DNA of 37,231 nt from Rhodocyclaceae bacterium (GTDB lineage: Bacteria; Pseudomonadota; Gammaproteobacteria; Burkholderiales; Usitatibacteraceae), in contig JADCJC010000071.1 of NCBI GenBank assembly GCA_020247395.1, positions 1 to 37,231 on the forward strand, in the 5' to 3' direction. Of the stretch, positions 1-37,231 are shown in pieces. Made by a program: the position numbers and the translations under genes. The stretch's first letter is position 1, and each line of letters begins with the position of its first letter. The notes beneath the pieces are model-generated. The model made no database searches, was not told the origin of the DNA, and saw only the letters and a program-made list of their open reading frames with translations.

Positions 1-1
1 G

Positions 2-58
2 AGCTATCGGCTAAAAGAAGCCGCCGCCCGCATTGCACAAAACCCGTCCGTCAACTAA
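2..58 (+). CDS. istB: C-terminal end of an IS21-family IstB-type ATPase (partial at window edge)
   Basis: Reading from base 2, the frame gives SYRLKEAAARIAQNPSVN and then TAA at 56-58. A C-terminal SYRLK/SYRFK stretch is common in IstB, the AAA+ helper ATPase of IS21-family transposition. Only the last 18 residues are inside the window, so neither the Walker motifs nor istA can be seen. The identification rests mainly on context: the frame ends just before DNA that looks like an IS21-type multi-repeat terminus, and that terminus cuts an integrase gene. Another protein with a similar tail cannot be excluded. Confidence 0.45.
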   Translation, partial: SYRLKEAAARIAQNPSVN

Positions 59-1283
59 TAATCAACGCGTCCTGCCCGGGGGAATTTGGGCGGCCATAAG
101 TGGGGGAATTTGAAGTGGCCATCGGGGGAGCAGCGAGGTTGTGAATTGGAGTTTTGTCCTCCACCAAGCGTAGTGTCGCGTAGGTGTGTCGTAGCGAGTA
201 CAAGGTTCTCTCGTTCCCGTGCTCGTCTTCAAGAAGCCCCACGTCCAATAGAAAGTCTCGGAACGTGTGGTTCAAGTTTTTGGTTCGCCGTCCATCTGAA
301 AGTCTGAATACGTACTCATCGACCTTTGCTTTTAGCAACTCGTCGAATGACATGCCACTCAAGGAGGGAAATCGGAGCTGGATACGCTTGAAGTATTCCT
401 CGCAGTTGTGGCGGGCTACGGCTCTACGTTCCCCTGTCTTGCCGTTCACGCTGAGAGTCAAGTGTCGACCAGCTTTGTCGTGATGCCAACTAAGGTGCTT
501 CCACTTGAGGTTTGCAGCTTCAGTTCCTGCACGGATGCCCGTGTTTGCCAGAATGAGTACGTAGTCCCATAGCAACTCTCGCATCATTAGGCTGCGCGGT
601 TGTTGGGCTTTCTGCACCCAATGTCGGAGATTTGCTCTTAGCGAACGCCACTCTTCAGAGGTGAAATCGGGTCGTCGCTTAGATTTGCGCCCATTTTTCT
701 GAAGGACGGGGATGTTCTTGCGGGTTGCCAATCCGTCCTGTACCGCAAGATCGAAGATGCGGTTCATTGCGGCGTTGTGGTTTGCAAGCGTGGATGCAGC
801 TGGCTCCTTTCCCATCTGCTCGATCCGCCAAGCGTTGAACTGTTGAAGTACGTTTTCGTCGATGTTGTCTACATGGCGCGATTTGAAGAATGGAATAAGG
901 TACTTCTCGGTCGCGTTGATGTAATCCTTGTACGCAACTTTGCCTGTTCCGTTTGCCAGCGCTTTCTCCATCAGCGCGACTGATTGCTTTGCAACGTCGG
1001 AAAAACGTTTACTGATCGCGTTCAGACCTTCTGCCGCGCGAAATCTAGCCTTGTCGTAGGCTTCACCCGCGACGCGTTTTGCTTCCGTCAAATTCGAGCG
1101 TTTCGTCGAGATGCGGTGCCAGCCTGAATTGGGAAGCTTGAAGCGAGCTTGCCACTTCGACGATAGATCTCGTCGGTACAGCACCACTTCGCCGTCTCGG
1201 ATTTTGTAGGTGCGCTGTGAGGTCAATTCATTCGCCGTAAAAGTCGCTTCGCACTCAGGGCATATCAGCACCTCATTCAGCAT
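51..1283 (-). pseudogene. Tyrosine recombinase (site-specific integrase) truncated at its C terminus by an IS
   Basis: The frame encodes 410 residues, of which about the first 384 are native. It has an N-terminal CPEC pair (residues 8-11), an Arm/SAM-like DNA-binding region (about 95-190) and the start of a phage-integrase catalytic domain: Arg251 in NTGIRAG, a Lys in NGKTGE (about 282), and Arg365-His366 in LYSLRHTYAT. The family normally continues for 30-50 residues to a second His/Trp and the nucleophilic Tyr in a (E/K)HYxH-like motif. Here the frame runs instead into the IS terminus and ends in IS-encoded residues (APPMATSNSP...). With the Tyr lost it should be unable to cleave DNA. It lies on the same strand as tRNA-Lys, just past the tRNA 3' end, the classic position of an island or prophage integrase next to its attachment site. 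Confidence 0.85.
59..132 (+). mobile_element. Right end of an IS21-family insertion sequence
   Basis: Downstream of the presumed istB stop there are two tandem copies of a ~20-bp motif starting GGGGGAATTT and ending GGCCAT (78-97 and 102-122), then a third partial copy, CGGGGGAGCA (123-132). IS21-family ends are known for such multiple terminal repeats, which bind the transposase, and usually end in CA. I place the outer end at base 132 because the integrase reading frame resumes sensibly right after it (...IHNLA). The exact base is inferred, and the target-site duplication cannot be confirmed without the other end. Confidence 0.55.
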
Positions 1284-1433
1284 GAAAAATCACCTGAACG
1301 CAACGATTCGCTCGTAGCGAATCGAGGGAGTTTCTTGGTTGTGAAGAAACAAACTGTGCAACGACTGTGCACGTACAGCGAAGTATGGGCAAAAAAATAG
1401 ACCAACGATAACTCGTTGATCTATATAGGGTTT

Positions 1434-1509
1434 TGGTAGGGCGTGGCAGATTCGAACTGCCGACCAACGGATTAAAAGTCCGCTGCTCTACCGGCTGAGC
1501 TAACGCCCC
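1434..1509 (-). tRNA. tRNA-Lys (anticodon TTT)
   Basis: On the minus strand the 76-nt sequence begins GGGGCGTTAGCTCAGC and ends GCCACGCCCTACCA with an encoded CCA. The acceptor arms GGGGCGT/ACGCCCT pair apart from the end wobble. The anticodon loop reads CTTTTAA, giving anticodon TTT (Lys), and the T arm contains GTTCGAATC. Its 3' end faces the integrase at 51-1283, so the 3' part of this tRNA is the likely attB/attL core of the element that continues to the left of the window. Confidence 0.97.
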
Positions 1510-1557
1510 GGCATTTTTCCTTGGAAGTATTTGTTTTGTTACCGAGGAAAGCCGAGA

Positions 1558-1586
1558 ATTATAGCGGGATTCGCCGGCATGGTCAA
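1558..1586 (-). promoter_or_regulatory. Sigma70 promoter of tRNA-Lys
   Basis: On the minus strand TTGACC (-35, complement of 1581-1586) is followed after exactly 17 bp by TATAAT (-10, complement of 1558-1563), about 49 bp upstream of the tRNA 5' end. This is a near-consensus sigma70 promoter. It lies just after the stop of the aminopeptidase gene, so the tRNA does not depend on read-through from that gene. Confidence 0.8.
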
Positions 1587-1593
1587 ACCTGCA

Positions 1594-2970
1594 TCAACCG
1601 GAAAACTTGGTTTGCAGCATCTGAAAGCAAGCGCGCAGGCTCTGTGCCTCACCGCCTTCAGGACGCCCGGGGCGCGACTTTAGGTTCCATGAAAACACAT
1701 CGATGTGTATCCAGGCTTGCCCGCGTGGGATGAACTTTTCGAGGAACAGCGCTGCGGTGACTGCCCCCGCCTGCGCGCCACCGGTGTTCACAATGTCGCC
1801 TATGCCGCTCTTGATCATTTCGTTATAGGGTTGCCATAGTGGCATCCGCCAAATCGGATCTTGCGTTGCCGCGGCCGCTTGGGAAAGGGCATTGAACCAC
1901 TGCTCGTCGTTGGCAAATATTGCTGGCAACTCCGGGCCCAATGCAACGCGTGCGGCACCGGTCAATGTGGCGAAATCAAGGATCAATGCTGGCTTGGATT
2001 CGGCGGCGTAGGCGAGGGCATCCGACAACACGACGCGGCCTTCCGCATCGGTATTGCCAATCTCGATTTTTAATCCCGCACGTGTAGAAACGATTTCGCC
2101 GGGGCGATAGGCGTTACCAGAAATCGCGTTCTCAACTGCCGGTACTAGCATCTGCAACGACACAGGCAGCTTTAGCTGCATAACGAGGCGCGCGAGGGCC
2201 AACGCATGTGCCGCGCCACCCATGTCTTTCTTCATCTGCCGCATGCCTTCTGCGCCTTTGATGTTTAAGCCCCCAGTGTCAAAGCACACTCCTTTGCCGA
2301 CGATGGCAATTCGGGGATGTGATGGATCGCCCCAGCACAGTTCGATCAGACGCGGAGGTCGATGGCTTGCCCGGCCCACCGCATGGATCGCGGGAAAATT
2401 TTCGCGCAGCAGGTCATCACCGACAATTTCCTTGAAGGTGCCGCCGAACTCTGCGGCGAGCTGTTCTGCGACTGTCGCCAAGTGTTGTGGGCCCATGTCT
2501 TCGGTGGGCGTGTTGACTAAATCTCTGGTGAGCGCGACGGCAGCAAAGATGTGTTGCGCGCGGGTGGTAGCGGGGGATGACGGCATGAGCAATGTTGCCG
2601 CTTTGACAGGCGACGATTTATAGCGAGAGAATTGATAGCTGCCCAACAGCCAAGATAGTGATATACAGAAGTCATCGACGGTCGAACCCTCGCCGACCCT
2701 GTAGCCGCCGACCGGTAGCGCAAAGGGTAAGTGTGAAAGCAAACAGACATCGTCGAGCGCCCTCGCGCCAACGACGACGCTAGCGATGTTGCCGACGGCA
2801 TCCGGCACCAGAGAGAAGCTATACGGCGCAGCCGTAAAGCGATTCGCATTGAGCCAATTCTTGGTCGTCGCGTCCGCTTGGTTCAGAAACTCGGCTAGCG
2901 TCTCGCTTGTGACGATGGTTAGCGGGATGGCCTTGCTGTAGTCTGAAGTGGAAGAGGCAGTTGAGAGCAT
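1594..2970 (-). CDS. M17 (leucyl aminopeptidase) family metallopeptidase
   Basis: 458 residues, the usual size for M17 cytosolic aminopeptidases (PepA/PepB), which remove N-terminal residues with a two-metal centre and finish peptide breakdown. The C-terminal catalytic half carries the metal and catalytic motifs: VGKGVCFDTGG (Lys226, Asp231), MKKDMGGAA (Asp249) and the family signature NTDAEGRVVLSDAL (Asp308, Glu310, Arg312). The N-terminal half (about 1-130) is poorly conserved, as is normal. Cys in VCFDTGG, where Thr is usual, is a mild variation. It starts 30 bp after the stop of the NupC-type transporter on the same strand, so the two are probably co-transcribed. The motifs do not decide between the PepA and PepB subtypes, so no symbol is given. 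Confidence 0.9.
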   Translation of the reverse strand: MLSTASSTSDYSKAIPLTIVTSETLAEFLNQADATTKNWLNANRFTAAPYSFSLVPDAVGNIASVVVGARALDDVCLLSHLPFALPVGGYRVGEGSTVDDFCISLSWLLGSYQFSRYKSSPVKAATLLMPSSPATTRAQHIFAAVALTRDLVNTPTEDMGPQHLATVAEQLAAEFGGTFKEIVGDDLLRENFPAIHAVGRASHRPPRLIELCWGDPSHPRIAIVGKGVCFDTGGLNIKGAEGMRQMKKDMGGAAHALALARLVMQLKLPVSLQMLVPAVENAISGNAYRPGEIVSTRAGLKIEIGNTDAEGRVVLSDALAYAAESKPALILDFATLTGAARVALGPELPAIFANDEQWFNALSQAAAATQDPIWRMPLWQPYNEMIKSGIGDIVNTGGAQAGAVTAALFLEKFIPRGQAWIHIDVFSWNLKSRPGRPEGGEAQSLRACFQMLQTKFSG

Positions 2971-3000
2971 TGATATTCCCGCCGTCGGCGATAAAAGTGA

Positions 3001-4245
3001 CTAGTAAAAAATGCCCACCAGGGCACCGCACGACAGTGTCGCAAGGGTGCCTGATACGAGGCACTTGTAGCCGAGATTAATTATCTCGGGACGGCGCTCC
3101 GGGCACATGGTGCCCATACCGCCAATCATGATGCCGAGTGACGCGAAGTTGGCAAAGCCACATAGGGAGTACGTCATGATGACTCGGCTACGCTCGGATA
3201 ACTCGCTTGGTGACAGCTTCACCATATCGAGATACGCGATAAATTCATTCAAAACTGTTTTGGTGCCCATCAACGCACCAGCCGTTTGTGCCTCAGACCA
3301 AGGGACTCCGGTAAGCCACACAATTGGTGCCATGACAGCGCCGAACAGACTTTGCAGCGTGATTGGTTTGCCGCTGATGTCAGGCATAAGTCCGAACAAC
3401 TGGTTGATGATTGCGATCAGTGCGGTCAGCACCAGCAGCATGGCGACAATGTTAATGAAAATCGACACACCTTCTACCGTGCCTTGTGTCACCGCGTCCA
3501 TCGTTGACTGCACCGGCGCACCGGTGGCGATCATGCCGTCGGTGACGGGTCCGTTGTGTGGCACCATCAATGCGGAGAAAGCGATTGCAGCAGGTGCTGA
3601 GATGAACGAAACGATCAGGATGTGCCCGATCGCGTCAGGTACAGTCGCTTTCAGGATGATGCCGTAGAGCACCATGACAGTGCCGGCGATACCGGCCATG
3701 CCCGCCGTCATCGTGATGAACAACTCACCGCGAGTGAGCTTGGCGATGTAGGGTTTGATAAATAGTGGCGCTTCTACCGTACCGAGAAAAATGTTTGCGG
3801 CGGTGGAGACACCAATCGCGCCGCCCACACCGATGGTTTTTTTTAGCACCCATGAAAAAATGTTGACGATGAACGGCAAGATTTTCCAGTAGAAGAGTAT
3901 CGATGACAGTGCGGACACCACAATCACTAACGGTAATGCCTGCGTTGCCAGGATAAATGGACTTTTGCCGTCCTCAACTTTGTAGGGCAAATCTCCGCCG
4001 CCAATGTAGCCGAAGACAAACTTGGTGCCTTCGCGGGTTGCATCAGCGATACCATTGAGAGTGTTATTCAGCACCGCCGCCACTTCCTTGAAGTAGGGAA
4101 ACTTGAACAGCAGCACAAACATAATGATCTGTAAGATGATCGCGCCGATCACCGTGCGCCACTGCACGGCGTGCCGTTTCTCCGAAATTGCCCAAGCAAA
4201 GGCGTAGAGAACGAAAAAGCCCATCAGGCTCTGCAGAATCAGCAT
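3001..4245 (-). CDS. nupC: NupC-family concentrative nucleoside transporter
   Basis: 414 residues with about eight to ten hydrophobic segments, the size of bacterial CNT (NupC) transporters, which import nucleosides across the inner membrane with H+ or Na+. Diagnostic motifs include GTVEAPLFIKPY in the centre (substrate-binding hairpin HP1 region), MGTKTVLNEFIAY and GFANFASLGIMIGGMG near the C terminus. The start MLILQSLMGFF leads straight into the first membrane helix. It diverges from a 5'-nucleotidase lipoprotein gene across a ~116-bp gap, which suggests uptake of nucleosides released outside the inner membrane. The aminopeptidase follows in the same transcript. The symbol is by family; nucleoside preference cannot be read from sequence. 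Confidence 0.92.
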   Translation of the reverse strand: MLILQSLMGFFVLYAFAWAISEKRHAVQWRTVIGAIILQIIMFVLLFKFPYFKEVAAVLNNTLNGIADATREGTKFVFGYIGGGDLPYKVEDGKSPFILATQALPLVIVVSALSSILFYWKILPFIVNIFSWVLKKTIGVGGAIGVSTAANIFLGTVEAPLFIKPYIAKLTRGELFITMTAGMAGIAGTVMVLYGIILKATVPDAIGHILIVSFISAPAAIAFSALMVPHNGPVTDGMIATGAPVQSTMDAVTQGTVEGVSIFINIVAMLLVLTALIAIINQLFGLMPDISGKPITLQSLFGAVMAPIVWLTGVPWSEAQTAGALMGTKTVLNEFIAYLDMVKLSPSELSERSRVIMTYSLCGFANFASLGIMIGGMGTMCPERRPEIINLGYKCLVSGTLATLSCGALVGIFY

Positions 4246-4361
4246 GGTGTGTGCCCCTTGTGTGAATAATGCGAGTGCACAGACGATCCGTCACCCGCAT
4301 CAACGTAGATAATACTCGGAGTAAAGTGCGGGATTACGCTTCGATCATTTGGGAATGCTTT

Positions 4362-6131
4362 ATGCAATTCAGAATTCACGCTAGCGCGTTGGGCGTTTAT
4401 GCAACTGGTGGTTTCAGGCTGATTCAGAGGCGCTATGCGTTGGCGATGATTGCGCTCGGCGTGCTGTTTTTTTCAGGCTGCACAACCATTCCGTCACCGC
4501 CGCCTGCTGTCGTCGCCTCGCCCGTGGTGTCGGTCAAGCTCATCGCCTTTAATGACTTTCATGGCAACTTGCAGATCCCGAACTTGCGGGTGCCGGTTCC
4601 CGATGCATCCCAGCCGACCGGGATTCGCCTCGAAAGTGCTGGCGGGGTAGAGCAATTTGCCGCTTTGGTCCAATCGCTTAAGCATCAGAATCCGTTGAAT
4701 GCCGTTGTGTCGGCGGGCGATCTGGTCGGTGCAACGCCGTTGATCTCAGCGTTATTCAAAGACGAGCCAACAATCGAAGCGATGAATCTCATCGGGGTTG
4801 ACTTTCATGCGGTGGGAAACCACGAGTTCGATTACGGCGTCGCACACCTGCAGCGGCTCCAAAGCGGCGGGTGTGAGAAAAACACCGCGACCGGCCAGCC
4901 CGACTGCAAAGGCCGGCCCGCCTACAAAGGGGCAACGTTTCCATTCTTGGCGGCAAACATCCGATCCGAGTCGGATGGCAATCCACTGTTCCCGCCGTAT
5001 GGCGTCAAGGAGTTTGACGGAGTTAAGGTCGCCTTTATCGGCATGACATTACGCAATACACCTCAGCTTGTGCGCCCAAGTGGAACGGCGGGGCTGCGCT
5101 TTTTTGATGAAGTGGAAACGGTGAACCAGCTTCTGCCGGAGCTGAAGGCAAAAGGCATTAACGCCGTCGTCGTGGTGGTACACGAGGGCGGCGACCAGTC
5201 TGGAGGTATCAACGACTGTACCGACTTCAAGGGGCCGGCCAAAGACATCGCGTCGCGCTTGGCACCGGAGGTCGGCGTGGTAATTACCGGGCACACGCAT
5301 CGCTATTACATCTGTGATGTGGCCGGCAAGCGTGTGACGAGCGCGGGAAGCTACGGCACGTTGCTGACCGAAATTGATATTGATCTTGATCGTGCGACTG
5401 GCAAACTGAGCCGTACATCGGCGCGAAACGTTGTCGTCAAGCCCGATGGTCCGAAGGCGGCGGCGCTTTCGGTCTTGGTCGAGCGGTACAAAGCGCTTAG
5501 CGAGCCGCTTGAAAAGCGCATCGTCGCAATCGTTGCCAGGGAGTTGAGCGCGCTCTCAACACCTGCTGGCGAATCGACGCTGGGCAATTTGATCGCCGAT
5601 GCACACTTGTCTGGCACCGCGAGCCCGGACCGCGGCGGGGCTGTGATTGCGTTTAACAATCGTGGAAGTTTGCGGGCCCCCATCATCCCCGACGAAACGG
5701 GCGGAGTTTCGTATGGCGCACTGTTTAAGACGCAACCGTTCCAAAACGACCTCGTGGTGATGAACCTGACGGGGGCTGAAATCAAGAGTGTTCTCGAGCA
5801 GCAATGGGCGGTCGAGGCCGAGGGGAGATTCAGCCGAATTATGGGCGTGTCGAAGGGATTCAGTTATGTGTGGGACGCTGCAAAACCGATCGGCAGCCGC
5901 GTGGTACCCGGCTCGATAAAACTCAATGGCGCGCCGATTCGTTTGGATCTTGAATATCGGGTGGTGGCCAATAGCTTTGTTGCGGCAGGCGCCGAGGGCT
6001 TCACCGTTTTCCGTGATGGCCGTGATCGTCAAGTTAGCGTGTTGGATCTTGACGCTCTCGTAGAGTATCTTGCGGCAAATTCTCCTTACCAGCCAAGCGC
6101 GCTAGGGTCGCGGATCGTACGAATGAACTAG
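4362..6131 (+). CDS. Lipoprotein bifunctional metallophosphatase / 5'-nucleotidase (UshA family)
   Basis: The preferred ATG at 4362 gives 589 residues with an n-region containing RR, a hydrophobic core and the lipobox LFFSGC, so Cys40 is the likely lipidated residue. A longer frame opens at 4269, but its first 31 residues do not look like a signal; the internal ATG at 4446 would leave too short a signal. The N-terminal calcineurin-like phosphoesterase domain has FNDFHGNL (DxH), GDLVGATP, GNHEFDYG and VITGHTHRYY. The C-terminal 5'-nucleotidase domain has GNLIADAH, FNNRGSLRAP and the substrate-stacking region ANSFVAAGAEGF. The family hydrolyses extracytoplasmic nucleotides (and UDP-sugars or 2',3'-cyclic nucleotides) to nucleoside plus phosphate. 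Divergence from the nucleoside transporter fits a salvage pair. Exact substrate is not determinable. Confidence 0.93.
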   Translation: MQFRIHASALGVYATGGFRLIQRRYALAMIALGVLFFSGCTTIPSPPPAVVASPVVSVKLIAFNDFHGNLQIPNLRVPVPDASQPTGIRLESAGGVEQFAALVQSLKHQNPLNAVVSAGDLVGATPLISALFKDEPTIEAMNLIGVDFHAVGNHEFDYGVAHLQRLQSGGCEKNTATGQPDCKGRPAYKGATFPFLAANIRSESDGNPLFPPYGVKEFDGVKVAFIGMTLRNTPQLVRPSGTAGLRFFDEVETVNQLLPELKAKGINAVVVVVHEGGDQSGGINDCTDFKGPAKDIASRLAPEVGVVITGHTHRYYICDVAGKRVTSAGSYGTLLTEIDIDLDRATGKLSRTSARNVVVKPDGPKAAALSVLVERYKALSEPLEKRIVAIVARELSALSTPAGESTLGNLIADAHLSGTASPDRGGAVIAFNNRGSLRAPIIPDETGGVSYGALFKTQPFQNDLVVMNLTGAEIKSVLEQQWAVEAEGRFSRIMGVSKGFSYVWDAAKPIGSRVVPGSIKLNGAPIRLDLEYRVVANSFVAAGAEGFTVFRDGRDRQVSVLDLDALVEYLAANSPYQPSALGSRIVRMN

Positions 6132-6540
6132 CTTGTTGTGCAGGCACAACAAATGCCGGGCTTCGCGACCGCGATGAGACAGCGCGTTCTTCATGTAAAT
6201 TCTCAATATCAGGGCAGAAGTGGTTGTGTGCAAACCATAAGTAATTTTGGTCGTTATCCCACGTAACCTATTGATTCCAAGGACGACATGAATCCGTCAT
6301 AATTCGCCGATGTAATTGTGAGCGGAATGTAAGCTTGCCTATCGAGTTGAATAACTCGTCTCGATGAGACTTGGTTGCGGTTGTAAAAAAGGGACTGCGG
6401 CGGCGCAGCATCAGTCGGCCACTGCGTTGTGCCTGAGCATAAAAAATGTTTAGTGAGCCTCGTGGCTGGCGATGTCGGCCGCTGTTGCGTACGCAGGTTT
6501 AACGAATTCACTGTTTTCATTTCTTACTAGGACCAATCAC
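6132..6540. other. 409-bp intergenic region upstream of the TonB-dependent receptor
   Basis: I see no convincing gene here. It holds a 9-bp hairpin directly after the 5'-nucleotidase stop (6133-6152), a small GTCTC-GAT-GAGAC palindrome around 6357-6369, and a plausible ribosome-binding site (TAGGACC) just before the receptor start at 6541. The length suggests a regulated promoter or long leader for the receptor, but no operator could be identified with confidence. Confidence 0.5.
6133..6152 (+). terminator. Perfect 9-bp hairpin just after the 5'-nucleotidase stop codon
   Basis: TTGTTGTGC and GCACAACAA are exact complements around a 2-base centre, starting 2 bases after the stop. There is no U-tract, so it is not a canonical intrinsic terminator; it may protect the mRNA 3' end or attenuate read-through into the downstream receptor gene. 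Confidence 0.4.
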
Positions 6541-9500
6541 ATGATTAATCGAAATCGGTTGCAGCTTTCTAAGATCGCGCTGTGTGTGGCGATTGCGGTG
6601 GGCAGTGCTACGGTATATGCGCAGAACACCACATCAGCATTGGCGGGGCGCATCACGGCAGTGGACGGTAAGTCAGTCGCAGGTGCTGCGGTGAAGATTG
6701 TTCACGTCGATTCCGGCTCGGTGACCAATGTGGTAACGGATGCAGAGGGTCGTTACTCGGCGCGCGGCCTTCGTACCGGCGGGCCTTACACCATTACTAT
6801 TACCAAAGACGGTAAGACGGAGACCAGAAACAATGTGTTCCTTACACTGGCTGAGACGGCGGTACTCGATGCAAAACTCGGCGAGCAAAAACCAAAAGTA
6901 GAAACGATTGAAGTTGCGGCAAGCGCCGTTGCCGACGCGTTCAGCAAGACAGCGATGGGCGCAGGGAGCAATATCAGCCGCGCAGAACTTGACGCTTTTG
7001 GCTCGATCAACCGTAACCTGCAAGACTACGCGCGCAATGATCCGCGTTTGTCGCAAACCGACAAAGAGCGCGGCGAGATTTCGCTTGGCGGTCAAAACAG
7101 TCGCTACAACTCAATTACCATTGACGGCGTAACGACCAACGACACATTCGGCCTTGAGTCCAACAACCTCCCGACCCAGAAGCAGCCGATCTCTATTGAT
7201 GCAATACAGTCAGTACAGGTCAATGTCTCGAACTACGACGTCACCCAGAAGGGCTACACCGGCGTCAATATCAATGCCATTACGAAGTCGGGAACTAACG
7301 ACTTTAAGGGTAGTGTGTACAAGGTGTACCGCGATCAAAAGATGGTGGGTGACCGTTACAATCGCTCGACCAATACTTACACGCCGGTCTTGCCATTTTC
7401 AGAAGATACCAAGGGTTTCACGCTCGGCGGCCCGATAATCAAGGACAAACTGTTTTTCTTCGTATCGTATGAAGAACTCGCGAGCACCAAGGCAAGCCCG
7501 GCATTTGGCCCCATCGGCAGCTCTTTAACTAACGTAGGCATAACGCCGACTGCAATTAGCGGACTTCAGTCTATTGCCTCGACCACCTATCGCGTGGATT
7601 TGGGCAATGCGGATACGCCTGGCGGCATGCTGACAGTCAAGGATTTAACGGCAAAGCTTGACTGGAACATCAACGACCGTCATCGTGCAAATGTTCGGTA
7701 TAACAAGACCGAACAGACCGAGCCGATCTTCCAGAACTACTCAATCACGCAACTTGCGTACAGTTCTAACAACTACTCTCAGGTCAAGGAGATCGAGACG
7801 GCTGTCGCGCAAGTGTTCTCTGACTGGACCGACAACTTCTCAACCGAGTTCAAGATTTCCAAGCGAAATTATGATTCGGTACCCGTTAGCCCAACGACTT
7901 TGCCGCAAATGGCGTTCTCGTTTACCGGCGCGTTGCCTGCCGGTGCGGTCGCGGCGACCGGCACTCGTACTTTGTTTGCGGGTACCGAACGCAGCCGCCA
8001 TACCAACGTGCTCGGCACCAAGACAACCGACGCGTACTTCGGCGGTACATGGATTCTCAAAGAGCACGAAGTGAAGTTTGGCGGCGACTTGAGCGACAAC
8101 AAGGTGTACAACGCGTTCCTGCAGGACACCAAAGGTAACTACACCTTTAGCTGCCAAAATAGCAGTGCGACATACACCTACTCGTTTGGCGCAATCAACT
8201 GTGGCACTGCCACCGCGGCAGCCATAGAAGCGGCTGTGCTTGAGAACTTCCGCCTAGGGCGTCCATCGTCGTATTCGGTTCAGGTGCCAAGAGCGGGTAA
8301 GAAGCTAGACGATGGGGTTGCCGTTTGGAAGTTGCAGAACTTGGGCGCCTTCTTGCAGGATACCTGGGCGGTTAACAATAACCTTACCTTGATGATCGGG
8401 GCACGAATTGACGTGCCGAAGATTGCTGATAAGCCAGCGTACAACGCCGCTGCGGCCGCGCCGACGGTTGTCGGTTCGGGTACCACTCGCGCTTCTGGCG
8501 GTTTTGGCCTCGATAACACTGTCACCATCGACGGCGAGAGCCTGTTTCAGCCTCGGTTTGGTTTCAACTACACCTTCGACTCCAAGCGCCCGATGCAGGT
8601 GCGTGGAGGATTTGGTCTTTTCCAGGGTGCTGCGGCAAACGTTTGGCTGTCTAATCCATATTCAAACACGGGAACGGCAACCGCTGTCATTGGTTGCGGC
8701 ATTGCTGGATTCTCCGCTTGCCCAGCCGCCGGCGGCTTGTTTAACCCGAACTCTTCCCAGCAACCGACGTCATTTTCTGGTGCCATTCCGGCATCGAACG
8801 TTGACTTCATCGAGAAGGGGCTCGGCCAGCCCTCGGTTTGGAAAGCCAACCTGGCCTTTGAACACCAGCTGCCGTGGTGGGGCATGGTTGCCAGTGCCGA
8901 GTACATCTATACCAAGACCAATGTCGGCCTCCACTACCAGCATTTGAATCTGGGTGCGCCGACCCGTATCGGCCCAGACGGTCGTCAAATGTTCTGGACG
9001 GCGGCGGGCTATAACCCTGCTTGCTGGACATCGGGTGGTTCGACGGTTGGCGGCACGGGCATCTGTAACGATCAGCGTACGCGCGCATTGAACAACCCCA
9101 ACTTCAACAACGTCACCTTGGCTTCAAAAACTAAGGACGGCGGCGGCAACCAAGCGACCGTTTCTATCGCGCGTCCGATGATGCAGGGTTGGTCGTGGGC
9201 ATTGGCCTACACCTACACCGCTGCCAAAGAAGTGAGCCCGCTCACCTCGTCGGTAGCAAACTCCAACTGGAATGGTCGGTCGGTGTTCAACCCCAACGAA
9301 AACGTTGCATCGAACTCCAACTACTTGATCAAAGATCGCTTCAACGGCTCGCTGATTTGGGAACGCGCATTCATTGGCAAGTACAAGACGCGGGTTGGGT
9401 TCTTTGCTGAAGGTCGCCGCGGCAAGCCCTATAGCTGGATCTATGGTAACGACATCAATGGCGACGGCGTGACGAATGATCTGCTGTACATCCCCAAAGG

Positions 9501-9936
9501 CCCGGGCTCGGGTGAAGTGGTGTTCCTTGGTGATACCGCAACCGACAAGACCAACGAAAACAGGTTCTGGGATCTGGTCAGTGCCAATGGCATCAAGACC
9601 CGCGGTGGTGTGGTTGCCCGCAACGACACGTTCAACCCTTGGACTAATACCGTCGACATGCGTGTCACCCAAGAGCTTCCAGGATTCGTAAAGGACCATA
9701 AGTCTGTAGTCAGCCTCGATATTTTCAACGTGGGTAATTTGTTGAATAAAAAGTGGGGCCGTATCGATGAGATCGCTTTCCCATCAAGCCGCGCGCTTGT
9801 CAACTATGTTGGCATCGACGCTCAAGGCCGCTATATCTACGCATTACGTAGTGCCGGTGTTGCCGACTTCACCACGCGTCAAGTGCGCCTCGAATCGCAG
9901 TGGCAGATGCAAGTCACTTTCCGTTACGAGTTCTAA
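6541..9936 (+). CDS. TonB-dependent receptor with N-terminal carboxypeptidase-regulatory-like domain (Oar-like)
   Basis: 1131 residues from ATG 6541, which gives a clean signal peptide (MINRNRLQLSKIALCVAIAVG, cleavage after VYA-Q); the frame is open upstream to 6472 but that extension spoils the signal. Order: carboxypeptidase-regulatory-like beta-sandwich (about 30-110), plug domain with GGQNSRYNSITIDGV and the VSNYDVTQKGYTG region (about 150-270), then a 22-strand-type barrel rich in aromatic/Asn repeats, ending in FRYEF with the terminal Phe expected of BAM substrates. This matches Oar-like outer-membrane receptors, much longer than siderophore receptors (650-800) and often linked to large substrates or adhesion. 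No TonB-ExbBD or FecIR-type regulator is next to it. It follows the 5'-nucleotidase by ~409 bp, and a strong terminator ends it. The substrate is unknown. Confidence 0.92.
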   Translation: MINRNRLQLSKIALCVAIAVGSATVYAQNTTSALAGRITAVDGKSVAGAAVKIVHVDSGSVTNVVTDAEGRYSARGLRTGGPYTITITKDGKTETRNNVFLTLAETAVLDAKLGEQKPKVETIEVAASAVADAFSKTAMGAGSNISRAELDAFGSINRNLQDYARNDPRLSQTDKERGEISLGGQNSRYNSITIDGVTTNDTFGLESNNLPTQKQPISIDAIQSVQVNVSNYDVTQKGYTGVNINAITKSGTNDFKGSVYKVYRDQKMVGDRYNRSTNTYTPVLPFSEDTKGFTLGGPIIKDKLFFFVSYEELASTKASPAFGPIGSSLTNVGITPTAISGLQSIASTTYRVDLGNADTPGGMLTVKDLTAKLDWNINDRHRANVRYNKTEQTEPIFQNYSITQLAYSSNNYSQVKEIETAVAQVFSDWTDNFSTEFKISKRNYDSVPVSPTTLPQMAFSFTGALPAGAVAATGTRTLFAGTERSRHTNVLGTKTTDAYFGGTWILKEHEVKFGGDLSDNKVYNAFLQDTKGNYTFSCQNSSATYTYSFGAINCGTATAAAIEAAVLENFRLGRPSSYSVQVPRAGKKLDDGVAVWKLQNLGAFLQDTWAVNNNLTLMIGARIDVPKIADKPAYNAAAAAPTVVGSGTTRASGGFGLDNTVTIDGESLFQPRFGFNYTFDSKRPMQVRGGFGLFQGAAANVWLSNPYSNTGTATAVIGCGIAGFSACPAAGGLFNPNSSQQPTSFSGAIPASNVDFIEKGLGQPSVWKANLAFEHQLPWWGMVASAEYIYTKTNVGLHYQHLNLGAPTRIGPDGRQMFWTAAGYNPACWTSGGSTVGGTGICNDQRTRALNNPNFNNVTLASKTKDGGGNQATVSIARPMMQGWSWALAYTYTAAKEVSPLTSSVANSNWNGRSVFNPNENVASNSNYLIKDRFNGSLIWERAFIGKYKTRVGFFAEGRRGKPYSWIYGNDINGDGVTNDLLYIPKGPGSGEVVFLGDTATDKTNENRFWDLVSANGIKTRGGVVARNDTFNPWTNTVDMRVTQELPGFVKDHKSVVSLDIFNVGNLLNKKWGRIDEIAFPSSRALVNYVGIDAQGRYIYALRSAGVADFTTRQVRLESQWQMQVTFRYEF

Positions 9937-9951
9937 TGCTGTTTTAAATCG

Positions 9952-9983
9952 AAAACGGCCGGTTTACCGGCCGTTTTTTTTTT
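9952..9983 (+). terminator. Strong intrinsic terminator after the TonB-dependent receptor
   Basis: A 12-bp perfect stem AAAACGGCCGGT / ACCGGCCGTTTT (9952-9963 and 9966-9977) is followed by an unbroken run of ten T ending at 9983. It lies 16 bp after the receptor stop and separates that gene from hda. The A-tract on the opposite side means it may work in both directions. Confidence 0.93.
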
Positions 9984-10043
9984 GACTTCCAATTGCCTCG
10001 CTCGCGCTCAGGCCAGCTGTGGCATGGAACGTATAATTGAGCT

Positions 10044-10733
10044 GTGAAACAACTCGTTCTCGAAATTTCTCCACCAGCCGACCCCACCTTCGCCAATTTT
10101 GTAACTGGACGGAATCGTGAAGCGGTAGACGCGCTGCTCAACGCGGCGCGGTCGGCGTCGACTAGTGCCAGGGTGATTTATCTGTGGGGCTTTGCTGGCT
10201 GCGGCAAGACACACCTGCTGCGCGCGTTCGGGCTGGCATGTGGTTCTGCTTTGCCCGAAAATCCGGCTCGGCTCTGTTATGTCCCTGTGTTGGGGCAGCA
10301 AGCCACCCATGTTCTGGTGGACAACGTACAGTCCCTCGATGATGCCCAACAAGTCAGCCTGTTCGATGCCATCAACCAACGGGCGCTTGATCCCGCGGCG
10401 ACGGTTGTCGTCACCGGCAATGTGGCGCCGCGCGATCTCGCAGTGCGCCCCGAACTCTCTAGCCGCCTTGGCAGTGGACTTGTATTTGCGTTGCACCCAC
10501 TGAATGATGCCGAAAAGATGCAGGCACTCGACGCACACGCGTCCTCGCGCGGCTTTTGCCTGCGCGACGATGTCGTGTCTTACCTGCTGCGACATGCGCG
10601 ACGGGACATGGCGTCTCTCATCGGCATACTTGATGCGCTTGACCAGTACTCTCTCGAGACGGGGCGAGAAATCACGCTGCCGCTGCTCAAACAAATGGCA
10701 CAACCGGAACTCCTTGAAGGGGATGGCGATTGA
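10044..10733 (+). CDS. hda: DnaA regulatory inactivator Hda
   Basis: 229 residues, the size of Hda, a DnaA AAA+-domain homologue that, bound to the sliding clamp, makes DnaA hydrolyse ATP and so prevents re-initiation of replication. The N terminus MKQLVLEI contains a QLxL-type clamp-binding peptide as in known Hda proteins. The P-loop is GFAGCGKTHLL (about 49-59), the Walker-B-like stretch is HVLVDNVQSLD, and the arginine-finger/box VI region is RPELSSRLGSGL. There is no C-terminal DnaA-box-binding helix-turn-helix, which separates it from DnaA. It heads a five-gene operon; its stop overlaps the TTG start of the HAD hydrolase. Confidence 0.93.
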   Translation: MKQLVLEISPPADPTFANFVTGRNREAVDALLNAARSASTSARVIYLWGFAGCGKTHLLRAFGLACGSALPENPARLCYVPVLGQQATHVLVDNVQSLDDAQQVSLFDAINQRALDPAATVVVTGNVAPRDLAVRPELSSRLGSGLVFALHPLNDAEKMQALDAHASSRGFCLRDDVVSYLLRHARRDMASLIGILDALDQYSLETGREITLPLLKQMAQPELLEGDGD

Positions 10734-11401
10734 AGTCACTCGCGTTGTTTGACCTTGACCACACGCTATTGAGTGGCGACAGTGATCATGCTTGGGGACA
10801 TTTTCTTGTCGAGCAGGGCATCGTTCAAGGCGACGAATACCGTCAGCGAAACGAGGCATTCTGGCAGCAGTACAAAGACGGGACGCTGGATATCAACGCG
10901 TATCTTCAGTTTGCACTTGCGCCCATCGCCGGGAAATCCGATCCTGAGCTTGCGGGCCTGCGGACAACATTCATGCAGGACAAGATAGAGCCGATGATCA
11001 GTGCGGCGGCGCTGCGGCTACTCGACAAGCACGCTGCAGAGTTGCGTGCGATTGTGACGGCGACAAATGCGTTTGTGACAAAACCAATCGCCCAGAGATT
11101 CGGCGTGGATCACCTGATTGCCTGCGAAGTTGAGATGGTGGCCGGACGTTATACCGGCAATCCGGTCGGCGTGCCTTCGTTCAGAGAGGGTAAAGTTGCG
11201 CGCGTGGACGCTTGGTTGGCGTCGATGGAGTTATGTATTGAAGACTTTGAGACCAGCTGGTTCTATAGTGACTCATTAAACGACTTGCCACTGCTGAAGC
11301 GTGTGAATCACCCCGTTGCCGTCAATCCTGACCCAACACTGCGCCGGTTTGCGCTGGAGCAAGGCTGGCCAGTGCTGGATTTGATGTCTGAAGAATCATG
11401 A
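10730..11401 (+). CDS. HAD superfamily subfamily IB hydrolase (SerB-like phosphatase)
   Basis: 223 residues. HAD motif I is FDLDHTLL (Asp8 nucleophile, Asp10 acid/base); motif II is in VTATNAF; motif III is YSDSLNDLPLL. The cap insertion after motif I is of the C1/IB type seen in phosphoserine-phosphatase-like enzymes. The start is TTG at 10730, overlapping the hda TGA (ATTGA) and preceded by GAAGGGG about 8 bases upstream; no ATG gives a complete motif I. It overlaps pcnB by ATGA at its end, implying translational coupling. This gene sits between hda and pcnB in many betaproteobacteria; the natural substrate is unknown. Confidence 0.88.
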   Translation: MKSLALFDLDHTLLSGDSDHAWGHFLVEQGIVQGDEYRQRNEAFWQQYKDGTLDINAYLQFALAPIAGKSDPELAGLRTTFMQDKIEPMISAAALRLLDKHAAELRAIVTATNAFVTKPIAQRFGVDHLIACEVEMVAGRYTGNPVGVPSFREGKVARVDAWLASMELCIEDFETSWFYSDSLNDLPLLKRVNHPVAVNPDPTLRRFALEQGWPVLDLMSEES

Positions 11402-12780
11402 TTCGGCGCTTAATCGACAAAGTTTTTGCTCGCAAAACGAGGCCTCGACCCGCTGGGCTTGGCGTCGCTGCCATGCGCTATCAACGCGCTCAGCACCAGA
11501 TCGAGCGAAGCGAACTTTCCGACGCGGCGATTCGATGCTGCGAGCAGCTACAGAAGGCGGGGCATAAGGCATTTATTGTCGGTGGTGCCGTTCGAGACTT
11601 GTTGCTAGGCCGCCATCCCAAAGACTTTGACGTTGCCACCGACGCCACGCCAGAACAGGTGCGTAGCCTGTTTCGGCGCTCGCGCATTATTGGGCGGCGT
11701 TTCCGTTTGGTTCACGTCATGTTTGGTCAAGAAACGATCGAAGTCTCGACCTTTCGTTCGGCGCACGTCGCTTCTAGCGATGAAGAGAGCGCAAACACCG
11801 ATGAACACGGTCGGCTCCTGCGCGATAACGTGTATGGCACACAGGCCGACGATGCCATTCGACGTGATTTCACGATGAACGCGCTTTTTTATGACCCCAG
11901 CGCCGAGGAAATCTGGGACTTTACGAACGGATTTAAAGATATCCAGAAGAAGCGCGTGGTGATAATCGGTGACCCCGAGGCCCGCTATCGGGAAGACCCG
12001 GTGCGCATGCTGCGTGCGGCGAGGCTTGCCGGCAAACTTGGATTCAGTATTGATGCGGAAACTGAGAGGCCGATTGCAGCGCTGAAGTCTTTGCTCGCTA
12101 ATGTGCCGGAAGCCCGTTTGTTCGACGAAATGCTGAAGCTCCTGCTTTCCGGCCATGCGTTGGCGTGCATCGAAAAACTTCGCGGACTTGGCCTGCATGC
12201 CCCGCTGCTTCCGTCGATTGAGGAGGTGCTCGGCGCCCCGCGAAGCCGCGCCTTCGCAACGCTGGCGTTGCAGCGCACCGACGAACGTATCAACGATGAT
12301 CGAGGTGTTTCGCCGGCGTTCCTATTTGCAGCACTTTTTTGGTTCCCGATGTGTGAGCGCGCGAAGGAGCTTGAGGCCCGCGGCGAGCGCCCATTGACTG
12401 CCTTGCACCGGGCGATGGATGAGGTGCTCGATGAGCAGCGGAAATCGCTAGCTATTCCACGACGCTTTGACGGCAACATTAAAGAACTTTGGGTTGCGCA
12501 ATCACGTTTTACGCAGCAGTCGCGTGCCAAGGCGTTCCGACTGTTGACCCACCCCCGCTTTCGCGCCTGTTATGATTTTTACGCATTGCGTGCTGAAGCC
12601 GGTGACGCGTCGCCTGAGGTGGCGGCGTGGTGGGAGAAGTTCCAGTTCGCGGACGACGGCGTACGCGAGGCGATGCTGCTACCGGATAGCGGTCCAAAGA
12701 AAAGACGCCGCCGTCGGAAAAAAACCGCAGCGCCGACTGGTGGCGTTCCTCCGGCGGCCGACGCTGAGCCTGAATCTTGA
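11398..12780 (+). CDS. pcnB: Poly(A) polymerase I (PcnB)
   Basis: 460 residues. The nucleotidyltransferase head has GGAVRDLLLGRHPKDFDVAT (motif GG...DxD with catalytic Asp in DFDVAT) and RRFRLVHV, followed by RRDFTMNALFYD and RYREDPVRMLRAARLAGKLGF, typical of class II poly(A)/CCA-adding enzymes. The C terminus is a basic tail (KKRRRRRKK) followed by a Pro/Ala-rich end, as in PcnB rather than CCA-adding enzymes, which lack that tail. It adds 3' poly(A) tails that promote RNA decay. ATG overlaps the HAD stop (ATGA). The next gene begins at the last base of its stop. Confidence 0.93.
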   Translation: MIRRLIDKVFARKTRPRPAGLGVAAMRYQRAQHQIERSELSDAAIRCCEQLQKAGHKAFIVGGAVRDLLLGRHPKDFDVATDATPEQVRSLFRRSRIIGRRFRLVHVMFGQETIEVSTFRSAHVASSDEESANTDEHGRLLRDNVYGTQADDAIRRDFTMNALFYDPSAEEIWDFTNGFKDIQKKRVVIIGDPEARYREDPVRMLRAARLAGKLGFSIDAETERPIAALKSLLANVPEARLFDEMLKLLLSGHALACIEKLRGLGLHAPLLPSIEEVLGAPRSRAFATLALQRTDERINDDRGVSPAFLFAALFWFPMCERAKELEARGERPLTALHRAMDEVLDEQRKSLAIPRRFDGNIKELWVAQSRFTQQSRAKAFRLLTHPRFRACYDFYALRAEAGDASPEVAAWWEKFQFADDGVREAMLLPDSGPKKRRRRRKKTAAPTGGVPPAADAEPES

Positions 12781-13313
12781 TGCAGTCAAATAAAGCGCTG
12801 ACCGCGTTATCTTCGTGCGTCATGATCGGGCTCGGTAGCAATATGGGCCGTCCGGTGAAGCACATTCAGGATGCGCTGAGAAAAATTGCGGCATTACCAA
12901 ATTGTTTGCTCACCAAGACTTCTGCGATGTACCGATCCGCTCCGGTCGGCGGTGTCGAGCAGGCAAACTTTGTCAATGCGGTTGCCGAGGTTGAAACCAC
13001 CCTCTCCCCCCGCGAGTTGATGGCGCGCCTGCTGGATATCGAACGCCAACACCACCGGGTACGATCCGGCCGCAATGGCCCGCGGACATTGGATCTTGAT
13101 ATCTTGTTGTTTAACGATTGGCGGATAAACGAGCCAGACTTGATCGTGCCGCATCCCCGCGCACACGAGCGTGCGTTTGTGTTGCTGCCGCTGGTCGAAA
13201 TTGCGCCTGACATTTCTATCCCCGGCGTCGGCTCGGTGAAGGCGCTCCTGCCAACCGTGAGTGAACAGTCGGTCGAGCGTTATTCCGAGCAAGAACGGCA
13301 TCCGCTGCTATGA
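12780..13313 (+). CDS. folK: 2-amino-4-hydroxy-6-hydroxymethyldihydropteridine pyrophosphokinase (HPPK)
   Basis: 177 residues from ATG 12780, whose A is also the last base of the pcnB TGA; a TTG one codon earlier is possible. HPPK transfers pyrophosphate from ATP to the pterin, two steps before dihydrofolate. Signature residues: MIGLGSNMG near the N terminus, SAMYRSAPVGG, FVNAVAEVET, GPRTLDLDILLF (metal-binding Asp pair) and PHPRAHERAFVLLPL. The N terminus is about 14 residues longer than most FolK proteins, which often begin right before the GLGSN motif, so ATG 12822 is an alternative start. Confidence 0.93.
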   Translation: MQSNKALTALSSCVMIGLGSNMGRPVKHIQDALRKIAALPNCLLTKTSAMYRSAPVGGVEQANFVNAVAEVETTLSPRELMARLLDIERQHHRVRSGRNGPRTLDLDILLFNDWRINEPDLIVPHPRAHERAFVLLPLVEIAPDISIPGVGSVKALLPTVSEQSVERYSEQERHPLL

Positions 13314-13939
13314 AACATCGCTTCATTGTCGTTGAGGGCCCGATTGGCAGCGGTAAATCGACGCTGGCAAGATTGCTGGCCGAACGTTTCGGCGCAGAGC
13401 TGTTGTTGGAAGATCCAAGCGCAAACCCATTCCTGCCAAACTTTTATCGCGATATGAAGCGATACGCGCTGTCGACACAGATGTTCTTCCTTTTCCAGCG
13501 CGTGAATCAGCTGTCGGGAATAAAGCAACCGGACCTGTTTGAAGGCAAGTCGATTGCTGACTATATGTTGGCAAAGGACACTTTGTTCGCCAAGCTCACG
13601 CTCGACGACAACGAGTTTGCTTTGTATTCGCAACTCTACAATCATCTAAGGCCGCAAGCACCGACACCAGATTTGGTGATCTATCTACAGGCGTCGGTGG
13701 ATCAGCTTTTGCAACGCATCGGGCGTCGCGGGAGACCGATGGAGCGGTCAATTTCAGAGGACTATCTCGTCAAATTGTCCGACGCCTACACACGCTTTTT
13801 TTACGATTACACCGAGTCGCCGTTGCTGATCGTGAACAGCGACCGGTTTAACTTTGTGGATAGGCGGGAAGACTTGGATTTGTTGATCAAACGAGTGGAG
13901 TCGCTGCGCGGCGGCAAGGAATACATGAACGCAGCGTAG
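13310..13939 (+). CDS. Deoxynucleoside kinase family protein
   Basis: 209 residues. P-loop GPIGSGKST (about 10-18), an LLEDPSANPF segment matching the substrate-binding region of dNKs, the ERSISEDYL segment with the family ERS motif (about 144-152), and a lid rich in arginine (RIGRRGRPMERS). The family phosphorylates deoxyadenosine, deoxyguanosine or deoxycytidine for dNTP salvage. ATG overlaps the folK TGA (ATGA), so translation is coupled. In related genomes panB/panC commonly follow; here the operon ends and the next genes are on the opposite strand. The base specificity cannot be read. Confidence 0.88.
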   Translation: MKHRFIVVEGPIGSGKSTLARLLAERFGAELLLEDPSANPFLPNFYRDMKRYALSTQMFFLFQRVNQLSGIKQPDLFEGKSIADYMLAKDTLFAKLTLDDNEFALYSQLYNHLRPQAPTPDLVIYLQASVDQLLQRIGRRGRPMERSISEDYLVKLSDAYTRFFYDYTESPLLIVNSDRFNFVDRREDLDLLIKRVESLRGGKEYMNAA

Positions 13940-14027
13940 CGGCGCGTTGCCGGCTGATCGATCCTTCCATCAGTCTGCGGCATGAAACCGTCCGTGAATT
14001 TTAAAGGCACAAGAAAATACGGGCGTC

Positions 14028-14047
14028 TTCAGGCCGTTTCGCCTGAA
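14028..14047. other. Small hairpin between the convergent dNK gene and the efflux operon
   Basis: TTCAGGC and GCCTGAA pair around CGTTTC. It lies in the 164-bp gap between two convergent transcription units, where a bidirectional terminator would be expected. It lacks a clean T-run on either strand, so the terminator reading is weak. Confidence 0.3.
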
Positions 14048-14103
14048 AAAGCGCATGGATAGGCGAGTTTTACTTTCGGTCAAATTCCCGGTGAGCGGGG
14101 CAC

Positions 14104-15270
14104 TTAGGCAGCGCGGAGGGAATCGACGATCTTCATGCGTGCTGCGCGCAATGCTGGCAGGAATCCGCCGACGAATCCCATCAACATCGAAAACAGCAGC
14201 GTCTGCGCAACGATCTTTGGTGTGAGTGTGAACGAAAACGCCAACTGCGAAAATGACTGAAAGTTCAAGGTCGAAATTGTGATCGCCTGCAGGAAGGTGG
14301 CGAAGAATAGGCCCGCCAGCCCGCCGACCAGCCCGAGCAACAGGGACTCGCCCAAAAACGCAGCCAGAATGGATGGCCGCCGGAACCCCAAAGCGCGGAG
14401 TGTGCCGATTTCAGCGGTACGCATCGCCACGGAGGAGTACATCGTGATGGCTGCGCCAATGATTGCGCCGATTGAAAAGATAACGGTAAGGACGTTACCG
14501 AGAATCGAGATAAATAACGACAACGCCCGCGATTGGTCTTCATAAAAGATCTGTTCGCGTTTTGCGTCGATGGTGAGCCTGACGTCTGCCGCAATCTCCT
14601 TGAGTAAGGGATCAAAACTTTCCGCCTGCGCGAGTTTGAGAATGACGGAGGAGTAGTTTAGGCGCCTGAAAGCCTGCATAAGTTGTTCAACGTCGCCCCA
14701 CATCTCGGAGTCAAATGCGCTGCCGCCACCATCAAACACGCCGACAATTGTCCACTCGCGCTGTGCAAAACGCAGCGTCTGGCCGATTTCCGCCCCGTCA
14801 AACTGGCCGTTTATGTTGCGGCCCACCACAAGTTCCGACGCTCCGGAGCGGAACATTCGGCCTTGCACAAGTGTCACTTGTGGACGCAGCGCGATCCCCA
14901 TCGGGGATACGCCGCGCACGACAACGTTCGACCCTTTTTCCTGACCGCTTTTGATGAGCGAAATCAGGACGAGAGTTTCTTTTGAGATCATCGGCTCACC
15001 TGCTTTGCTACGTGCAACTTGCGGCATCGCCTCAAGTAAACCGGCTTGGTCGCGTGTAATGCTGCTCTGAATCTCCGTTTCGACACCAGTGCGAATTGCG
15101 AGGACGTTATCGAGGGTACCGGTGCCTACCATCGTTTTCTTGAGTCCTGCATCCATCATGAGAACTGCGGCAAACACGAACACCACCAACCCCATTCCCG
15201 CTGCGGTCAACGTGGTGGTGAGTTTGCGTGTCCACAAGTTGCGGAAGATGTACGAGAAAGGGATCTTCAT
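14104..15270 (-). CDS. ABC transporter permease, FtsX/MacB type (second permease of the pair)
   Basis: 388 residues from ATG 15270 (MKIPFSYIFRNLWTRK); the frame is open further upstream into the previous gene, but that part has no family character. One N-terminal transmembrane helix (about 20-42) is followed by a ~200-residue periplasmic MacB-PCD-like domain and three C-terminal helices with TAEIGTLRALGFRRPSI, a typical FtsX-domain coupling segment. It is the last gene of the export operon, 11 bp after the first permease. Having two different permeases suggests a heterodimeric pump rather than homodimeric MacB. The substrate is unknown. Confidence 0.88.
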   Translation of the reverse strand: MKIPFSYIFRNLWTRKLTTTLTAAGMGLVVFVFAAVLMMDAGLKKTMVGTGTLDNVLAIRTGVETEIQSSITRDQAGLLEAMPQVARSKAGEPMISKETLVLISLIKSGQEKGSNVVVRGVSPMGIALRPQVTLVQGRMFRSGASELVVGRNINGQFDGAEIGQTLRFAQREWTIVGVFDGGGSAFDSEMWGDVEQLMQAFRRLNYSSVILKLAQAESFDPLLKEIAADVRLTIDAKREQIFYEDQSRALSLFISILGNVLTVIFSIGAIIGAAITMYSSVAMRTAEIGTLRALGFRRPSILAAFLGESLLLGLVGGLAGLFFATFLQAITISTLNFQSFSQLAFSFTLTPKIVAQTLLFSMLMGFVGGFLPALRAARMKIVDSLRAA

Positions 15271-15281
15271 GTGCTTAGGTC

Positions 15282-16442
15282 TTAGCCGACATGCCGCAGA
15301 CCATCGACAATCTTTATCCGCGCGCTGCGCCATCCTGGCACCAATGCGGCGATGACACCTACCGCGACCGCACATGCCACTTGCAACCAAACAGTACTCG
15401 CCGATACCGCGAACGACGCAAATGCCGCCCCTGCGGAGGAGTTGGCGAAGCCGCTAGCTACCGGAAAGGTCAACAAAATACCAATACCGGCACCGAGGAA
15501 AGCGAGCACCATCGCCTCGCCGAAGATGAGGGCCGCGACATAACCCGGCGAGAAGCCCAGCACTTTCAGCGTTGCATACTCGGCGATTCGTTCGCGTGCA
15601 GTCATTGCCATGGTGTTGGCGACCACCGCCATGATGATGAAGATGACGACAAAGGATACAACGCGAATTGCGACAACGATCGCCTCGGACTGCGCAACGA
15701 ATCCGAGCTGAAACGCCTTCTCAGTTTCCGTAAGCGTTTCGGCGAGTGAATTACGAAATTCGGCATCAATTGCCTTCGAAATGTCAGCCGCGCGCGATGG
15801 ATCGTTGATCAGGATGTTGAATACGCCGATCTGATCGCCGCGTTTGGGAAATCGCTTCTTCACCGACTCGTTGATGTAGTCCCATTGCAGATAGAACTGC
15901 CGCGTTAGCGTTGTTTCGTCGCGGCCATCAAAAATGGCACGGATGGTGAATTGCCAGTCTCCGGACAAGATTGTGCCGCGAATCGGGATGACATCCCCCA
16001 CTTTCCAGCCGAATTGATCCGCCAACTTGCGGCCGACAACCGCGCCCTGTCGGTCGCGTTTAAACGCGAGTAGCTCGTCCGGCTTAATCAGATATTCCGG
16101 GTAGAGATCAAAGTAGTTATTGTGGTCGACGGCAAACTGTGGGAAGAAATTCGAGGGCTCTTTATAGATTCCCCCGAACCATTGTGAATAACTGACTATC
16201 TTTACCCCCTCGATGGAGCGGATGCGTTCGCGGTAATAGGTCGGCATCAAAAACACCAGCGAGATGGCATTGCGCGTAACGAGTCTGGCGCTAGAAGCGG
16301 AATTTGCGCCTGCAAACCAAGCGTCCACCACCGTTTGTAGCAGTCCGAAGGCGACGATTGCCACCACCAAGCCGATGACTGTCAACGCCGTTCGAAGTTT
16401 GGCGCGAAACACATTCTTAAAGATGAGTTTCAGGTAGTACAT
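15282..16442 (-). CDS. ABC transporter permease, FtsX/MacB type (first permease of the pair)
   Basis: 386 residues from ATG 16442 (MYYLKLIFKNVFRAKLRTA), a usual opening for FtsX/MacB permeases, with basic residues before the first helix. Topology: one N-terminal helix, a periplasmic domain (about 45-260) and three C-terminal helices including RERIAEYATLKVLGFSPGYV, the coupling region facing the ATPase. It ends in SARIKIVDGLRHVG; the partner permease ends similarly in AARMKIVDSLRAA, so the two are paralogues. It starts 46 bp after the ATPase stop. Confidence 0.88.
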   Translation of the reverse strand: MYYLKLIFKNVFRAKLRTALTVIGLVVAIVAFGLLQTVVDAWFAGANSASSARLVTRNAISLVFLMPTYYRERIRSIEGVKIVSYSQWFGGIYKEPSNFFPQFAVDHNNYFDLYPEYLIKPDELLAFKRDRQGAVVGRKLADQFGWKVGDVIPIRGTILSGDWQFTIRAIFDGRDETTLTRQFYLQWDYINESVKKRFPKRGDQIGVFNILINDPSRAADISKAIDAEFRNSLAETLTETEKAFQLGFVAQSEAIVVAIRVVSFVVIFIIMAVVANTMAMTARERIAEYATLKVLGFSPGYVAALIFGEAMVLAFLGAGIGILLTFPVASGFANSSAGAAFASFAVSASTVWLQVACAVAVGVIAALVPGWRSARIKIVDGLRHVG

Positions 16443-16488
16443 CAATGTGCCCGGTTTGCCGTCTGGCGGCGGCCAAGGTTGATGTTCA

Positions 16489-17175
16489 TCACACGCCTTC
16501 GCCCAACAACTCGCCCTTTTCAAGGACGACAATGCGTCTCGCCGCCTCGGCGGCGTGTGCATCGTGTGTGACCATGATGATAGTTTTGCCGAGCGTACTG
16601 TTTAACTCTTTAAGCATGTTCAGTACATCACTTGCTGACTGCTTGTCGAGGTCGCCGGTCGGTTCGTCACAGACCAAAATGGTTGGGTCAGTAACGATCG
16701 CGCGCGCGATCGCGACCCGCTGTTGTTGGCCACCCGACAGCTCGTTCGGATAATGGTCCATCCTATCCGAGAGACCAACCATATTCAGCGTCATTTCAAT
16801 GCGTTCGCGTCGTTCGGATCTTGACAGGTTCGTCAGTAGCAGCGGCAATTCGACATTTTCATAGGCGGTCAACACCGGCATCAAGTTATAGAACTGAAAG
16901 ATAAAGCCGATGTTGGATGCGCGCCAGTCCGCAAGTTCGCCTTCGGACAACTTCGAAATATCTTCACCATCGATACGCAGTATTCCCCCGGTCGGCTTAT
17001 CAATGCCGGCGATGAGATTGAGCAACGTGGATTTTCCCGAGCCTGACGGTCCCATTAGCGAGATGAAGTCGCCGCGTTCGATATTCAGCGTGATGTCCCG
17101 TAGCACGGGGACGTCTTGGTCTCCACGGGTATAGGATTTGGCGAGATTCTTGATCTCGACCAGTGTGTCGCTCAT
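16489..17175 (-). CDS. ABC transporter ATP-binding protein, MacB/LolD type
   Basis: 228 residues with a complete nucleotide-binding domain: Walker A GPSGSGKST (about 42-50), Q-loop in FIFQFYNLMP, signature ELSGGQQQRVAIARA (about 144-158), Walker B TILVCDEPTGDLD and H-loop VTHDAHAAE. The FQxYNLxP and PTGDLD wording is characteristic of the MacB/LolD/FtsE subgroup, which works with FtsX-type permeases and moves substrate from the periplasm or membrane rather than across the inner membrane. It lies 9 bp after the adaptor gene. Confidence 0.93.
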   Translation of the reverse strand: MSDTLVEIKNLAKSYTRGDQDVPVLRDITLNIERGDFISLMGPSGSGKSTLLNLIAGIDKPTGGILRIDGEDISKLSEGELADWRASNIGFIFQFYNLMPVLTAYENVELPLLLTNLSRSERRERIEMTLNMVGLSDRMDHYPNELSGGQQQRVAIARAIVTDPTILVCDEPTGDLDKQSASDVLNMLKELNSTLGKTIIMVTHDAHAAEAARRIVVLEKGELLGEGV

Positions 17176-17184
17176 GGCGGTCGC

Positions 17185-18402
17185 CTATTTCTTGTTGATG
17201 ACGACTTCGCCGCCATCTTTCAATTTTTCATCTGGCTTCAGCGCGACTTTGTCCCCCGGCTTGATGCCGCTGACTTGGACGAGGTCCCCCAACTTCCCCG
17301 ACATTGTGACCGCCACCATACGGGCGGTGTTATTGTCAGCGATGACAAACGCAACGTCTTTACCGTCTCTCTTCACCACCGCCGCCGGCTGAACTGCCGT
17401 CACCGGCTTGCGTTCATCGGCCGAGGGTGCGCGCTGGAGGAATGCGACTTTGGCGCTCATGTCTGGCAGAACCCGGTTATCTTTTTCGACGAACGCAACT
17501 TTCACCAAAACAGTCGCCTTCGAACGGTCCACTGTCGGCACGATCCGGCTAACGCGCCCAAGCAAACGAAGGTCTGGGAAAGCGTCCAGTTGAATTTCTA
17601 CTGGCATGTCGGGACTGATTTTGGACAAGCTGCTTTCAGAGACATCAGCTTCAACTTCTAGGGTGGTCATGTCCGCGATATTGACCACCGCACCCTTGGA
17701 GTCGGCGGCCGATGAAAATGGCGTAATGATGTCGCCGACATTAGCGTTTTTAGTGAGAATCACACCATCGAATGGCGCGCGGATAACGGTCTGTTCGACG
17801 CCGACATTGGCGGCGCGCAAATTGGCCTCAGCCACCCCGATCTGCCCGCTTAATGCCGCAACCGACGCCTTCGCGCGATCGTGCCGGGCGATGGCAGTAT
17901 CGAGTTGTGCGCCTGAGATAAAGTTCTTCTTGGCGAGGTCCTCGGTACGGCGCAGATTGGCTTCGGCGTCGCGAAGATCGGCAAGCCCTTGCTCTGAGTT
18001 TGCTTTGGCCGCGCGTAGGTTGGCCCGTGCTTGGTCTTGTGTGGCAATGACGTCTTTATTCTCGATTCGCGCCAACACCTGCCCGGCCTTGACGATGGAA
18101 CCTTCTTGCACGCCGAGATACTCGAGTTTTCCGGAAGCTTTGGTCGAAACGGCTGCTTTACGGAATGCAGAAACTCGCCCGGTCGCGTTTAAAGTGGTGA
18201 TCGCTTGGGTAGGAAACGCGGAGGCGACGGTGCCAAGCTCAACCGATACGGGACGGTTGCCGCTGCGAAAGACTGCCGCCCCCGCGACAACGATAATCAG
18301 CGCGGCAATACTCAGCCACCATTTTTTGCGGCTACGACTGCCGCCGACGAAGGCTTTTTTGGATCGATCGATAGTGAGCTTGGACAGGTCGTTGGTTGAC
18401 AC
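17185..18402 (-). CDS. HlyD/MacA-family periplasmic adaptor (membrane fusion) protein
   Basis: 405 residues from GTG 18402, with GAGGAAAC just upstream. A short cytoplasmic N terminus, a single membrane anchor (about 28-46), a lipoyl/barrel-sandwich half (SGKLEYLGVQEGSIVKAGQVLARIEN), a long alpha-hairpin of heptad-rich Ala/Arg/Asp sequence (about 115-200), the second lipoyl half (IRAPFDGVILTKNANVGD) and beta-barrel plus membrane-proximal domains. It would link the ABC pump to an outer-membrane channel. No TolC-type gene is nearby, so the system must borrow one encoded elsewhere, as MacAB does. It is first in the four-gene operon. Confidence 0.9.
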   Translation of the reverse strand: MSTNDLSKLTIDRSKKAFVGGSRSRKKWWLSIAALIIVVAGAAVFRSGNRPVSVELGTVASAFPTQAITTLNATGRVSAFRKAAVSTKASGKLEYLGVQEGSIVKAGQVLARIENKDVIATQDQARANLRAAKANSEQGLADLRDAEANLRRTEDLAKKNFISGAQLDTAIARHDRAKASVAALSGQIGVAEANLRAANVGVEQTVIRAPFDGVILTKNANVGDIITPFSSAADSKGAVVNIADMTTLEVEADVSESSLSKISPDMPVEIQLDAFPDLRLLGRVSRIVPTVDRSKATVLVKVAFVEKDNRVLPDMSAKVAFLQRAPSADERKPVTAVQPAAVVKRDGKDVAFVIADNNTARMVAVTMSGKLGDLVQVSGIKPGDKVALKPDEKLKDGGEVVINKK

Positions 18403-18432
18403 AAGTTTCCTCAGGAAGATTAAGCTTGCTCA

Positions 18433-18438
18433 ATTATA
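18433..18438 (-). promoter_or_regulatory. Candidate -10 box of the export operon
   Basis: On the minus strand TATAAT occurs about 30 bp upstream of the GTG start of the adaptor gene. I see no good -35 at 16-18 bp spacing; a TTAACA lies about 21 bp further upstream. The match to the -10 consensus is perfect but unsupported otherwise. Confidence 0.35.
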
Positions 18439-18620
18439 GGAGAAGGCCCCAGCCACACGTGTTAACGATGCGGCCAGTTGCTTGGAAATCGACCGCCAGT
18501 TGCTTGTATGCGGCGCGAACGGCTGGACGAACGACATGCCAAACGTCTATGGCCCGGCGGGTTTGCCTACGCACCCGCAGTGCAAGTTGGGCCGCTTCTC
18601 GCGAAGCCAAGCGGTCGCGT

Positions 18621-18626
18621 TATAAT
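18621..18626 (+). promoter_or_regulatory. -10 box of tRNA-Leu
   Basis: A perfect TATAAT lies 15 bp upstream of the mature tRNA 5' end at 18642. The corresponding -35 region is not recognisable at the usual spacing; the G/C-rich stretch after the -10 (GTCTCTC...) is unremarkable. Confidence 0.55.
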
Positions 18627-18641
18627 GTCTCTCTACCTGAT

Positions 18642-18728
18642 GCCGGGATGGCGGAACTGGTAGACGCACTGGACTCAAAATCCAGCGGTGGCAACATCGT
18701 GCCGGTTCGATTCCGGCTCCCGGCACCA
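18642..18728 (+). tRNA. tRNA-Leu (anticodon CAA)
   Basis: 87 nt beginning GCCGGGATGGCGGAACTGG and ending CCGGCACCA with encoded CCA. Acceptor GCCGGGA pairs with TCCCGGC. The anticodon loop CTCAAAA gives CAA. A long variable arm (GGTGGCAACATCGTG region) marks a class II tRNA, and GGTTCGATTCC is the T arm. It is followed immediately by its own terminator and then queA. Confidence 0.97.
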
Positions 18729-18734
18729 ATTTCG

Positions 18735-18759
18735 AATGCCCCCAAACGGGGGCATTTTT
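18735..18759 (+). terminator. Intrinsic terminator of tRNA-Leu
   Basis: TGCCCCC (18737-18743) pairs with GGGGGCA (18748-18754) around AAAC and is followed by TTTTT to 18759. It lies 6 bp after the tRNA CCA end, so the following queA gene probably needs its own promoter. Confidence 0.9.
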
Positions 18760-18811
18760 GTTTCCTGATGCCGACTTAGCGCACTTGACCGCCGCATCCA
18801 AGACCGAATCA

Positions 18812-19867
18812 ATGAAGACGACAGACTTTGACTATGCGTTGCCGCCTGAACTGATTGCGCAGCATCCGCCCGAGCATCGTACTGGGAGTCGGCTGCTCCA
18901 CCTTGACGGGAAGGGGGGTGATTTTGTGGACCGGCACTTCACCGATCTTCCGGACTTGCTGCGCGCGGGTGATCTGCTTGTGTTTAACGATACCAAGGTG
19001 ATCAAGGCGCGACTGCACGGCCTCAAGTCAACCGGCGGCAGTGTTGAAGTGCTGGTCGAGCGCGTCTTACCCGAGCACGGGGGGCGGGCGCACCGCGCGT
19101 TGGCGCACGTTCGGGCCTCCAAGTCACCGAAGGCGGGTGCGCGACTATTGTTTGCGCATGGCGTTGCCGCAATGGTTGAAGGCAGGCGTGACGACCTGTT
19201 TTTGCTCAACTTTGAAGGCGGCAAAAACGTGTTTGAGTTGCTCGCGCAGATTGGCGAAGTACCCTTGCCTCCCTACATCACCCACCCGCCTGCCGACGAC
19301 GATGAGTCAAGATATCAGACGGTATATGCAAAAAATGCGGGGTCGGTGGCGGCACCCACTGCTGGCTTGCATTTTGACCATGAAATTCTTGCGCTGCTAG
19401 AAAGTCGTGGCGTCCGGCTTGCGTTTGTGACGCTGCATGTAGGGGCAGGAACCTTCCGGCCAGTGCGCGACGATGACGTGTCAAAACATGTCATGCATCA
19501 AGAATGGTACGCCGTTCCCGAACAGACTGTCGCGGCAGTGACTCGAGCAAAAGCCCAACACTCGCGTGTGATTAGCGTCGGTACCACGAGCATGCGCACA
19601 CTCGAGTCCGCAGCGCAGGGTGGTTGTCTTCTGGCGGGTTCGGCCGAAACGGCGCTATTCATCACGCCGGGGTATGAGTTTCGAGTCGCCGATTGCTTGA
19701 TAACCAACTTCCACCTGCCAAAATCGACCTTGATGATGTTGGTTTCCGCCTTTGCCGGACACGAGAACACGATGCGCGCTTATGCCCATGCGGTCACGCA
19801 GCGTTACCGTTTTTTCAGTTACGGCGACGCGATGTTTATCGAGCGTGGTCAAGCCGGGGCCGCTTAA
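18812..19867 (+). CDS. queA: S-adenosylmethionine:tRNA ribosyltransferase-isomerase (QueA)
   Basis: 351 residues from ATG 18812 (MKTTDFDYALPPELIAQHP), the standard QueA opening; an upstream in-frame start at 18758 would fall in the tRNA terminator and adds nothing conserved. Family motifs: FNDTKVIKARLHG, GEVPLPPYI, YQTVYAKNAGSVAAPTAGLHF and TLHVGAGTFRPV, plus ITNFHLPKSTLMMLVSAFAG near the C terminus. QueA converts preQ1 at position 34 of certain tRNAs to epoxyqueuosine using SAM as ribosyl donor. tgt, its usual downstream neighbour, is not in this window. It converges on the HNH gene, and their stop codons overlap in TTAA. Confidence 0.95.
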   Translation: MKTTDFDYALPPELIAQHPPEHRTGSRLLHLDGKGGDFVDRHFTDLPDLLRAGDLLVFNDTKVIKARLHGLKSTGGSVEVLVERVLPEHGGRAHRALAHVRASKSPKAGARLLFAHGVAAMVEGRRDDLFLLNFEGGKNVFELLAQIGEVPLPPYITHPPADDDESRYQTVYAKNAGSVAAPTAGLHFDHEILALLESRGVRLAFVTLHVGAGTFRPVRDDDVSKHVMHQEWYAVPEQTVAAVTRAKAQHSRVISVGTTSMRTLESAAQGGCLLAGSAETALFITPGYEFRVADCLITNFHLPKSTLMMLVSAFAGHENTMRAYAHAVTQRYRFFSYGDAMFIERGQAGAA

Positions 19868-20565
19868 GCGGCGAGGTGGATCCGGCTCTGTGCGGCGACG
19901 TGTTGCTTCAAGAATTCCATCTGGTCGGTGAGAATTCGGCGGTTGGCCAGAATCAGGAACTCAGCGCGGTTTGGGATATAGGGGGCATACAGCAATTGCA
20001 TGTTCGCTTCTTCCAGCAACCGATTGCCCTTGCGTTCATTGCAGCCACGGCAAGATGTGACGACATTCATCCACGTGTCTTGTCCCCGACGTGAATACGG
20101 AATGATGTGATCCCGAGTCAGCTTTGAGTGCGTAAACTGGCCACCACAATAGGCGCAGATTTGGCGATCGCGGTGAAAAAGTTCGCGGTTGTTCAAAGGA
20201 GGGACTTGGTTAAATCCCTTGATGGCCATCGCCTTGCCGCGGATTGCAATAATTGATGCCGCCGTGACCGTTGAAGTCTCGCCAGTCTCACGGCACTTGC
20301 CGCCATTGACGGTAAACGCCTTTGATCCTGTTTCCCAGGCAACGCGCTGTTTCGCGTAGTACCAAACAGTGTGTTGCCAGGTAATCCAGCGGTGTGGAAT
20401 ACCGTTTTGATCCAGTGTAAGGATCAGCGGAAAACGCTTTGCTTCTTCGGAAACAACGGAAAACGCTGGCTCGTCCAGCTCGTGCGTCGAAGCCGACGCA
20501 ACCACGGCTTGGTTGGAGCGAGCAGGGCTATTGGCGTTTCTACGCTGTTGGCGTGGGAAATGCAC
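19864..20565 (-). CDS. HNH endonuclease family protein
   Basis: 233 residues from GTG 20565, chosen because AAGGAG (complement of 20571-20576) lies 5 bases upstream; a TTG 29 codons earlier lacks such a site. The middle (FPLILTLDQNGIPHRWITWQ...VAWE) matches the N-terminal part of a group of stand-alone proteobacterial HNH proteins. The nuclease core is CAYCGGQF, LTRDHIIPYSRRGQDTWMN (DHIIP is the HNH catalytic His region) and SCRGCNERKGNR, a four-Cys zinc frame around the HNH. These are chromosomally conserved single genes of unknown role; there is no methyltransferase or phage gene nearby to make it a restriction enzyme. It converges with queA. Confidence 0.85.
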   Translation of the reverse strand: MHFPRQQRRNANSPARSNQAVVASASTHELDEPAFSVVSEEAKRFPLILTLDQNGIPHRWITWQHTVWYYAKQRVAWETGSKAFTVNGGKCRETGETSTVTAASIIAIRGKAMAIKGFNQVPPLNNRELFHRDRQICAYCGGQFTHSKLTRDHIIPYSRRGQDTWMNVVTSCRGCNERKGNRLLEEANMQLLYAPYIPNRAEFLILANRRILTDQMEFLKQHVAAQSRIHLAA

Positions 20566-20773
20566 TTTCTCTCCTTTATCGAATAACCGACAAATCCATG
20601 ATATTGGCGTATTTGAGGCGAACGGTGATAATCCCGAAAGCGTACGGTTCAACTGCAGCAGTATTGGTCAATTGGACAGTCGATTCAGGAGGCACGCTTC
20701 CCGCTAGAGAGTAAATCAAATAGGCGCTTTTGAATAGCCCCTCGCGTAACCAATTAGTTGATTGGATGAATCC

Positions 20774-21322
20774 ATGAATTTAGATAGAGTCGACTCCGGT
20801 CGTGATGTTCCCAACGACGTCAACGTTGTCATCGAAATTCCGATGAACGGTGACCCGATTAAATATGAATTAGACAAGGCAACCGGCGCTCTGTTCATTG
20901 ACCGATTTATGTCGACGTCGATGCACTACCCTTGCAATTACGGCTACATCCCACACACGCTGTCTGATGACGGTGATCCGGTGGATGTACTGGTGATCAC
21001 ACCCCACCCGCTAATTCCTGGGGTGGTGGTTCGTTGCCGCCCGCTGGGGATGCTGAAAATGACGGATGAAGCCGGTACCGATGAGAAACTGCTTGCTGTA
21101 CCGATCGACAAACTCACGCCGATCTATCGCAATGTCAAGAGCGCGAAAGATTTGCCTGAAGTGCAGCTCAAGCAGATTGCGCATTTTTTTGAACATTACA
21201 AAGATTTGGAGCCAAAAAAATGGGTAAAGGTGGACCGTTGGGTGGGCGTGGCAGAGGCGAAGAGGGCGATCACCGACGGCATCAAGCGTTACGACAATGC
21301 AAAGAAGAAGCCGATGTTTTGA
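20774..21322 (+). CDS. ppa: Inorganic pyrophosphatase, family I
   Basis: 182 residues from ATG 20774 (an in-frame TTG lies 12 bp upstream). Family I soluble pyrophosphatase: [41 protein letters not shown] (the DGDPxDV metal-binding signature), and KWVKVDRW near the C terminus. It hydrolyses pyrophosphate and pulls biosynthetic reactions forward in the cytosol. The size fits the hexameric bacterial type. It is followed by the acetyltransferase at 15 bp on the same strand. Confidence 0.96.
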
Positions 21323-21337
21323 AGGTAGCCGCCCTGA

Positions 21338-21787
21338 ATGAATGCGTCGGCATTTGAGGTCAAGCTCGCGAGCTGGGCGTTATGTGGTGACGAACTGTCG
21401 AAGATTCGTCACGCTGTGTTTGTGCAGGAGCAAGGAGTACCACTGGGCATCGAGTTAGACGAAAAGGACGCCGATCCGCTTGCGGTGACCCACGTCGCGG
21501 CGACCAGTGCGATCGGTGGGACGATCGGCACGGCGCGGATGTTGCTCGAACCCGCAGCGGTGCGTATTGGTCGAATGGCCGTGCTGCCCGGCTGGCGCGG
21601 CAGGGGCGTTGGTCAAAAAATGCTGGAAGTGCTGTGTGATGAGGCCAAGCGACGGGGATACTTTATGGCGCGTCTTTATGCGCAGACACACGCCGCCCCC
21701 TTTTACGCCAAGCAGGGGTTTATTGTCTTCGGCGAGGAGTTTTTCGACGCCGGTATCCGGCACATCGAGATGCGCCGCAGCCCCTAG
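21338..21787 (+). CDS. GNAT family N-acetyltransferase
   Basis: 149 residues. The acetyl-CoA pyrophosphate loop is RIGRMAVLPGWRGRGVGQKML (motif A Q/RxxGxG/A as RGRGVG), with motif B around FYAKQGFIVFGEEFFDAGI; the N-terminal IRHAVFVQEQGVPLGIELDEKD segment is typical of the YjcF/ElaA-like branch. The substrate is unknown. Starting 15 bp after ppa it may be co-transcribed with it. The first copy of the 125-bp repeat begins 5 bp after its stop. Confidence 0.88.
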   Translation: MNASAFEVKLASWALCGDELSKIRHAVFVQEQGVPLGIELDEKDADPLAVTHVAATSAIGGTIGTARMLLEPAAVRIGRMAVLPGWRGRGVGQKMLEVLCDEAKRRGYFMARLYAQTHAAPFYAKQGFIVFGEEFFDAGIRHIEMRRSP

Positions 21788-21792
21788 CCTGA

Positions 21793-21916
21793 GCACGTCA
21801 TGCGGGCGCGTCCGAAAGCGGGCGAGCGGCCGGGCTTTGCCTGACCGACCAACCCATCGCAGGCTATGCGACGCAAGGCGGGTGCATGTTTGGCAAACAC
21901 GTCACTGTGCAGCTGC
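21793..21916. repeat. ~125-bp direct repeat, left copy (flanking a RAYT remnant)
   Basis: This stretch and 22485-22611 align end to end with roughly nine of ten bases identical. Both begin GCACGTCATGCGGGCGCGT and run through a G/C-rich part, then ACCAACCCATCGCAGGC and an imperfect palindrome (TGTTTG-G-CAAACA here). The two copies lie in the same orientation on either side of the transposase remnant. Confidence 0.9.
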
Positions 21917-22033
21917 CAAGTATGACCAGACTCCGCCGAGAAAATACCTTCAGAGCGATTTCTACAATGAAGCTTTTACCAAAGACTAAAGCAGGATTAA
22001 AGGCTCGATATATTTCCGTGCTAGCATGCCTTC

Positions 22034-22399
22034 ATGCCCCGCCGCCCTCGCATTCACCTTGATGGTGTACCGCTCCACATCGTGCAGCGAGGCCACAACC
22101 GTGAGCCATGTTTCTTCGGCGAAGACGACTACAGGCAGCTATCTGCACTGGCTGGGTGAAGCACTTGGCGAGGCCGATTGCAAGCTCCATGCCTATGTCC
22201 TGATGACCAATCACGTGCATCTCCTGCTTACGCCAAAGAAGGCAGAGGCGGTACAAAAGCTCATCATCCCGCTGGGTCGCCGTTACGTCCAATACATCAA
22301 TCGCACCTATCGGCGTACCGGCACACTGGGGGATAGCCGCTACAAGTCATCCGTGGTGCAGGCCGAAACCTACCTGCTGACTTGCCAGCGCTATATTCG
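22034..22399 (+). pseudogene. REP-associated tyrosine transposase (RAYT, TnpA_REP), frameshifted and truncated
   Basis: From ATG 22034 the frame reads MPRRPRIHLDGVPLHIVQRG, HNREPCFFGEDDYRQ, the normal N terminus of IS200-like Y1 transposases of the RAYT group, then hits a stop. A single extra base (C at about 22139) restores the frame YLHWLGEALGEADCKLHAYVLMTNHVHLLLTP, with the catalytic HUH pair (HVH in TNHVHLLL), then GRRYVQYINRTYRRTGTLGDSRYKSS and YLLTCQRYI. Family members continue with ELNPVRA and ~60-100 more residues; here homology stops at about 22399 and REP-like palindromes begin. Both defects mean no active protein. RAYTs mobilise REP/BIME palindromes through ssDNA intermediates; the repeats around it are likely its substrates. 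Confidence 0.85.
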
Positions 22400-22406
22400 T
22401 AGGACT

Positions 22407-22476
22407 AAAGGGGCCAGCTCGATTTTTCTCCGCTGCGCAGCGAGCGCTGGTGCTGTGAGTATGTCGAGCCCCTTTT
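22407..22476. repeat. REP/BIME-like palindromic unit abutting the RAYT remnant
   Basis: AAAGGGGCCAGCTCGA (22407-22422) and TCGAGCCCCTTTT (22464-22476) are inverted copies of an AAAGGGGC..CTCGA motif, with the perfect 12-bp palindrome CGCTGCGCAGCG (22431-22442) between them. A related motif, TTAAAGGCTCGATA, occurs upstream of the transposase at 21997-22010. Inverted short palindromes beside a RAYT are the expected form of its REP substrates. Confidence 0.6.
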
Positions 22477-22484
22477 ATCCACTA

Positions 22485-22611
22485 GCACGTCATGCGGGCG
22501 CGTGTGAAAGCGGGCGAGCGGGCGGGCTTTTTTGCCTGACCGACCAACCCATCGCAGGCTATGCGACGCAAGGCGGGTACGTGTTTGCCAAACACGTCAC
22601 TTTGCAGCCGC
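22485..22611. repeat. ~125-bp direct repeat, right copy
   Basis: Second copy of the repeat at 21793-21916, same orientation. It contains a clean hairpin, ACGTGTTT-GCC-AAACACGT (22579-22597), and a T6 tract (22530-22535 area) absent from the left copy. It begins 8 bp after the BIME-like unit. The 112 bp after it hold no gene I can support. Confidence 0.9.
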
Positions 22612-22786
22612 TGATAGCGAACGTGCAGCCCACCGCTGGGGCAAAAGAGGAACGAGCCAAATTGGTTTGCTAATCGCCGAGAGGCAACGTCCTTCTAAGC
22701 AACCGGCGACCCATGAAATATTCATGGCTAGCAGGAAAACATATTGAGGCTCCTTTTGCCAACCACGCTTCGCTTATCATGTAGCG

Positions 22787-23755
22787 ATGAGAAGAGCTTT
22801 TAAGTTTGCCGCTGTGGTCTCGCTGATCGGTAGTGCCTGGTTGGCCGGATTCATTGCTTGGAATTGGGCCCCGGACCGAAGCGTAGCGGAGCTAGCCGCA
22901 AGATGGGCGCAGCCGCCGTCGAAGTTTATCGCACTGCAAAACATGCAGGTGCATCTTCGAGATGAAGGGCCGCGTGACGATCCGCTACCTATCGTGTTGT
23001 TACATGGCACCTCGGCAAGTTTGCACACATGGGACGACTGGGTCGCAGCTCTCAAAGCCTCGCGCCGCGTCATCCGCATGGATCTACCCGGTTTCGGCCT
23101 GACGGGCCCATTCCCAGATAACGACTATCGTCTTCCGCGTTACAGCCGGTTTGTTCAAGAATTGATGGATCAGCTCGGCGTGGCGAGATTCATTCTCGTC
23201 GGTAATTCTTTTGGCGGACAGATTGCCCTGCAAGTCACACTTGATCAGCCGGCGCGCATTAGTCAACTGATCTTGGTCGATTCGGCGGGTTATCCGCTCG
23301 CGCCAACCTCGGTTCCAATTGCATTTCAACTCGCGCGACTACCCTTCATCAATCGAATCGCAAATATTGCTTTGCCGCGTCATATAGTTGAAAACAGCGT
23401 CCGCAACGTTTACGGCGACCCCGGGCGCGTAACACCAGAGCTGATCGACCGATACTACGAGCTCACGTTACGTGAGGGGAACCGCGCCGCGCTGACAGCG
23501 CGACTCGAACAGGTCAATGTGGAGGAAATGGCGGCACGTATTCCACAAATCAAAGTGCCGACGCTGATTCTTTGGGGCGGACGCGATCGACTGATCCCGC
23601 CTGATGCGGCACAACGCTTTGCGCGTGACATTGCCGGAAGTGAACTGGTGATGTTTGACGATCTTGGCCACGTACCGCACGAGGAGGCACCGGATCGTAC
23701 GTTGACTGCTATGCGGAAGTTTTTAAAAACGTCGCTTGCAGGTGGCGCGGGATAA
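22787..23755 (+). CDS. Alpha/beta-fold hydrolase with N-terminal membrane anchor or signal
   Basis: 322 residues. A hydrophobic segment (about 6-27) follows MRRAFK, so the enzyme is membrane-anchored or exported. The hydrolase core has the oxyanion-loop HGTSAS (about 74-79), MDLPGFGLTG, the nucleophile elbow GNSFGG (Ser in the middle, about 144), the acid Asp in GGRDRLIPP and the catalytic His in DLGHVPHEE. The cap region (180-230) is of the type found in epoxide-hydrolase- and C-C-hydrolase-like enzymes. The substrate is unknown. It stands alone between the repeat cluster and the Cys-rich secreted protein. Confidence 0.88.
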   Translation: MRRAFKFAAVVSLIGSAWLAGFIAWNWAPDRSVAELAARWAQPPSKFIALQNMQVHLRDEGPRDDPLPIVLLHGTSASLHTWDDWVAALKASRRVIRMDLPGFGLTGPFPDNDYRLPRYSRFVQELMDQLGVARFILVGNSFGGQIALQVTLDQPARISQLILVDSAGYPLAPTSVPIAFQLARLPFINRIANIALPRHIVENSVRNVYGDPGRVTPELIDRYYELTLREGNRAALTARLEQVNVEEMAARIPQIKVPTLILWGGRDRLIPPDAAQRFARDIAGSELVMFDDLGHVPHEEAPDRTLTAMRKFLKTSLAGGAG

Positions 23756-23817
23756 GTGTGGGCATAATAAACGGCGTTGCTTGGTCGACGTTTGATCTCC
23801 ATTTGTTCTGCCAATAG

Positions 23818-24288
23818 ATGACCAACATGATTCCAATCCGCTTCGCCGCTTTCTTCATGACGTCCGCGCTCATCGCGATTTCGCTCGTTACGGCGAATCT
23901 CACGTTTGCCGCCGAGATCACATTCCAGTTCGTTAACGATACCGACCGCGCGTTGAATTTGAAGTTGTTCTCTCGCGGTGAATCCTTGCAAATATGGCCG
24001 GGGAGATCCAAAGCGTATTCATTGCGGCCGGATTCTGCGGTTCAGCAGCTCAAAATCCGCTGCACCGAAGGTGAGAGTATTTGCTGGGGTGCATGGATGA
24101 CCATGCAAAGTGTATCGGGGCAAATTACCGGCAGTGCGCGCTCAACTTCTACCTTCAAGACGCACGTCGGCGTCGGCGAACGGGGTACTCGCGATTGCCC
24201 GAGTTGTTGTCAGGTCTGCACGGATGGCGCAACCGGACCAATCGTCAAACTCGGCAATAGCATTGCGCTCGGCCCCGACGTCCGCTAA
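23818..24288 (+). CDS. Small secreted protein with Cys-rich C terminus, function unknown
   Basis: 156 residues. A signal peptide (MTNMIPIRFAAFFMTSALIA...TFAAE) is probably cleaved after FAA at about residue 32. The mature part has beta-rich sequence (ITFQFVNDTDRALNLKLFSR, WPGRSKAYSLRPDS) followed by six cysteines: CTEGESICWG and CPSCCQVC. The CxxCCxxC-like cluster suggests disulphides or metal binding in the periplasm. I do not recognise a named family. Its stop overlaps, tail to tail, that of the DksA-like gene on the other strand. The upstream ribosome-binding site is weak; the internal ATG (MIPIRF) is an alternative start. Confidence 0.75.
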   Translation: MTNMIPIRFAAFFMTSALIAISLVTANLTFAAEITFQFVNDTDRALNLKLFSRGESLQIWPGRSKAYSLRPDSAVQQLKIRCTEGESICWGAWMTMQSVSGQITGSARSTSTFKTHVGVGERGTRDCPSCCQVCTDGATGPIVKLGNSIALGPDVR

Positions 24289-24665
24289 CCGATATTGCGC
24301 GCGGACAGGCGCTGTTCTTGAATAACCTGACATGATAGGCAACGCTTTGCGGTGGGGTATGCCTCCAGACGCTGAACCCCAATCGGCGCCTGACAATCGA
24401 CACATACGCCGAACGTACCTTCGCGGATTCGCTCGCGGGCGGCGGCAATGTCATTGAGTTGCGTAAGCTCACGCTGATAGACCGTCAAGTCCATCTCTTC
24501 GCTGAGATCTGCTACCAAGTTTTCGACGTTCGTGTCATGCTCTGTGAGGCGTGAGATTAGAGGATGGGAGGCGTTGTCACCAAGATGCGTCTTGAGCAGG
24601 GTCTTGAGCTCTGCCTGCATGTTTGCCAAACGTTGATCGAAATGTGTTGATGAGATGTCAAGCAT
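24285..24665 (-). CDS. TraR/DksA-type zinc-finger protein
   Basis: 126 residues from ATG 24665, set by AAGGGGG 5 bases upstream; the frame is open far upstream but that part has no DksA character. A coiled-coil N-terminal half (about 5-85; LANMQAELKTLLKTH...) is followed by a C4 zinc finger, CVDCQAPIGVQRLEAYPTAKRCLSC (split: CVDC and CLSC). DksA-family proteins enter the RNA polymerase secondary channel and change promoter output. It is shorter than classical DksA (about 150) and nearer the DksA-like paralogues. A role in global stringent control is not established for this copy. Confidence 0.85.
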   Translation of the reverse strand: MLDISSTHFDQRLANMQAELKTLLKTHLGDNASHPLISRLTEHDTNVENLVADLSEEMDLTVYQRELTQLNDIAAARERIREGTFGVCVDCQAPIGVQRLEAYPTAKRCLSCQVIQEQRLSARNIG

Positions 24666-24764
24666 CTTTACCCCCTTAATGTATGAGACACCAGCAATAG
24701 TGTGCCCGTTCGAGCGCCTGCCAGTTTGACGCTGATCAATCCATTCGCAGTCCGGTGGAACTGT

Positions 24765-25064
24765 ACAGCCGAGTCCCCTGACTTCATTCCCGTATTGGTG
24801 CTGGTTGAGTTTATTGGGGTGCTGCAGCCACAATACGGTGCTTCGCGAGATGAGCTCATCAAGGGTGTCACCACACTGCTGCAAACGCGGCCACTCGTCG
24901 TCGATGCAGCCGACTTGGCGTGGCAGGAGGTTCGCTTGTATCAATCAAGCGCAGCTGGTTTTGCCGATTGCCTGATTGAACGCCAGTGCCGTACCGTGGG
25001 CATCGGGCTGGTTACTCCTGATAAGTCCGCCGCTAAAGCTGGCATGGCGCTGCTGGTGAAGTAG
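24765..25064 (+). pseudogene. N-terminally truncated PIN-domain (VapC-type) toxin remnant
   Basis: Translation from about 24765 gives TAESPDFIPVLVLVEFIGVL, QPQYGASRDELIKGVTTLL, FADCLIERQ and DKSAAKAGMALL. These match the middle and C-terminal parts of VapC ribonucleases: VELxWVL...YGxSR, the acidic FADCLI and the final (T)FDKxAAK. The N-terminal MxxxDTNVLVR segment with the first catalytic Asp is absent; the DNA upstream belongs to the DksA-like gene's region and shows no such motif. The late motif reads VTPDKSA rather than TFDKSA. An open frame from 24702 exists but would lack an essential Asp. No VapB-type antitoxin is next to it. It ends 2 bp before the stop of the convergent glycosyltransferase. 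Confidence 0.7.
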
Positions 25065-25066
25065 GA

Positions 25067-25801
25067 CTAACGATCTTCGTACCAATACTGGTTGGTGAAG
25101 CGCTTCACCCGTGTTTTGTTGATCAACATCCAGAACGCCACGCGCGGCATTTTGGTGAAGTAGTGCCAATCGCCGTGTTTGTCGAATTTACGGGTTGAGG
25201 TGGTGGCTTTTGCCCCGTCTGTTCGGCCAAAACGCTGGTTTCGGCTGCGGCCCAGTCGTTTGAGTTCGACCAAAATCTTGATGTCCTCAGCGTATTCGAG
25301 CGATTCGTCGTAACCCCCGACGGTAGCAAAGTCGGCGCGGCGGCAAAACACCACGCCGGCGTCAACCCGCGCAAAAAACGTCATGATGGTGGCGACCAGC
25401 CAGGTCAAAGCAATGCCAAGCGACCAACGATCCGGTTTCAGCCCCGTGGCACCAACGATCAGACGACCATCGGCGAGTGCGGCGTCTATTGCGTTAAAGG
25501 TTTGCGGATGAATGCGTGAATCCGCGTCAATAAAACAGACAATATCACCCCGGGCAAGCGCCGCGCCACCATTGCGCGCGGCGGCGATGAGGCGTTTTTC
25601 AACTTGGGCAACAATACAGCCGCGCGCGGCTGCGATGTGTGCCGTTTGGTCGGTCGACACGTTGTTGCCAACAATGACCTCGATCGCCCCAGCGCCGCCG
25701 CCGTAGTGCGCACGTGCAACATCGACAGAGTCGAGCAGCGCCGGCAAAAAAGCTGCCTCGTTGTAGGCGGGGATGACAAGTGAGAAGCGCGGCGCGGTCA
25801 T
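25067..25801 (-). CDS. Glycosyltransferase family 2 protein
   Basis: 244 residues, a GT-A fold transferase: FSLVIPAYNEAAFLPALLDS at the N terminus, IEVIVGNNVSTDQT, and FIDADSRIHP (about 90-99) as the DxD-like metal/nucleotide-sugar site. The middle has one hydrophobic stretch (ALTWLVATIMTFFARV, about 130-145), then VVFCRRADFATVGGYDE and YAEDIKILVELKRLGR, which hold the acceptor-base ED motif of GT2 enzymes. The enzyme would transfer a sugar to a lipid or glycan. It is a single gene with no sugar-biosynthesis neighbours, so substrate and pathway are open. No long export or polymerase domain is present. Confidence 0.88.
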   Translation of the reverse strand: MTAPRFSLVIPAYNEAAFLPALLDSVDVARAHYGGGAGAIEVIVGNNVSTDQTAHIAAARGCIVAQVEKRLIAAARNGGAALARGDIVCFIDADSRIHPQTFNAIDAALADGRLIVGATGLKPDRWSLGIALTWLVATIMTFFARVDAGVVFCRRADFATVGGYDESLEYAEDIKILVELKRLGRSRNQRFGRTDGAKATTSTRKFDKHGDWHYFTKMPRVAFWMLINKTRVKRFTNQYWYEDR

Positions 25802-26147
25802 CGTGAAAACGTCTCCACTATCAGCATCGTAGTTTTTTTATACAGAAAGCATGACTTCGCCTGAAGCCCATTTCCGAGCAGCGACACCAATACGGCATTT
25901 AGGTCGCGCACCTCTGTTGCAGCGTGCGTGCATGGCTGCCTGACCAGCGCGCTTCGCAATGATATGCGAGCAGAGTCAGCCCGGCGGCGTTGTTCGTTTT
26001 TATCATCTCGGCCTTTGCAAAATCGGTTTTTTTTCATGGTCATGCAGCAACGCAGCAGATGGAGGAATGATAAAAATCCTAACATTGGTGTGCGGCTGAG
26101 TTTGCTTGTGCCGTGCCCTTGGACATGCTGTCTGTTCATCAACCCAG
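25802..26147. other. 346-bp region without a supported gene
   Basis: Short open frames on both strands show no family motifs and no good ribosome-binding site. On the minus strand a TATAAA-like stretch near 25838-25845 could serve the glycosyltransferase gene. A T8 tract (about 26029-26036) occurs without a clear stem. Nothing else is supportable. Confidence 0.5.
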
Positions 26148-27143
26148 TCAGTGACCTAGCCGTAGACTAATCGGTGCTTCTTGCATTAGTGCCACCTGCT
26201 CGCGTAGCGCCAGAATTTGGTTCTGCCAATAACGCTGCGCGCCCGCGCCAAAAAACCAAGGAAACGCGACCTGAAAGGCGGGGTCGTCGGCGCGCGAAGC
26301 CAACCAATATGAGTAGTGGAGCATGCGTAAGGTTCGAAGCGCTTCAATTAAATGCAGTTCACGCGGATCGAAGTCGGCAAAGTCTTGATACCCCTCCATC
26401 ACATCTCGGAGCTGGATCGTCATTTCTTCGCGGGAACCGGACAACAACATCCACAGATCTTGGATCGCCGGGCCCATGCGGCAATCGTCAAAATCAACAA
26501 AGTGTGGGCCGTCGTCAGTGTAGAGGATATTGCCGAGGTGGCAGTCACCGTGCAGGCGAATCAGCTTAATGTCCCCGGCGCGGGCATAACACTTGGCAAT
26601 TTCATCGAGCGCTTGATCGGCAACACTGTTCCACGCAGGGAGTAGATCGGCAGGGATGAAGCTTTGCGAAATCAGCCAGTTGCAGGGAAGATTGCCGAAA
26701 GATTGGATATCGAGGGTCGGACGTTCATCAAAGGGCTTGGCTTTCCCGACCATATGAATGCGACCGAGAAAGCGACCGATGATTTCCCGTACTTCGGGGA
26801 AATCCAACTCCGGGGCGCGCCCACCGCGACGCTCAAATAGCGCGAATTGAAAGTTGGCGTGAGTATGCAGGGTGGCACCCTCCCAAGTGAGCGGTGGTAC
26901 GACGGGAATTTCCGCCGTCGCCAGCTCCAGAGCGAAGGCGTGTTCCTCCAAAATCTGGGCGGACGTCCAGCGTTTCGGGCGGTAGAATTTGGCAATCAGC
27001 GGTTTGTTGTCCTCAAGACCGACTTGATACACCCGATTCTCATAGCTATTCAGCGCCAGTAAACGTCCATCCGGACGTACGCCTGCAGACTCAACGGCGT
27101 CGAGGATAAGATCAGGGGTAAGGTCTAGATAGGGGTGTGGCAC
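26148..27143 (-). CDS. srkA: Stress response kinase A (SrkA / YihE / RdoA)
   Basis: 331 residues, the family length (about 325-330). Eukaryotic-like aminoglycoside-phosphotransferase fold: SYENRVYQVGLED and LIAKFYRP (Lys for ATP), LEEHAFALELATAEIPVVPPL (helix C and linker), the catalytic loop RLHGDCHLGNILY (HGDxHxxN) and the metal motif FVDFDDCRMGPAIQDLW. SrkA is a Ser/Thr protein kinase linked to envelope (Cpx) and oxidative stress survival in E. coli. It is divergent from the M15 peptidase gene with a short gap. In E. coli dsbA lies downstream of srkA; here none is present. Confidence 0.93.
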   Translation of the reverse strand: MPHPYLDLTPDLILDAVESAGVRPDGRLLALNSYENRVYQVGLEDNKPLIAKFYRPKRWTSAQILEEHAFALELATAEIPVVPPLTWEGATLHTHANFQFALFERRGGRAPELDFPEVREIIGRFLGRIHMVGKAKPFDERPTLDIQSFGNLPCNWLISQSFIPADLLPAWNSVADQALDEIAKCYARAGDIKLIRLHGDCHLGNILYTDDGPHFVDFDDCRMGPAIQDLWMLLSGSREEMTIQLRDVMEGYQDFADFDPRELHLIEALRTLRMLHYSYWLASRADDPAFQVAFPWFFGAGAQRYWQNQILALREQVALMQEAPISLRLGH

Positions 27144-27210
27144 TTCGGTATTCTACGGGGCGGTGGCGACAACACCCGGCGGCCCCAAAATCACTCACCA
27201 TACTCAACCT

Positions 27211-27768
27211 ATGGACAATTATCTGGATGAAGCGCTTTCCCGACTGGGCATAGACAATGCGGCCGTCGCCGCGCGGAATCTGCCGTTTCATCCGGAGGCT
27301 GGCGAGCTGGTGGTTGCCGAGGTTGGTGCGGATGGTCGCGAGTACCTGATGACGCCTGACGCGGCACGCGCTTGGCAGGAGATGAAGGCGTCTGCAGCTC
27401 TGGACGACGTCACCCTCATTGCCGGCTCGGCATTTCGCAGCATTGCTCGACAAATCGAAATCATCGAAAAAAATCTCGCTGAAGGGCGCACCATTGACGA
27501 CATCCTGACGTCGATTGCGGTGCCGGGCTACAGCGAGCACCACACCGGTCGGGCAATTGATATTGTCAGTATGGAGGTGCCGGACACTGAAGAGGCGTTT
27601 GAGGAAACCGCTGCGTTTGCTTGGCTTGCGGTGAATGCCGCCCGTTTTGGCTTTGCGATGTCGTACCCGCGTGGTAACGCGGATGGATATGTCTACGAGC
27701 CTTGGCATTGGTGTTACCGCCCGGGCGCAAATTCGCCCTGTCTGGCTGTGCCGGTCGCATCGGCGTGA
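27211..27768 (+). CDS. M15B (VanY/LdcB-like) D,D- or L,D-carboxypeptidase family protein
   Basis: 185 residues from ATG 27211 (a GTG at 27163 would add 16 residues without conservation). Zinc and catalytic motifs: GSAFRSIARQ, YSEHHTGRAIDI (SxHxxGxAxD, about 112-123) and YEPWHWCY (ExWHW). The family trims terminal D-Ala from muropeptides. No signal peptide is visible with either start, which is odd for an enzyme acting on periplasmic peptidoglycan; a cytosolic role on recycled muropeptides is one reading. It precedes asnS by 44 bp on the same strand. Confidence 0.85.
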   Translation: MDNYLDEALSRLGIDNAAVAARNLPFHPEAGELVVAEVGADGREYLMTPDAARAWQEMKASAALDDVTLIAGSAFRSIARQIEIIEKNLAEGRTIDDILTSIAVPGYSEHHTGRAIDIVSMEVPDTEEAFEETAAFAWLAVNAARFGFAMSYPRGNADGYVYEPWHWCYRPGANSPCLAVPVASA

Positions 27769-27812
27769 TGGCATCGTAAAATGCGGGTTTTCGGCCTTCA
27801 CACCTAAAAGCA

Positions 27813-29213
27813 ATGTCACAACACTCCTGCATCAGCATTCTCTCCGGGCGCGCACCTGCCGAAACCCCCATTACCATCAAAGGCTGGGTAAAGACCCGCC
27901 GCGACTCGAAGGCGGGCATTTCGTTTGTAAATGTTTCCGATGGTTCGTGTTTCCACCCGGTGCAAGTTGTTGCACCGAACACGTTGGCCAATTACGCGAC
28001 GGAAGTGCAGCGCCTCACCGCTGGCTGCGCAGTCGAATGTACCGGTGTGGTCGTGCCGTCTTCAGCTAAGGGACAGCCGTTTGAAATGCAGGCCAGTGAA
28101 GTGAAGGTCATCGGCTGGGTGGAAGATCCTGACACCTACCCGATTCAGCCAAAGCCGCACAGCATGGAATTCCTGCGCGAAAACGCCCATTTGCGCGCGC
28201 GTACCAACACCATCAGCGCCGCAACGCGAGTACGTCACGCCATCGCGCAAGCGATCCATCGTTTCTTTCACGAGCGCGGTTTTTTGTGGATTCACACGCC
28301 GATCATCACCGCAAGTGATGCCGAGGGAGCGGGTGAATTGTTCCGTGTGTCAACACTCGACATGGTGAATCCGCCAAAAACACCCGACGGCAAAGTTGAC
28401 TACAGCAAAGACTTTTTCGGGCGTGAGGCCTTTCTCACCGTATCCGGTCAGCTTAACGTCGAGACGTATTGTATGGCGCTGTCCAACGTGTACACATTCG
28501 GGCCAACGTTTCGTGCGGAGAACTCCAATACATCGCGCCATCTCGCCGAGTTTTGGATGATTGAACCAGAGATCGCCTTTGCTGATTTGTCCGACGATGC
28601 CACGTTGGCCGAGGCCCTGCTCAAGTACGTCTTCAAGGCCGTGCTGGATGAGCGTGCGGACGACATGGCTTTTTTTGACGAGCGGATTGAAAAGGGTGTC
28701 GTGGCAAAGCTGCAAAACATCGTTACCTCTGAGTTTGCTCGCATGGACTACACTGATGCGATCAAAGTTCTCGAAGCATCAAAAGAGAAATTTGAGTTTC
28801 CGGTTAAGTGGGGCATTGACTTGCAGTCCGAACACGAGCGATATCTTGCCGAGAAACACGTCAAGGGCCCGCTGGTGTTAATGAACTACCCAAAGGAAAT
28901 CAAGGCGTTTTACATGCGCTTAAACGACGACAACAAGACAGTTGCGGCGATGGACGTGTTGGCACCCGGCATCGGCGAAATTATCGGCGGCTCACAACGC
29001 GAGGAGCGACTGGACGTGCTCGACGCACGTATGCTCGAAAGTGGACTCGATCCTGCGCACTACGGCTGGTATCGAGACTTGCGTCGTTATGGGACGGTGC
29101 CACACGCAGGCTTCGGCCTCGGCTTTGAACGCACGATTTCTTATGCGACCGGCCTCTCCAATGTGCGTGATGTGATTCCCTTCCCGCGCACGCCTGGTAA
29201 TGCTCGTTACTAA
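27813..29213 (+). CDS. asnS: Asparaginyl-tRNA synthetase
   Basis: 466 residues, class IIb synthetase. The N-terminal OB-fold anticodon domain includes [26 protein letters not shown] (about 21-46). Class II motif 2 is [21 protein letters not shown] (the [11 protein letters not shown] wording is specific to AsnRS rather than AspRS), and motif 3 is [21 protein letters not shown], followed by [11 protein letters not shown] at the end. It charges tRNA-Asn directly. A pilin-like gene begins 15 bp later on the same strand. Confidence 0.97.
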
Positions 29214-29228
29214 CTGTTGATAGCAACG

Positions 29229-29729
29229 ATGACACCATACCGGCAAGGATTTACCCTCATTGAGATGGTTATCGTGCTGGTGCTTATCGGCATACTCGCG
29301 GTGTTTGCCATGCCGGATTTGTCCGCTGCGGCAATTCGCGGGCAGATCAAAGAAAGCGGCCCGCTGATTGATGTCGCCAAGCAAGGCGTGGCGCTAGGCT
29401 ATGTCAAGCTCGGTAAGTTTCCGGCGGATAACATTGAAGCGGGCATTCCTGAGCCGACCAAGCTGGTGGGCAAGTATGTGGCGCGCATCGATGTGAAAGA
29501 CGGCGCGGTAAACATCACTTGGGGCAATAGTGCAAACAGTAGCATCAAGGGCAAAGTGCTGACACTTCGCCCCGCTTATGTGGATGGCCAGCCGACCGTT
29601 CCTATCGCCTGGGTTTGTGCCGCCGCACCGATCCCCAAGGGCATGATGTTGACGGGCGCAGATGCGACTGATATGCCGGCGAAGTACGTACCAATTGAGT
29701 GCCAGGCAAGATCGGCGACTGTACCCTGA
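29229..29729 (+). CDS. Type IV pilin-like (pseudopilin) protein
   Basis: 166 residues from ATG 29229. MTPYRQG is a 7-residue prepilin leader, followed by the cleavage site G|FTLIEMVIVLVLIGILAVFAMP: Phe1 and Glu5 of the mature protein and the hydrophobic spine, recognised by prepilin peptidase PilD. The globular domain has cysteines in WVCAAAPIPKGM and IECQAR near the C terminus that can form the D-region disulphide of PilE/PilA-type major pilins. The pilus assembly genes pilB, pilC and pilD are not near; a solitary pilin after asnS, 15 bp apart, could be read from the same transcript. Whether it is a major or minor pilin cannot be told. Confidence 0.9.
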   Translation: MTPYRQGFTLIEMVIVLVLIGILAVFAMPDLSAAAIRGQIKESGPLIDVAKQGVALGYVKLGKFPADNIEAGIPEPTKLVGKYVARIDVKDGAVNITWGNSANSSIKGKVLTLRPAYVDGQPTVPIAWVCAAAPIPKGMMLTGADATDMPAKYVPIECQARSATVP

Positions 29730-29790
29730 TGGCTTAGACGTAAACTGTACGAAGCTTTGCCAACCACCCTGACCCGCCCGGATTAACACC

Positions 29791-31281
29791 ATGACTGCAC
29801 GCGACCCAATCCCTGAAATGCCTTTCCATAGGACCCTCAGCATCGACCTCGCGAAATTGTCTGCCGATGTCGATCAGCAGTGGGACGACGACTTGATTCC
29901 GCAGTTGACCGAGTACATCAAGATACCGGCGAAGTCGCCGGGGTTTGATAAAGACTGGGCGAGAAACGGATATCTCGATGCGGTCGTTGAGCAAGCGCGG
30001 GCGTGGGTGGCTGCGCAAAACGTGCCCGGCCTGATCATGGAAGTGGTGGCCGAGGGTGGCCGTACGCCAGTCCTGTTCTTTGATATTCCCGCAACCGGCG
30101 GCATCAGCAACAACAGGACTATTGTGATCTATGGCCATCTCGATAAACAGCCTGAGATGACGGGCTGGCGTGCCGACCTCGGCCCGTGGATTCCATTATA
30201 TGAAGATGGCAAGTTGTATGGCCGCGGCAGCGCCGATGATGGTTATGCCGTATTTGCCGCACTCGCGGCCATTCAAGCGCTCGATAAACAGGGTGTGGCA
30301 CGCCCGCGCTGCATCGGACTGATAGAGACCTGTGAGGAATCCGGTAGCTACGACTTGCCCTACTATCTCGAAAAATTGGCCAGCCGCATGGGCGATGTTC
30401 AACTGGTAATTGCACTGGATTCCGGCGCCGGTAACTACGAGCAAATGTGGGTTACGACTTCACTGCGTGGATTGGTGAATGGCACGTTGACGGTGAATAT
30501 GCTGACCGAAGGTGTGCACTCTGGTGATGCGGGTGGAGTGGTGCCATCGTCATTTCGTGTCGCACGCCAATTACTTGATCGGCTCGATGACTCAAAGACT
30601 GGCGTGGTGAAACCTACAGTCTTCAGCTGTGCGATTCCACAAGAGCGCATCAACCAGGCCAAGCAGGCAGCGGACATTTTGGGTGAGACGATGTGGAAAC
30701 GTTTTCCGTGGGATAGCTGCTGCGGGGACGATGGAAAGTTTGTATTCGTGCAGCCGACCACCAAAGATCCAGTTGAACTCATCTTAAACCGCACCTGGCG
30801 CGCAGCACTCGCTGTGACCGGCGCGGATGGGTTGCCACCGATCGCTTCAGCCGGCAACGTGCAGCGACCATTCACCGCTCTCAAACTGTCGATGCGTTTG
30901 CCGCCGCTGGTTGACGCGCCGAAAGCTGCAGCGGAAATGAAAGCCACGCTTGAGAAGGACCCACCGTATTCGGCGAACGTGAGTTTTGAATACGAGCAAT
31001 CAGCAACTGGCTGGAATGCACCAGCGGCTACACCGAGGCTGACCGCTCTGCTCGAGTACGCCTCGCAGACCATTTATGGCAAACCAGTCGCCTATCTTGG
31101 CGAAGGTGGCACGATTCCGTTTATGGGCATGTTGGGTGCCAAGTTTCCAGATGCGCAAATGCTTGTCACAGGGGTATTGGGGCCAAAGTCGAACGCACAC
31201 GGGCCGAATGAGTTTCTGCATGTGCCATATGCAAAAAAGCTGACGGCGGCCGTTGCGTTGGTGATCGCGGGGGTGCGGTAG
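29791..31281 (+). CDS. M20 family metallopeptidase (dipeptidase-like)
   Basis: 496 residues, somewhat long for M20. Metal ligands and catalytic residues: IVIYGHLDKQPEMTGW (first His and the HxD), LYGRGSADDGYA (bridging Asp), IETCEESGS (general base Glu and second Glu), and the final His in GPKSNAHGPNEFLHV. The central lid domain (about 215-390) includes TEGVHSGDAGGVVPSSFR. This layout is that of carnosinase/CNDP-like M20 peptidases acting on short peptides in the cytoplasm. No signal peptide is visible. It is separated by about 60 bp from the pilin gene. Confidence 0.92.
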   Translation: MTARDPIPEMPFHRTLSIDLAKLSADVDQQWDDDLIPQLTEYIKIPAKSPGFDKDWARNGYLDAVVEQARAWVAAQNVPGLIMEVVAEGGRTPVLFFDIPATGGISNNRTIVIYGHLDKQPEMTGWRADLGPWIPLYEDGKLYGRGSADDGYAVFAALAAIQALDKQGVARPRCIGLIETCEESGSYDLPYYLEKLASRMGDVQLVIALDSGAGNYEQMWVTTSLRGLVNGTLTVNMLTEGVHSGDAGGVVPSSFRVARQLLDRLDDSKTGVVKPTVFSCAIPQERINQAKQAADILGETMWKRFPWDSCCGDDGKFVFVQPTTKDPVELILNRTWRAALAVTGADGLPPIASAGNVQRPFTALKLSMRLPPLVDAPKAAAEMKATLEKDPPYSANVSFEYEQSATGWNAPAATPRLTALLEYASQTIYGKPVAYLGEGGTIPFMGMLGAKFPDAQMLVTGVLGPKSNAHGPNEFLHVPYAKKLTAAVALVIAGVR

Positions 31282-31294
31282 GCGTTGCTGTCCA

Positions 31295-31561
31295 GTGTCC
31301 TGCAATTACTGTAAGGCGGTGAATCGAGTTTGTTTTTGGGGGCCTCGGCCAGAAGCTAGGTGGAAGAGGCGTGCGCTACCCGTATCCTCAAGCTTTCTCG
31401 CAGTCGAATTTGGAACTCTAGTCTGGTTGTTCCGAGATCGGCCAGATGCATGGCATTTGTTGCTGTTATCCGCCGCGCTCTCCGCTGTAGGTGTATTCGG
31501 AGCCTTCGTCTCTGCCCGCGCCTGCAATGCTTGTGTCGCAAGATTGTTTGGGGACGCCTGA
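31295..31561 (+). CDS. Possible small two-helix membrane protein
   Basis: 88 residues from GTG 31295. The C-terminal two-thirds has two hydrophobic stretches (SSFLAVEFGTLVWLF, LLLLSAALSAVGVFGAFVSA) joined by RDRPDAWH, preceded by a basic patch (RWKRR) and flanked by cysteines (CNYC, CNAC). The pattern looks coding rather than random, but I know no family and see no good ribosome-binding site. It lies 13 bp after the M20 peptidase stop. It could be chance. Confidence 0.4.
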   Translation: MSCNYCKAVNRVCFWGPRPEARWKRRALPVSSSFLAVEFGTLVWLFRDRPDAWHLLLLSAALSAVGVFGAFVSARACNACVARLFGDA

Positions 31562-31780
31562 CGGATCACGAGAGAGTTACAAAGTGTCAGGTTTTTCAAA
31601 TCGGTAGCAGGATAGTAGCCTCGCTTAGTCTGGTTCCAGCATGCGGGCTAAAGTCGGCTAGCGGGCGGTACGCAAAGTATGGTGTCGCATCCAGAAGCCG
31701 CAGCCCTCGCCATGTAAATTGCGTTGTTTTCCCGATGTGTACAGAATGACCAGATCATACCCATCATCTTCAAAAACGCC

Positions 31781-31990
31781 ATGCGAACCAATATCGATAT
31801 CGACGACACGCTCATGACCAAAGCCATGAAGGCGGGTGGCTTTACGACCAAGAAAGAAACGGTTGAGGAAGGCTTGCGCTTGCTGGCGGCGCGGGCCGCG
31901 ATTGCGGACATTCGTAAGCTGCGCGGCAAGATCAAGTGGATGGGGAGTCTCAACGAGATGCGGCAAGACCGTGTCAAGTACGCGAAATAA
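31781..31990 (+). CDS. vapB: VapB-type antitoxin
   Basis: 69 residues from ATG 31781; the upstream TTG frame adds nothing conserved. MRTNIDIDDTLMTKAMKAGG is the ribbon-helix-helix DNA-binding N terminus of the VapB (COG5450) group, followed by FTTKKETVEEGLRLLAAR and a short acidic/aromatic C tail (KWMGSLNEMRQDR) that would wrap the toxin. The antitoxin frame is intact. It overlaps no other gene and lies 27 bp before the disrupted vapC. With the toxin dead, its remaining role could be operator binding or nothing. Confidence 0.9.
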   Translation: MRTNIDIDDTLMTKAMKAGGFTTKKETVEEGLRLLAARAAIADIRKLRGKIKWMGSLNEMRQDRVKYAK

Positions 31991-32017
31991 CTTGGTCGCG
32001 ACTACCGAGTACCGCGA

Positions 32018-32602
32018 ATGATTCTTGTCGATACCAGCGTCTGGATCTCATGGTACTACCTTAAGAAAAATTCCCTCTTGTTGACAAACTAATTGGCGAA
32101 TTGAGCGGCAATACAGAAAGTGTCTCCCCGGCGAAGGCCGCGGCCCAAGTTCGCGCAGCTACTCGAAAAATCCAACTGGGTCCCGGCCTTCGCCGACATG
32201 ACATGCTTAAGGTAGTGCCATGAGCGTCTGGATCGATTGGCGAAACGGCCGCGCACATCCGGCTACCGATAGGCTCGATCAACTGCTCGATGAGCCAATC
32301 CAATTGGTATTATGCGATCGTGTAGTGCAGGAAATCGTACAAGGGATACGCGACGATAGGGACGCCCGCGAGGTCGAAAAAAGCTCGGAGTGTTTGATTG
32401 TCTCGACACCGGCGGACGCGAGCCAGCACTGGCAAGTGCGGCGCGTTATCGCCAACTGCGCAAACAAGGTGTCAACATTCGTAGCAGCAATGACGTGCTG
32501 ATTGCGGAGTTGTGTATCCAACACGGTATCGCGGTGCTGCACAATGATCGTGATTTTGATGTGATCGCCAAACACAGCAAGTTGAAGCTGGTGAAGTGGT
32601 AA
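32018..32602 (+). pseudogene. vapC: VapC toxin gene disrupted by a palindromic element and a frameshift
   Basis: The N terminus MILVDTSVWI (32018-32047) has the first PIN Asp in LVDTSVW. At 32048 a ~176-bp inverted-repeat element interrupts it. Past the element the frame resumes as SVWIDWRNGRAHPATDRLDQ, LLDEPIQLVLCDRVVQEI, then shifts at the A-run near 32377-32382 (one base short) and continues in another frame as FDCLDTGGREPALASAARY, NVRSSNDVLIAELCI and DRDFDVIAKH. Read across both defects it is a complete PIN ribonuclease of about 130 residues. As it stands no functional toxin can be made unless the element is removed and the shift suppressed. It follows the intact vapB. Confidence 0.88.
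32048..32223. mobile_element. Miniature inverted-repeat element (MITE-like) inserted in vapC
   Basis: Terminal inverted repeats: TCATGGTACTACCTTAAG (32048-32065) and CTTAAGGTAGTGCCATGA (32206-32223), 17 of 18 matching. The vapC bases AGCGTCTGGATC occur just before it (32036-32047) and again at its right edge (32223-32234), an 11-12 bp duplication of the target. Inside are two inward-facing hairpins with 4-nt loops (32126-32143 around GAAG; 32184-32195 around CTTC), each flanked by a CCCAAGTT / AACTGGG block. At about 176 bp with no coding capacity it is non-autonomous. I cannot assign the transposase family. The spacer holds no other recognisable feature. Confidence 0.85.
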
Positions 32603-32674
32603 GCGCGGGTGGGCAAAGCGTAGTGTGCCCACGCTACTAAACTCCGCAGTCTCTGCGACGACAGGCAAACCAGC

Positions 32675-33124
32675 ATGACAATTGAAGCAGTCTACCTTCC
32701 GCACAACGAACCGTATATCGGTAGGCCTCAGCTACTGGCTTTCGACAAGGCAATTCCTCCAGCGATGAGGTTAAACATTGCTGTGGCAGCGCGCACCTTT
32801 GCAGTAAAGATGTCGGATCAACAAGCGGTGGTTTCAGAAATCGTTCCCCAAGGGATTAGCGTCGCGTTGAGTGTCCGCGAGCTAATCCGCCAAGGCTACT
32901 TATTCTCCGCAACAATTCTTCTTCGCCCGCTGCTCGAAAGAACCGCAGTGGTTTTTTACCTGATAGACACCCCCGTCGCTGTTGACGCATGGCATAAAGG
33001 CTGGCCGAGGGGCGAGCAGCCCTCACTGCCGAAGTTAATTGAGCACCTCATGTTGCGAGCAGGTAACGAGGATACTTTGGGCGCGAGATTCCTACCCAAT
33101 CATGCGCCTAAAGACGCGGAATAA
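32675..33124 (+). CDS. Uncharacterised protein, probably C-terminally truncated
   Basis: 149 residues from ATG 32675. The middle, SVRELIRQGYLFSATILLRPLLERTAVVFYLI, is a helical hydrophobic segment that resembles the core of larger (about 250-300 residues) uncharacterised proteins of the DUF5677-like type. The frame stops after NHAPKDAE, in a short tail before the cupin gene, so the rest may have been lost. This is a suggestion from memory of the pattern, not a verified match. No neighbour explains its role. Confidence 0.6.
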   Translation: MTIEAVYLPHNEPYIGRPQLLAFDKAIPPAMRLNIAVAARTFAVKMSDQQAVVSEIVPQGISVALSVRELIRQGYLFSATILLRPLLERTAVVFYLIDTPVAVDAWHKGWPRGEQPSLPKLIEHLMLRAGNEDTLGARFLPNHAPKDAE

Positions 33125-33158
33125 CCGAGTCGTCAAAGCCCTAATCCAAAATCGAAAA

Positions 33159-33488
33159 ATGAAAATCAACTCTAACCCCTTCTGCACCACCGACTGGTCC
33201 AACATCTCGCGCACCGAGCACGCAGGCGAGGTCGGTACAGGGTATTGGGCGACCCAAGACTTCGGTGACATTTGCGTCAGGATGGTCGAATACACACCCG
33301 GTCATGTAGCGGACCATTGGTGCAGCAAAGGTCATGTGTTGTGTTGCCTTGAAGGCGTGCTCGAAACTGAATTGCAAGATGGACGCAGATTTATCCTCAA
33401 GCCAGGCATGAGTTATCAAGTGGCGGACAACGCGGAGGCGCGTCGCTCGTCTACCGCGACCGGAGCCAAGCTGTTTATCGCTGATTGA
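33159..33488 (+). CDS. DHCW-motif cupin fold protein
   Basis: 109 residues from ATG 33159 (MKINSNPFCTTDWSNI); the frame is open back to 33039 but that part is antisense-like sequence overlapping the previous ORF. A single small cupin barrel: VEYTPGHVADHWCSKGHVLCCLEGVLETEL holds the family DHWCxKGH motif with His and Cys as likely metal ligands, and FILKPGMSYQVADN is the second cupin motif. Function unknown; the family is widespread as stand-alone genes. Confidence 0.88.
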   Translation: MKINSNPFCTTDWSNISRTEHAGEVGTGYWATQDFGDICVRMVEYTPGHVADHWCSKGHVLCCLEGVLETELQDGRRFILKPGMSYQVADNAEARRSSTATGAKLFIAD

Positions 33489-33540
33489 GTTTTGAGCGAT
33501 AAATATCGGAAACAGCCTGCTCAAAGGTAAGCGAAGAACT

Positions 33541-34119
33541 GTGAACGCCGTCGAGGCTTACGAACTCCATTCGCAGAGGTTTTTGCGTGAGCGCGAAACC
33601 TCAACGATCGGAGCCAATGTGGTGGCCGATTGGAGTCGCGTGTTGCGAGACGGTGCCAACGTCATCGAACTCGGTTGCGGCGGCGGTTATCCAATCACAC
33701 AAGTGCTGACGACGGCGGGGTTACAAGTCTGCGGCGTTGATAGCTCACCGTCACTCGTTGCGCAATTTCGTACGCGATTCCCAACGATCCCCATCCAGTG
33801 TGCGACCGTACAGGACACTGATTTCTTTGGCGCGAAGTACGATGGCGTAGTCGCCATCGGGCTATTTTTTTTGCTGTCTGCGCAAGACCAACTCGATTTG
33901 ATTTTGCGATTGGCGGAAATCTTGGTGCCCGGTGGACGCTTTTTGTTCACCGCTCCTGAAGAAGTCGGCACGTGGTTAGACACTTGTACCGGTGTGGCGT
34001 GTTTGTCGCTAGGGCGTGTGGTCTACGAGCAACGATTGGTAGATGCAGGTCTACGCGTTGTTGCGACTTACACGGACGAAGGCGGCAATCACTATTACGA
34101 TACAGAGAAACTTCGGTGA
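33541..34119 (+). CDS. Class I SAM-dependent methyltransferase
   Basis: 192 residues from GTG 33541, with AAGGTAAGCG about 10 bases upstream. The Rossmann motif I is VIELGCGGGYPITQ (about 41-54), the acidic end of strand 2 is VCGVDSSPSL, followed by TVQDTDFF (motif II region), YDGVVAIGLFFLLS and LVPGGRFLFTAPEE (motif III). Small-molecule methyltransferases of this size act on diverse substrates; nothing nearby points to one. It is spaced about 50 bp after the cupin gene and may be co-transcribed with it. Confidence 0.88.
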   Translation: MNAVEAYELHSQRFLRERETSTIGANVVADWSRVLRDGANVIELGCGGGYPITQVLTTAGLQVCGVDSSPSLVAQFRTRFPTIPIQCATVQDTDFFGAKYDGVVAIGLFFLLSAQDQLDLILRLAEILVPGGRFLFTAPEEVGTWLDTCTGVACLSLGRVVYEQRLVDAGLRVVATYTDEGGNHYYDTEKLR

Positions 34120-34336
34120 GTGAACGCGCGGTGCTCTGCTGGTATCAAAATGGCATGAATGTCTAAACTCGCCATCTGGTGTGCAGTTTCAGCCAAAAAC
34201 GTTCGAAAATGCCCGTCTTTGTTGGAGTGTGGCTGTTCTCGCAATTCGCAAGTCCTTCATTGAAAGTGATGTACTAACATACCCGTAGCCCCTCAAGTGT
34301 CCCACAAGAAGTTACGACCCCAAAACCATCACAAAC

Positions 34337-35842
34337 ATGACCACCATCTTCACCGCTTGTCTCGGCACCGAGACTAACTCGTTTTCACCGATGCCGACCG
34401 GTATCGGGCTCTATGAGAGCACCATGCTCATCCGCAATGGTGACTACGATGCAAGCGCATTTGCGCTGCCGCTGACGGTATGGAGCAAAAACGCGCGTGC
34501 ACTCGGCTGGAAGGTGGTGGCCGGTACTGCGGCGTTTGCCATGCCTGCGGGCAACACCACGCGGTCGGTGTATGAATCGTTGCGAGACGAGATTGTGGGG
34601 CAGTTGAAGGCGGCATTGCCGGTCAACATGGTGCTGTTGAATCTGCACGGGGCAATGATCGCGGATGGTTATCCAGATGCTGAAGGTGACTTCCTCGCAC
34701 ATGTTCGAGAAATAGTCGGGCCGGATGTGTTTATTGGTGCTGAGCTGGATCTTCACTGCCATCTGACGGCACTAAAGGTGTCTTCGGCTGATGCGCTGAT
34801 GATTTACAAAGAGTACCCTCATGTGGATATTGCAGCACGCGCCGAAGACCTGTTCAGCATCGCCGAACGATCGCTCGCCGGAAAGATTCGGCCGGTCATG
34901 GCGATACACGACTGCCACATGCTCGGTGTCTACCCGACAACGGCTGAACCGATGCGTACTTTTGTTGATCGAATGTCCGCGCTTGAAGGTTCTGAAGGCA
35001 TCTTGTCGGTATCGCTGGCGCACGGTTTCCCCTGGGGAGACACACCGGAGATTGGTACGCGCGTGTTGATAGTAGCAGACGGCAAGGTGCAAGGAGCCAG
35101 TGCCAAGGCCGCCTCACTTGCCGAGTCGCTTGGACGAGAAGTGTGGTCACTGCGTAACCAAATCACACCGCGCTTTTTGTCAATCGACGAAGCTGCGGCA
35201 CGCGTTTTGTCGCACAAGGCAAGCATGCCGCTGGTGCTCGCCGATACGGCGGACAACCCCGGTCTCGGTTCCGCCGGTGATGCTACGTTTCTCATCCGTC
35301 AATTCCTCGAGCGTAACATTGGCGGCTTTGCAGTCTCGCCATTTTGGGACCCGGTTGCGACCGAGATTGCCTTTGGTGCCGGGACAGGGGCAACGCTCGA
35401 CATGCGCATTGGCGGCAAGCTCGGGCCGGCCTCGGGTACACCGCTTGATTTACGGGTGGTCGTTAAAGGCCTGGCGGAGGGCAAGCATCAACTGTTTGGT
35501 GATGCAGTTGCCCCGCTCGGGCGCATGGCTTGGCTGCGCGTAGCCTCGACCGTGGGCAAGGAAGCGGTGGACATCATCATTAACGACTACCGCACGCAGG
35601 GTTTTTCGCCGGAGTGTTTTTCAGCGGTGGGACTCGATCCGGCGGACAAGCGCGCGCTCGTGGTCAAATCCACACAACACTTTTATGCGCGTTTTGCATC
35701 GGTCGCCGCCGAGGTGTTGTACGTCGACGCACCCGGAACCGGGTCGATGGACATGGCGGCGCTGACGTTGAAAAATGTTACCCGCCCGCTTTGGCCGAGA
35801 GTCGCCGACCCGCATGCGGAGAAATCGGCGGAGTCCGATTAG
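34337..35842 (+). CDS. M81 family metallopeptidase (MlrC-like)
   Basis: 501 residues, the length of the M81 (DUF1485/MlrC) family named after the microcystin-degradation enzyme MlrC. Zinc-site motifs: CLGTETNSFSP at the N terminus, NLHGAMIADGYPDAEGD, GAELDLHCHLT (DLHxH) and IYKEYPHVD in the N-terminal domain, with LADTADNPGLGSAGDAT in the C-terminal half. Family members occur widely in bacteria without microcystin exposure, so peptidase or amidohydrolase activity on some small peptide is likely, and microcystin degradation is not implied. A 217-bp gap separates it from the methyltransferase. AlkC-like gene follows after 18 bp. Confidence 0.9.
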   Translation: MTTIFTACLGTETNSFSPMPTGIGLYESTMLIRNGDYDASAFALPLTVWSKNARALGWKVVAGTAAFAMPAGNTTRSVYESLRDEIVGQLKAALPVNMVLLNLHGAMIADGYPDAEGDFLAHVREIVGPDVFIGAELDLHCHLTALKVSSADALMIYKEYPHVDIAARAEDLFSIAERSLAGKIRPVMAIHDCHMLGVYPTTAEPMRTFVDRMSALEGSEGILSVSLAHGFPWGDTPEIGTRVLIVADGKVQGASAKAASLAESLGREVWSLRNQITPRFLSIDEAAARVLSHKASMPLVLADTADNPGLGSAGDATFLIRQFLERNIGGFAVSPFWDPVATEIAFGAGTGATLDMRIGGKLGPASGTPLDLRVVVKGLAEGKHQLFGDAVAPLGRMAWLRVASTVGKEAVDIIINDYRTQGFSPECFSAVGLDPADKRALVVKSTQHFYARFASVAAEVLYVDAPGTGSMDMAALTLKNVTRPLWPRVADPHAEKSAESD

Positions 35843-35860
35843 CCGAATCAATTTAGGCAT

Positions 35861-36997
35861 ATGGCGGAACCGCTCAAGAACCAATATGGCCCAGACATCC
35901 CTCGTCGTATCGCGGGGATGATTAAAGACGTACATCCAAGCTTTCCAGAGAAGGCGTTTCTTCAAGCCGCATTACGCGGATACGAGCGACTTGAGTTGAT
36001 GGATCGTGGGCGACACATTGCGAAGGCGTTGGGTGAACATTTGCCCCAGTCGTTTCCCACCGCCGCCAAGATCGTTGTGAAGTCGATGGGGCATAAGGTG
36101 ATGCCATTGACTGATCAAACTGAACGACACAATGAGGGCGGGGGCATGGGAGCGTTTCTGTTCATGCCTCACGCGATGTTTGTCGCGAGTTACGGTCTGG
36201 ATCACTTCGAAGAATCGATGGCGGCGCAATATGAAATTACGCAGCGCTTCACTGCCGAGTTCAGCATCCGCCCGTTTATTGAGCGTTATCCGTCCGAGTC
36301 GTTGACCCGTTTGCGGCAGTGGACAGACGACGACAATCACCATGTACGTCGTTTGGTGTCTGAAGGAACTCGCCCCCGACTGCCGTGGGCTGGTCGCCTG
36401 CGCTCATTTCAACGCGACCCGTCACCGGTGATTGCATTGCTCGAACGGCTCAAAGATGACCCATCGCCGTATGTTCGGCGGTCGGTCGCGAACAACCTCA
36501 ACGACATTGGCAAAGACCATCCGCGCCTGTTGACGGACATCGCGGCGCGCTGGATGAAGGACGCCTCGCCCGAGCGCGAGTGGATTGTGCGCCACGCGTT
36601 ACGCAGCGCGGTCAAGCGGGGTGACAAAGCCGCGCTTGCGGTGCTGGGTTTTGGTGGAAAGAACAATATCGACATCAAAAACGCCAAGATCACGCCAAAG
36701 AAAATACCGATCGGCGGCAGTGTGGTGATTGCCTTTGACGTCGCCAACAACGGCAAGAGGCCTGCACGTGCGATGGTGGACTTCGCGGTGCACTTTGTCA
36801 AAGCCAACGGCGAGGCAAAGCCAAAAGTGTTTAAGCTGACAGCGCTTGAACTTCGCGCCGGTGAGGCGGTTTCAATTTCGAAGAAGGTCGCGTTGATTCC
36901 ATTGACGACGCGCAAACATTACCCTGGACGCCACGCGGTAACGGCGCTGGTGAATGGTGAGACACATCCGCTGGGCGCGTTTACGCTGTCGGAGTAA
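35861..36997 (+). CDS. alkC: AlkC-type DNA alkylation repair protein with C-terminal Ig-like domain
   Basis: 378 residues. MAEPLKNQYGPDIPRRIAGMI is the characteristic AlkC/YhaZ opening. HEAT-like helical repeats follow, with SEGTRPRLPWAGRLRSFQRDPSPVIALLERLKDDPSPYVRRSVANNLNDI (split at 183-230) and WMKDASPEREWIVRHALRS, close to the AlkD/AlkC glycosylase core with Trp and Asp/Glu near the scissile site. About residues 255-378 form a predicted beta-sandwich (VVIAFDVANNGKRPARAMVDFAVHF), the Ig-like domain known in AlkC but absent from AlkD. The family excises 3-methyladenine/3-methylcytosine-type lesions without base flipping. It starts 18 bp after the M81 gene. Confidence 0.87.
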   Translation: MAEPLKNQYGPDIPRRIAGMIKDVHPSFPEKAFLQAALRGYERLELMDRGRHIAKALGEHLPQSFPTAAKIVVKSMGHKVMPLTDQTERHNEGGGMGAFLFMPHAMFVASYGLDHFEESMAAQYEITQRFTAEFSIRPFIERYPSESLTRLRQWTDDDNHHVRRLVSEGTRPRLPWAGRLRSFQRDPSPVIALLERLKDDPSPYVRRSVANNLNDIGKDHPRLLTDIAARWMKDASPEREWIVRHALRSAVKRGDKAALAVLGFGGKNNIDIKNAKITPKKIPIGGSVVIAFDVANNGKRPARAMVDFAVHFVKANGEAKPKVFKLTALELRAGEAVSISKKVALIPLTTRKHYPGRHAVTALVNGETHPLGAFTLSE

Positions 36998-37024
36998 TAA
37001 ATAAGATTGAAAGTCGTTTAGGCG

Positions 37025-37060
37025 CGGGCGTTTTGGCGCAAAAGTGGCTGAAAACGCCCG
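37025..37060. terminator. Stem-loop downstream of the alkC-like gene
   Basis: CGGGCGTTTT (37025-37034) pairs exactly with AAAACGCCCG (37051-37060) around 16 bases. It lies 28 bp after the alkC stop. There is no T-run after it on the plus strand, so it is a hairpin of the mRNA 3' region rather than a proven terminator. Confidence 0.45.
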
Positions 37061-37097
37061 CCGATACTAGGGGTTGTCTTTTGGAAACTTCTATTGA

Positions 37098-37231
37098 TCC
37101 GGCAATTAAATATGGTGAATTCCTGCCCCCGCGCAGGCGGGGGCCCAATTTTCTATATGTGCCGCGCTAACAAAATTGGGCTCCCGCCTGCGCGGGAGCA
37201 GGGGACTTTTTCACCATATTTAATTGTCGGA
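37098..37231. repeat. Long palindromic element at the right window edge (MITE-like)
   Basis: The outer arms are 22-bp inverted repeats (37098-37119 and 37210-37231) matching at 21 of 22 positions; the left arm begins TCCGGCAATTAAATATGG. Inside are two perfect hairpins with 8-bp stems and 4-nt loops: GCCCCCGC-GCAG-GCGGGGGC (37125-37144) and GCTCCCGC-CTGC-GCGGGAGC (37180-37199), linked by CCAATTTT...AAAATTGGG (37145-37180). The element reaches the last base of the window, so its true end and any target duplication cannot be seen. It has the same internal plan as the element in vapC. Confidence 0.85.

Follow-up and report, generated by a model that had tools for sequence, protein, structure and literature searches.

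A probable IS4-type MITE carrying a CGTC-like palindrome dimer lies within a vapC toxin gene of a Rhodocyclaceae bacterium

The 37,231-nucleotide stretch of DNA analyzed here, referred to as the window, is contig JADCJC010000071.1 of the draft genome GCA_020247395.1 of a Rhodocyclaceae bacterium. It carries an uninterrupted vapB antitoxin gene (31781–31990, forward strand, 69 aa; Pfam VapB_antitoxin, 52.9 bits against a cut-off of 23.4) and, after it, a 5′ piece of vapC that comprises exactly 10 codons in the sequence (32018–32047, forward strand). A non-autonomous element of 176 bp adjoins this piece at 32048–32223 (forward strand) and is thus placed between codons 10 and 11 of vapC, as the original prediction had stated. 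The termini, recognized as sequence repeats and by an end-pattern scan, are inverted repeats of 18 bp that match at 17 of 18 positions (left, 32048–32065, forward strand; right, 32206–32223, reverse strand). The inverted arms at 32047–32065 and 32206–32224 are 95% complementary and the internal arms at 32129–32147 and 32177–32195 are 89% complementary, in agreement with the predicted 18-bp termini, length of about 176 bp and hairpins. On the forward strand, the outer part of the right end reads AAGG-N7-ATG-A. As single-stranded DNA, the insert folds more stably than its own shuffles (−41.5 kcal/mol, z −6.5), in part through its paired ends.

The direct repeat AGCGTCTGGATC stands on both sides of the insert, at 32036–32047 and 32223–32234, with 12 of 12 bases identical. 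All seven copies of the element in this genome that have a right end finish with ATGA, and the left ends, present at five of its eight places, read TCAT in four and CCAT in one; the A at 32223 is therefore part of the element. This assignment gives an element of 176 bp and a target duplication of 11 bp (32037–32047 and 32224–32234, forward strand), and the twelfth base of the direct repeat is a coincidence. Of the 11–12 bp duplication that had been proposed, the 11 bp are retained and the twelfth base is given up. Its length, which had been called unusual, lies within the 10–13 bp range that the subgroup description in PMC2266710 gives for the IS4 subgroup. We observed no transposase or other gene-like frame belonging to the element, either in the sequence or in the list of open frames, and a search of the window with Rfam at gathering scores yielded two tRNAs and nothing else. 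The definition of MITEs in PMC3733652 mentions 70–300 bp, inverted ends of 15–30 bp and a lack of coding capacity, and the element's size and ends agree with it.

In the start frame of vapC, the insertion yields a stop after codon 24. Further downstream, the PIN domain is divided between two frames of the forward strand. A 93-aa frame (32220–32501), which opens at an ATG in the end of the element and runs into vapC, contains the first part (NCBIfam VapC, 47.2 bits over model positions 6–72, cut-off 80; Pfam PIN, 17.2 bits, cut-off 23.6). The second part lies in a different frame (32360–32602; NCBIfam VapC, 77.9 bits over model positions 56–125, just under 80; Pfam PIN, 30.7 bits, cut-off 23.6). 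The two parts were searched apart, each being scored against the whole-protein cut-off of 80. With the insertion and the two frames, vapC holds no continuous PIN-domain frame; it carries two lesions, the second of which could be a sequencing or assembly error. Excision of the element together with one repeat copy had been said to restore the reading frame exactly, and this can hold next to the junction; downstream it does not, as the PIN-domain parts stand in different frames. The claim that insertion was proven to have broken the gene is not sustained either, given these different frames.

The two PIN-domain frames fit a history in which vapC decayed first by frame disruption and the MITE landed in a pseudogene, leaving toxin function unaffected by the insertion. 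We consider this a serious possibility that falls a little short of even chances: the order of the lesions is not readable from one genome, and the second disruption could stem from the same kind of sequencing or assembly error. Such a history concerns only the order of events and is compatible with the IS4-MITE explanation developed below.

Of the 27 other genomes of the family, three have a vapB relative (E ≤ 1e-8; 51–52% identity), and in all three the linked vapC frame passes through the site unbroken and has no insert; one of these proteins, in L158, reaches 160.8 bits with the VapC model. The comparison with relatives that had been proposed thus found no conserved vapC-plus-insert arrangement, all three of these distant genes being uninterrupted. 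Since the relatives are this distant, their genes are best taken as homologous uninterrupted genes and do not appear to represent the same locus before insertion.

Another reading takes the element for a regulatory module, providing translation restart or an RNA hairpin and kept at vapBC by selection. The right end does offer AAGG-N7-ATG on the forward strand, its ATG at 32220 opening the 93-aa frame into vapC, and the RNA fold of the element is strong (−77.2 kcal/mol, z −7.2 against shuffles), with the paired ends contributing to it. The restarted frame, however, lacks the start of VapC with the first conserved aspartate, a residue that has a catalytic role, and it departs from the VapC frame ahead of the second half. 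Moreover, a simple consensus scan of 31700–32700 found no promoter-like and no terminator-like sites, and of the 28 genomes searched, only that of the window combines the full-length element with a vapB match. We therefore rate selection for a regulatory role as very improbable.

In the genome of the window (3.9 Mb, 133 contigs), the element is found at eight near-identical places (97–100% identity over at least 135 bases), along with further partial matches that mostly fall within its palindromes. Allowing up to two mismatches, the end pattern has 13 matches in the genome, and the same pattern read backwards has none; together with the eight places, this shows that the element is not a product of chance. 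The genome-wide search that had been suggested has thus removed the objection that no other copies exist. Four of the eight are full-length (C103, which is the window, C133, C41 and C68), three are truncated where a contig ends (C14, C45 and C132), and the copy on C59 lacks the right end. The 11-bp duplication is perfect in two of the four full-length copies (C103 and C68), matches at 9 of 11 positions in C41 and at 5 of 11 in C133. The left flank of C133 equals the flank of the contig-end copy C132 (11 of 11), and the flanks of the contig-end copies C45 and C14 are reverse complements of each other (11 of 11). Each of these pairs probably represents the two sides of a single insertion, so the number of insertions may be smaller than eight, and C133 has probably been recombined or misassembled. 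A single end on C84 has no second end among the 13 end matches and no visible transposase-like frame. For the seven copies outside the window, no clear gene is interrupted (frames of at least 90 aa, assessed by eye; a frame that runs into the element on C41 and one that crosses it on C59 were judged to be non-genes), an observation that also favors the landing of the element in an already decayed vapC.

The neighborhoods of some copies deserve separate mention. Two others lie within approximately 150 bp of toxin-antitoxin-like genes, namely a PIN-domain frame (L002:1820–2278, reverse strand; Pfam, 57.2 bits) and a BrnA antitoxin (L008:158–442, reverse strand; 51.5 bits). Including vapC, 3 of the 8 places have such a neighborhood, as a raw count. 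The copy on C68 starts at most 20 bp from the end of an OmpH-like frame (L004:925–1500, 104.8 bits).

An autonomous relative with the same termini, which the original prediction had advised looking for, exists. Scanning contigs for the end sequence returned at least 80 stretches, many of them in Betaproteobacteria bacterium UKL13-2 (CP012157.1, here G010), a genome of the same genus. G010 contains a 1519-bp insertion sequence that shares these ends and is flanked by an 11-bp duplication; its single frame encodes a 464-aa transposase that matches the IS4 family (NCBIfam NF033592, 210.6 bits, cut-off 115) and the DDE_Tnp_1 domain (Pfam PF01609, 66.5 bits). The protein carries the YREK motif, YRKRWMIEVDFRSIK, and a D-78-D-105-E triad; in the part of De Palmenaer et al. 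2008 (PMC2266710) that defines the family, the limits are Y(2)R(3)E(6)K and D(60–110)D(100–150)E. The spacers of 78 and 105, the single open reading frame and a duplication of 11 bp, about one helix turn, all agree with this family. The IS231 subgroup was rejected: its ends, CAT-------AA--TAA, are not found here, as CAT and TAA do not occur in register together and AA is absent.

The transposase has 13 matches in G010, of which 9 are full-length. Among 28 genomes of the family, including that of the window, the end occurs with at most one mismatch in 9, a transposase match (E ≤ 1e-8) in 7 and MITE-like DNA (E ≤ 1e-8) in 4; outside the window's genome, full-length MITE-like DNA is found in G013 only (95%). 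Of the 41 listed spans that are bounded by such ends, with nested and composite spans included, 23 have an 11/11 duplication and 18 have no perfect one. The best 12 plasmid relatives among those listed are 38–47% identical. In L067 (968–2486), the transposase frame of the 1519-bp insertion sequence runs into the terminal repeat, and its stop codon consists of the three outermost bases of the element; in L071, L115 and L127 the frame ends 12–13 bases further in.

In the draft genome of the window, no intact transposase of this type was found. A remnant of 47 residues, 60% identical and with one stop, lies on C14 beside a copy of the MITE, and a second match on C30 is weak (E 0.05). The sole PF01609 frame of this genome (C91, 296 aa) lacks these ends and was dismissed as an autonomous copy; at this locus (L039) lies a further DDE transposase that may be divided between two frames, with the end-like sequence GGGAACTTCTAAAAACC, which recurs near other repeats (L004 and L017). 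In this genome, the MITE family seems to have survived the loss of its transposase, and since no intact transposase was found, present-day movement is doubtful, barring a copy that has escaped the draft assembly. Derivation of the element by simple internal deletion of an insertion sequence was also rejected, as its inside shows no similarity to four such sequences beyond the 18–21 terminal bases (word-7 blastn).

The insertion sites suggest a target preference. The 11-mer GGGTCAGACAC occurs 87 times in G010 against once for its backwards control, part of these occurrences being duplications made by the elements themselves; in the genome of the window it occurs once (control, 0). Many occurrences in the four G010 stretches that were read have no adjoining element. 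All three Y1_Tnp genes scanned in G010 stretches (237 aa) are flanked by GGGTCAGACAC, and their proteins score 75.1 bits with the REP-associated tyrosine transposase model, under its cut-off of 80. Twelve distinct target sites in relatives (10 perfect duplications and 2 with one mismatch, for which one side was taken) were used to build a strand-symmetric matrix, with rows below 10/11 and all sites of the window's own genome left out. On this matrix, the vapC site GCGTCTGGATC ranks in the top 0.15% of the 11-mers of the window, and the other six flanks from the same genome range from the top 0.003% to 0.7%, only some of them having a confirmed duplication. By these ranks, the vapC site is a reasonable target, though not an ideal one. 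Preference for REPs has an IS4-family precedent in ISRm22 of Sinorhizobium meliloti, as described in the portion of PMC1525189 on that element. As a separate observation, the G010 loci L171–L174 hold RAYT-associated repeats, REP-associated transposase genes, copies of the insertion sequence and MITEs that are nested or adjoining, and a gene with a CAP12/Pycsar TIR domain is found within these nests (L172:5217–6179).

Taken together, the ends shared with an autonomous 1519-bp insertion sequence and the eight places in the genome, with a perfect duplication at two of the four full-length copies and 9 of 11 positions at a third, identify the element very probably as a MITE that was mobilized in trans by a DDE transposase of the IS4 family. 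The prediction of a MITE-like element with its target duplication inside vapC is thus supported by the ends, the repeat, the further copies and the autonomous relative. From these sequence comparisons we infer that an IS4-type transposase moved it. After binding to the 18-bp ends, this enzyme would excise the element and insert it at a near-palindromic 11-bp site similar to GGGTCWGACMC, duplicating that site in the process. Such a transposase would have been present in this lineage and later lost, leaving the remnant, and the inside of the element would be a captured dimer of the CGTC-type REP palindromes of the genome.

The first palindrome unit of the element (32121–32147, forward strand, identified from the sequence as a member of a dispersed family) consists of a TGTC tag, 8-base arms, a 4-base loop and a CCA tail; a spacer that by eye resembles those of free dimers follows (32148–32176, forward strand), and then the second unit in inverted orientation (32177–32203, reverse strand). 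With the tags outside, the dimer has the HH layout of CGTC-1 REPs. The stems of the window copy contain mismatches and its left unit begins with TC, and the free dimer L010 begins with AT; the part of PMC3733652 that defines CGTC-1 REPs describes an AT start of the stem as “almost invariably” present. Because of the imperfect arms and the missing AT start in the left unit, we call the dimer CGTC-like rather than CGTC-1. A one-unit pattern with up to two mismatches has 54 matches in the genome (8 of them within the element), compared with 0 for the reversed pattern. Together, the hairpins thus make up a CGTC-like REP dimer whose family is dispersed in this genome, an identity that the original description of them did not include.

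Spacers of the four free dimers examined are similar by eye. The notion that free dimers are decayed MITEs is unsupported in all four: the best end-like match in each has 6, 6, 8 and 9 mismatches, respectively, and lies within the range of random stretches, for which the means are 7.6 to 8.1; the 6 mismatches of L010 equal the lowest value in its 100 random stretches. The tag-outside layout that the core shares with these free dimers, as well as the REP-associated tyrosine transposases of G010 (75.1 bits, under the 80-bit cut-off), could also suggest that a RAYT (IS200-like) enzyme moved the insert as an ordinary REP/BIME unit, its inverted ends being incidental. However, 11-bp duplications recur, with perfect ones at unrelated sites, and we know of no target duplications made by RAYT/IS200-type enzymes. 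The ends also equal those of a DDE insertion sequence, and none of the four free dimers has an end-like flank beyond the random range, which leaves movement by a RAYT enzyme extremely improbable.

Elements with the same ends in other genomes carry diverse cargo. Those of G010 contain a dimer related to the inside of the window element (z 8.3), and the L079 element contains a CGTC-type dimer without overall similarity to it (z 1.0). CCCTCC palindromes are the cargo in G009 and in a Gallionellales genome, and a GTGGGC palindrome is that of L051 (G020); L080 contains a long hairpin, and in L142 no palindrome is clear (fold z −0.67). Six of nine elements fold strongly on the inside (z between −3.5 and −8.0, with 30 background pieces ranging from −3.0 to 1.9), and folding is weak in L051 (−2.28), L124 (−1.17) and L142, so a palindrome cargo in every element was rejected.

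Dispersal of the cargo in the respective hosts is also uneven. The G009 palindrome has 20 matches in G009, 4 of them in elements, with some places counted on both strands, and it has none in the genome of the window and 1 in G010. Dispersal is weaker in the Gallionellales genome, which has 11 matches, 3 by position in elements and the other 8 at three mismatches. For L079, the 4 matches in its own genome do not establish dispersal, as the positions of the two exact ones place them within or next to such elements. In the L080 genome, 12 CGTC-type matches coexist with an element that contains a different hairpin, which disfavors a simple cargo rule. Among the loci examined, the L051 palindrome occurs at two places, L051 itself and the window region. 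In the latter, the palindrome GGTGGGCAAAGCGTAGTGTGCCCACG lies at 32609–32634, shortly after the last vapC stop, and is near-identical to the cargo carried in G020 by an 86-bp element whose ends are of the same kind (L051:1433–1518).

These cargoes allow a tentative proposal that we hold to be on balance doubtful: one IS4-family end may have repeatedly taken up the resident dispersed palindromes of different hosts and spread them as MITEs. The cases of uptake would be a CGTC-like palindrome here and, apparently separately, in L079, CCCTCC in G009 and the Gallionellales genome, and GTGGGC in G020. CGTC REPs, for which we know of no dedicated transposase, would thereby gain a cut-and-paste vehicle.

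Bacterial MITEs moved by IS enzymes are a known class that includes the IS231-derived cassettes. The element resembles members of this class, such as MITEAba12 (PMC6382973), in being short and non-coding, with the ends of an autonomous insertion sequence, a target duplication and several copies; unlike them, it encloses a REP-like palindrome dimer instead of insertion-sequence DNA. Its partner resembles the IS4 subgroup, as far as the subgroup section of PMC2266710 describes it, in its single-ORF DDE transposase with YREK, its length (1519 bp, within 1400–1650), its duplication (11 bp, within 10–13), a relaxed first terminal base and a target preference. Against the terminal consensus -AATR--------WTW, TCATGGCACTACCTTAAG fits 6 of 7 fixed positions and differs from the subgroup at position 2, where C stands in place of A. 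ISRm22 (PMC1525189, in the same portion) is likewise an IS4-family element with a strong preference for a palindromic repeat; in our case, unlike ISRm22, the preferred 11-mer is found in RAYT-associated repeats in G010, and the genome of the window, with one such 11-mer, uses looser matches.

A search of titles and abstract openings on MITEs, REPs, IS4 and vapC, with few subscription journals among the sources, found no description of this element or of CGTC dimers inside IS4 ends. The element appears to be a new MITE of a known IS4 kind with an unusual cargo. Insertion into one toxin gene is commonplace; the cargo bears on how palindromes may spread, and the interest lies in the pairing of IS4 ends with resident palindromes, which is seen in some lineages but not in all. 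The paper that defined the CGTC REPs, Di Nocera et al. 2013 (PMC3733652), reports only a few fortuitous associations of these repeats with transposase genes and leaves undecided whether RAYTs or other transposases move them. Our dimer shares with those REPs the TGTC/CGTC tag, 8-base arms, 4-base GAAG loop, CCA tail and HH arrangement, and differs from them in lying within IS4 ends, in its repeated insertion with target duplications and in its imperfect arms. With a CGTC-like dimer inside IS4 ends and several copies at duplicated targets, the question of how CGTC REPs move becomes directly testable.
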